Positions 1 through 35,009 of a stretch of 35,009 bases of DNA are shown here, piece by piece. The stretch's first letter is position 1, and every line of letters begins with the position of its first letter. This DNA comes from an uncultured Sphingomonas sp. (GTDB taxonomy: Bacteria; Pseudomonadota; Alphaproteobacteria; Sphingomonadales; Sphingomonadaceae), in NCBI RefSeq assembly GCF_946477935.1, contig NZ_CAMLAC010000013.1, positions 1 through 35,009 on the forward strand. The letters run 5' to 3'. A model generated the notes under the pieces. The model was not told the DNA's origin and searched no databases. It saw only the letters and a program-made list of their open reading frames with translations. The position numbers were made by a program, and so were the translations under genes.

Positions 1-146
1 GGAAACAGCCATGACCAACAGACATCGGTGACCGGATTGACGAACTTGCCGTGGCAGGTCGGTGCCGCTTCGGCTTTCGGCGAGAGAGCCACGCCGATCA
101 GGACGATTCCCACGAGGATCACAAGATTGTGGAGCAGGCGCGACAT
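1..146 (-). CDS. traU: TraU, conjugal transfer pilus assembly protein (5' end only)
   Basis: This is the first 48 codons of a gene that runs off the left edge; it is too short for the ORF track. The translation has an N-terminal hydrophobic signal segment ending near SPKAEAA, then CHGKFVNPVTDVCWSWLFP. That matches the characteristic start of mature TraU in F-type systems, a Cys followed by G-(R/K)-F-x-NP-(I/V)-TD-(I/V)-CW. TraU is a periplasmic, disulfide-rich protein needed for DNA transfer by F-type T4SS. The ATG overlaps the stop of the preceding gene as TGATG. An ATG one codon earlier (149) is also possible. Its place after traW matches the F order traC-trbI-traW-traU. Confidence 0.9.
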   Translation of the reverse strand, partial: MSRLLHNLVILVGIVLIGVALSPKAEAAPTCHGKFVNPVTDVCWSWLF

Positions 147-415
147 CATTCCGCTTCCCCGATCTGCTCGAGGAATGTCCGGTCGGCGCGTTGCTTCTTC
201 GCAATGTAGACCGTGGTGCAGACCAGGAGGGCCGCCAGCAGTGACGCGGCCGCGACCGCTGCGGGACGTCCGACGGCGCGATGCAAGGGACCGAAGAGGC
301 CGATAACGAGCACGCTTGAGAAGCAGAGCGTCTGCCAAGCCAGCCTGAGGCGACGCAGTCCGCGGGTCTCGGGGGCGGCCATCGGCGTCCGGAGCAGATC
401 GAACCAGAGCGGCAT
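146..415 (-). CDS. Small membrane protein between traW and traU
   Basis: An 89-aa protein whose start overlaps the traW stop (TGATG) and whose stop overlaps the traU start, so it is translationally coupled within the transfer operon. It has two hydrophobic stretches, roughly residues 29-46 and 52-71, separated by a short basic loop, and a charged C-terminus. It probably sits in the inner membrane. I do not recognise the family, and F itself has no gene in this position. Tight packing and the absence of a competing frame argue that it is real. A role as accessory factor for pilus assembly is inferred from position only. Confidence 0.7.
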   Translation of the reverse strand: MPLWFDLLRTPMAAPETRGLRRLRLAWQTLCFSSVLVIGLFGPLHRAVGRPAAVAAASLLAALLVCTTVYIAKKQRADRTFLEQIGEAE

Positions 416-1071
416 CAGCTCGCCCCCCCGGGCTTAACCACATGCTCGGTCACGCGCATGATGCGCCCGTCCTGGCGAACGACCGCCGGCGTGTGCTCGA
501 TGCCGAAGCGCGAGGTGAGCTTGCCCTCCTGATCGAAGTAGAACCGCCGCTTCCTGCTTGTCATCTCTTCAATCGGCGAGCCGCCGACGAATATGATCTT
601 TGCGGCTCGGTCATCGTAGCGACCCGTCGCCCAGGCAAGCTGGTCAGGGTTGTCCCCGTCGACAAATACGAGCGCCTGCTTGACCGCCACGAAGTCCAGC
701 GGGTTGAGCGTTTGACCGGCCGCGGCGATGAGATTGCCCTTTTGATCCCGGATGTCGCGTTCGAGCCGGACCGACGGATCATACTCCCAGGCGCGCGCAA
801 CCGATGCGGGTGAGAGACCGGCAACAGGAGTCGGCCGGCGCACCTTGGCCTCGACACGTTTGGCGAACATCGCGTTCGTGCGCGCAAGCTCGCCTGTCGC
901 TTCGGCTCGCTTGAGCCGCGCTTCGATCGTCGCCAGCAGGTCCGTCTCGATGACCGGGAAGCTTTGGGCCGCCTGGCCATAGTCCCGTGCTTCGGTGCGC
1001 ATCGCGCCCGTCACCACGATCGCCACGCCAAATAGCGCGACGCCTGCAGCGCTGGCGACAAGGCGGATCAC
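415..1071 (-). CDS. traW: TraW, F-type conjugation protein
   Basis: A periplasmic component of F-type T4SS that works with TraU and TrbC in pilus assembly. The protein of about 218 aa has an N-terminal hydrophobic signal segment, then a region with the WEYDPSVRLERDI stretch and the LNPLDFVAVKQALVFVDGDN segment, typical of TraW (a Tyr/Asp-rich motif followed by a thioredoxin-like predicted region). The C-terminal part contains RKRRFYFDQEGKLTSRFGIEHTPAVV, also typical. I chose the GTG at 1071 because it overlaps the upstream stop as GTGA and has GGGGAG in front; the ORF-track start at 1110 lies deep inside the upstream gene. Membership is clear from sequence and from gene order. Confidence 0.9.
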   Translation of the reverse strand: MIRLVASAAGVALFGVAIVVTGAMRTEARDYGQAAQSFPVIETDLLATIEARLKRAEATGELARTNAMFAKRVEAKVRRPTPVAGLSPASVARAWEYDPSVRLERDIRDQKGNLIAAAGQTLNPLDFVAVKQALVFVDGDNPDQLAWATGRYDDRAAKIIFVGGSPIEEMTSRKRRFYFDQEGKLTSRFGIEHTPAVVRQDGRIMRVTEHVVKPGGAS

Positions 1072-1604
1072 AGCACCGGCTCCCCGACGCCGACAATCTG
1101 CCGGCCGCACACCAGACCGATCTCGGCATAGCGGCTGTCGAAGCCGTCACGATGCGGAGACCCTGCAAAGAAGCACCCCGGCGGAATCTGGCCGACCGCC
1201 CCCGGTGTGAGGGGATCGCCCGCCTTGGTCCTCGCCTTCATGCGCGCGACCGGCTCGCCGTTGATCGTCACGAGCTGCCCGGAGTGGCCGACGATGTCTC
1301 CCGGCACACCATAGACGATCTTACCGAACATCTGCGGCTTCGGTCCGAAATGGCGGCTGAGAAGCTCGGAGCGCGGAGGATCGAAGAACACATGCTCCCC
1401 CCTCTCAGGCAAAGCGTGGCGGCGGATCAGGAAGGCCCAGTTGGGCAAGGAGTCGGTCGTGTTGATGAGCAACACATGGCTGTCCCGCCAGCTGCCTATC
1501 GCACTCAGCCCGATCGAGCAGGCGACCGCGATGCCGAGCAGCGCCCAAAGCCGCTTGCGCGGTCGCCACCGAAGCGGTGGGACCTCACGGACGGGGGCTA
1601 CCAT
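1068..1604 (-). CDS. S26-family signal peptidase, TraF type
   Basis: A membrane-anchored serine protease of about 178 aa. One transmembrane helix (residues 19-38) is followed by the catalytic Ser in INTTDSLPNW (Ser52) and the general-base Lys in MFGKIVYGVPGDIV (Lys95), which matches the K-R-V-x-G-x-PGD box of LepB/TraF peptidases. In RP4-type systems such a peptidase processes the pilin. In sphingomonad F-type clusters the gene sits between trbI and traW, a place where plasmid F has none. A role in trimming TraA pilin or another secreted Tra protein is therefore plausible but inferred. The start at 1604 (ATG after GGAGGG) is preferred over 1724, and it overlaps the end of trbI by 20 bp. Confidence 0.87.
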   Translation of the reverse strand: MVAPVREVPPLRWRPRKRLWALLGIAVACSIGLSAIGSWRDSHVLLINTTDSLPNWAFLIRRHALPERGEHVFFDPPRSELLSRHFGPKPQMFGKIVYGVPGDIVGHSGQLVTINGEPVARMKARTKAGDPLTPGAVGQIPPGCFFAGSPHRDGFDSRYAEIGLVCGRQIVGVGEPVL

Positions 1605-2250
1605 CGGGCCCTCCGAAGGTCGATACTGTTGCGCCCTGCCCGGCCCGCTCGCTTGGCGCCAACGTGGCTGAAGGCACGGGTGCAGCCGGCGGAACAAGCT
1701 GCTGAGCCGCGCCGATCGGATCAATCAAACTCGGCTGGGCGGGGCGTGCCGCCAGCGCAGCCTGCGCGGCTGCCAGTTCCTGCATGCGCTGCAGCTCCTC
1801 GACGGAGGCGCGCTTCGGCACCGGCACACCGGACGCAAACACAGCTGCCTTCAGGCTGTCGGTGATATCCGGCACATTCTTGGTCAGCACCGCCTCGCCG
1901 ACGAGCACCACCTGCCCGCGCGTGCTTCGTCGCTGCAGCTCCTTGTCGAGCGATGCCATAAAGGCCCGCATCTCGGCCTGCACCCGGTCTGGCGGCGACC
2001 CGGAGAAGCGTTGCGCCTCGACATAATCGCCGACAAGGGCGGACAGGCGCGCTGCCACGAGAGGCTCCTTCTCTGCCGAGGTAAGCGCGCGCGTGACCCA
2101 CATGCCCCATATGATCGCGGCGAAGAGCGCGACTCCCGCGAGGATCTGGCGTCGGCTGAAGCCTGCGAAGGCCGCTTTACGTGCTGTGGGGGCGGCCGCT
2201 CCTGCGCTTGCCGGCGCCGGCGGAAGGTCGAGTTCGGTCTGTTCAGCCAC
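1585..2250 (-). CDS. trbI: TrbI, F-type conjugation protein
   Basis: An inner-membrane protein of about 221 aa with a single N-terminal transmembrane helix (QILAGVALFAAIIWGMWVTRAL) and a periplasmic domain. That domain contains QVVLVGEAVLTKNVPDITDSL and a following Val-Pro segment, as in TrbI_Ftype proteins, where it may affect pilus retraction or processing. The tail is long, Ala/Pro-rich and probably disordered. The start is uncertain. The track uses GTG at 2271, but a GTG at 2250 has AGGGAG upstream and gives a cleaner N-terminus (MAEQTELDL). Both overlap the preceding small membrane protein. The position after traC and before traW fits the F order. Confidence 0.85.
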   Translation of the reverse strand: MAEQTELDLPPAPASAGAAAPTARKAAFAGFSRRQILAGVALFAAIIWGMWVTRALTSAEKEPLVAARLSALVGDYVEAQRFSGSPPDRVQAEMRAFMASLDKELQRRSTRGQVVLVGEAVLTKNVPDITDSLKAAVFASGVPVPKRASVEELQRMQELAAAQAALAARPAQPSLIDPIGAAQQLVPPAAPVPSATLAPSERAGQGATVSTFGGPDGSPRP

Positions 2251-2605
2251 GGCGACCGACTCCCTCACCACGATGACGGGGCAGAAGCTTATCCCGTCGC
2301 AGGAGGATGATCGCGCTCGAGAGGATCACATGCGCGACGGCGAACGTGTGCTGGAAGGCGGCCGTGCGAGCCACGTCCGCACCCACATAACGGCTTGTGA
2401 AATTGTGAAGCTGATGAACGAGACCGTCGAACGACAGGTCTCCCAGGAGCAGGAAGAACAGGAAGAACAGGCCCCATGTGATCAGCAGCGTCGAAACCAC
2501 GACGCCCAACCCGTGAAGCATGAAGTGGAGGACAGCGCGCCAAGGCAAGGCGCGAGCGCTCCGCTCGTCGTCAGCAATCCGCACCTTGTCGATGATCGTC
2601 GCCAT
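2243..2605 (-). CDS. Small two-helix membrane protein between traC and trbI
   Basis: A 120-aa protein starting 4 bp after the traC stop, at an ATG preceded by GGAGTAGGATC. There are two hydrophobic segments: a long one at about residues 27-56 (LHGLGVVVSTLLITWGLFFLFFLLLG) and one near residues 84-104. The tail is basic (RRDKLLPRHRGEG). It is likely an integral inner-membrane protein. I do not recognise a named family and F has no clear equivalent here. Tight coupling to traC and trbI suggests it belongs to the transfer apparatus; its precise role cannot be read from the sequence. Confidence 0.75.
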   Translation of the reverse strand: MATIIDKVRIADDERSARALPWRAVLHFMLHGLGVVVSTLLITWGLFFLFFLLLGDLSFDGLVHQLHNFTSRYVGADVARTAAFQHTFAVAHVILSSAIILLRRDKLLPRHRGEGVGRRG

Positions 2606-2609
2606 GATC

Positions 2610-5201
2610 CTACTCCGCGGCCATCGCAATCTCGCTCAATTGATCGAGATTGCTGGTCCATTTCTCTGGGTTGTCGGGGAACGCGATGCGCTCGATCGCC
2701 TCGTCGATGCTCAGGCCCTCGGCGATCAGGCCGTCAATCGCGGCGAAGGTCTTGGGGCTGGAGGAGAAGAGCGTCGCCGAATAGGGATCGAGGACGAGCC
2801 GCCCGACCGCGAGCGTGTCGGGACCCTTGATCATGATGTCGGAGTATTCGAATCCGTTTCGCTTGAGCGAGCGGAGCAAGGCGTCGGTGTAATCGTCCAT
2901 TTCGAAGCGATCGTGCTTCTTGAAGTCGGCGATCGTCTCCGGCTTCTGCTGCAGGATCACGAACCAGTCCGAGTTCTCGAGCGCAGCGATCGATCCGGCC
3001 GACTTGTAATAGTCGTTCAGCGATTGCGTGGCGGTCACGAGCGACGCGCCATATTTCCGGCACGTTCTGGCATAGGTTTCGATGAAGTCGGCCATCGCCC
3101 CACCGCGGAGCATCTGCCAGGCCTCGTCGAGGAGAAGCGCCTTTGGGATCGATCGATCGAGCTTGCGCATCATCTGCTGCGACATGAACATGATGGCGGT
3201 CAGCACGACGCTGCGGAGTTCCTCTCGAGCCGACAGGTCGGAGAGCTCGAACACCGTGAGCTGCGCTTTCAGTTCGAACGACACCTGGCCCTGGAAGAAC
3301 CGACCATAAGTTCCGGTCGACGAGAAAGGCCGCATCGCTATCGCGAGATTGGCAGCGAGCGGGTTGCCGGTCGCCTCGAGCGCTTCGATCACCAGATCGA
3401 TCGAGCCTTCGCTGCCGTGAGCCTCCCAGACCTGGTTGACGGCGCCGTCGATCAGCCCGCGTTCCGTGTCGTCCAGCAGATTGATATGACGCGACATCTG
3501 ATTGATGATCGCCTTGAGCATCGCCATGCAGTCGAGGAGGTAGTCCTCATCCTCCGCGGCCTGCGCCTGATCGATCATGGAAAAAGGATTGAGGCAGAAC
3601 CCCGAGCTCATCGTGAATTCGACGAACGCCCCTCCCTGGAGCTTGGCGGAATGCTCGAACGACCGTCCATCATCGATGACGACCACCCTGGCACCGGCGC
3701 CGCAGAGCGATCCGCAAAGCTCCTGAAGGGCGACGGACTTGCCCGAGCCGGACTTGCCGAACACCGCCACATTGTGGTTGCCCGCTGCGTTCTCGAAAGG
3801 GCTCCAGAAAAACGGCTGCCCGCGCCGCCCGATCAGAAGCAGATGGGGCACCGCACCGCCCAGATATTCTCCCTGCAGGGGTGCAAGGTTGGCCGCGGTC
3901 GTCGTGAGCAGCGTGCGCATACGCTTCATGCGCTCCAGGTCTTTCGACAGGCCGTTGGCCATCGTCATCGGCATGGCGCAGAGCAGGCCCATCACCTGGA
4001 GGTAGCGGTCGTCGAGGAGGTCCCAGCCAGCGGCACGATAGATGGACTTCAGCACTCGCTCATGGCTGTCGCCCTTGCCCTTCGGTGAGAAGGACGTGAC
4101 GCTGAAGAACACCCGGACGAGCTTGCGACCCTGCCGGATCTCCTCATTGACGTGTCGCCACTCCTGAGACTGCTCGCGAAGTTGGGGCAGGAATTTCGAT
4201 GACTTGGAGTCCGCCAGGCTCGTCGTCCGCATAAATTTGTAGCTGGCTTTGTTGGTGGTGGCCTGTGCATCGGGAAAGTCGATGCAGAGGTTCGTGGCGA
4301 CGGGGCACGGCATGCGCAGCTTATCGGTGAACATGTCGCCTATCAGCCGCGCGACATCCCAAGGGGCCCAGCGGTTCGGGAGGTTGCGAACCGAGAAGGA
4401 TCGGACGTCGAAGACGTCGGGATAGATCTCGCCGATCTCGGGCGCGCCTTCGAGCGTTTTACCGGTGGGCCGGAAGCGCTCGGTGCGCAGCAGCATGCGG
4501 TCGGGCTCGACGTTCAGCTCTATGTCCCGCCGGATCGCCTGGTCGGCGATGGGATCGAGGGGATTATAGCTGACCGCATCCTCGCCCGCCGCGGTGGTCG
4601 GCGAGGTGATGTCGTCGATCCAGCTGATCAGCGCAACGGGGTCCATCTTGCGGGCCGAGACATTGATCGACTGAAGCGCCGAGATGATGCCTTCCATCAC
4701 CGAGACGATCTGTTCGACCGAAACGCTCGAGGATTCGGGCGTGGAGTATGAGATCGCCACACGGTGGTTGCGGAGGCAGAACGGGGCATCGGCAGAAAGC
4801 GATGCCCACACGCCATTTGTCAGGAAGTCGACGCGGTGTTTCGCCATGCGCTCGTAGACGCCGCGTGCCGAGTATCGCGGCAGATACCATCTCGAAAGGC
4901 GTTCTCCGACCCGCGGCGACATCCACTGATGAAACTGCAGGCATCCTGGCGCCGGAATGCCTTCCGAAAGAAACTGCGCGAGGATTTCCCCTGTGCGCTC
5001 GTCTGCGCCGACCAGCGGTGCCGCCTCGATCACGAACCCGCGTGACGCGCTGTTGTAGAAGATGCCGGTTTTCGGATCGTAGCTTCGATAGGGCAACCAA
5101 TGCGCGAGCATCGGAACTCCTAGGTCCGGCCGCTGCGTGTCCGGCCGTTTGCTGTCGCCGAAAACGCCGGCGAGAAGATCGTCGAAGAAGCCTTGACCCA
5201 T
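2610..5201 (-). CDS. traC: TraC, type IV secretion ATPase
   Basis: The VirB4-class ATPase of the F-type T4SS, which energises pilus assembly at the cytoplasmic face of the inner membrane. The protein of 863 aa is close to the usual family length. Walker A is GKSGSGKS (residues 482-489) and Walker B is ALLLDEAW (about 688-695). The downstream ATATQSLNDYYKS segment is also typical. The N-terminal TraC-type domain includes LAHWLPYRSYDPKTGIFYN. I start it at the ATG at 5201 (MGQGFFDDLLAG), preceded by GGAGGACAATTAAC and 1 bp from the traV stop, not at the 5294 start in the ORF track, which lies inside traV. A 522-aa ORF on the opposite strand is a shadow. Confidence 0.97.
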   Translation of the reverse strand: MGQGFFDDLLAGVFGDSKRPDTQRPDLGVPMLAHWLPYRSYDPKTGIFYNSASRGFVIEAAPLVGADERTGEILAQFLSEGIPAPGCLQFHQWMSPRVGERLSRWYLPRYSARGVYERMAKHRVDFLTNGVWASLSADAPFCLRNHRVAISYSTPESSSVSVEQIVSVMEGIISALQSINVSARKMDPVALISWIDDITSPTTAAGEDAVSYNPLDPIADQAIRRDIELNVEPDRMLLRTERFRPTGKTLEGAPEIGEIYPDVFDVRSFSVRNLPNRWAPWDVARLIGDMFTDKLRMPCPVATNLCIDFPDAQATTNKASYKFMRTTSLADSKSSKFLPQLREQSQEWRHVNEEIRQGRKLVRVFFSVTSFSPKGKGDSHERVLKSIYRAAGWDLLDDRYLQVMGLLCAMPMTMANGLSKDLERMKRMRTLLTTTAANLAPLQGEYLGGAVPHLLLIGRRGQPFFWSPFENAAGNHNVAVFGKSGSGKSVALQELCGSLCGAGARVVVIDDGRSFEHSAKLQGGAFVEFTMSSGFCLNPFSMIDQAQAAEDEDYLLDCMAMLKAIINQMSRHINLLDDTERGLIDGAVNQVWEAHGSEGSIDLVIEALEATGNPLAANLAIAMRPFSSTGTYGRFFQGQVSFELKAQLTVFELSDLSAREELRSVVLTAIMFMSQQMMRKLDRSIPKALLLDEAWQMLRGGAMADFIETYARTCRKYGASLVTATQSLNDYYKSAGSIAALENSDWFVILQQKPETIADFKKHDRFEMDDYTDALLRSLKRNGFEYSDIMIKGPDTLAVGRLVLDPYSATLFSSSPKTFAAIDGLIAEGLSIDEAIERIAFPDNPEKWTSNLDQLSEIAMAAE

Positions 5202-5202
5202 G

Positions 5203-6111
5203 TTAATTGTCCTCCGGTCCGGTGCCGGGAAAGCCGGGGGCTTTAACCGTCGGCTTCGGGGGCGGCGGCGAGCTGGCGGGCGCGGGCGGCTCATCTCCGG
5301 CGGCGGTCGCTATGGCGGCGTTAGCCGGAGGTGCCTGATTCTCCAGGCGCCCCGCTACGCCAACTTTGTCCCTGTCGAGGTCACCGCTCACCTTGGGCGC
5401 GATGGCCGCCGGCTTCGGCCCTGCCGCGCCCCCGGCGCCAGGCGCGGGTGGCGGCGTGCGGCCCGCCTTGGGGACTAGGCGAGCCGCAACCTCGGATTTG
5501 ATGGCTGCCACCGGGTCCACAGCGCGAGCGCGCGCGGCCGCGACGGCAGCGGGATCGGGAAGGTCCGGATCGACTGCAAACGCAACGCCTCCGTGATCAG
5601 CGCGGTCAACCGCATCGGCGAGCGATTCCGCGGGCACCGGTGCTCGCGACGCATTTCGATCGGGCAAGCTTGTCGAGGTGGCCACCACCTCTTGGTGCCA
5701 TTCGCCTCGCTGGACCACCGCGTGCACGGCGCTTGCTTCATGTAGCCGCCCCCTATCATCTATGTACGGCTGGAAGACGATGCGGAGGACGCGCTCCTGG
5801 GTTCGCCGAGGATCAGCCTCGCCGAGCGGCAGCGGCTGAACGGTGGAAGCCTTCCGGGAAACGCTGGCCGTCGATACCTGAGCTCGGGAACCGCCCGCTG
5901 GCGACAATTCCGGACTGCCCGCGCTGTCCGCGATCATGGCGAGAGCGCGGTCATCGATCGATGACGAAGGCGCGCAGATGCCGTCGGGAGCGGAGCAAGA
6001 GAAGCTTCCCTTCACGTTCCCGCCGAAGGTCGTGCACCCGCTGAGCGCAGCCAGTCCGACGACGCCGATGAGAGCTCGTTTGCGAGCAGACCGTGGATCG
6101 TGCGCACTCAC
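5203..6111 (-). CDS. traV: TraV, outer-membrane lipoprotein of the T4SS core
   Basis: A lipoprotein (about 302 aa) with a basic N-terminus, a hydrophobic stretch and the lipobox LSGC; Cys26 is the predicted lipidated residue. Shortly after come further cysteines in GSFSCSAPDGICAP, the conserved TraV motif. In F-type systems TraV forms the outer-membrane core with TraK and TraB. The C-terminal half is rich in Ala and Pro (PPAPGAGGAAGPKPA, SSPPPPKP) and is much longer than in F TraV (171 aa in F, from memory). A GTG at 6111 overlaps the upstream stop as GTGA and is the likely start; an upstream in-frame start at 6132 is possible. Confidence 0.88.
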   Translation of the reverse strand: MSAHDPRSARKRALIGVVGLAALSGCTTFGGNVKGSFSCSAPDGICAPSSSIDDRALAMIADSAGSPELSPAGGSRAQVSTASVSRKASTVQPLPLGEADPRRTQERVLRIVFQPYIDDRGRLHEASAVHAVVQRGEWHQEVVATSTSLPDRNASRAPVPAESLADAVDRADHGGVAFAVDPDLPDPAAVAAARARAVDPVAAIKSEVAARLVPKAGRTPPPAPGAGGAAGPKPAAIAPKVSGDLDRDKVGVAGRLENQAPPANAAIATAAGDEPPAPASSPPPPKPTVKAPGFPGTGPEDN

Positions 6112-6989
6112 GACGTCGCACCCTTCAACCAAGCCTCGAGGAACTCTTTGGGCCGGTAACCCTCGATCACTTCTCCATCGCCGCGAACGATTATCGGCGT
6201 GCCGTTCAGGCCGTGCTTTCGTGCGAACTTCTCATTGGCATCAAGGCCCGCGGTATTGCACGGACTGGGTGCCTTGACGGGCTCGCCGGCGTATGCCGCG
6301 TGCAAGGCCTCTTCCTGGTTCTTGGAGCAGTAGACCCGGTCTGCGATGTCGCGGCTGCCGAGCACCGATATCGGCCGCTCGACAACCTTCACCTCCATGC
6401 TGCGCAGGACGTTGGTCAACGCCCGACAGTAGCCGCAGCGAAAGTCGGTAAAGACGGTGACCGTGTGCTTCGCGGACCGGTTGCCCCACACGATCGCGCC
6501 ATCGGCCGGCAAGCTCGCGAGATTCAGCGCCGCTGGCTTTGCTGGGGCGGTGACCTTTCTCGCGCCAACCGCCGCGCTGGAAATGCCCGCATCAGAGCTG
6601 CCGGCTTCATCGGCGGCGGCGTTGGCTTTCGCCGCCCCGCCGACCAGCATGTCCGGGTTGATCTCCAGAAGACGCGCGGCTGTCAGGTCCTGACGCGTTT
6701 CCATGTCATAGACCCGGCCGATGATCAGATAACGCGAGCCGTGGTTGACGTAGAATAGGTTCGAGCCTGCGGTGACCTCGCACAGGCCGTCGATCTTTTT
6801 GCAGTCGACCTTCGTAAGCTCGGTCTTGGGCAGCCGCGTTTTCAGCAGGTTCACGACCTGCGTTTCCTCGACTTTGGCCGCATCCGCCGCGAGCGCGATG
6901 CCGGCGATGCCGAGCGCCCCGATCGCCAGGATTGCAGGAGCGGAACGGGCGACGGCGCCAAGCCGTCGTATCCGATCAGTTACGGACAT
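6108..6989 (-). CDS. DsbC-type periplasmic thiol:disulfide isomerase
   Basis: An exported thioredoxin-fold protein (about 293 aa). It has a signal peptide ending near LAADAA, an N-terminal DsbC-like dimerisation part (LPKTELTKVDCKKIDGLCEVTAGSNLFYV), a linker, and a C-terminal thioredoxin domain with the active site FRCGYC (Cys185/Cys188) and the cis-Pro segment NGTPIIV. Such isomerases are common in F-type transfer clusters, where the disulfide-rich TraU and TraN type proteins need correct pairing. The ATG at 6989 follows GGAGGGTGTCT and overlaps the end of traB by 14 bp. I leave the symbol blank because dsbC and trbB are both used for such genes. Confidence 0.92.
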   Translation of the reverse strand: MSVTDRIRRLGAVARSAPAILAIGALGIAGIALAADAAKVEETQVVNLLKTRLPKTELTKVDCKKIDGLCEVTAGSNLFYVNHGSRYLIIGRVYDMETRQDLTAARLLEINPDMLVGGAAKANAAADEAGSSDAGISSAAVGARKVTAPAKPAALNLASLPADGAIVWGNRSAKHTVTVFTDFRCGYCRALTNVLRSMEVKVVERPISVLGSRDIADRVYCSKNQEEALHAAYAGEPVKAPSPCNTAGLDANEKFARKHGLNGTPIIVRGDGEVIEGYRPKEFLEAWLKGATS

Positions 6990-8304
6990 AGACACCCTCC
7001 AGGAAAACGATCTCAACGTCGACGCCCGTCGGCATCTCGATGACCGGTTGATATTGTTCGGCGCGCTCGATCAGGTATTTCGAGACATCCTTGCCGGCCT
7101 CGGCAGCGCCGCCGCCGAGCGCGCGCAAGCCAACGCTGCCCAGATTGGGGGTACGGTTTAAGCCGCCCTCTCCATTGTCGCTGATGGTCGCCAGCGGCTG
7201 ATTGAACGCCGAGTTCAGCGCATTGCCGCCGCCGCTGACTAACCCGGCGAGGAACGCCTGCATTGCAAGAGACCCCTCGCGGCTGACAACCCGACCGCGA
7301 ACGCCGGTCTTGCCGCCAAAAGCGATGAAGCCCTTGACCTCGGACACCGCGTAGCGGCCGCCCGGCTGCGGGCACGTCATCTTCTGAAGTTTGACGTAGA
7401 CCTTCTCGCTGGAGAGATCGCCGCGTGCCGCGCCGTTGATCAGGCACCCTTCGATCTTAGTCGTAAGAAGACGCCCGTTTTGATAAACCGAGCGCGCAGG
7501 TCCCGTGACACGGAGCACGACCGGCAGAGGGTCCGTCTGGCTGTTCACGCCGGCGCTCGCATCGACGCCGACGATGACCTTCGCGCTGGCGAAGCTGTTC
7601 GGCGGGAGGTAGTTGATGCTGTCGGTGAAGGTCGTGCTTCCCTTGGCGATCCTCGTCGCCGTACCGCCATCGGCAGTCTGGAAGCTCACCAGCTTGACCT
7701 CCGCCCCGCTACCGGCGGCGGACAATGCCCGCGTCGCGTCTGGACTGTCGGGTCGCTGATAGCTCTGCGTCCCGCTCGGTCCATACATCGCGCCGGGCCC
7801 CGGCGCTGGTGGCGTCGCCGCGCGGGCCGACGCCATGTCCCGTCGAAGCTGATCGTTCTCCTGCTGATAGGCTGACAGCACGCGTGCGCCGTCGGCCTGC
7901 ATTGCCTGATTCTGACCCTTGAGCAGCTCGACCTGCTGCGCGAGCTGGTCCATGCGCTGCTGCTGCCCGTTCACAGATTTCAGCTGGTTCTCGACCGACT
8001 GCATCTGATTTTCGGAGAGCGCCATCCACTCCTGCTGGTTGAGGTTCTTGTTGACCATGTCCTTGGTCGACACCTCGACCTTGGTAGCATCGTCCACGGA
8101 GGCGCCCGATCGGTCGCCATCGTCACCGAATATCCAAAAGGATGACGCGACGAGTCCCACTCCGGCGACGCCAGCCAGGAGCATCCGCTGCCGCTTCCGC
8201 ACGCTGTCGTTCGTGGCGAGGTCACTAGAGACGGGGGACACGCCCTCATCCGAGGTGCTGTCGAGTGGCGCGCGCTTGCGCCTCAGGAGATCGCTCAAAG
8301 CCAT
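6976..8304 (-). CDS. traB: TraB, T4SS core scaffold (VirB10-like)
   Basis: A 442-aa inner-membrane-anchored protein with one N-terminal helix (MLLAGVAGVGLVASSFWIFG). A predicted coiled coil rich in Gln and Glu follows (about residues 80-150). The C-terminal VirB10/TraB domain contains GCLINGAARGDLSSEKVYVKL, KGFIAFGGKTGVRGRVVSREG and the ending VDVEIVFLEGVYV. It bridges the inner and outer membranes together with TraV and TraK. The ATG has GGGAGGCAATGAC upstream and follows traK by 1 bp. Family and gene order agree fully. Confidence 0.95.
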   Translation of the reverse strand: MALSDLLRRKRAPLDSTSDEGVSPVSSDLATNDSVRKRQRMLLAGVAGVGLVASSFWIFGDDGDRSGASVDDATKVEVSTKDMVNKNLNQQEWMALSENQMQSVENQLKSVNGQQQRMDQLAQQVELLKGQNQAMQADGARVLSAYQQENDQLRRDMASARAATPPAPGPGAMYGPSGTQSYQRPDSPDATRALSAAGSGAEVKLVSFQTADGGTATRIAKGSTTFTDSINYLPPNSFASAKVIVGVDASAGVNSQTDPLPVVLRVTGPARSVYQNGRLLTTKIEGCLINGAARGDLSSEKVYVKLQKMTCPQPGGRYAVSEVKGFIAFGGKTGVRGRVVSREGSLAMQAFLAGLVSGGGNALNSAFNQPLATISDNGEGGLNRTPNLGSVGLRALGGGAAEAGKDVSKYLIERAEQYQPVIEMPTGVDVEIVFLEGVYVRN

Positions 8305-8305
8305 G

Positions 8306-9109
8306 TCATTGCCTCCCGTTCGACGAGACGAGGTAGGCCGTCGTGACCTTCCCGGGATCGAGCCTTGGTTCCGCTATCGACACGGCGAGCGCGCTGGCGG
8401 GTGCCACGGCCGCTTCGGTCAGCGTGACCGCATCGCTGCCGCTGTTCTCAATGCGGAGGACGCGACCGGTGAGCTCCGCCCCGCGGTACTCGGCGATCAT
8501 CTGAACCTTGAGGTTGCCGACGTAGACCGGACGCAGCGCGCGCTGCCGCATCTCGTAGCCATCGACGACCTGATTGGCATACATCGCCTGCACCAGTTCG
8601 ACGGCGTTATCCTGCGGGCTGGCCGCTGCGATCCGCGGTGAGGTTTCCTCCGCCTTGTCCTTCGCGATCGCAGGGTTCGAGATGAACACCTGCACAGCTT
8701 GATCGCCCGCAATGCGGCAGACGAACTTGTAGACATAGCCGCGCTTGCTGGTGCCGAAAAAGGAGAGCGCGTGGCGACCGAAGCCATCCGGCACCGACAG
8801 ATATATATCCCCCCGGACGGGCTCGTTCACGACCGAGAAATCGTCCTGCGGGTTTCCGGTCGAGATCTTCGAGACCGAGGCGAACTCGTCCTCGACGAGG
8901 CTGATCCGCGTCAGGTCCTTCGCCGAGGCGGCACAGTCGACCTGGCTTCCATCGGAGGCCAGGACGGTCTGATCGGCCCAGGCTGGCCCGGCGATGAGCA
9001 GCGCGGCGACGGCGACCAACGACGCGCCGAAAAAGCGGCTGACAAAGCAATAGTAGCGGTTCAGGAGGGCAACGCCTGTCGCGGCGCTACCGATGGCCAA
9101 GACCGACAT
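8306..9109 (-). CDS. traK: TraK, T4SS outer-membrane core protein (VirB9-like secretin)
   Basis: A periplasmic protein of 267 aa that combines with TraV and TraB in the F-type core complex. It has a hydrophobic leader ending near LIAGPAWA. The domain that follows has DGSQVDCAASAKDLTRISL and EPVRGDIYLSVPDG, characteristic of TraK, and a late segment around YRGAELTGRVLRIENSGSDAV. The ATG at 9109 shares its A with the traE stop (TGATG), so I prefer it to the 9184 start listed in the track. Confidence 0.92.
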   Translation of the reverse strand: MSVLAIGSAATGVALLNRYYCFVSRFFGASLVAVAALLIAGPAWADQTVLASDGSQVDCAASAKDLTRISLVEDEFASVSKISTGNPQDDFSVVNEPVRGDIYLSVPDGFGRHALSFFGTSKRGYVYKFVCRIAGDQAVQVFISNPAIAKDKAEETSPRIAAASPQDNAVELVQAMYANQVVDGYEMRQRALRPVYVGNLKVQMIAEYRGAELTGRVLRIENSGSDAVTLTEAAVAPASALAVSIAEPRLDPGKVTTAYLVSSNGRQ

Positions 9110-9675
9110 CACTGATCCCTCTCCTTGCCGGTGGTCACCATCCCGAAGCCCACAAGCTTCAGAGAGAGGCCGGAATATTGCCAATCGAAGCGGAAGGTCC
9201 GCCGGTCCTTGGCGATCACCTTGTTGCCGACGATCGTGTGGAGATCGCCAGTCACCGTCGACCAGAGATTCTTCGGGTCGATCTCCATCGTCTGGATGGT
9301 GAAGAACTGCGCGATCGACGAACCGCGCTGTTCGTTCACAATCTTCATAAGATCGGCGCGAACCCGACCTTGAGCACTGGGCGCGGTGATCTCGAGGACC
9401 GACTTCATCCAGTATTCGAGGTTGGACGGGCTGCGATCGAGCGTCAGTACCGCAACGTCCCGTGTGATGAGCTCAAGATACTCTCTCGACACGCCAGCGC
9501 TGCTCACGGAAAGCGGCGAATGGAGCACCGGCTGCAGGACGACTTCCCGATCACGGGTCGCGGTGACGAGCAGCAGGATCGCGGAGAGGATGCTCAGGCC
9601 GACGGTCGTCACTATCAGCAGGTTGCGCTGCTTAAGGACCCGCTGGCTCTGGGCGTGGGTGTAGGAGATCTCCAT
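9109..9675 (-). CDS. traE: TraE, T4SS inner-membrane assembly protein (VirB5/VirB8-like role)
   Basis: A 188-aa protein with the usual TraE length and layout: a short cytoplasmic N-terminus, one transmembrane helix (LLIVTTVGLSILSAILLLVTA, about 19-39), and a periplasmic domain. That domain contains SREYLELITRDVAVLTLDRSPSNLEYWMKSVLEITAP and ends with RFDWQYSGLSLKLVGFGM, both typical of TraE. It is a component of the F-type pilus assembly machinery. Its start is 1 bp after the traL stop and its stop overlaps traK. Confidence 0.95.
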   Translation of the reverse strand: MEISYTHAQSQRVLKQRNLLIVTTVGLSILSAILLLVTATRDREVVLQPVLHSPLSVSSAGVSREYLELITRDVAVLTLDRSPSNLEYWMKSVLEITAPSAQGRVRADLMKIVNEQRGSSIAQFFTIQTMEIDPKNLWSTVTGDLHTIVGNKVIAKDRRTFRFDWQYSGLSLKLVGFGMVTTGKERDQ

Positions 9676-9676
9676 C

Positions 9677-9967
9677 TTACCCCGCCATCAGCCGGAGGTA
9701 AGAGGGTGGCGTGGCCTTCATGCCGGTGAACCCGGCCGGAAGGTGCCAATAAGCCATGTGAAGCAGCCACGATGCCGCCCGACCTGCCTTAGCCTTCTTC
9801 AATCCCCACCAGCCTGCGCCCGCAAGCAACATGCCAAGAAGGATATGCTGAGACAGGATTCCCCAAACGAATGGGATCACCATCGCCAGGAATTCATCTA
9901 GCGTCCACAGCCCGATTAGCTCAGGGTCGTCTAGATGAGACGGTATGACGTACTTGTCCGCAGCCAT
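9677..9967 (-). CDS. traL: TraL, T4SS pilus assembly protein (VirB3-like)
   Basis: A 96-aa inner-membrane protein with the TraL signature IPSHLDDPELIGLWTLDEFL near the N-terminus, then two hydrophobic segments and the terminal HMAYWHLPAGF block. TraL is the VirB3-like protein of F-type systems. The ATG follows GGAGGGGGTGGTGCA. It lies directly between traA and traE, as in F. Confidence 0.95.
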   Translation of the reverse strand: MAADKYVIPSHLDDPELIGLWTLDEFLAMVIPFVWGILSQHILLGMLLAGAGWWGLKKAKAGRAASWLLHMAYWHLPAGFTGMKATPPSYLRLMAG

Positions 9968-10025
9968 TGCACCACCCCCTCCAAGAGCCGGCCGGATCTG
10001 CTAGTCCGACCGACCGTCGGACTCG

Positions 10026-10346
10026 TCAGATCGTTGCCGTCACGGTCGAGGTGACGATCGGAATGCCGGTGCCGGCGCCCACGCCCACGCCGACCGGGAT
10101 CGCGATCTGGCCCATGGAGAAGCGGCCCGAAGCGAGCGCCACGATGCCGCCGGCAAGCGAAAGCACGGTGATGATCTTGCCGCCGGAACCCTCGAGGAAG
10201 TCGGTGAACTTCGTCAGCGCGGTGTCGAACGTGGTGTCCGCTCCGGCGAACGCCGGCCCGGCAAGGAAGAACAGCGCGAACGCCAGCGCGAAGAGGGCGA
10301 GGATCGCCAGCTCCGCGCGGCCGCTGTATTTGAGGACAGACTGCAT
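10026..10346 (-). CDS. traA: TraA, conjugative pilin precursor
   Basis: A 106-aa precursor with a long hydrophobic leader ending in LAGPAFAG, where signal peptidase would leave a mature pilin of about 70 aa. The mature part has two hydrophobic helices (IITVLSLAGGIVALASG and IAIPVGVGVGAGTGIPIV) joined by a short polar loop with a Gly-Arg-Phe, the topology of VirB2/TraA pilins. As first gene of the cluster it is preceded by GAAGGGAAACTCTC and then by the 338-bp regulatory region. The S26 peptidase in the same operon may help process it; that link is inferred. Confidence 0.88.
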   Translation of the reverse strand: MQSVLKYSGRAELAILALFALAFALFFLAGPAFAGADTTFDTALTKFTDFLEGSGGKIITVLSLAGGIVALASGRFSMGQIAIPVGVGVGAGTGIPIVTSTVTATI

Positions 10347-10395
10347 GAGAGTTTCCCTTCAAATCGAACGCGACTGTTTCCGCGCCCATTTGAAG

Positions 10396-10439
10396 GGTGA
10401 CCTTCCCCAACGGTGACCGACAACAAAGTTTCCGTCACC
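10396..10439. promoter_or_regulatory. GGTGACC boxes, possible operator of the tra operon
   Basis: GGTGACC occurs at 10396-10402 and again at 10412-10418 (16-bp step), and its inverted form GTCACC at 10434-10439. They lie 50-93 bp upstream of the traA start. Two direct copies and one inverted copy in 44 bp look like binding sites for a regulator; the neighbouring possible RHH or XRE proteins are candidates. This is inference. Confidence 0.4.
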
Positions 10440-10492
10440 CACCCGGGATCAACTCGCTTTATACAGCTTCAGTTGTGGCCACCCCGGAAGTG

Positions 10493-10531
10493 CGGGGCAC
10501 CCTGCCCCGTGCAACCGGGCAGGGTGCCCCG
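10493..10531. repeat. 15-bp perfect inverted repeat upstream of traA
   Basis: The left arm CGGGGCACCCTGCCC (10493-10507) and right arm GGGCAGGGTGCCCCG (10517-10531) are perfect reverse complements around a 9-nt loop. There is no T-tract on either side, so it does not look like an intrinsic terminator. It could be an operator, a structured leader or part of a transfer origin. Confidence 0.85.
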
Positions 10532-10684
10532 ATATCGCGGGCGCTGCGCCCCTCGCCGCGGGCATTGTGCCCTCGCTCCGGGGCGCGGCTCGATTATTGC
10601 GGCTACGCATAAATGAGAGTAGATTCGCAGCGGTCGATCTTCGGATCGGACTGGTCGGCACGGTAGCACCAGGAAGCGAGCGGG

Positions 10685-11209
10685 TTGGCAGAGGTGGCTG
10701 AGGAGCGGTCGGAGATCGATGCTGTGAGCGCGGATCCGCGACGGATTCCGCTCGAAATCTCCGAGCACTTCTTCCGCCTGACGACCGAAAGCCTGCGTCT
10801 GCATGCTAACGAGACGATGCAGTATCAGACGCTCGATGGACTGTTGGATCAGCGAATCTTTCGCGATGCCGTCCCGGTCGATCAACAGGTCGATACGATT
10901 CAAGAGCATCTCTCGACCGTTCCCACGGGCGGCGACATCAAAATCTACGTGAGTATCGCCAAGCCCAGTGCCGACAACCTAGCTGCCTTGAAGTGCCAAC
11001 TTGATGAAATGCTTGGCAGAAGCCTCACATTGGCGGACACCATCTCTGTCGCGCTGTTCAATTACGTTGTCGGACAGAAAGCGGCGGGAATTCTGCAGCG
11101 CCTGTGGTCTCGTGACGCAGCGGCCGAGGCGGAATCGACGGCCAGTGGCGGAAACGTAGTCCGGCTTCGCGCCACTTCCATCCAAAACGGTGCTGTTGCA
11201 GTGAGATAG
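10685..11209 (+). CDS. Possible ribbon-helix-helix DNA-binding protein
   Basis: A 174-aa protein transcribed divergently from traA. The central part (IKIYVSIAKPS, then a helix SADNLAALKCQLDEMLGR, then SLTLADTISVALFNYVV) fits a beta-helix-helix pattern seen in RHH proteins of the Arc/MetJ/TraY type, though no signature is strong. The N-terminal 80 residues are charged and Glu-rich; the C-terminus is Ala-rich and polar. The start is uncertain: TTG at 10685 has AGGAAG about 10 bp upstream, and GTG at 10694 is the alternative. Because it shares the control region with traA, a role as relaxosome accessory protein or tra regulator is plausible. I cannot name the family. Confidence 0.6.
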   Translation: MAEVAEERSEIDAVSADPRRIPLEISEHFFRLTTESLRLHANETMQYQTLDGLLDQRIFRDAVPVDQQVDTIQEHLSTVPTGGDIKIYVSIAKPSADNLAALKCQLDEMLGRSLTLADTISVALFNYVVGQKAAGILQRLWSRDAAAEAESTASGGNVVRLRATSIQNGAVAVR

Positions 11210-11277
11210 TCGACCTTGCCAAGGCTGGGCGCCTATGGTTTCGTCGGAGCCCTAACCTAGGAGAGGGGGCTCGGTGC

Positions 11278-11805
11278 ATGTCTTCCCCTGCCCGGATCGA
11301 GGCGTCGGAGGACGCCGACAATTCGGTCAACAGCAACCAGCGGGACTTCATCCCGCTGATCCTGGAAGCCATGTCCGAGAAGAACGTGGGGCAGCGGAAG
11401 CTCGCTCTGCAGGCCGGTATCAGCAAAAGTCGCCTCGGTCTTCTTCTACACAGCGATCCCAAGAAGCGAGCCACGATGTCGCTGCGGGAATTTCAGCAGA
11501 TCCTTGACGCCCTCGAAATCAACATCGTGCAAGCAATTATCACTGTCGAAACTTACCGCGACCAGCGCCTCTTCCACGACGAGCGATTTGCTACCTCGAT
11601 CGCGATGTTGACCGAGCTGTTCCAGGGCCTTCCTTCGATGCTTCTTTCCGCGCTGGACGAGATCGAGGGTATGGACGGCACGGAGGTCCGGAAAGAGTGG
11701 GCTGGGCCCTTACGCAAAGCGCTGGTCGAGAAGCTCGTGAAGGAAGTCTCGGCCGTGATGGCGCGCCGGGACTATCTTTCCGAGGTCTCGAAGATCGGGC
11801 TGTAG
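11278..11805 (+). CDS. XRE/Cro-CI type helix-turn-helix regulator
   Basis: A 175-aa protein. Residues about 22-85 (DFIPLILEAMSEKNVGQRKLALQAGISKSRLGLLL, then an EFQQILDALEI segment) form a Cro/CI-type HTH. The rest is helical and charged, probably for oligomerisation. The ATG is preceded by GGAGAGGGGG. Located two genes from traA, it may regulate transfer or maintenance genes; target sites cannot be assigned from sequence alone. The domain call is firm, the target is not. Confidence 0.85.
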   Translation: MSSPARIEASEDADNSVNSNQRDFIPLILEAMSEKNVGQRKLALQAGISKSRLGLLLHSDPKKRATMSLREFQQILDALEINIVQAIITVETYRDQRLFHDERFATSIAMLTELFQGLPSMLLSALDEIEGMDGTEVRKEWAGPLRKALVEKLVKEVSAVMARRDYLSEVSKIGL

Positions 11806-11846
11806 CGCGTACAATTAAGCCCTTCATCCGCGTTCAAAGCGTTGCC

Positions 11847-12797
11847 TCAGAACGAGGATACCAACGCGATTCGCCCGGATGATGGGGGTGCCGGGAATGG
11901 CGCTCCGATGGTCGCTTGCACCGTCGCGACGCGCGGCACGCCTGCCAACCGACGCCAGTTGAGAAGGACATTGTCGACATAGTCCAGCGTTTCGGGAATC
12001 CTTGGAACGGCGCCATTGCGGATACGCCCCGGTCCGGCATTGTAGGCAGCAAGAGCAAGATGAACCTGGCCGAAGCTGTCCAGTTGCTGTCTCAGGTAAC
12101 GTGCGCCTCCTCGCAGGTTCTGTTCGACATCGTACCGGTCGACGCCCAGCCCTGCGGCCGTCCCCGGCATCAACTGGGTCAGCCCAAAAGCCCTCTTTTT
12201 GGAGAATATATCGGCTTGGTAACCGCTCTCACGGATGATCATCGCATCGAAGAGCCCTACCGGGATCCCATGCTCACAGGCGATGTTGCTCATCATGGCA
12301 TAGTAATCAAACCGGCGCTTCTCGACATTCCTGCTCAGGAATCCAGCCGGTCGGTAGCCGCTCGCCGTGCACCTAGGTGTAAAAGGCATCGTCGCAGTCG
12401 CGAAGGCGAGAGGTCTGCCCATCCATGCGGGTATCGCGATCGCCGGCGGCGGTCGGAGCAGAGGCAGATCGGCACCATCCGGAGCAGTCTCTCCCCTTGG
12501 TGAAATGGCAGCCGCATCCGGTATTGTGCCTGCTGAGGCGAAGCTGCTCGCCATCTCGAAAGAAACCCAGCGACGGCTTAGATCGTGGGTTCGGAAGGAA
12601 TGGACCATGGCGCCTTCGCCCTCCGCCCTAAACTCGCCAGCCCCTGCCCCCTCGTCTCGGTCGACCGGCTGAGCAGCGAGCGTGGAGGGCATCGAGATCA
12701 CCTCGACGGTTCTTCCGGATCGAGACGGCTGCGCCTGGGCCTGAACGCCGCTGAGAACCGCAACGACGGCAACGATGCAGAAGCTACCAATGCGCAT
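11847..12797 (-). CDS. Lytic transglycosylase, VirB1-like
   Basis: An exported murein-degrading enzyme (316 aa) with a signal peptide (MRIGSFCIVAVVAVLSGVQAQA), a long low-complexity linker, and a C-terminal SLT domain. The catalytic Glu lies in AMIIRESGYQADIFSKK (Glu190), followed by AFGLTQLMPGTAAGLGV and the AAYNAGPGRI motif, all standard for the SLT family. It probably opens the peptidoglycan for the conjugation machinery, as VirB1 and F P19 do. The ATG at 12797 follows TGGAGACC. It lies apart from the tra operon but on the same strand, with two plus-strand genes between them. Confidence 0.93.
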   Translation of the reverse strand: MRIGSFCIVAVVAVLSGVQAQAQPSRSGRTVEVISMPSTLAAQPVDRDEGAGAGEFRAEGEGAMVHSFRTHDLSRRWVSFEMASSFASAGTIPDAAAISPRGETAPDGADLPLLRPPPAIAIPAWMGRPLAFATATMPFTPRCTASGYRPAGFLSRNVEKRRFDYYAMMSNIACEHGIPVGLFDAMIIRESGYQADIFSKKRAFGLTQLMPGTAAGLGVDRYDVEQNLRGGARYLRQQLDSFGQVHLALAAYNAGPGRIRNGAVPRIPETLDYVDNVLLNWRRLAGVPRVATVQATIGAPFPAPPSSGRIALVSSF

Positions 12798-12905
12798 TCG
12801 GGTCTCCAGTCCGGTCGAGACCGGAAGTGGAGATCATGCGAATTGCGGTTGTCAATCCTGCGGTTCGTGTCGAGCATCGAAGACAGTCCTCGAACAGGCT
12901 GTGCC

Positions 12906-14189
12906 ATGTGGTTGATCGATCGCCATACCGACGGGCTTTGTGGAGTCCGCATCCCCCTGCCGCGGCCACTTCGGGCGGCATTGGTGAACTGGTACAGCGG
13001 CGAGGGAACGCGCGACGATGAGGAGGCTGGCATCACGCTCGTCCAACAAGCTCGCATCGGAGACAAATGGCTGGCTTGTGATTGTCTTGGAGCCGATCGG
13101 CCGCCGCCCATCCTCACGCCCGCTTTCCTCTCGGAAGCCGAAACATACTATCTTCGTCGACTGACCAGCCCGAAACGGCCAGAGCATCTCCCGGATTGCC
13201 CTTTTTTTCGCGATCAGGTGACCAACCGTATAACGCAGACGCGCAGCGCGCAGACTCCAGCCGATCCGCCCAGCGGCTACTTCGAGGTCTTGCGGCCGGC
13301 GCCGGAGAAGCTCGCCCAGCGTCCCGACGATGACGGTGGAGATGACCGGACCCGAAGCGCATCGGTCCCGCGCCTCGCTAGGCTCTTGTGGCGGTTGCTT
13401 GCCGCCAGCCGCCTCAATGTTGCTCCGCCGCTTACCGAAGAGCTGGTGGAGCGGTCGATCGTTGATGAATTTCGCGCGCTCAACCGAGCTGCCACTCACA
13501 TCGATATCGCGCCAGGCATCGAGCTCGGCCGGGCATTCTGGACGCACGGCCAGGCTCTACACAGCCGGCGCGCCTATGCCGGCATCCGTGCTCTCGCGAG
13601 CCAATGGCCCCGCGGGCACGCTGCACAAGGGTTTCTCACCGTCTTCGCCTCGGAATTCAAAGGCTCGACGATCTATCCGGCCGGATGTGACCCGATCAGG
13701 GTCGCCAATCGCGTGCAATCGCCGGCGGTGCTGAGCAACCCGGTGAAGGGGCCATATCTCGTAATCGTCGTCATCGGGGAATATCCGGAAGCGAGAGGCT
13801 TTGCGCCGCTGAGGGCGTACGCGCAGCCGATCTTCTCTGGCAATCGCTTCGTCCCTGTCGAAACGGAGTTCGAACGACGCATCTTGAAAGCGCTGTTGGA
13901 CGCAAGAAAGGCTTTCGATCGCGACGGGGTCGATGTCGCGATCGAAAAGCCAGTCTTCGATCGGCTCACTCCGCTGGGATCGTGCCGGCCGAATTTCCTT
14001 TGCGAGGCCAGGTCACGGTCGACGGGCGAAATCCGGCAGGTGATCGTTCAGGCCGGAGACGTCGAAATCGAAGAAGATTCCGCACTTGAGCGATGCCTGG
14101 AGCAGATCGCTCCCACCGTCACGATTGAACCAAAGGATCTCAAGAACGGCCTGGTCTATCGCCGGTTGGTCAATTGCCTCGGTCAGTAG
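12906..14189 (+). CDS. Conserved protein with Cys/His cluster, possibly DUF1173
   Basis: A protein of about 427 aa. I start it at ATG 12906 (MWLIDRHTDG) because the 107 residues upstream in the track overlap the divergent transglycosylase gene and are low-complexity. Near the N-terminus is a possible metal-binding set, Cys58 and Cys60 in LACDCLG plus His94 and Cys98 in EHLPDCPFF. This CxC...H-x3-C arrangement recalls the DUF1173 proteins annotated on sphingomonad and rhizobial replicons. The C-terminal half contains VIVVIGEYPEARGFAPLRAYAQPIF and an FERRILKAL segment. The function is unknown. The RBS is weak. The DUF assignment is from memory. Confidence 0.75.
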   Translation: MWLIDRHTDGLCGVRIPLPRPLRAALVNWYSGEGTRDDEEAGITLVQQARIGDKWLACDCLGADRPPPILTPAFLSEAETYYLRRLTSPKRPEHLPDCPFFRDQVTNRITQTRSAQTPADPPSGYFEVLRPAPEKLAQRPDDDGGDDRTRSASVPRLARLLWRLLAASRLNVAPPLTEELVERSIVDEFRALNRAATHIDIAPGIELGRAFWTHGQALHSRRAYAGIRALASQWPRGHAAQGFLTVFASEFKGSTIYPAGCDPIRVANRVQSPAVLSNPVKGPYLVIVVIGEYPEARGFAPLRAYAQPIFSGNRFVPVETEFERRILKALLDARKAFDRDGVDVAIEKPVFDRLTPLGSCRPNFLCEARSRSTGEIRQVIVQAGDVEIEEDSALERCLEQIAPTVTIEPKDLKNGLVYRRLVNCLGQ

Positions 14190-14205
14190 CTGTGATGTTG
14201 CCGCC

Positions 14206-14475
14206 TCAGGCCCAAGTCAGAGTGGCGGCGAATGAGCCGACGATCGCCAGCGTGACGGGAGTGGATAGCAAGTACAGCTTCTGCCACCGCCACCACGTCC
14301 GGGGAATGAACAGGACCGCACCCCGGAGCGACCGGAATTCACTCCATGCCTGTTCGCGGTAAAGCTGCACGGCCGTTGTCATAATCGAGAGGACGACCGC
14401 GAACGCACAGCACAGCCCGACTGCGACATAGAGCGCCAGCCAGTTCTCCATTTCGATCGGCGATAGGTGAGCCAT
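14206..14475 (-). CDS. Small membrane protein
   Basis: An 89-aa protein with two hydrophobic segments (about LALYVAVGLCCAFAVVLSIM and LYLLSTPVTLAIVGSFAATL) and a basic, Trp-rich loop between them (RTWWRWQK). The ATG at 14475 follows a GAGG box; the track start at 14487 adds four residues. It converges with the DUF1173-like gene, 16 bp from its stop. I do not recognise the family and infer only that it is an inner-membrane protein. Confidence 0.6.
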   Translation of the reverse strand: MAHLSPIEMENWLALYVAVGLCCAFAVVLSIMTTAVQLYREQAWSEFRSLRGAVLFIPRTWWRWQKLYLLSTPVTLAIVGSFAATLTWA

Positions 14476-14734
14476 ACAGCCTCGCAAAACCTCACTCGCG
14501 CGTAACGGCTCCTGCTATGGTCCGTTCCAACCTTGATCTTCAATTAGCAGCGAGCCCTCGTACGCGGTGAGGGATGCACCCCGCAGTTCGAGGGCGTCGC
14601 TTCCGGCTCTCATGTTTTAACCTTCAATCTATGTTGCAACTCATGGTGAGTCAGGTCGCGACCGCATGGACGACCCCAACGTGTCGCTGCTCCCCACGCC
14701 AAATTGCGTTCGAGAAGTTGCCTCGAGGCCGCAA
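14476..14734. other. Intergenic region without a recognisable gene
   Basis: About 260 bp between the small membrane protein and merR, both on the minus strand. It should contain the promoter of the membrane-protein gene and the end of the merR transcript. Short plus-strand ORFs listed here have no supporting features, and I see no clear terminator hairpin. Confidence 0.5.
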
Positions 14735-15085
14735 TCATCCGACGCACTGCAACTCCTCCAGCAGCGCGGCAATCGCCAGTTTCTTGACGGTAGCAGCTTC
14801 AATCAGCTGATCGACCTCAATACCCTTCCGGCGCAGAGCCGTAATGATGGTTGCCGGGGATAGTGTCGCTCCAACGGCCTCCGGCGCTGCCTCCCTAATC
14901 TCCGCTAACGTAAAGCCCAAGCGCTTCGCCTGGTCGACGAACCGGAGTGTAGCAACGGTCCCTTCCCCATAGCTGCGGTAGCCGTTGTCCTCTCGCGGCA
15001 CTTGCGGCAGCAGCCCCCGACCTTCGTAAAAGCGGATGCGTGACACTGAGACGCCGGAGCGCGTCGCGAGTTCGCCGATACGCAT
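14735..15085 (-). CDS. MerR-family transcriptional regulator
   Basis: A 116-aa regulator. The N-terminal winged HTH (MRIGELATRSGVSVSRIRFYEGRGLLPQVPREDNGYRSYG) is a textbook MerR domain, followed by the RFVDQAKRLGFTLAEIREA helix and a short C-terminal dimerisation helix. The effector domain has no Cys pair typical of metal sensors (only one Cys, near the C-terminus), so a small organic ligand is more likely than a metal. It is divergent from an SDR gene with a 71-bp gap that carries a MerR-type promoter, so it probably controls that gene and itself. Confidence 0.93.
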   Translation of the reverse strand: MRIGELATRSGVSVSRIRFYEGRGLLPQVPREDNGYRSYGEGTVATLRFVDQAKRLGFTLAEIREAAPEAVGATLSPATIITALRRKGIEVDQLIEAATVKKLAIAALLEELQCVG

Positions 15086-15091
15086 AAGCTC

Positions 15092-15122
15092 TTGACCCTC
15101 TACCTAGGTTGAGGGTTCATAG
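15092..15122 (+). promoter_or_regulatory. MerR-type promoter/operator of the SDR gene
   Basis: The -35 element TTGACC (15092-15097) and -10-like TCATAG (15117-15122) are separated by 19 bp, the over-long spacer characteristic of MerR-regulated promoters. A near-perfect 22-bp palindrome (ACCCTC...GAGGGT, 15095-15116, one mismatched pair) fills the spacer. The SDR ATG lies 35 bp downstream and the merR start is 10 bp to the left, so merR is likely autoregulated from the same site. Confidence 0.75.
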
Positions 15123-15156
15123 CGCGAGCTCTCAATTTTCTCCAACGAGAGCGGAT

Positions 15157-16005
15157 ATGGACAGCAAGACGATCATCATCACCGGCGGTACCGCAGGAAT
15201 CGGCCTCAGTGCCGCGCGAGCGCTGGCCGCAAGGGGGCATCGTCTGATCGTGCTTGGCCGCAACAAAGCGCGGGGGCAGAAAGCCATCGCAAGCCTGCTC
15301 GCTTGCCAGCACGGCAGCCACCGCTTCATCTCAGCCGACCTCTCCCTGGTCGCAGGTGCGCGATCGGCAATTGCCGAGATCGAGGCCACTGAGCACATGA
15401 TCGATGTTCTGGCCAACAATGCCGGGACTTGGTTTCGTCATCGGGCGCTGACCGCCGAAGGGATCGAGCGAACGGTTGCGGTCAATCATCTGTCCTACGT
15501 CGCAATGTCCTTTGGGTTGAAGCGCCTGCTGCTTGCGGCGCCAGCTCCACGGATCATCAACACCGGCTCTTTTGTCTATCGGCACGCCCGTTACGATCCA
15601 GCCAACCTCCAGGCGGAAAGACGCTTTTCCACCAACGCCACTTACGCCGCGACCAAGCTTTACAACTTGATGTTCACGCGTGCGCTGGCGCATCGCTGGG
15701 CGAAGACCGGCATCACGATCAATTGCTTCAGCCCGGGGTTCGTAGCGACGGGGTTCGGGCGGGGCGAAGGTGGTTGGCTTGAGCCCTACTACCGGTTTGT
15801 TCGGCTATTCGCGATCTCTCCCGAGCGGGGCGCCGAAATGCTGATCGACCTTGCTGCCTCGCCACATACGGCTGTGCTAAACGGCGCCTACCTAGAGAAG
15901 GGTCGTGTCCGTCACGTCGGCGGCGTCGCCGCGAACGCTGCTCAATGTCACGAGCTGCTAGAGTGGAGCGCCCGCTTGGCCGGTTTCGACCCCGCGCGCA
16001 CCTAA
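15157..16005 (+). CDS. Short-chain dehydrogenase/reductase (SDR)
   Basis: An NAD(P)-dependent oxidoreductase of 282 aa, close to the WW-domain oxidoreductase/retinol-dehydrogenase-like SDRs. The nucleotide-binding motif is ITGGTAGIGLSAA (about residues 8-20); the structural motif NNAG is at 87-90. The active site has Ser138 (NTGSF) and the YxxxK pair in YAATK (Tyr163/Lys167). The ATG at 15157 follows GAGAG; the track start at 15109 lies within the palindromic operator and is unlikely. The substrate cannot be deduced. Expression is probably induced through the divergent MerR regulator. Confidence 0.92.
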   Translation: MDSKTIIITGGTAGIGLSAARALAARGHRLIVLGRNKARGQKAIASLLACQHGSHRFISADLSLVAGARSAIAEIEATEHMIDVLANNAGTWFRHRALTAEGIERTVAVNHLSYVAMSFGLKRLLLAAPAPRIINTGSFVYRHARYDPANLQAERRFSTNATYAATKLYNLMFTRALAHRWAKTGITINCFSPGFVATGFGRGEGGWLEPYYRFVRLFAISPERGAEMLIDLAASPHTAVLNGAYLEKGRVRHVGGVAANAAQCHELLEWSARLAGFDPART

Positions 16006-16105
16006 AGGCTATCGATTGTGCGAACCTCAACAGAGTCACCATTGCTCCGCTTCGCGGTTCAACTACAACTGCGAAGTCTAGGGACAAGGTCGGCATTTGC
16101 GTTGA

Positions 16106-17005
16106 ATGGTTACTCTGCTCGCGGACACGAACGCGTTACGTCATCCTGGCTTAAAGGCCTACCTGCAAGCGTCGCGCGACCATGCGATCGCGCTGTCGGA
16201 CCTCATGTTAGTCGAGATGCGCAAGACCAGGGCGCTGTCGACGTCTCGGGAATCGCTGCAAATCGTCGCACATTATCCGCAGCAATCCTATGCCCTGCGC
16301 CGCACCCACGAGATGCTAGGCGAAAAGATCACTTCCGCAGAGCAGAGCCACGTCCTGTTCGACTATGAGGCCACGGCCCATCTGACAGATCTGTCTCGCC
16401 GGCTGCTGACGCTGCCGCCGCCAGCCGGCCTCGCCAAGGAGATGGCGCAGCTCGAGGCTGACGCACAGCTCATCGTGGCTCGGCTGACCGAGGAAGTGGC
16501 CGCGCTCGAGCCCGGACTGGTGTCCGCGGCACAGGACTTCACGCCGGCCGAGCTAACGCAGATTCGCACTATGAAGGACGTGACGGACAGCACGCGCCGC
16601 AAGCTCCTTGATCTTCTTAAAGAGACGACCGGCGGGTTCATCTTGCAGAACCAGGAGCCCCGCCGCCGCGCGCCGATGCTGCTGCGCGACACCATAGGCC
16701 AGTTCGCCTTCCGTTACTCGTTGTGCATGCTTCTTTACTACATGGAGTGGGTCCGCATCGGACGACAGACGGGCAAGAGGTTGCCGCTCCGCGTCAACGA
16801 CGTCGTCGACATGCAAGTCGCCGCCATGGGCACATACTTTAACGGCGTGCTGAGTGCCGACAGAAACCTTCAGATCGTCTCCAACACCGCGCGCGGTGTA
16901 TTGCGCGGTTTCGGCGCCTATGTGGGCGAGGACTGGCGCTTGCCGCGACCACCTCAGGAGACCGACGACGCCAACGGCGATGCAAGCCTGATCGATCCGA
17001 GTTAA
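16106..17005 (+). CDS. PIN-like domain protein paired with the SIR2 gene
   Basis: A 299-aa protein. The N-terminal VTLLADTNALRHPGL has the D-T-N motif of PIN nucleases (Asp7), followed by an acidic residue in DLMLVEMRK (Glu37). Near the C-terminus are NDVVDMQVAAMG (Asp232/Asp235) and GVLSADRNLQIV (Asp252), matching the remaining PIN acidic positions. A helical insert of about 190 residues separates the halves, much longer than in VapC toxins (about 130 aa in total). The gene ends 9 bp before the SIR2 gene and is almost certainly co-transcribed with it. I infer an RNase or regulatory role in the same system. No antitoxin-like partner gene is present. Confidence 0.72.
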   Translation: MVTLLADTNALRHPGLKAYLQASRDHAIALSDLMLVEMRKTRALSTSRESLQIVAHYPQQSYALRRTHEMLGEKITSAEQSHVLFDYEATAHLTDLSRRLLTLPPPAGLAKEMAQLEADAQLIVARLTEEVAALEPGLVSAAQDFTPAELTQIRTMKDVTDSTRRKLLDLLKETTGGFILQNQEPRRRAPMLLRDTIGQFAFRYSLCMLLYYMEWVRIGRQTGKRLPLRVNDVVDMQVAAMGTYFNGVLSADRNLQIVSNTARGVLRGFGAYVGEDWRLPRPPQETDDANGDASLIDPS

Positions 17006-17014
17006 ACCTCTGCC

Positions 17015-20000
17015 ATGCGCTTCCTTGCCAACGGTCCCTCGATTCCCGACGATCTTCTGATCGCGCGCGACGCGGGTGACGTCATCTTCTTCTGCGGCGC
17101 CGGCGTCTCCCGCCACCGCGCCGGGCTGCCCGACTTTCTCAAGCTCGGCGGCGACGTGATCGATCTCCTCGGCGCCGGCGACAAGAGTCTTGCCCGCAAG
17201 CTGTTCCGCCGGATCAATGAGCTCGACCCGATCGACGGCGTCGGCGGACTGATCGCCACCGATCGCATCTTCAGCCTGCTCGAACGCGAGTTCGAACAAC
17301 GCGATGTCCGGAACGCCGTTGCGCGCGCGATCAAGCCTGCGGACGATCCAGACCTCAGCGCGCACCGAACTCTGATCGACCTGTCGAGCGGCCGCGACGG
17401 AACGGTCCGGCTGGTCACTACCAATTTCGACTTGCTGTTCGAGGCAGCGGCGCCCGGGCTTGCCTGCTCCGGACCTCCGGTCCTGCCCGACCCGCGCAGC
17501 GCCGGCTTCGGCGGCATCGTTCATCTTCACGGGCGCGTGGATGCCGATTATCTCGGACCGGGCGACGAGGAGTTCATTGTTTCCAGCGCCGACTTCGGTC
17601 GCGCCTATCTGTCCGACGGCTGGGCGACGCGCTTCATGCAGTCACTGCTTGCCCGCTTCCAGATCGTCTTCGTCGGCTACGGCGCCGACGATCCGCCAGT
17701 TCAATATCTGCTTGAGGCGCTGAATCTCCACGCCGGCAATCGCAGCCGGCTGTTCGCCTTTCAGCCGGGCAGCAACGCGGACGACGCGGCGCTTTGGGAA
17801 CATCGGGGTGTGCGGGCAATCCCATTCGACAGCAGCCAAGGCTATGATCCCCTGTGGGACAGCCTCGCGGCCTGGGCCGAGCGCGCGCGCGACGTCGATG
17901 GCTGGTACGCCAGGCTGATTGATATCGCGTCCGCAGGGCCCGCCGAACTCGATCCGCATCTGCGCGGCCAGATCGCCCATATGCTATCGACCCGAGAAGG
18001 CGCCCGGCGTGTCAGCATCGCCGAGACACCGCTGCCCGCTTCATGGCTGCTCGCATTGGATCCACGCCAGCGGTTCGACAAGCCGGGTCTTATCGACCCC
18101 TATGGTGAATCCGGCGAGCGGATCGATCCTTATGAGAAGCTGGCGCTCGACTTCGACACGCCGCCGCAGCCGGTCGATGAGGACGACGCTTTTCGCGACC
18201 GGAAGGTGCCCGATGACACGTGGAGCGCCTTCGCGCCCACCCGCTTCGATCAGGAGGACGTACAGGAAACGGGGTTCGGCGACTTTTACGGCCACCGGGC
18301 AAATCTTGCCGGACCACTGAGCACTCGCCTCCACCATCTCGGCATCTGGTTTCACCGCGTTGCTCATCAGCCGGTCGCCCTATGGTGGGCGGCCGCGAAC
18401 GGTCCCCTCCACCCGCGCATCGTTGAGATGATCGAAGCATGGCTCCGCCAAGACCCGGATCGTTGGCCCGACGACATCCGACGCGGCTGGCGCTTCCTGA
18501 TCGCGAGCTGGTCCGATCGCCGGGTGGAACCCGACCAAGGCTATTTCGAGCTCAGCCAGCGGGTGGCGCGCGAGGGATGGTCAGAAGCGCGCGTACGCGA
18601 CTATGCAGCCCTCTTTCGGCCCCGACTGAAGGTCGACCGCAAGTTCGGGGTGCCGCATCCGCTCTCCTGGTCCGACAGCGACCGCCCGAACCCGCTGGTC
18701 GCCTATGATGTCGACTATCCGCATCCCTACGAGCTGCTGACCATTCCCGACGATCAGCTTGCCTATGCGACCACGCGCTTCCGCGAGAACCTCGACCTCG
18801 CCCGCTCAATCGAAGCCGAGATCTCCGGGCACGACCATGTCCATATGGAAACGACGCGGCCAGACGACGGCGCTCCCCCCATAGCCTATGACAGCTATGG
18901 GCTCACGGGCCCGATCGCGCTGTTCCTCCAGCTGATGGAGCAGCTGGTCGAAGTCTCACCCGAACTCGCCCGCAGCGAGATCGCCCGATGGCCGACGGAC
19001 GATCAATATATCTTCGGGCGCCTGCGCATTTGGGCGGCGAGCAATCCGATCGTACCGCCGGGGGAAGCGGCCGACATCCTGCTCGGCTTCCCCGACCACA
19101 CGTTCTGGAGTTCGGAGCAGCAGCGCGACCTTCTCTATGCGATCCGCGACCGCTGGCCAGACTTCGCCACCGAGGATCGGACGCGATTTGAGCATCGCAT
19201 CCTCACTACGACATTTCCTTGGTCCGACAGAACCCGCGGCGGAAAGGCCCGCGCGGCGGCTCATTATCGGCTCGATCGCCTGCATTGGCTGTCACGGCAT
19301 GATGTCGCTTTCTCGTTTGATGTCGAGGCGGAAATGGCGGCGCTTCGCCCGATCGCGGAAGGGTGGTCGGAGCGTTCCGGCGAGGAAGCGGCGGACTCGC
19401 ACGCGCCAGTGGTGCGCACCATCGACACCGACGCCGATCCGCGCGTGCTAGAACAGGTGCCGATCAGTGAGGTCCTCGAACGAGCCCGGCAGGCGGGCCA
19501 GTCCGACTTCTTCGACTTTGTCGAGCGCCGCCCGTTCAACGGCCTCGCCGAGCAGAAGCCCGCACGAGCGCTCGCAGTCCTTACGGATGCCGCGCGCAAG
19601 GGCGAGGTTCCGGTCTCCTTCTGGTCAGCCTTTCTTTATGCCGAGACGCGCAAGCATGATTCTATAAGGCTAACGCAGGCGATCGCCGGCCGCCTCGCAT
19701 CCCTGTCGCCCGATGCACTTAGCACCATCGCCTATCCGGCTGCCGAATGGCTTCAAGGCCTGGGCGAGCGCCTCTTCGCCGAACTCGCCGCAGTGCTGGA
19801 CTGCCTATGGGACCCACTCATGGCAGCGCTGCCGCTGCGCGACGACGACCGCAAGCACCGCGTCGACAGCAGCTGGGCGAACGATGCGCTGAACGCGCCC
19901 GCCGGCAAGCTCGCCAGCCTGCTCATGAAGGACCCGTCGACCAAGGGCCTCCCGTTCGGCCAAGGCTTCCCCGAAGATTGGACGCGCCGCCACGAACAGC

Positions 20001-20812
20001 TAATCGCGCTGCCGGGCGACATGCGCCGGCACGCGCTCGTGATGCTAGGATTCCAGATCAATTGGCTGTTCGCCATTGCCCCTGACTGGACCAACGCAAA
20101 TCTGCTTACTGTGGTAGATGACGAGGGCGATGATGGCGACGCGCTGTGGGACGGCATCCTCTGGGCGGCCCGGGCGCCGAGCCGAACGCTTTACGAGCGC
20201 CTGAAGCCGGGACTTCTCGCTCGGGCCATGTCGCCCATGCGACGCCGCGCCGAAGCCAATGTCATCGGCGGCTTCCTACTGATTGGCTGGGGCGGCGATC
20301 CCGATGCCGATCCGCCCGCGCAACTCGTCACCAGCGCAGAGCTGCGCGAGATCCTCGTTGAGAGCGATGATGATCTGCGCGGACAGATTCTGTGGCATCT
20401 TGAGCATTGGTCAGCGGACCACGAGGCCAAGTGGCGTGCGCGCCTCGTCAGGTTCCTAATCGACGTCTGGCCCAATCACCGGGCCCTCCGGACCCCGGAG
20501 ATATCCACCCGCCTCGTCGATCTCGCTTTGGCTAGCGGCGATCTTTTCCCGCAGGTCGTGCAGGCGATCTTGCCGCGGCTGGTGCCGGTGCGAGGCGGAA
20601 TGCTGCGTGGACTAACGCTTCGCTCGGAGGTCGGAAGCCATCCCGCGCTGGTTTATCCCGCCGCGATGCTCGACCTTCTCTGGGCGACCCTCGCCGAGGA
20701 TGCGACGCTATGGCCGTATAAGATTGAAGAGGTGCTGGACGTGCTTTCCGGCAGGCAGGAAACCCTAGCCGACCCCCGGCTATCGGAATTGCGTCGTCGA
20801 CGCGCTGGCTAA
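17015..20812 (+). CDS. Large SIR2-domain protein, probable defence effector
   Basis: A 1265-aa protein. The N-terminal sirtuin-fold NADase domain shows FFCGAGVSRHRAGLPDF (residues 26-41), the TTNFD motif (135-139), HLHG with the catalytic His (170-173), and GYGADDPPVQ (221-230). The remaining 950 residues are helical, rich in Trp, Arg and Asp, with no visible ATPase motif. They may correspond to DUF4020 or the sensor regions of Dsr-type proteins (from memory). Known defence-associated sirtuins deplete NAD+ on phage infection and cause abortive infection. That role is proposed here by analogy. There is no strong Shine-Dalgarno sequence, so it may be translated by coupling to the PIN gene. Confidence 0.88.
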   Translation: MRFLANGPSIPDDLLIARDAGDVIFFCGAGVSRHRAGLPDFLKLGGDVIDLLGAGDKSLARKLFRRINELDPIDGVGGLIATDRIFSLLEREFEQRDVRNAVARAIKPADDPDLSAHRTLIDLSSGRDGTVRLVTTNFDLLFEAAAPGLACSGPPVLPDPRSAGFGGIVHLHGRVDADYLGPGDEEFIVSSADFGRAYLSDGWATRFMQSLLARFQIVFVGYGADDPPVQYLLEALNLHAGNRSRLFAFQPGSNADDAALWEHRGVRAIPFDSSQGYDPLWDSLAAWAERARDVDGWYARLIDIASAGPAELDPHLRGQIAHMLSTREGARRVSIAETPLPASWLLALDPRQRFDKPGLIDPYGESGERIDPYEKLALDFDTPPQPVDEDDAFRDRKVPDDTWSAFAPTRFDQEDVQETGFGDFYGHRANLAGPLSTRLHHLGIWFHRVAHQPVALWWAAANGPLHPRIVEMIEAWLRQDPDRWPDDIRRGWRFLIASWSDRRVEPDQGYFELSQRVAREGWSEARVRDYAALFRPRLKVDRKFGVPHPLSWSDSDRPNPLVAYDVDYPHPYELLTIPDDQLAYATTRFRENLDLARSIEAEISGHDHVHMETTRPDDGAPPIAYDSYGLTGPIALFLQLMEQLVEVSPELARSEIARWPTDDQYIFGRLRIWAASNPIVPPGEAADILLGFPDHTFWSSEQQRDLLYAIRDRWPDFATEDRTRFEHRILTTTFPWSDRTRGGKARAAAHYRLDRLHWLSRHDVAFSFDVEAEMAALRPIAEGWSERSGEEAADSHAPVVRTIDTDADPRVLEQVPISEVLERARQAGQSDFFDFVERRPFNGLAEQKPARALAVLTDAARKGEVPVSFWSAFLYAETRKHDSIRLTQAIAGRLASLSPDALSTIAYPAAEWLQGLGERLFAELAAVLDCLWDPLMAALPLRDDDRKHRVDSSWANDALNAPAGKLASLLMKDPSTKGLPFGQGFPEDWTRRHEQLIALPGDMRRHALVMLGFQINWLFAIAPDWTNANLLTVVDDEGDDGDALWDGILWAARAPSRTLYERLKPGLLARAMSPMRRRAEANVIGGFLLIGWGGDPDADPPAQLVTSAELREILVESDDDLRGQILWHLEHWSADHEAKWRARLVRFLIDVWPNHRALRTPEISTRLVDLALASGDLFPQVVQAILPRLVPVRGGMLRGLTLRSEVGSHPALVYPAAMLDLLWATLAEDATLWPYKIEEVLDVLSGRQETLADPRLSELRRRRAG

Positions 20813-20849
20813 TGGCGCTGCCCGTTTTGTCATTGGCAGCCTATTCAGA

Positions 20850-21611
20850 CTATCGCGGTGGCGGTGGAAGCGGGGCGGACATCAGCGGCTCGAAGTATCG
20901 GTCACAACCCGTCAGGCTTTCGAAGTCTGGATCATCGAATGTTACGATCCGACAGATGTGATTCGCCGGAATAGCCGCAAGCGCCCGATCGTGCGGCACC
21001 CCATCATAGGGGTGGCCAGCACGCCAAGCACAGAACTGGCGAGCGAAGTGGGATTCGTAACCCAAGCTGTCTTGGAAAAATGTGAAGGGAATTGCCGCTT
21101 CGACAACCGAACTCACCCCCACCGAACGCAGGACGGGCCCGAGGTCGGGGTCCCGGTCAATCGCGGCATAGAGTGCCTCTCCACCCCAGAACCGAAGAAA
21201 ATCCTCGACGCCGTCATCGTTGCACGGACGCGTGAAGAGGAACCAGATCCGTCCAGCCCGCGTCGGTGAGTGCGCTTGGTGACGAAGCCGGAATTGCGCG
21301 GCAATCTCCGACGTAAACGCGCCCGACGACACCGCCGCATCGATCCTTCTCATCAAGCTGTCGGCGCTTGGAAGATCCATTCCTTCCGCCAGAATGGACA
21401 CCCGCTCATGGACCATCAGACGGCTGCAATGCCACGCCAGAACGTCGTGTGGCCGCAGCAGCTCGCCCAGTCGCTCGACCACCCGGTCATACTGAAATCC
21501 GGTGGCGAAGCGCCGCGTAGTCGCCCAATCGTCCAGAAGATCGAGATGCTCGTCAAGGAGAGTGATAACCGTTGGCGGCCAACTTTCCGGGTGATCGTAG
21601 TCAACCAGCAC
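20850..21611 (-). CDS. Unknown protein, last gene of the minus-strand accessory operon
   Basis: A 253-aa soluble-looking protein with a GTG start preceded by GAAGG. It has no recognised motif. Notable parts are LLRPHDVLAWHCSRLMVHE, QFRLRHQAHSPTRAGRIWFLFTRP and a Pro-rich end. The composition is acidic with many His and Trp residues. It lies 68 bp downstream of the 206-aa gene, and its stop faces the SIR2 gene stop across 37 bp. It is placed in the same operon by strand and spacing. I do not know the family; the gene is accepted because it is long, uncontested and consistent in codon use. Confidence 0.7.
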   Translation of the reverse strand: MLVDYDHPESWPPTVITLLDEHLDLLDDWATTRRFATGFQYDRVVERLGELLRPHDVLAWHCSRLMVHERVSILAEGMDLPSADSLMRRIDAAVSSGAFTSEIAAQFRLRHQAHSPTRAGRIWFLFTRPCNDDGVEDFLRFWGGEALYAAIDRDPDLGPVLRSVGVSSVVEAAIPFTFFQDSLGYESHFARQFCAWRAGHPYDGVPHDRALAAIPANHICRIVTFDDPDFESLTGCDRYFEPLMSAPLPPPPR

Positions 21612-21679
21612 GGTTCGCCTTCACGTCTCAAGCAACCGCCGAGGAGGATCTGCGGGTCCAGATAGGGCACTAGGCGCGG

Positions 21680-22300
21680 TCATCGGCCTCGCGCCGCCTT
21701 GATCTCTTCCACCAGCCGATCCAGCGTGCTCCTCGCCGCATGGATACGATCGATCGCTAAGCCAAGCGGCTCGAGCGCAGCTTCCAGGTCTTCTTCCTCA
21801 AACCCCGCGCTCAGCGCTTCCTTGCTAACCGGGATCGTGAGAGCGACATCGCCGGTCTTGATATCACAGCGGAACCCTCGATCGACGAGCTCGTCGATCA
21901 GGGGTCCTTGCGACCTCAACAGCGCCTTCCAGTCGCGCTGGCCAAGGGCATCCGTGCTCGCCGCGAACCGGATACCAGCGCCAGCGAAGCCCGCGATCGT
22001 GCCGATCCAAGTCTCGGGCTCATGACCATCCAGGCAGGACACTGTGTCCAACACGAACGAGAGGTAGCAGTCATTCTCGTCTGATTCCGGCATGCGCCAA
22101 TCCTCGGGCGCGAACCATTGCGTCTCGTCAAAATCAGCCGGTGCCTCACCCGCCCAGCCTAGCGCACGCCGCTTGTCGTCGAGCAGGGCTGCGACGGCTT
22201 TCGCAAGCATGGGCTGCATCGTGCTGTGAGCGTATCGAAGGGCGGCCTCGAGCTCATCGATGTGGGTCACGATGACAGCGCCTACGGCGGGCTCCGGCAT
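21680..22300 (-). CDS. Unknown acidic protein next to the PD-(D/E)XK gene
   Basis: A 206-aa acidic protein (sections such as MPESDENDCYLSF and GFEEEDLEAALEPL) ending in a predicted helix (LDRLVEEIKAARGR). I recognise no domain. The ATG follows AGAGGAACTGATC and starts 12 bp after the nuclease stop, so it is in the same transcript. The acidic charge and position would fit an inhibitor or specificity partner of the nuclease, but nothing in the sequence proves that. Confidence 0.7.
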   Translation of the reverse strand: MPEPAVGAVIVTHIDELEAALRYAHSTMQPMLAKAVAALLDDKRRALGWAGEAPADFDETQWFAPEDWRMPESDENDCYLSFVLDTVSCLDGHEPETWIGTIAGFAGAGIRFAASTDALGQRDWKALLRSQGPLIDELVDRGFRCDIKTGDVALTIPVSKEALSAGFEEEDLEAALEPLGLAIDRIHAARSTLDRLVEEIKAARGR

Positions 22301-22312
22301 GATCAGTTCCTC

Positions 22313-23008
22313 TTAAAACGCTTGGACATGCGCGCCGAACGCGGCAATCATTTGCTGTACAAAGGACCGACCGACGACCGACGCACCGGCTGCCGTGGAA
22401 GCGGCGCGTGCAACGTCAGACCAGCTTGTCGATGACACGTCCGGCACGTTGGGCGAGAACGGCGCCAGCAACACGATCCGTGCCGATCGCTTCTGCAACT
22501 CAGCCCTCCGAAACACCGACGCCTTGTATCGATCGAGCTGATCGCGGCCGAGGCCGGCATGTATCTTCACCTCGATGCCGATCAGATGGACGCTAGTCTC
22601 GATGATCAGGTCTACCCGGTCGGCAGCATCCCCCATCGGACAGACTTCAGTCTCGACACGGTACCCCGTCCCCAGCGCCTCGAACCAATCCGTCGTTGGC
22701 AGCGCGGCGCGAAGATAGTGCGCCAGGAACATACTCGACGTCTCGCCCCCGAACTCGGTCATCCAGAGCCCGGCCAGCGCGCCCGCATTACGCACCTCAT
22801 CATGGCCCAAGCCCGCTAGCGACCAGGGATTGATGAGACCGCCCCGCGCCTTGGCGGTAGCGAGCGGGGCCCTCAGCGACTGGAAGGCAGATTGCAGGTC
22901 GCCGAGCGCGTAGAATTGCTTTGGGGCGCGAGGCTGACCAGTTGGCAACACGGCACGAAGAGCCAGGAAGGCGGCCTCGAGTGCATGAGCTTGAAGACCG
23001 TCAGCCAT
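22313..23008 (-). CDS. PD-(D/E)XK nuclease superfamily protein
   Basis: A 231-aa protein. The core motif is RVDLIIETSVHLIGIEVKIHAGLGRDQLDRYK: the metal-binding Asp133, the E-x-K pair Glu146/Lys148, and Gln157 in the following helix. That is the standard PD-(D/E)XK pattern as in PDDEXK_4 proteins. An upstream Glu (in YRVETEV) may be the helix-1 acidic residue. I use the ATG at 23008, which overlaps the protease stop by 8 bp; the track start at 23197 is an artefact of open frame inside the protease gene. It probably cleaves DNA as an effector in the module; specificity is unknown. Confidence 0.85.
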   Translation of the reverse strand: MADGLQAHALEAAFLALRAVLPTGQPRAPKQFYALGDLQSAFQSLRAPLATAKARGGLINPWSLAGLGHDEVRNAGALAGLWMTEFGGETSSMFLAHYLRAALPTTDWFEALGTGYRVETEVCPMGDAADRVDLIIETSVHLIGIEVKIHAGLGRDQLDRYKASVFRRAELQKRSARIVLLAPFSPNVPDVSSTSWSDVARAASTAAGASVVGRSFVQQMIAAFGAHVQAF

Positions 23009-23801
23009 ATTGAGCTCTTGCGCGGGCTTCGGCCGCCGCGACAACTTCTCGCACCAGGACTGCGGGCCATACGCGACCGAGTTGGGCGTCGGACGGGTCG
23101 TTGGTGTGAAACCGGCCCGAGTAGATGCCGATGAAGTTGACTGCGCCGTCCCCAGCTTCGATGCGGCCGTGCCCGTCCTCCAGCTCGATTTCGCCATGCG
23201 CTCTCTGGATGACCGGCGACCCCGACATGCCCGGCCGCGACGCAGTGTCCACGATCAGATATCGCTGGTGCTTGCTCGCGGTGAAGAACGGCTCACTTGC
23301 GAACGTTGCCTGTTTCCACACCGGCAGCCCGATGCCGAGGCGACCGAACGGATAGCCGAGGATGAAGATCGGCATTCCGATCCGCTGCTTGAGTGCCACG
23401 GTGCGCACGACGTTCATCGGCATTACCGAGGCTTCGCCAGGCGGCGGCAAATCCACGTCCAGAGCTGCGACGTCGACAGCGCGACCGTGTTGGGGATGCT
23501 CGACCCAAAGCGGCGCTTCGTCCGCGTCGATGGTCGGCACCCGAACGATCAGCGGCGGTCGATCCCGATCGTTCAAGGGGACGTGCACCCGCAGGTGATC
23601 CGGAATGCCGCCCTTCCTATGCGTGACCTCGTTAGTCTCGTTGTTGCGGCCGGAGACGACGTGCCAATTGGTCAGCAGGGACAGACGTCCGTCGAGCCGC
23701 AGCCACGGGAACGCCGTCGCACCTCCAAGAAGCTGTTCGCCGAAGAACGCCTCGACGTACAAGGGTACCAGCGAGCAGGTGTCGATCCCGGGCGCCGTCA
23801 C
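23001..23801 (-). CDS. Trypsin-like serine protease
   Basis: A 266-aa protein with a complete chymotrypsin-fold triad: His47 in LLTNWHVVSG, Asp110 in AVDVAALDV, and Ser192 in RPGMSGSPV. There is no signal peptide, so the protease is probably cytoplasmic, unlike DegP-type periplasmic proteases. Cytoplasmic trypsin-like proteases are known in bacterial conflict systems, where they activate or destroy partners by cleavage. The GTG start overlaps the recombinase stop as GTGA, and the stop overlaps the nuclease start. Its natural target could be one of the neighbouring proteins. That is a hypothesis. Confidence 0.88.
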   Translation of the reverse strand: MTAPGIDTCSLVPLYVEAFFGEQLLGGATAFPWLRLDGRLSLLTNWHVVSGRNNETNEVTHRKGGIPDHLRVHVPLNDRDRPPLIVRVPTIDADEAPLWVEHPQHGRAVDVAALDVDLPPPGEASVMPMNVVRTVALKQRIGMPIFILGYPFGRLGIGLPVWKQATFASEPFFTASKHQRYLIVDTASRPGMSGSPVIQRAHGEIELEDGHGRIEAGDGAVNFIGIYSGRFHTNDPSDAQLGRVWPAVLVREVVAAAEARARAQYG

Positions 23802-25033
23802 TTCAATCTCTCCAGAAGGCGGCCAACAGCACCGGCCTCGGCCGCGAGGTTACGGTTGTAGGCAAGTGGCATGCGCGGGCTCTTCCACCGCAAGGCGTCC
23901 ATGATCCCGGCAAGATCCTCACCGCTCGCGAACAGGTCCTGGTTCAGGCCGACCCGGGTCGAGTGCGCGCTCACTCCCTTCAGCAACCGCACGATATCGT
24001 CAGCGGTAAGATCGGCTAGCGCGCCGCTGTCGAATGCGCGTTGGATCATCGCCCGGTAGATGGGTCCGATGGAGGCGGGGTGAAGCGCGACGGAGCCGAT
24101 GTCATACTCGGTGCGAGCCGGCACTGCCGGCCGCGACAGCGTCTTGCGCAGGTCCCAGGTCTCCCGTGCCGTTATGCTGTCGATGCTCCGTCCCTTCACC
24201 GCAACCCGCGCCTTGTAACGCCGAACCTGCACGCGACGGAACAGCGGCCCTTGGCCTATGCCCGCTGCCTCGGCCCAGGCAGCGATTGCGCGTACCGATC
24301 GCGGGCTGAGGAATGCTGTCGCCCCCTCCCCTTCCTGATCGCCCTTGCTCCGCGGAATCACCAGCAGCCGCGCCTCGGGATCGAGCGCCTCCTGGATATG
24401 CTCGACCTCGATCGCGACCAGTTCGGAAGCGCGCAGGCCAGTGTCGTAAGCTACCGAAAGCAGCGCACGGTCGCGCAACCCCGGCAAATCGTCTGCGCAT
24501 GCCTCCAGAAGCCCCCTGATGTTGATCCCACGGGGTTTATCGCGCTCGATGTCTCGTACCGGCCCCTTGAAGCGCAGCGGGCGTGCCTGCGCCTGCGCGG
24601 TCCCCTTCTCCCGACGAATGGCGCGAAGTCGCAGCTTGACCAGCTCAGCCTGGGTCGGGTCCTTAAGGTCGAGCAGCTGGTGGATCTTGGCGATCGACGC
24701 CTTGTAGCGCGCCAGCGAAGCTGGCCGGCTGCCATTCCCGGCCCGCGCGTCGAGATAGTCGGCCACGGTTTCCGCAGCCGCTGGCACTGCGATCCGGTTG
24801 GCACGCCGGCACCACGCATCGAAGGCTTCGACATCGGATTTAAGCGCACGAATGCTGTGAGGTGACGAGGCCGCCTGATACGCCTTGATCAGCCCCTCGT
24901 TGATGACGATGCGGGCGCCGGCGCGCATTTGGACGATGGTCCAAGCGAGATCGTCCCCCGCCCCTGCCAGAGGGATACTCAGCGCCGTCGTCGTTGCGCC
25001 TATAGGCTTGGCGTCCTCAGACGGCGTCACCAT
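23798..25033 (-). CDS. Tyrosine recombinase (phage-integrase family)
   Basis: A 411-aa site-specific recombinase. An N-terminal SAM-like DNA-binding domain (SIRALKSDVEAFDAWC...ASLARYKASIAKIHQLL) is followed by a catalytic domain with Arg201 (TGLRASEL), Lys230 (PRSKGDQ), His357 and Arg360 (AHSTRVG), Trp383 in the second His position (RWKS) and the nucleophile Tyr392 (AYNRN). All catalytic residues are present, so it should be active. An insert of about 60 residues lies between FRRVQV and the HxxR box. It starts 7 bp inside the TIR-like gene and ends 4 bp inside the protease gene, so it is an internal member of the operon, not a terminal integrase of an island. Confidence 0.92.
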   Translation of the reverse strand: MVTPSEDAKPIGATTTALSIPLAGAGDDLAWTIVQMRAGARIVINEGLIKAYQAASSPHSIRALKSDVEAFDAWCRRANRIAVPAAAETVADYLDARAGNGSRPASLARYKASIAKIHQLLDLKDPTQAELVKLRLRAIRREKGTAQAQARPLRFKGPVRDIERDKPRGINIRGLLEACADDLPGLRDRALLSVAYDTGLRASELVAIEVEHIQEALDPEARLLVIPRSKGDQEGEGATAFLSPRSVRAIAAWAEAAGIGQGPLFRRVQVRRYKARVAVKGRSIDSITARETWDLRKTLSRPAVPARTEYDIGSVALHPASIGPIYRAMIQRAFDSGALADLTADDIVRLLKGVSAHSTRVGLNQDLFASGEDLAGIMDALRWKSPRMPLAYNRNLAAEAGAVGRLLERLK

Positions 25034-26283
25034 GGCTTCGCCATCTCGATAATCTGCTCAAGGGTGAACGGCTCCAACCCGTAGACCGCCGCCAATCCGT
25101 TGAACGCCTCCACGGCCACGCGCCGGATATCGGCCTCGTCGATCGAGGTAAGCGACGCAGCATACTCATAAGCGAGCTCGACGGCGGCATAGCCCTCGTC
25201 ATCGAACTGGAATGGGCCACGTGGCCACCAGCTATCTGTGAGGTTGGCGATACCGAGGCGGATGTGGAGCGGGAACGAACCGCCGTGCGCAAGGGCAAGC
25301 GCGCAGTTGCGCTCCAGAAAGTTCACCCACTGCTTGAAGAAATATCCGGTCGCTAGCGTGATCCGCTCGCCTTCGCGCTGGAAGAGAAAGCCCCCGCCTA
25401 CACCCCAGATTTCACCGGTCTTCTCGAACCATTGCGTGAGCGCACGGGTTGGATCGACGTCCCCTTCCGGCGTACCTGGCCAGTAAACCATGACGCCGCC
25501 TTGGCTCGCACCGTAGTTGAACGAATTGGCACGCGCGAGCAGTGCAGGATGACCCATATGCTCGGCTAGGGCGCGCCTAGCTCCCGGCTTTGCGGCCCAT
25601 TTCGAGGGGATGATGCGCGCGTAGCCGGGGAATTGCTGCTTCCACATGACCTTGCGGCTGCCATGGCTGCTCGTCACGATCTGCGGGACGTCTCGATCAA
25701 ACCAGAGGTCAAGGTCGCCGGCAAAATGCGGCTGCCACTGCACCGCTTCGGGCGGTGGCGCTGGGATCTGTTCAAGCGACAGCTTCAGCGCAGTCGCCAG
25801 CTGCCTGGTGAGCTCCCCGCGCACGCGCCGCAATTCGCCTGTATCGGCGCCCTCGGACAGATGAAACGCGATCGGGCCGCGCCTCCCCCGCATGTCGAAC
25901 GGCAGCTTGTCGAGCGTCGCGCCGGGGAATGCCGTGTTCCAGACCTGAATGACGCGAGAGTCGGTGAGCGCCCGGTTGGCGTAGCCCAACTCAAGCAGCA
26001 CGTTGGGATTGGCGCAGGCCTTCCCGGTCGCTGAGACGGCGATCGGCGTTACATCTCCGACGAACACCGCCGCGGCATCGATCTTCCGTAGAATGGTCGC
26101 GACGATATCGGGGGTTCCGGCGACGCCCTGGGTGTCGGATGTCAGGCTCGGCCGATCGGCTTCTTCGACCTCAGCCGATACGAGCGCGATCGCGGCGTCG
26201 AGCGCGAAGCGGATCAGCTCGCGCGTGACCCGCCCGTCGAGATCGCTTTGCCACGACCAGAAGACCGTCTTTTCCGCGCTCAA
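25027..26283 (-). CDS. TIR-like / nucleoside-deoxyribosyltransferase-like fold protein
   Basis: A 418-aa protein. Its N-terminal 150 residues have the pattern FWSWQSD (8-14), SDTQGVAGTPDIVATIL, VFVGDVTPI (with Asp77) and ANPNVLLELGYANRAL (Glu98 as likely catalytic Glu). This resembles the TIR-like nucleotide-binding proteins common in defence islands. The C-terminal 260 residues (WFDRDVPQIV, WPGTPEG, WWPRGPFQFD) are unrecognised and rich in Trp. It may cleave NAD+ or a nucleotide, or bind a signal molecule. The TTG start follows GAGGGGG. As first gene of the six-gene operon it is a candidate effector or sensor. The fold call is moderately sure; the activity is inferred. Confidence 0.75.
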   Translation of the reverse strand: MSAEKTVFWSWQSDLDGRVTRELIRFALDAAIALVSAEVEEADRPSLTSDTQGVAGTPDIVATILRKIDAAAVFVGDVTPIAVSATGKACANPNVLLELGYANRALTDSRVIQVWNTAFPGATLDKLPFDMRGRRGPIAFHLSEGADTGELRRVRGELTRQLATALKLSLEQIPAPPPEAVQWQPHFAGDLDLWFDRDVPQIVTSSHGSRKVMWKQQFPGYARIIPSKWAAKPGARRALAEHMGHPALLARANSFNYGASQGGVMVYWPGTPEGDVDPTRALTQWFEKTGEIWGVGGGFLFQREGERITLATGYFFKQWVNFLERNCALALAHGGSFPLHIRLGIANLTDSWWPRGPFQFDDEGYAAVELAYEYAASLTSIDEADIRRVAVEAFNGLAAVYGLEPFTLEQIIEMAKPW

Positions 26284-26442
26284 CCGCCCTGCCCCCTCAG
26301 CCCAGCTTGTAACGCACCTTATAAAGAATGGTCAATTCCGCTTGTGCGATAACTGCAATTATCAAAGGTTCACATAACGAAGGGTACGGACGAGGAAACC
26401 AACTGCTGACTTTGGTTTCTTCGCGTGGCATCGTCGTCGCCC
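26284..26442. promoter_or_regulatory. Divergent promoter region with two inverted repeats
   Basis: The 159-bp gap between the TIR-like operon and the RHE_PE00001-like gene is AT-richer than its surroundings. It has an 8-bp perfect inverted repeat GAAACCAA/TTGGTTTC (26395-26402 and 26412-26419, 9-nt loop) and a GATAA/TTATC pair (26348-26352 and 26359-26363). These could be operators for either gene. No clean -35/-10 pair stands out. Confidence 0.45.
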
Positions 26443-27384
26443 ATGACCCGCGACGACAACCCGCGCGCCGATGACGCATTGCTTTTGCTGGGGCGCCTAG
26501 ACGGCCGCTTGCAGGGTAGCACATGCGCAGACATCTTTCTCGCCCGTTCGCGTCTGGAGGGCGCATCTGCCCTCGCCGGCCTCGCCGGCGTGCCAATCGC
26601 AGTGAGAGACCTGCAGGACTGGATCGCGGGCCGCGCACCCCCTCCCCGCTCGTCGGAGGGCCTCAACGATCCGATCTCGGTTGCGGCCATCTTCCACATT
26701 GCTCTCAGCCGCGATGAGGATCTCAGCGACCCGCTCGCCCGCGCGACGCTGAATGCGCTGCGTTCGGTCTTGGACGATCGCGCTGAGGCGGAAACCTATG
26801 CGACGTCGGACCTCGCCCATTTCGGTCCACTTTGGCGGAAGGTGCGGGCGGCGGCAGACGCCCCCTTCCCTACCGGCGACATCCTCGGCGTCGCGGAACG
26901 GGTCTTCGAGCTGGCCGCATCCACCGAGCCAGCGCCCACAAGCGGATGGGATGTGGTTAGCCTCGATGGCCGGACGCTCAACCTTCCACCGCGCGATCGC
27001 GATCGAAACTGGCTGATAGCGGTCGCGGTGCCACGGATGCTCTACCGCGCCGGCTTCACCACGCAGGTCATCCCTTCTTGTATCCTGCTGCCAAAGTACC
27101 TGCCCCCCTCCCCTGTCGAACTCGCTACGCTGATGGTCCGGGCGATTGGCCGAACGGCTCTGACGGGGCTTCGGGAATTGGATTCCCTCGAACGTGCGGC
27201 GGCGCGCATCCAATTGGATCTTCAGGTCACGAAGCGGAGCAAGGCTCCCCTGCTCGCTCGGCTCCAGCTCTCCTACCCAGGACTTCAGCCTGCCGCGGTC
27301 GCGCGCCTGCTGAAGGTCACACCCCAAGGTGCCCGCAAGCTCCTGGCGTCGGCCTCGTTCGGGTCACGCCCAGTGCTGATCTAG
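26443..27384 (+). CDS. RHE_PE00001/DUF1612-like HTH protein
   Basis: A 313-aa protein beginning at ATG 26443 (MTRDDNPRADD). The N-terminal part ADDALLLLGRLDGRLQGS, followed by FLARSRLEGASALAGLAGVPI, resembles the plasmid-encoded RHE_PE00001/DUF1612 family of rhizobia and sphingomonads (from memory). The C-terminus has a helix-turn-helix, LQPAAVARLLKVTPQGARKLL. It probably binds DNA and may influence plasmid maintenance, since it lies beside the partition genes. Its stop overlaps the convergent parB end by 21 bp. The family call is moderate, the HTH call fairly good. Confidence 0.75.
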   Translation: MTRDDNPRADDALLLLGRLDGRLQGSTCADIFLARSRLEGASALAGLAGVPIAVRDLQDWIAGRAPPPRSSEGLNDPISVAAIFHIALSRDEDLSDPLARATLNALRSVLDDRAEAETYATSDLAHFGPLWRKVRAAADAPFPTGDILGVAERVFELAASTEPAPTSGWDVVSLDGRTLNLPPRDRDRNWLIAVAVPRMLYRAGFTTQVIPSCILLPKYLPPSPVELATLMVRAIGRTALTGLRELDSLERAAARIQLDLQVTKRSKAPLLARLQLSYPGLQPAAVARLLKVTPQGARKLLASASFGSRPVLI

Positions 27385-28377
27385 CACCGCCCGGATCGCC
27401 TCCTCCGCGTCCTGGCGAGATGCTCCGCCCTTGCTCAGCAGGGTCAAGCGGATGCCCTTCCGGTCGGCGCCCTCTATCCGGAGCACCGGCTTCCCGGTTG
27501 AACTGGAGACGGTCTCCGGCTTTCCTGACCTCTTGGGGGATCCTGACCTCTTGGGGGGGTCTGCCGCCAAGGTGAGCGCCTTGATCACATCGAGAACCGG
27601 CAACACCTCTCCGCTCGCCGCCTGCGCTTCGGAAAGTCGCGCTGCCTCCTTGTAGGCCCTCGCCTTACGGTCCTCCGGCTTCAGAAGCCCCTTAAGGGCA
27701 ATCGCGTTGCGAATGCCAAGATCCTGTGGATTCACGAACGCCCGGGTCAGCTCCTCTGGCAGGCGCGCCAGATCGAGGTAGCGGGTCAGCCAGCTCTCGG
27801 AGACCTTGAGCCGCTCGGCCATGGTCTTCTGGCGGCCATCGTAATAGGTGTCGAGCGCGCGCAGATAGTCCCTAGCCCGCTCAAGGTCAGTCAGGTCATC
27901 ACGAGCCCGGTTCTCGATGTCGGCGAGTCGGAAAGCTTCCTCGTCCCCGATTTCGCGCACATCGACCAGAAACTTGAAGTCAGGGTAATTGTGGGTTCTC
28001 AGCCAGCTGATCGACCAATGCCGCCGCGCTCCACAGATCACTTCGAAATCGAAGTCAGGATCGCCTGAGACTCGCCGCACGATCGCCGGCATCTCCTGGC
28101 GCCCCTGCGCCTTGATGCTCTCGATCAGATCCGCGCAGCGTTCCTCGGTAAGCAGCGCGTAGTCGCGGTTATGCCCTGCCCACATCCGGCAGCGCGCCGG
28201 ATCGACAAGTTCATGCGTACGATTGACGATCGCGCCGGAAGCAAGGTCCGCAAGCCTATTTGAGCGCCCCGTCAGCACGTTTGAAGCGAGGCCCGAGCGA
28301 CGCGGCGGCGGAGTTTCCTCGGACAGATCGATGCCCGCCGCCAGATCGGCCGCAAAGCCGGTGTTTTTCCTGCTCAT
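27364..28377 (-). CDS. parB: ParB, plasmid partition protein
   Basis: A 337-aa centromere-binding CTPase. The N-terminal ParB/Srx domain holds the nucleotide-binding motif CGARRHW (115-121), and the central HTH lies around KTMAERLKVSESWLTRYLDLARLPEEL. The C-terminal third is variable and contains two KRSG repeats (PPKRSGSPKRSGK) encoded by a tandem 18-bp DNA repeat that matches the plasmid iterons. The protein presumably loads at the parS palindromes just upstream and in front of parA. The ATG follows AGGGAGG. The gene converges with and overlaps the RHE_PE00001-like gene by 21 bp. Confidence 0.96.
   Translation of the reverse strand: MSRKNTGFAADLAAGIDLSEETPPPRRSGLASNVLTGRSNRLADLASGAIVNRTHELVDPARCRMWAGHNRDYALLTEERCADLIESIKAQGRQEMPAIVRRVSGDPDFDFEVICGARRHWSISWLRTHNYPDFKFLVDVREIGDEEAFRLADIENRARDDLTDLERARDYLRALDTYYDGRQKTMAERLKVSESWLTRYLDLARLPEELTRAFVNPQDLGIRNAIALKGLLKPEDRKARAYKEAARLSEAQAASGEVLPVLDVIKALTLAADPPKRSGSPKRSGKPETVSSSTGKPVLRIEGADRKGIRLTLLSKGGASRQDAEEAIRAVLDQHWA
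27523..27557 (-). repeat. Two iteron copies inside parB
   Basis: TCCTGACCTCTTGGGGG occurs at 27523-27539 and at 27541-27557 (18-bp step). On the minus strand each reads CCCCCAAGAGGTCAGGA, differing from the oriV iteron CCCCCAATCGGTCAGGA at two adjacent bases. The tandem encodes the KRSG repeats of ParB in frame. Confidence 0.85.
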
Positions 28378-28395
28378 TCGAGCCTCCCTCTAGCG

Positions 28396-28413
28396 AATTG
28401 CACGCGTGCAATT
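28396..28413. promoter_or_regulatory. parS-like site, copy 1
   Basis: An 18-bp perfect palindrome, AATTGCACGCGTGCAATT, 19 bp upstream of the parB start. Two identical copies occur elsewhere in the par/rep block. Palindrome size and location next to parAB fit ParB binding sites; they may also repress parB. Confidence 0.88.
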
Positions 28414-28430
28414 GTTCCTTGTTCTCGCAA

Positions 28431-28448
28431 AATTGCACGCGTGCAATT
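28431..28448. promoter_or_regulatory. parS-like site, copy 2
   Basis: The same 18-bp palindrome, 17 bp from copy 1, in the 79-bp gap between parA and parB. The 35-bp centre-to-centre distance is close to an integral number of helical turns (about 3.3), so the two could bind ParB together. Confidence 0.88.
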
Positions 28449-28456
28449 TCGGACTT

Positions 28457-29659
28457 TCACGCCAGCGCAGCCTTGCGCAACGCTGCCTGATGGCTTGGCC
28501 ACATCGACCTGATATCGACTTCGATCTCCGCGTTCACGCCGTCGAGATAACCAAGGCAGCGATTGCGAACGGCCGAGCTGGTCGCAGGGCCATCAAGCTC
28601 ATACACGGTCATCAGCCGGGCGGTTGCATTATCGATCTCAGCCGAATCCTTGAGTGGTGTCCGCACCATCGCATGCCCGAACAGCGTCCGCATCAGATGC
28701 AGCAGTTCCTTTTGCATCGACTTGTTCTCGTCGACCTTGGAACCGACGAACCGCAGAAACTGAAGCTCCGGCGCCAAACCACGCTCCGCCAGCTGCTCGA
28801 TTGTCTCATCGAGCATCGACAGGAATGCCGCCGTTGACGAGAAATCCATGACCGTCGGCGGCACCGGAACGACCAAGGCGTTCGCCGCGCGGAGGACCGA
28901 CAGCGAGATCGCGCCCAGCGCCGGCGGCGGATCCATCACGATCACGTCGAACCGATCCGAAATGCTCTCGATCCCCTCCTTCAAGCGGTCGAGGAGTCCG
29001 TCGCTTCCCCGCGCCATGCGCGCGGCCAGTTCATACTCCGAGTTGAACAGCCGGAGGTTTGCTGGGATCAGTCCCAGGCCATCGAAATGCGTCTTTCGCA
29101 GCGCGTAATCGAGCGATAACCGCTCGCCCTCCCGCAGGAACGGATAGAGCGTATCGTCCTCGCCGAGGTCGAGATCGGGAACGTAGCCGAACAGCGTCGT
29201 TGCCGAAGCCTGGCTATCGCAATCGACAAGGGCAACGCGATAGCCTCGGATCGCCAGATATTGGGCAAGGTGGACCGCTACCGTGGACTTGCCCACCCCG
29301 CCCTTGAAGTTCTGAACGGCCACGACACAGCACGGATCACTTGCCGCCCGATAGGGACGGGTCCCAAAGACGCCTCGCATGTCGTTCAGCTGAGCCAGCG
29401 TATATCGTTCGCGTCGATTGGTGTCGGTCCGTGATGGCTCGGGAAGGCGCCCGTCCTTCTCCGCATCGCGGATCGCCGCCGGCGTTCGACCCACCAGCTC
29501 GGCCGCCTTGCTGATCGTGAAGGTCGGCTCGCGCCGGTCATCAGCCCGCGCACTACGGGCTGAATCGCGCAGCTTCTCAAGCACTGACGAAGTTCGACTG
29601 GCAAGCGTCGCAACCGAGACGATCCGCTCGGCTTCCTCTATCTCGAGTCCGTTAGCCAC
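28457..29659 (-). CDS. parA: ParA, plasmid partition ATPase
   Basis: A 400-aa Walker-type ATPase. The N-terminal region (about 48-100) has a MerR-like HTH (ISKAAELVGRTPAAIRDAEKDGRLPEP), as in type Ia ParA proteins that repress their own promoter. The ATPase core has the deviant Walker A FKGGVGKST (118-126), Walker A' VALVDCDSQASATTLFG and Walker B VIVMDPPPALG. The start is a GTG after AAGGTAGG. It is encoded between repA and parB, all on the minus strand. A parS-like site lies upstream in the repA-parA gap, consistent with autoregulation. Confidence 0.96.
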   Translation of the reverse strand: MANGLEIEEAERIVSVATLASRTSSVLEKLRDSARSARADDRREPTFTISKAAELVGRTPAAIRDAEKDGRLPEPSRTDTNRRERYTLAQLNDMRGVFGTRPYRAASDPCCVVAVQNFKGGVGKSTVAVHLAQYLAIRGYRVALVDCDSQASATTLFGYVPDLDLGEDDTLYPFLREGERLSLDYALRKTHFDGLGLIPANLRLFNSEYELAARMARGSDGLLDRLKEGIESISDRFDVIVMDPPPALGAISLSVLRAANALVVPVPPTVMDFSSTAAFLSMLDETIEQLAERGLAPELQFLRFVGSKVDENKSMQKELLHLMRTLFGHAMVRTPLKDSAEIDNATARLMTVYELDGPATSSAVRNRCLGYLDGVNAEIEVDIRSMWPSHQAALRKAALA

Positions 29660-29778
29660 ATGCCTACCTTTCGCAATTCGGCGTGTGGTACACCGACTTG
29701 CGCTTTTCGGTCAAGAAATGGCGAACTTTCGAAAGTCACCGAGCGGTGAAGCGGCCATCGGGCTAGTTTTACCCGTCA

Positions 29779-29795
29779 TCCTGACTCGGTGGGGG
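29779..29795 (-). repeat. Diverged iteron copy between repA and parA
   Basis: On the minus strand this reads CCCCCACCGAGTCAGGA and matches 13 of 17 positions of the oriV iteron. It lies 8 bp from parS copy 3. Confidence 0.5.
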
Positions 29796-29803
29796 ATCAT
29801 CGA

Positions 29804-29821
29804 AATTGCACGCGTGCAATT
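29804..29821. promoter_or_regulatory. parS-like site, copy 3
   Basis: An identical AATTGCACGCGTGCAATT palindrome, 7 bp beyond the repA stop and 144 bp upstream of the parA start. It may act as partition site and as operator for parA. Confidence 0.85.
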
Positions 29822-29828
29822 CTTGCTC

Positions 29829-30989
29829 TCAGGGACGTCCCCGACGGTTGACCCAGCCCTCGCAGAACCCCTTCCAAGAGGCGACCATCTTGGCACCTCG
29901 GAGCTTCCCAAGGCGCTCACCCATATGCTCGCGGTAGGCATCCGCGATCATGTTGATGTCCCAGCCACCCCCGTGTGCACGGCCGATGGCCAGGAGTTCA
30001 TCCTCGCCAAAATGAAGCGACCCTCGCGGGAACGTCTTTTCCTCCGGCTTGGCTTTGGGAAGAAACTTCGTTGGCGCCGGAATCTTCCCCTGCCCTGCCC
30101 CCGCAACGCTCACCGTCTCCACGCTACCGTCACGCCGCGCTTCGCGTCCCGATGAGTGCCGATTTAGCTCGTCCACCGTCTCGATAACCTCGGGTGCGCC
30201 CTTTGGCTCGAAGCGGAACTCCAGCTCGGTGACCGTCCGCCCCTGCCGAACCTCCCGCCACTCCACCCTGAAATGGGCCAGCTGATCGATTTCAGCCTTC
30301 GCCTTTTCCAGCACCTTCCGCCGCAACTGGGCGAAGTCCGCATAGACCTCCGGCGGAATGCCCAGCGCGGCGCGGAGCGCTTGCATGTCACCCTTCCATG
30401 TGGCCTGCCGCCGATGCAGTCGGAGTGCGCCAAGCTCATAAAGCTTTAGGGCGTAGCTCGATCTGAAGCCAAGAACGGCCTGCCGGTTGAGCACCGCATA
30501 GGTCTCGGAAGCCTGAATGAGCTTTCGCGCGTCGGGCGTGAACTCCCACTCGATCCAGCCCGCCTCGCCACCGTCCTCTTCGCTCTCCTCGCGCGACCGC
30601 GAGATGAGCGAGAAGCGCAGCGTCGCCTTTTTCCCTCGCCAAGATTTGTCGTCGACGGCGAACAGCGTGCGATGGAGCTCCTCCAACATGTCGCTGATAC
30701 GCTCATTGCCCTTGTGACCCCGGCGGATGTCCGCCTTGCGCATGCGATGCGGACGATCCTCCCAGGCATCCCCGCCCGCCGTCAGGATCATCAGCGCAAG
30801 CAATCGCGAGGCTGTCAGACTAAGAGACTCGCCCTTAACGAATTTAACTTCGATGATGCTACCTGGTTTAGCGAATTGATCGCCACCTTTGGCCTTCAGC
30901 GCGGCCGCAACTCGCATCGCACGACCTGGCGATGCTTCCTCGCCGGTCAGGTGTACCGCCTCATCTATTTGGCCAGCGTCGGTTTCCAT
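29829..30989 (-). CDS. repA: RepA, iteron-type plasmid replication initiator
   Basis: A 386-aa initiator with a Rep_3-like double winged-helix layout. WH1 includes LSLTASRLLALMILTAGG and the RISDMLEELHRTLFAVDD region; WH2 includes LKLYELGALRLHRRQATWKGDMQALRAALGIPPEVYADFAQLRRKVLEKAKAEI in several pieces. The C-terminal extension (FGEDELLAIGRAHGG...VASWKGFCEGWVNRRG) is common in alphaproteobacterial RepA proteins. It would open the origin at the iterons upstream and repress itself through the inverted repeat at 31033-31066. The ATG at 30989 has no obvious Shine-Dalgarno sequence, so expression may be low. It heads a repA-parA-parB unit. Confidence 0.92.
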   Translation of the reverse strand: METDAGQIDEAVHLTGEEASPGRAMRVAAALKAKGGDQFAKPGSIIEVKFVKGESLSLTASRLLALMILTAGGDAWEDRPHRMRKADIRRGHKGNERISDMLEELHRTLFAVDDKSWRGKKATLRFSLISRSREESEEDGGEAGWIEWEFTPDARKLIQASETYAVLNRQAVLGFRSSYALKLYELGALRLHRRQATWKGDMQALRAALGIPPEVYADFAQLRRKVLEKAKAEIDQLAHFRVEWREVRQGRTVTELEFRFEPKGAPEVIETVDELNRHSSGREARRDGSVETVSVAGAGQGKIPAPTKFLPKAKPEEKTFPRGSLHFGEDELLAIGRAHGGGWDINMIADAYREHMGERLGKLRGAKMVASWKGFCEGWVNRRGRP

Positions 30990-31032
30990 GCCATGATTAC
31001 GATCAGATGTGAGTCCCGGTGCCTAGTTGCTG

Positions 31033-31066
31033 CCTGACCTGACCTCTTCCGTCAAGTCAGGTCAGG
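31033..31066. promoter_or_regulatory. Inverted-repeat operator upstream of repA
   Basis: CCTGACCTGAC (31033-31043) and GTCAGGTCAGG (31056-31066) are perfect 11-bp inverted repeats with a 12-bp spacer. The right arm plus next base contains GGTCAGGA, the conserved half of the iteron. A TTGACG box on the minus strand (31050-31055) lies in the spacer and could be the repA -35. This matches the classic layout in which Rep dimers repress repA and Rep monomers bind iterons. Confidence 0.75.
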
Positions 31067-31085
31067 ATCGTGCGCCGCTCGGCCT

Positions 31086-31102
31086 CCCCCAATCGGTCAG
31101 GA
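31086..31102 (+). repeat. Iteron 1 (isolated copy)
   Basis: CCCCCAATCGGTCAGGA, identical to iteron 2, next to the AT-rich segment ATAAAATTGCATG. Confidence 0.85.
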
Positions 31103-31249
31103 TAAAATTGCATGTCTATGGGTAAAAATTCGCAGAAGGGTGCCGAGTCGCGCGGCGCTCCCCAAACGATGCCCGCCAACCGCCTTTCTGGTCGCTTTGC
31201 CGATCAAGGCGCATCAAAACTGTGCCAAAGCCCGCCCAAAATCACGGTC

Positions 31250-31351
31250 CCCCCAATCGGTCAGGATTGCCCCAGCAGGTCAGGTATCACCCCCCAACGG
31301 GACAGGTTGAAGCCCCCAATGGGTCAGTCAAACACCCCCGTGCGGTCAGGC
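31250..31351 (+). repeat. Iteron array, copies 2-6
   Basis: Five 17-bp copies start at 31250, 31269, 31291, 31313 and 31335. The first is identical to the consensus CCCCCAATCGGTCAGGA; the others match 12-14 of 17 positions and keep the C-run plus a GGTCAGG-like core. Steps are 19, 22, 22 and 22 bp, so most copies lie on the same face of the helix. They are presumed RepA binding sites. Confidence 0.88.
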
Positions 31352-31424
31352 AAAACGCCGTAGTCCGTTGATTTCGATGGGGTTTTCGCGCCCAGAATCT
31401 GAATCTTTTGAAACACGAATCCTT

Positions 31425-31447
31425 CCGCTGCGAGCAGCGGCGTTTTT
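31425..31447 (+). terminator. Rho-independent terminator-like hairpin
   Basis: CCGCTG-CGAG-CAGCGG followed by CGTTTTTAAA. The 6-bp stem, tetraloop and T-tract fit an intrinsic terminator on the plus strand. No gene on that strand ends just before it, so it may stop an RNA coming out of the origin or insulate the Toprim operon. Confidence 0.6.
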
Positions 31448-31510
31448 AAAGATGATTCTTTGAGGAAGTTCACCCGAGTCGCATCCGTCGACAACTGGCA
31501 CGACGCTGAG

Positions 31511-31525
31511 GAGGGGAGGGGGGTC
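31511..31525 (+). promoter_or_regulatory. Purine-rich motif before the Toprim gene
   Basis: GAGGGGAGGGGGGTC, 26 bp before the start codon and upstream of a separate strong Shine-Dalgarno sequence (AGGAGGTGA). A 14/15 identical copy precedes the next gene. Function unknown. Confidence 0.45.
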
Positions 31526-31551
31526 TAGGCTGGAGAGCAGGAGGTGAACCC

Positions 31552-32406
31552 ATGCCGCTTACAGCCAAGAGGCCCACGCAGGAACTAGTCGACATCGTCG
31601 GGGCGCTCGGTGGTACCTGGAGCGGCTATATCGCGATGTGCCGCTGCCCAGCTCACAGCGACAGCGATCCAAGCCTGTCGATCCGCCAAGGCGATCGCGG
31701 GATCCTCGTTACCTGCTTTGCCGGATGCTCGCGAGAAGACGTCCTGAGGGAACTCCGCCGGGTCCGACCAGATCGCCACTATTCGGCACCCGACCCAACC
31801 GGCCCGCAGCGCCCGGCCAATGTCGACCGGCTCTGGGAGCAGGCTGGCGATGTTCGAGGCACCTTGGCCGAACGCTATCTCGCTCGCCGCAACCTCCTTC
31901 CGCCGCCACGCGAGGTGCGCTTCCATCCGCGGTGCCCATACATGCCGAGGCCGAAGACGGTATTCGAGCCGGCCCTGCTGATCGCGGTGCGCGAGACCCG
32001 TCAACTGGTCGCCATTCAGAGGATTTTTCTCGACCCCGCGACCGCCGACTATACGCGCAAGGTAATGCTTGGCACGCCTGGGAACGGCTCGTGGCGGGGC
32101 GGGGAGGGGGGCACCATCCTTGCGATTGCCGAAGGCTTCGAAACCGCAGATGCGTTCGCTCGTCTCAACGCCATCCCCTGCTGGGCTTCTCTCGGCGCAC
32201 GGCGTCTCGATCAACTAGTCATCCCGTCCGCAATCGATACGCTCCTCATCGCCCAGGACAATGACGCCGAAGGCCGACGCGCGGCCGACAAGGCGGAGAA
32301 CCATTATCGACGGCCGGGTCTGATCATCCGCCGGGCACCGCCCCCGGCAAAGTTCAAGGATTGGGCGAAAGCCCTCGACGCCACCGTCCAGCCCATCGGG
32401 GCCTAG
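31552..32406 (+). CDS. Toprim and CHC2-type zinc-finger protein (primase-like)
   Basis: A 284-aa protein related to DnaG-type and plasmid primases. The N-terminal zinc finger CRCPAHSDSDPSLSI...VTCFAGCSREDVL uses Cys32, His35, Cys55 and Cys59. The C-terminal Toprim domain has ILAIAEGFETADAF (Glu194) and LLIAQDNDAEGRRAA (Asp236/Asp238), the metal-binding positions. It may synthesise primers for conjugative or vegetative replication, but a separate polymerase core is not evident, so activity is uncertain. The ATG has an excellent Shine-Dalgarno sequence (AGGAGGTGAACCC). It is followed after 77 bp by the methyltransferase-helicase gene on the same strand. Confidence 0.88.
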   Translation: MPLTAKRPTQELVDIVGALGGTWSGYIAMCRCPAHSDSDPSLSIRQGDRGILVTCFAGCSREDVLRELRRVRPDRHYSAPDPTGPQRPANVDRLWEQAGDVRGTLAERYLARRNLLPPPREVRFHPRCPYMPRPKTVFEPALLIAVRETRQLVAIQRIFLDPATADYTRKVMLGTPGNGSWRGGEGGTILAIAEGFETADAFARLNAIPCWASLGARRLDQLVIPSAIDTLLIAQDNDAEGRRAADKAENHYRRPGLIIRRAPPPAKFKDWAKALDATVQPIGA

Positions 32407-32422
32407 GCGCTCGGCGCCGGAA

Positions 32423-32437
32423 GAGGGGAGGGGGATC
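32423..32437 (+). promoter_or_regulatory. Purine-rich motif before the methyltransferase-helicase gene
   Basis: GAGGGGAGGGGGATC, 46 bp before the start codon; a near-copy of the motif at 31511. The actual Shine-Dalgarno sequence (AAGGAG) is further downstream, so this is not simply an RBS. Confidence 0.45.
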
Positions 32438-32483
32438 GAGAGCGTGATGCTGCTGAGGGTGCAGCCACGAAGGAGATCCCGAG

Positions 32484-34937
32484 ATGACCGACCTCTTCCA
32501 CGCGGCCGATCGCGCCGACCATCATGCCGCGCGTCTGCTCCTTCCGCACCTCGCAGCGGACAGCGTCATCAGCCGCCGCCTGATCAACGATATCATGGTC
32601 ACCGCTTTCGGCGGGTCCGACGCCGACGGCCGCTGGACTCAGCGCACAAGCTTCGAGGTCCTCGAACATGCGCTCGCCCTACACCTCCGCTCAACCGGCC
32701 AGAGCTTGAAGTCCTTTGCTGACGTCAGCAGCCTGGTCGCACTTTCGGAGAGGCTCCCGACCCAGACGGTGCGGAGCGAGGAGCAACTCGACTGGCAGCA
32801 ATTTTCAACGCCAGTCGACATCGCCGCCGTCGCGGTCCTGCTTGCGGACGTCCAGCCCGATGACGTCATCCTCGAGCCGAGCGCCGGCAACGGACTGCTT
32901 GTCGCTCAAATCGGGCAGCACAAAGCCCTCCACCTCAACGAGCTCGATCCCCTCCGCCGTGGGCGGCTGCACCGCGTCTTCCCGGAGGCTACGATCTCCG
33001 GCGAGGACGGCGCAACGATCAACTCGACCTTGGCTGCTGCCGAGCGACCCTCGCTCATCCTCATGAACCCGCCATTCTCGCGCTCCCTCGGGCGCGGCGC
33101 TGACGACTATGCGGCGGTCCGCCATCTACAGGCTGCGCTTCGCCGGCTGCAGTCGGGGGGACGTCTGATTGCGATCATGCCTGATTGGTTCGGACCCAGC
33201 GCCAGAATGCGCGACCAGTACGAAACGGTGCTGCGCAACGTCACCGTCCAGACCTCGGTGCGGCTCGAAAAGTGCTATTTGAAGCACGGGACGTCGATCG
33301 CCGTCCGACTGTTCGTGATCGACAAGGTCCCCGGCAAGGCACCGCCTTCCGTAATCCAGCGCTCCTCTGTGGCCGAGCTTCTCGATGCGCTGCGCGTTCC
33401 CGAAAGATCGAGGGCCCGTCAAGACGAGTGCGTGCCTGCGCCAAAGCGGTCGGTCGGCATCTCGCTTTTTCGCGCGGTCAAGAGCAGCCGCCCAGAACCG
33501 CGGACCTTTCACGCGCCCGTTCGCAACGATGTGCTCCCCGTCGAATATGAGAAGCTCGCGACGCCTGCACCGCTCCTCGAGCAGACCGGCGTCTATCTTC
33601 CCTACCGGCCAAGCCGCATCAGCTTCTCCACCGCCGGCGAACATCCGACCGCGCTGGTCGAATCCGTGGCGATGGGATCGATCCCGGCGCCGGTCCCCGA
33701 CTATGTCCCGTCGCTACCCGAGCGCACCGTGGCCGAGCGCCTGCTTTCCGCCTCCCAGCTCGAAACGGTCGTCTATGCGGGGCATGCTTGGGCGCAGACG
33801 ATCCCCGGCCGCTTCAAGCCGAACAAGGAAGGCGTCGGCTTGACCCTTGCCGAGGACGGCGACGCCTATCGAAAAGGCTTCTTCCTGGGAGATGGGACGG
33901 GTGCAGGGAAGGGCCGGCAGATAGCAGCCTGCATTCTCGACAACTGGCTGCAAGGCCGTCGCCGCAACATCTGGGTCACCAAGAACGCCCCCCTTCTCGA
34001 AGATGCGCGCCGGGACTGGACTGCGCTCGGCGGTCTCAGCGGCGACATTCAGCCCATCTCCAACTGGAAGATCGACGAGCCGATCAGGCTCGATCAGGGT
34101 GTCCTCCTTGTCACCTATCCCACGCTGCGCTCGATGCGCGGCGATCACAGCCGGCTGAAGCAGATCGTCGATTGGGCGGGAGCCGACTTCCGAGGCGTAC
34201 TGGCGTTCGATGAAGCCCATGAAATGGGCGGCGTCGCGGGCGGGGAGGGCGCCCTTGGCGCCAAGGAAGGATCGCAGCAGGGTATCTGCGGCGTGCTTCT
34301 CCAGAACCAGCTTCCCGGTGCGCGCGTGCTCTATGCCTCTGCGACCGGCGCGTCCGAGGTCAACAATCTCGCATATGCGGTGCGCCTCGGCCTCTGGGGA
34401 CCGGAGACCGCGTTCGCCGATCGCGAGCAATTCATCAGCGGCATCCGCAAGGGCGGCATCGCGGCGATGGAGCTAGTTGCTCGCGATCTCAAGGCGACCG
34501 GTCTCTACATGGCGCGAGCGTTGAGTTTCGCGGGCGTCGAGTACGAAATTCTCCGGCACGAACTGACCCCGGCCCAGATCGAAATCTATGACACATATGC
34601 CGACGCCTGGTCGATCATCCACCAGAACATGGAGCGAGCTCTCGAACTCACCGGCGTCGTCGACGGGCTGGAAAACGCCACGCTGAACAGCGGTGCCAAG
34701 GCGTCGGCCCGCTCGCGCTTCGAATCCACCAAGCAGCGCTTCTTCGGACAGGTGCTGCTGTCCATGAAGCTTCCGACCGTGGTCGCTGCCGTCCGCCAGC
34801 ATCTCGCAAACGGCCAATCGGTCGTGCTGCAGCTAGTTACCACCGCAGAGTCGATCCTGGATCGTCGTCTCGACGCACTGAGTCCCGACGAACGAGCCGA
34901 GCTTGAGATCGATCTCTCTCCGCGCGAATACGTCTAA
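32484..34937 (+). CDS. Strawberry-notch-like methyltransferase-helicase, probably truncated
   Basis: An 817-aa protein. The N-terminal part has an adenine-methyltransferase-like fold: ILEPSAGNGLLV for AdoMet (129-140) and the catalytic NPPF (195-198). It is followed by a superfamily 2 helicase part with GDGTGAGKGRQ (469-479) as Walker A and FDEAHEMGG (575-583) as Walker B. The YASATGASEVNNLAY segment is typical of the bacterial strawberry-notch family. Such proteins are usually about 1400 aa (from memory) with a second helicase lobe, absent here. The stop comes directly at a 20-bp palindrome with AT-richer sequence, so the gene is probably broken by an insertion. ATG after AAGGAG. Confidence 0.85.
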   Translation: MTDLFHAADRADHHAARLLLPHLAADSVISRRLINDIMVTAFGGSDADGRWTQRTSFEVLEHALALHLRSTGQSLKSFADVSSLVALSERLPTQTVRSEEQLDWQQFSTPVDIAAVAVLLADVQPDDVILEPSAGNGLLVAQIGQHKALHLNELDPLRRGRLHRVFPEATISGEDGATINSTLAAAERPSLILMNPPFSRSLGRGADDYAAVRHLQAALRRLQSGGRLIAIMPDWFGPSARMRDQYETVLRNVTVQTSVRLEKCYLKHGTSIAVRLFVIDKVPGKAPPSVIQRSSVAELLDALRVPERSRARQDECVPAPKRSVGISLFRAVKSSRPEPRTFHAPVRNDVLPVEYEKLATPAPLLEQTGVYLPYRPSRISFSTAGEHPTALVESVAMGSIPAPVPDYVPSLPERTVAERLLSASQLETVVYAGHAWAQTIPGRFKPNKEGVGLTLAEDGDAYRKGFFLGDGTGAGKGRQIAACILDNWLQGRRRNIWVTKNAPLLEDARRDWTALGGLSGDIQPISNWKIDEPIRLDQGVLLVTYPTLRSMRGDHSRLKQIVDWAGADFRGVLAFDEAHEMGGVAGGEGALGAKEGSQQGICGVLLQNQLPGARVLYASATGASEVNNLAYAVRLGLWGPETAFADREQFISGIRKGGIAAMELVARDLKATGLYMARALSFAGVEYEILRHELTPAQIEIYDTYADAWSIIHQNMERALELTGVVDGLENATLNSGAKASARSRFESTKQRFFGQVLLSMKLPTVVAAVRQHLANGQSVVLQLVTTAESILDRRLDALSPDERAELEIDLSPREYV

Positions 34938-34954
34938 TGTGGAGCTCCACATTA
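34935..34954. repeat. 20-bp perfect palindrome at the helicase stop codon
   Basis: TAATGTGGAG followed by its exact reverse complement CTCCACATTA. Its first TAA is the stop of the methyltransferase-helicase. The sequence then becomes AT-richer (CACATATTCTTTGCAG). It could be the terminal part of an insertion sequence or an attachment-like site. Confidence 0.65.
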
Positions 34955-35009
34955 CACATATTCTTTGCAGTCGCAGTTTATGTCGAGCGTGGCGGCGAGA
35001 GACGCAGGT
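34938..35009. mobile_element. Possible left end of an inserted element (runs off the window)
   Basis: The 72 bp after the helicase stop show no continuation of the helicase in any obvious frame and differ in composition from the gene. A truncated gene followed by a palindrome suggests the border of an insertion sequence or other mobile element. No transposase sequence is visible, so the family cannot be named. Confidence 0.35.

Follow-up and report, generated by a model that had tools for sequence, protein, structure and literature searches.

A mosaic gene cluster around an Xer-like plasmid recombinase of Sphingomonas with probable, swappable defence genes

The six-gene cluster analysed here is probably a mosaic accessory cluster that was built around the plasmid's own Xer-like recombinase and holds swappable defence genes. 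The five other genes are interchangeable and probably anti-virus genes, which gather round the recombinase in differing combinations. The cluster points to a recombinase locus of plasmids at which genes with a probable defence role enter and leave the recombinase operon. The window, that is the whole stretch of 35,009 nucleotides that was analysed, is a sphingomonad plasmid.

Layout of the six genes and their plasmid setting

The six genes lie on the reverse strand and code for a TIR-like protein (TIR, 25027-26283, TTG start), a recombinase (INT, 23798-25033), a protease (PRO, 23001-23801, GTG start), a nuclease (NUC, 22313-23008) and the proteins G5 (21680-22300, 206 amino acids) and G6 (20850-21611). 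The first-pass annotation had described overlaps of 7, 4 and 8 bp followed by gaps of 12 and 68 bp, and the open reading frames agreed with this. The 8-bp overlap is obtained with the ATG of NUC at 23008; the longest NUC reading frame begins at 23197. The catalytic residues expected for the recombinase, the protease and the nuclease were all found in the sequence, and those of the protease and the nuclease are invariant in the aligned homologues. For the protease His47 had been named correctly, but the active-site serine is S193 and not Ser192. When the window was compared with the copy on a Sphingomonas paucimobilis plasmid, dN/dS was 0.10-0.23 in all six genes, which indicates purifying selection. 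Since independent homologues also exist for each of them, the six genes are not chance reading frames.

For these comparisons, genomes were sampled as one per species from larger groups. Genes in the fetched loci were called with a simple ORF heuristic and checked by profiles, and the neighbouring genes were identified from Pfam, PADLOC or the record annotation.

The plasmid backbone of the window includes a ParB partition protein (27364-28377) and a ParA/RepA-type partition ATPase (28457-29659), which were assigned by profile matches, and a replication initiator homologue (29829-30989), all on the reverse strand. The latter was assigned by similarity and is 76-83% identical to annotated replication initiation genes adjoining parAB. 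A RHE_PE00001-like gene with a possible HTH (26425-27384, forward strand; NCBIfam NF040876, E=2.4e-7, below the cut-off) is divergent and lies on the far side of a dif-like palindrome from TIR and INT, a position repeated in many plasmids. Farther out, the window contains a Toprim-domain gene, a strawberry-notch-type NTPase and an F-type conjugation cluster. A Dsr1-like SIR2 gene (17015-20812, forward strand) is convergent with G6; the N-terminal ~350 residues of its product fit Dsr1 best, and the total score was 326.8 bits at a cut-off of 1400. An orphan gene for a 299-aa protein (16106-17005) ends 10 bp before it.

The recombinase is a plasmid backbone gene

INT matched Phage_integrase with E=3.4e-10 and NCBIfam XerD with E=5e-12, the latter below the equivalog cut-off. 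The catalytic residues R201, H357, R360 and Y392 are present with W383 at the H/W position, as in the R..H-x-x-R..(H/W)..Y set of Xer-type tyrosine recombinases, and K230 is a candidate for the lysine. At E<=1e-60 relatives were found in 68 plasmid records, and at E<=1e-30 in 58 of the 401 sampled genomes of the family. About 70 sphingomonad plasmids carry INT, and most of them lack the other five genes. In most loci it adjoins rep-parAB and the divergent gene, and most of the examined loci have no gene between the divergent gene and INT. The region 3' of INT holds varying cargo, for example transposons and metal-resistance genes. INT is a backbone, or housekeeping, gene of these plasmids.

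The dif-like palindrome (26342-26369) has a layout of 11+6+11 bp with the inner part GATAA-TTGCAG-TTATC on the strand of TIR and INT. In most loci the control region that precedes INT or TIR holds a near-symmetric element with the consensus ACATGTGATAA-TTGCAG-TTATCACATAA. Its conserved core occurs there once per locus in most loci and was absent from shuffled sequence; in the window the ATAA-N6-TTAT core is present in a single copy at 26349-26362. Published dif sites agree with the palindrome in the 11-6-11 layout and in the inner bases (PMC10132070). We favour the reading that the palindrome is a candidate recombination site of INT; alternatively, it is a candidate operator. An Xer-type tyrosine recombinase, the ATAA-N6-TTAT core and the 11-6-11 layout are shared with Xer/dif and with plasmid dif-like systems. 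Unlike in Xer/dif systems, the recombinase is plasmid-encoded here, the arms of the site are near-symmetric and a single site is placed in the control region of an operon.

TIR accompanies INT or NUC

TIR proteins of the CAP12/PycTIR type, like PD-(D/E)XK nucleases, are characteristic components of prokaryotic immunity. The TIR of the window has a putative CAP12/Pycsar-type TIR at its N-terminus and ~220 C-terminal residues that matched no assigned family. On its own it matched CAP12-PCTIR_TIR with E=0.081, which is below the cut-off, but all 12 aligned homologues matched this family (PF10137, best E=1.8e-4) and E98 is invariant in them. By profile it may belong to the subfamily (PF10137) of CBASS Cap12 and Pycsar PycTIR, with the window protein itself below the cut-off. 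It differs from these effectors by the longer C-terminal region of no assigned family and in that no cyclase is among the six genes: neither the six genes nor the scanned neighbours matched a cyclic-nucleotide synthase (CD-NTase, PycC). A TIR paired with ThsA was not found: PADLOC gave no match to Thoeris, and the SIR2 protein encoded nearby, in convergent orientation, is Dsr1-like. Profile searches of the PDB with TIR and NUC returned nothing.

Every one of the 13 close homologues of TIR (at least 64% at the amino acid level) lies beside INT and/or NUC. Ten are directly upstream of INT, two are directly upstream of NUC and one is a truncated copy just downstream of INT. TIR pairs either with INT, or with NUC-G5-G6 where INT and PRO are absent. 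On the INT tree about 6 gains or losses of TIR were counted (bootstrap 4-6), at least 2 of which are forced by strong branches. A single inherited clade of TIR and INT was considered as well and found no support in this tree. In two loci, L195 (7023-7661) and L197 (8807-9226), TIR carries different, independent in-frame internal deletions with junctions near residues 104/337 and 121/368, respectively, and INT is intact directly downstream. The shortened TIR beside an intact INT fits a retention of INT and perhaps its translational coupling.

NUC and G5 form a pair, and G6 joins it in some loci

NUC matched PDDEXK_4 with E=6.6e-8, and D133, E146 and K148 are invariant in 9 homologues. It is distantly similar to the PD-(D/E)XK nuclease candidate PDC-S26 of PADLOC. 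Each of the 23 distinct intact NUC genes that were found has G5 immediately 3' of it, and in both loci where G5 is missing (L156/L196; L195) NUC is broken or truncated. NUC and G5 are apparently an obligate pair, and they resemble toxin-antitoxin genes in their strict adjacency and in that no intact NUC occurs without G5. The two genes make up an undescribed, seemingly obligate unit with a wide distribution in Sphingomonadales. In 19 of the 23 loci the pair occurs without TIR and G6. Its neighbourhoods contain HipA, type I R-M, GmrSD, AbiEii and Zac-like genes; in Erythrobacteraceae (L150-L155), HipA is commonly followed by NUC-G5 and then by ZacA/ZacB-like or type I R-M genes.

G5 and G6 matched no family of Pfam, PADLOC or PHROG and nothing credible in NCBIfam. 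The AlphaFold2 model of G5 had a pLDDT of 93 and no match in the PDB by Foldseek (best probability 0.15). The G6 model was poor (pLDDT 70). Its top 12 Foldseek matches were all KptA/Tpt1, with a probability of 0.77 and E=0.1 for the best one and TM values of 0.2-0.3 for this low-confidence model. We take this as a weak hint of an ADP-ribosyltransferase-like (KptA/Tpt1) fold, which is only a lead. G6 accompanies NUC-G5 in four loci, follows INT directly in AntQ-1 and occurs elsewhere without the other five genes. When genomes across the class were searched, only 4 more had a G6 relative. In viral contigs NUC had no relatives and G6 had two distant ones. Downstream of G6, a pair of genes for an AAA ATPase and an S8 peptidase (92-94% identical) was observed in two otherwise different loci (L002:17681-21165 and L194:1435-4919).

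The genes meet in different combinations and have different ages

The complete set was found only in the window and, in the same order, on one S. paucimobilis plasmid. The first-pass annotation had asked whether all six genes travel together. They do meet beyond this replicon, but all six were found together in these two plasmids only. Five of the families adjoin one another in several subsets and in defence-rich neighbourhoods that include type I R-M, GmrSD, HipA, AbiEii and a Dsr1-like SIR2 gene. The first-pass annotation had not recognised the combination as a described system, and searches of PADLOC and NCBIfam likewise gave no named system, only weak matches to PDC candidates. No paper on it was found in a literature search that ran mostly outside subscription journals and without preprints.

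The window and the S. paucimobilis plasmid were then compared along the cluster. Inside INT, near codon 213, pS drops from about 0.67 to 0.26, stays near 0.27 across PRO, NUC and G5 and climbs again in G6. The mean pS was 0.61 for TIR and G6 versus 0.27 for PRO-NUC-G5 (0 of 2000 permutations). Between the two plasmids, identity is only 50% for parA and 41% for parB. In this plasmid pair a recently exchanged block, consisting of the 3' half of INT, PRO, NUC and G5, is located inside much older flanks. The pS pattern and the divergence of the par genes suggest that the six genes, even where they are together, were exchanged in pieces. Tight gene overlaps do not prove that genes form one system, as overlapping neighbours here have demonstrably different histories.

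The order TIR-NUC-G5-G6 without INT or PRO was found in two diverged loci (L148/L194; L193), and these four genes are best read as the nearest to a core. They might be a defence system of four genes in its own right that came to lie at INT loci, with INT and PRO as interlopers. In L148 the stop codon of TIR and the start of NUC share 1 bp, and the same four genes are present, interrupted, in the window and in S. paucimobilis. We regard this as possible but doubtful, since most TIR homologues have no NUC, most NUC-G5 pairs have neither TIR nor G6, and the pS of TIR and G6 is far above that of NUC-G5 between the two six-gene copies. In addition, a dif-like site with 3 mismatches lies upstream of TIR in L148, as if INT had once been present there and then lost.

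A further reading, which we judge rather unlikely, is that TIR-NUC-G5-G6 is an undescribed defence system that plasmids have wired to their dimer-resolution recombinase by translational coupling, with PRO as an optional second layer of activation. It would combine a TIR enzyme and an ADP-ribosyltransferase-like protein with a PD-(D/E)XK nuclease that has an obligate regulator of its own.

Some observations sit less easily with the preferred mosaic reading. The same six-gene order in two plasmids and the recurring adjacency of TIR, PRO, NUC and G6 leave room for a functional unit, and TIR is almost always translationally close to INT, so INT could matter to TIR. A Sphingomonas panacis plasmid (L011:3438-7801) carries an analogous operon of a non-homologous TIR_2, INT, a protein without assigned family and PRO, in which INT is only 41% and PRO 69% identical to the window counterparts.

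The protease is an optional module

PRO is a stand-alone trypsin-like serine protease (Trypsin_2, E=8.6e-10) with H47, D110 and S193 invariant in 10 homologues. It is distantly similar to the protease candidate PDC-S45 of PADLOC (E=9e-9), and a PDB profile search gave one marginal match only, SplE. PDC-S26 and PDC-S45 are separate candidates in PADLOC, where G5, TIR and G6 had no match. Close copies of PRO were found in the window, in S. paucimobilis, in S. panacis, in L156 and in L089, where the copy is cut by the contig end; EP60837 has a PRO remnant directly after INT. PRO is beside only 2 of the 23 intact NUC genes and is an optional module.

The first-pass annotation had proposed a multi-step system with an effector that is activated by proteolysis. 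Such activation cannot be the general mechanism, because PRO is missing at 21 of the 23 loci with an intact NUC-G5 and at both loci with TIR-NUC-G5-G6. In a single defence system, TIR would sense or signal, PRO would cleave and thereby switch on NUC or G5/G6, and INT would be an integral part. Hachiman and AVAST provide a known case of a pro-nuclease activated by a protease (Tuck et al. 2025, PMC12799240), and the six-gene order is kept in two plasmids with different par genes. We still consider such a system quite improbable, since TIR-NUC-G5-G6 exists without PRO and INT, NUC mostly lacks the protease, INT is mostly alone, and where the full set occurs its genes are of different ages.

The nuclease-protease pairs of Hachiman, AVAST, Lamassu and DRT share with our locus a trypsin-like protease gene adjoining a nuclease gene, and they were repeatedly acquired by unrelated systems (PMC12799240). 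Their nuclease is of the metallo-beta-lactamase type and their protease is fused to HamA, Avs or LmuA. Here, in contrast, NUC is of the PD-(D/E)XK type, PRO has no sensor fusion, and NUC is mostly without a protease and always with G5. As to a HamM-type nuclease, NUC matched PDDEXK_4 and no MBL family, and the two neighbouring proteases among 23 loci do not indicate co-inheritance.

A model for the cluster

In the mosaic reading, INT, the dif-like site and the divergent regulator-like gene would serve plasmid upkeep, probably multimer resolution. The swappable genes flank INT, with TIR upstream and PRO, NUC-G5 and G6 downstream. The accessory genes most likely defend the plasmid and the host cell from phages or rival elements. 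NUC would be a DNA-degrading effector that is restrained or assembled by G5, and TIR would be an enzyme that consumes nucleotides or signals. G6 is perhaps a second effector, similar to ADP-ribosyltransferases, and PRO would be an optional addition that may tune a partner or activate it, but only in those loci that have PRO. The gene content, its modular make-up, the pairing of NUC with G5, the mosaic divergence and the persistence of INT beside decayed TIR genes were observed directly; the defence activity, the biochemistry and the order of events during infection are what we infer from them.

The divergence pattern of the one plasmid pair suggests that the cargo spreads through homologous recombination, with INT and its flanks as the anchors. 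That INT itself moves the cargo at dif-like sites, like the dif modules of Acinetobacter, would agree with the 11-6-11 site at the cargo edge (PMC10132070) but is hardly likely, since there is one site per locus, none was found at the far end of the cargo, the window has a single site instead of cargo between two, and the divergence breakpoint is inside the INT gene, as expected for homologous recombination.

Mobile and restriction genes were also seen next to the recombinase. In L090, L094, L099 and L106 a TniABQ-type transposon is inserted upstream of INT or TIR, at most about 180 bp away. They adjoin INT as the res-site hunters of the Tn5053 family adjoin resolvase sites (PMC7765201), with the difference that the neighbour is a serine recombinase in the Tn5053 case and a tyrosine recombinase here. 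Restriction-modification-like genes (c49/c50) precede TIR-INT in L089 and L136; in L105, where TIR is absent, they precede INT.

Follow-up and report, generated by a model that had tools for sequence, protein, structure and literature searches.

Conserved replication iterons within parB of a Sphingomonadales plasmid cassette: a probable incA-like control site inside a partition gene

The repA-parA-parB cassette and its iterons

The window, meaning the whole stretch of 35,009 nucleotides analysed here, carries genes for replication initiation and partition together with iterons and palindromes, which are arranged as follows.

27364..28377, minus strand: parB, 337 aa, SopB-type HTH (PF18090, PF17762)
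27523..27539, minus strand: parB iteron, second copy in the reading direction, CCCCCAAGAGGTCAGGA, encoding part of S-PKRSG
27541..27557, minus strand: parB iteron, first copy in the reading direction, CCCCCAAGAGGTCAGGA, encoding part of P-PKRSG
28397..28412: parS-like palindrome right before the parB start
28432..28447: parS-like palindrome upstream of parB
28457..29659, minus strand: parA, 400 aa, AAA_31 ATPase
29779..29795, minus strand: control iteron in the repA-parA gap, CCCCCACCGAGTCAGGA
29805..29820: parS-like palindrome ATTGCACGCGTGCAAT, 9 bp from the repA-parA iteron
29829..30989, minus strand: repA, 386 aa, Rep_3 initiator (Rep3_N WH1, Rep3_C WH2)
31033..31066: inverted repeat CCTGACCTGAC...GTCAGGTCAGG upstream of repA, also present in related sequences
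31086..31102, plus strand: oriV-side iteron, CCCCCAATCGGTCAGGA
31250..31351, plus strand: oriV iteron array, starts at 31250, 31269, 31291, 31313 and 31335, mostly 22 bp spacing

RepA has two winged-helix Rep_3 domains (PF01051 and PF21205, both above cut-off), and six direct repeats upstream of repA (31086-31351), kept in relatives and including CCCCCAATCGGTCAGGA copies at 31086 and 31250, mark the locus as a probable iteron-type Rep_3 replicon. A search of solved structures with RepA returned no match at E 0.01. The inverted repeat at 31033..31066 is likely to be the RepA operator. Pfam matches for a ParA ATPase and an HTH ParB, together with conserved palindromes nearby as candidate parS, identify a parABS cassette; the palindrome ATTGCAC(GC or CG)GTGCAAT, which is likely to be parS, is separated from the gap iteron by about 8-14 bp in most loci and is found a second time ahead of parB. 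A scan for sigma-70-like promoters across 27300-31500 found none, the sigma-70 pattern being uninformative for alphaproteobacteria. A convergent plus-strand ORF of unknown family (26425-27384) overlaps the last 21 bases of parB, and similar overlaps are annotated in two related loci (L009 and L010).

The two iterons inside parB are spaced 18 bp apart, encode PKRSG-PKRSG in frame and are identical to the oriV iteron at 15/17 positions; the coordinates, strand, identity and coding recorded in the initial annotation are all correct. In the predicted structure of ParB they fall in a low-confidence linker, with residues 278-285 at pLDDT below 50. With at most three mismatches allowed, CCCCCAANNGGTCAGGA is matched nine times in the window, whereas shuffles give an expectation of 0.92 and none of 100 shuffles reaches nine; perfect matches in the 3.9 Mb assembly are confined to two in parB and two at oriV. 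The iteron at 29779-29795 on the minus strand, which is also kept in relatives, had been overlooked. Hence two of the three control iterons of the window lie in parB and the remaining one in the repA-parA gap.

Conservation across related replicons

Relatives were collected from plasmid records and 79 genome-contig loci, and the set was then extended to more distant members. Removal of ParBs at least 93% alike left 54 non-redundant loci with a Rep_3 RepA of the window's family, in which iterons were called with one mismatch allowed, against a consensus drawn partly from the window itself. Paired iterons stand at the same parB codons in 47 of the 54 loci, six loci have one and a single locus (L109, Komagataeibacter) has none, and the repA-parA gap holds one to four iterons in every one of the 54. 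With ParB 57-99% identical to that of the window, nearly all RepA-bearing loci have a PPKKSGSPKKSG-like linker, and the DNA keeps the iteron. On eight complete plasmids (70-374 kb) iterons occur only at oriV, in the repA-parA gap and in parB, and a reversed-pattern control on the same plasmids gave zero matches.

Where the stretch read takes in the whole of oriV, the oriV arrays of RepA-bearing relatives comprise 4-7 iterons, at a spacing of about 22 bp, as against 18 bp, rarely 21 or 24, in parB. The non-origin iterons also differ in sequence, with A at motif position 10 in 54% of gap copies and 60% of parB copies compared with 15% at oriV. The bias is present even in the non-coding gap, and the control iterons may constitute a distinct affinity class.

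A relative with the same oriV iteron but without a match in parB had been named in advance as evidence against the iteron reading. Such a case exists once, in L109, where the oriV iteron is the same and parB iterons are absent; four iterons occupy the repA-parA gap there instead.

Beyond this family, the iterons that accompany more distant RepAs (about 40% identity; L111-L113, L130-L137) are of other kinds, CCCCC-NNNNN-CTCACAT in several of the loci read, and no homologue of the window's ParA or ParB could be detected in the stretches read. A Sulfitobacter locus (L114) showed no origin repeat common to parB, and 385 genomes drawn from the class yielded no additional RepA. Two records are worth mentioning in their own right. 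One contig of 4.1 Mb (L126; G455 contig 1) contains repA, parA and parB as a complete cassette, along with iterons of all three classes; given the size of the contig, this cassette is probably located in a chromosome or fused replicon. The other, a metagenome-assembled record titled as the cyanobacterium Kaiparowitsia implicata (L065), has a cassette closely resembling the sphingomonad ones and is likely to be a contaminating contig.

Selection on DNA and protein within parB

Codon usage was analysed in 82 distinct ParBs. The serines of the repeat are encoded by TCA at 77/77 and 76/76 positions, although these genes use TCA for only 7% of their serines, and the prolines of the repeat by CCC at 81/82 and 81/81 against a background of 25%. 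Likewise, the serine between the copies, the commonest residue there, is TCC in 68/69 (background 12%). Of all 12-codon windows in parB, the one beginning at amino acid 274 has the highest excess codon identity (0.526; all windows mean 0.089, sd 0.075). With the proteins kept fixed and their codons resampled at background usage, 0.02 copies of the motif would be expected per locus, compared with 1.94 seen.

Where the protein does vary, the motif is mostly spared. Residue 280 may be S, T, P or A, and its codon retains the motif CC as TCC, ACC, CCC or GCC in 80/82 (the others being one TCT and one AAG); residue 274 may be P, A, R or L, and its codon almost always ends in C. The view taken in the initial annotation, in which the copies are replication iterons lying within parB and a chance likeness is unlikely, gains strong support from the freezing of codons and further backing from the substitutions in the protein, which touch only bases that lie beyond the motif. 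Lysines 276 and 282 are conserved beyond what the oriV iteron requires at those bases, so some protein constraint must also be present.

Overall, codon usage and distribution among relatives show that iteron DNA at fixed parB codons and at least one gap iteron are maintained by selection wherever the cognate Rep_3 RepA is present, except in L109. Judged in this way, the parB sites are real, conserved and selected DNA sites in a coding gene.

Changes of initiator as natural experiments

Two loci have window-type ParAB near an RPA initiator (PF10134) and no RepA-type initiator nearby, namely those of Novosphingobium rosa (L081, ParB 73%) and Sphingobium jiangsuense (L102, ParB 55%). A second ParB accompanies the RPA initiator in both, as part of a second ParAB set in S. 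jiangsuense. No iteron was found anywhere in either stretch, and the parS before parB is retained in both. Since the two fall inside separate groups of the ParB tree, each with 100/100 support, the losses are independent. Moreover, the other plasmid of the N. rosa genome, which does have a RepA, carries the parB iteron.

A second kind of change concerns the type of RepA. In one group of loci (L023) ParA is 93% and ParB 84% identical to the window, whereas RepA shares only 66% identity with that of the window, compared with 85% with the RepA of L125 and 76% with that of L026. In the L023 group both parB copies read ACA and not TCA, as they do in L125, L026 and L129. Sorted by RepA type, ACA occurs in 4/6 versus 1/48 lineages (Fisher p 2.3e-4), and the A-fraction at oriV is higher where parB has A (p 0.0014), the lineages being not fully independent in either comparison; L110 and L128 are exceptions to the pattern of A/T association. 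Read from these identities, the L023-group lineage gained a different RepA type and both parB copies were altered (TCA to ACA) to match. This agreement with RepA type, and the loss where no cognate RepA is nearby, lend additional weight to the identification of the parB copies as iterons.

A putative incA-like control locus partly within parB

It is probable that the coding sequence of parB also serves as part of an incA-like locus for replication control, at which bound RepA would limit initiation by titration or handcuffing. Non-origin iterons of the origin's sequence downstream of the initiator gene, in nearly all relatives and nowhere else on the eight plasmids, are what such a locus would consist of. 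RepA monomers are envisaged to bind the parB and gap iterons, and these occupied sites would titrate RepA and pair, via RepA, with the oriV iterons in handcuffed complexes; titration and handcuffing together would hold copy number down and cause incompatibility. The sites would not themselves initiate, because no origin lies there. Among the three roles suggested in the initial annotation, handcuffing, here together with titration, is the best fit to the distribution of the sites. The four gap iterons of L109, with none in parB, were counted as support for parB and gap forming a single control locus. Counted against it were the iteron-free parB of the same locus, the behaviour of L110 and L128, the over-conservation of the lysines, and the parB spacing, which differs from that at oriV and makes the geometry of any cooperative pairing conjectural.

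ParB itself could be a further participant. ParB2 of Vibrio cholerae is described as spreading from a neighbouring parS into the inhibitory RctB site (rctA) and as competing with RctB at other sites (PMC3688505), which makes competition between ParB and RepA plausible here. ParB loaded at a nearby parS might slide across the iterons and compete with RepA, a weaker part of the scheme; assembly of the partition complex would therefore ease the brake and tie replication to segregation. The conserved parS nearby suggests that ParB could relieve the brake. It is a tentative and rather doubtful extension that ParB sliding from the adjacent parS strips RepA off iterons in its own gene, with the building of the segregation complex resetting the replication brake once per cycle and the ParB linker shaped by the DNA specificity of the initiator.

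Alternatives to a control locus should be considered against the same evidence. RepA bound in parB could mainly be a transcriptional roadblock that lowers ParB output when RepA is abundant, with copy-number control secondary. Since the parB sites are found some 820 bp inside the last gene of parA-parB, and the repA-parA iteron stands ahead of parA, RepA might have two places at which to act on the operon, and repression of parB, as first suggested, is possible. However, a block so late in the gene would give truncated ParB, and in L109 every control iteron lies in the repA-parA gap, a placement easier to reconcile with a dosage of control sites than with a brake specific to parB; as the main role, a roadblock is unlikely.

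We consider it quite unlikely that the chief role of RepA-bound iterons is to shape the partition complex, as barriers limiting the sliding of ParB from the two parS. The closeness of parS to the gap iteron and to parB would suit such a role, and P1 iterons with RepA are described as a working roadblock to ParB spreading (PMC3688505). Yet N. rosa and S. jiangsuense keep the parS before parB without any iteron, so partition itself does not need them. In addition, RepA is usually scarce in iteron plasmids, which does not favour a barrier.

A second replication origin or initiation element in parB, another of the roles first suggested, is very improbable and finds no support: the sequence is that of the oriV iterons, but only one or two of them are present, accompanying a full oriV array of 4-7 in those RepA-bearing relatives whose stretch read takes in all of oriV. 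That the repeat was selected as protein, a basic PKKSG-PKKSG linker resembling the iteron by chance, is barely credible and is refuted as the sole cause, for although the linker is basic and flexible and its lysines are kept, the codons are frozen far beyond the resampled expectation, the same motif occurs as non-coding DNA in the repA-parA gap, and in N. rosa the basic linker PPKKAPTRKAAG persists with the DNA motif gone. An RNA or translation signal, such as a slippery C run causing frameshifting, is just as hard to credit, since the C run does come with the rare codons AGG and TCA but the site folds more weakly than shuffles (z +1.06), and such a signal would leave unexplained both the loss where no cognate RepA is nearby and the presence of identical copies in non-coding DNA, at oriV and ahead of parA.

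Comparison with known systems

The closest counterpart is incA of P1 (AF234172), where the initiator is likewise named RepA, the order is oriV iterons-repA-control iterons-parA-parB, and the non-origin iterons belong to the sequence family of the origin. However, P1 has nine control iterons, all in the repA-parA gap, whereas here the parB coding sequence holds most of the control iterons. When P1 parB and parA were scanned with a profile of the annotated P1 iterons, nothing scored as high as the weakest annotated iteron (best 8.2 vs 8.8). Confinement of control iterons to the gap, as in P1, does not hold in the window, and L109 alone is P1-like.

The rctA and 39-mer sites of Vibrio cholerae chromosome 2 are similarly inhibitory initiator-binding sites beside parS (PMC3688505, PMC6090056), binding being putative in the present case. 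In contrast, the 39-mers do not share the sequence of the origin iterons, and their described locations are the origin region and its rctA flank, not the interior of a par gene. The repABC replicons have a RepC-binding origin inside repC and hence also a replication element within a coding gene of the cassette (PMC6090056). There, however, the embedded element is the origin itself, in the initiator gene and devoid of iterons; here a partition gene harbours control iterons that are not part of the origin. The PMC literature (titles, abstracts and some full text), which leaves the subscription literature mostly uncovered, yielded no account of initiator sites within parB.

Implications and additional observations

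Control iterons outside the origin are already known, but here they are carried in the ORF of a partition protein, in widely varied plasmids of the Sphingomonadales and Caulobacterales. This stretch of parB seems to serve at once as protein code and as a brake on plasmid replication. It is a clear natural case of the same bases being under selection both as DNA and as protein, natural experiments included, in the form of losses where another initiator is linked to ParAB and a change with RepA type. Because the iterons sit in the parB ORF, the coupling of initiator and partition is directly testable by synonymous recoding. Codon-optimising or otherwise recoding parB in vectors derived from these plasmids may alter copy number.

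Elsewhere in the window, the region 16106-20812 holds an ORF of 1265 aa (17015-20812). The ORF directly before it had no PADLOC match, and the first part of the 1265-aa ORF is matched by models of Dsr1, a SIR2-type anti-phage defence protein, and by Pfam SIR2_2.
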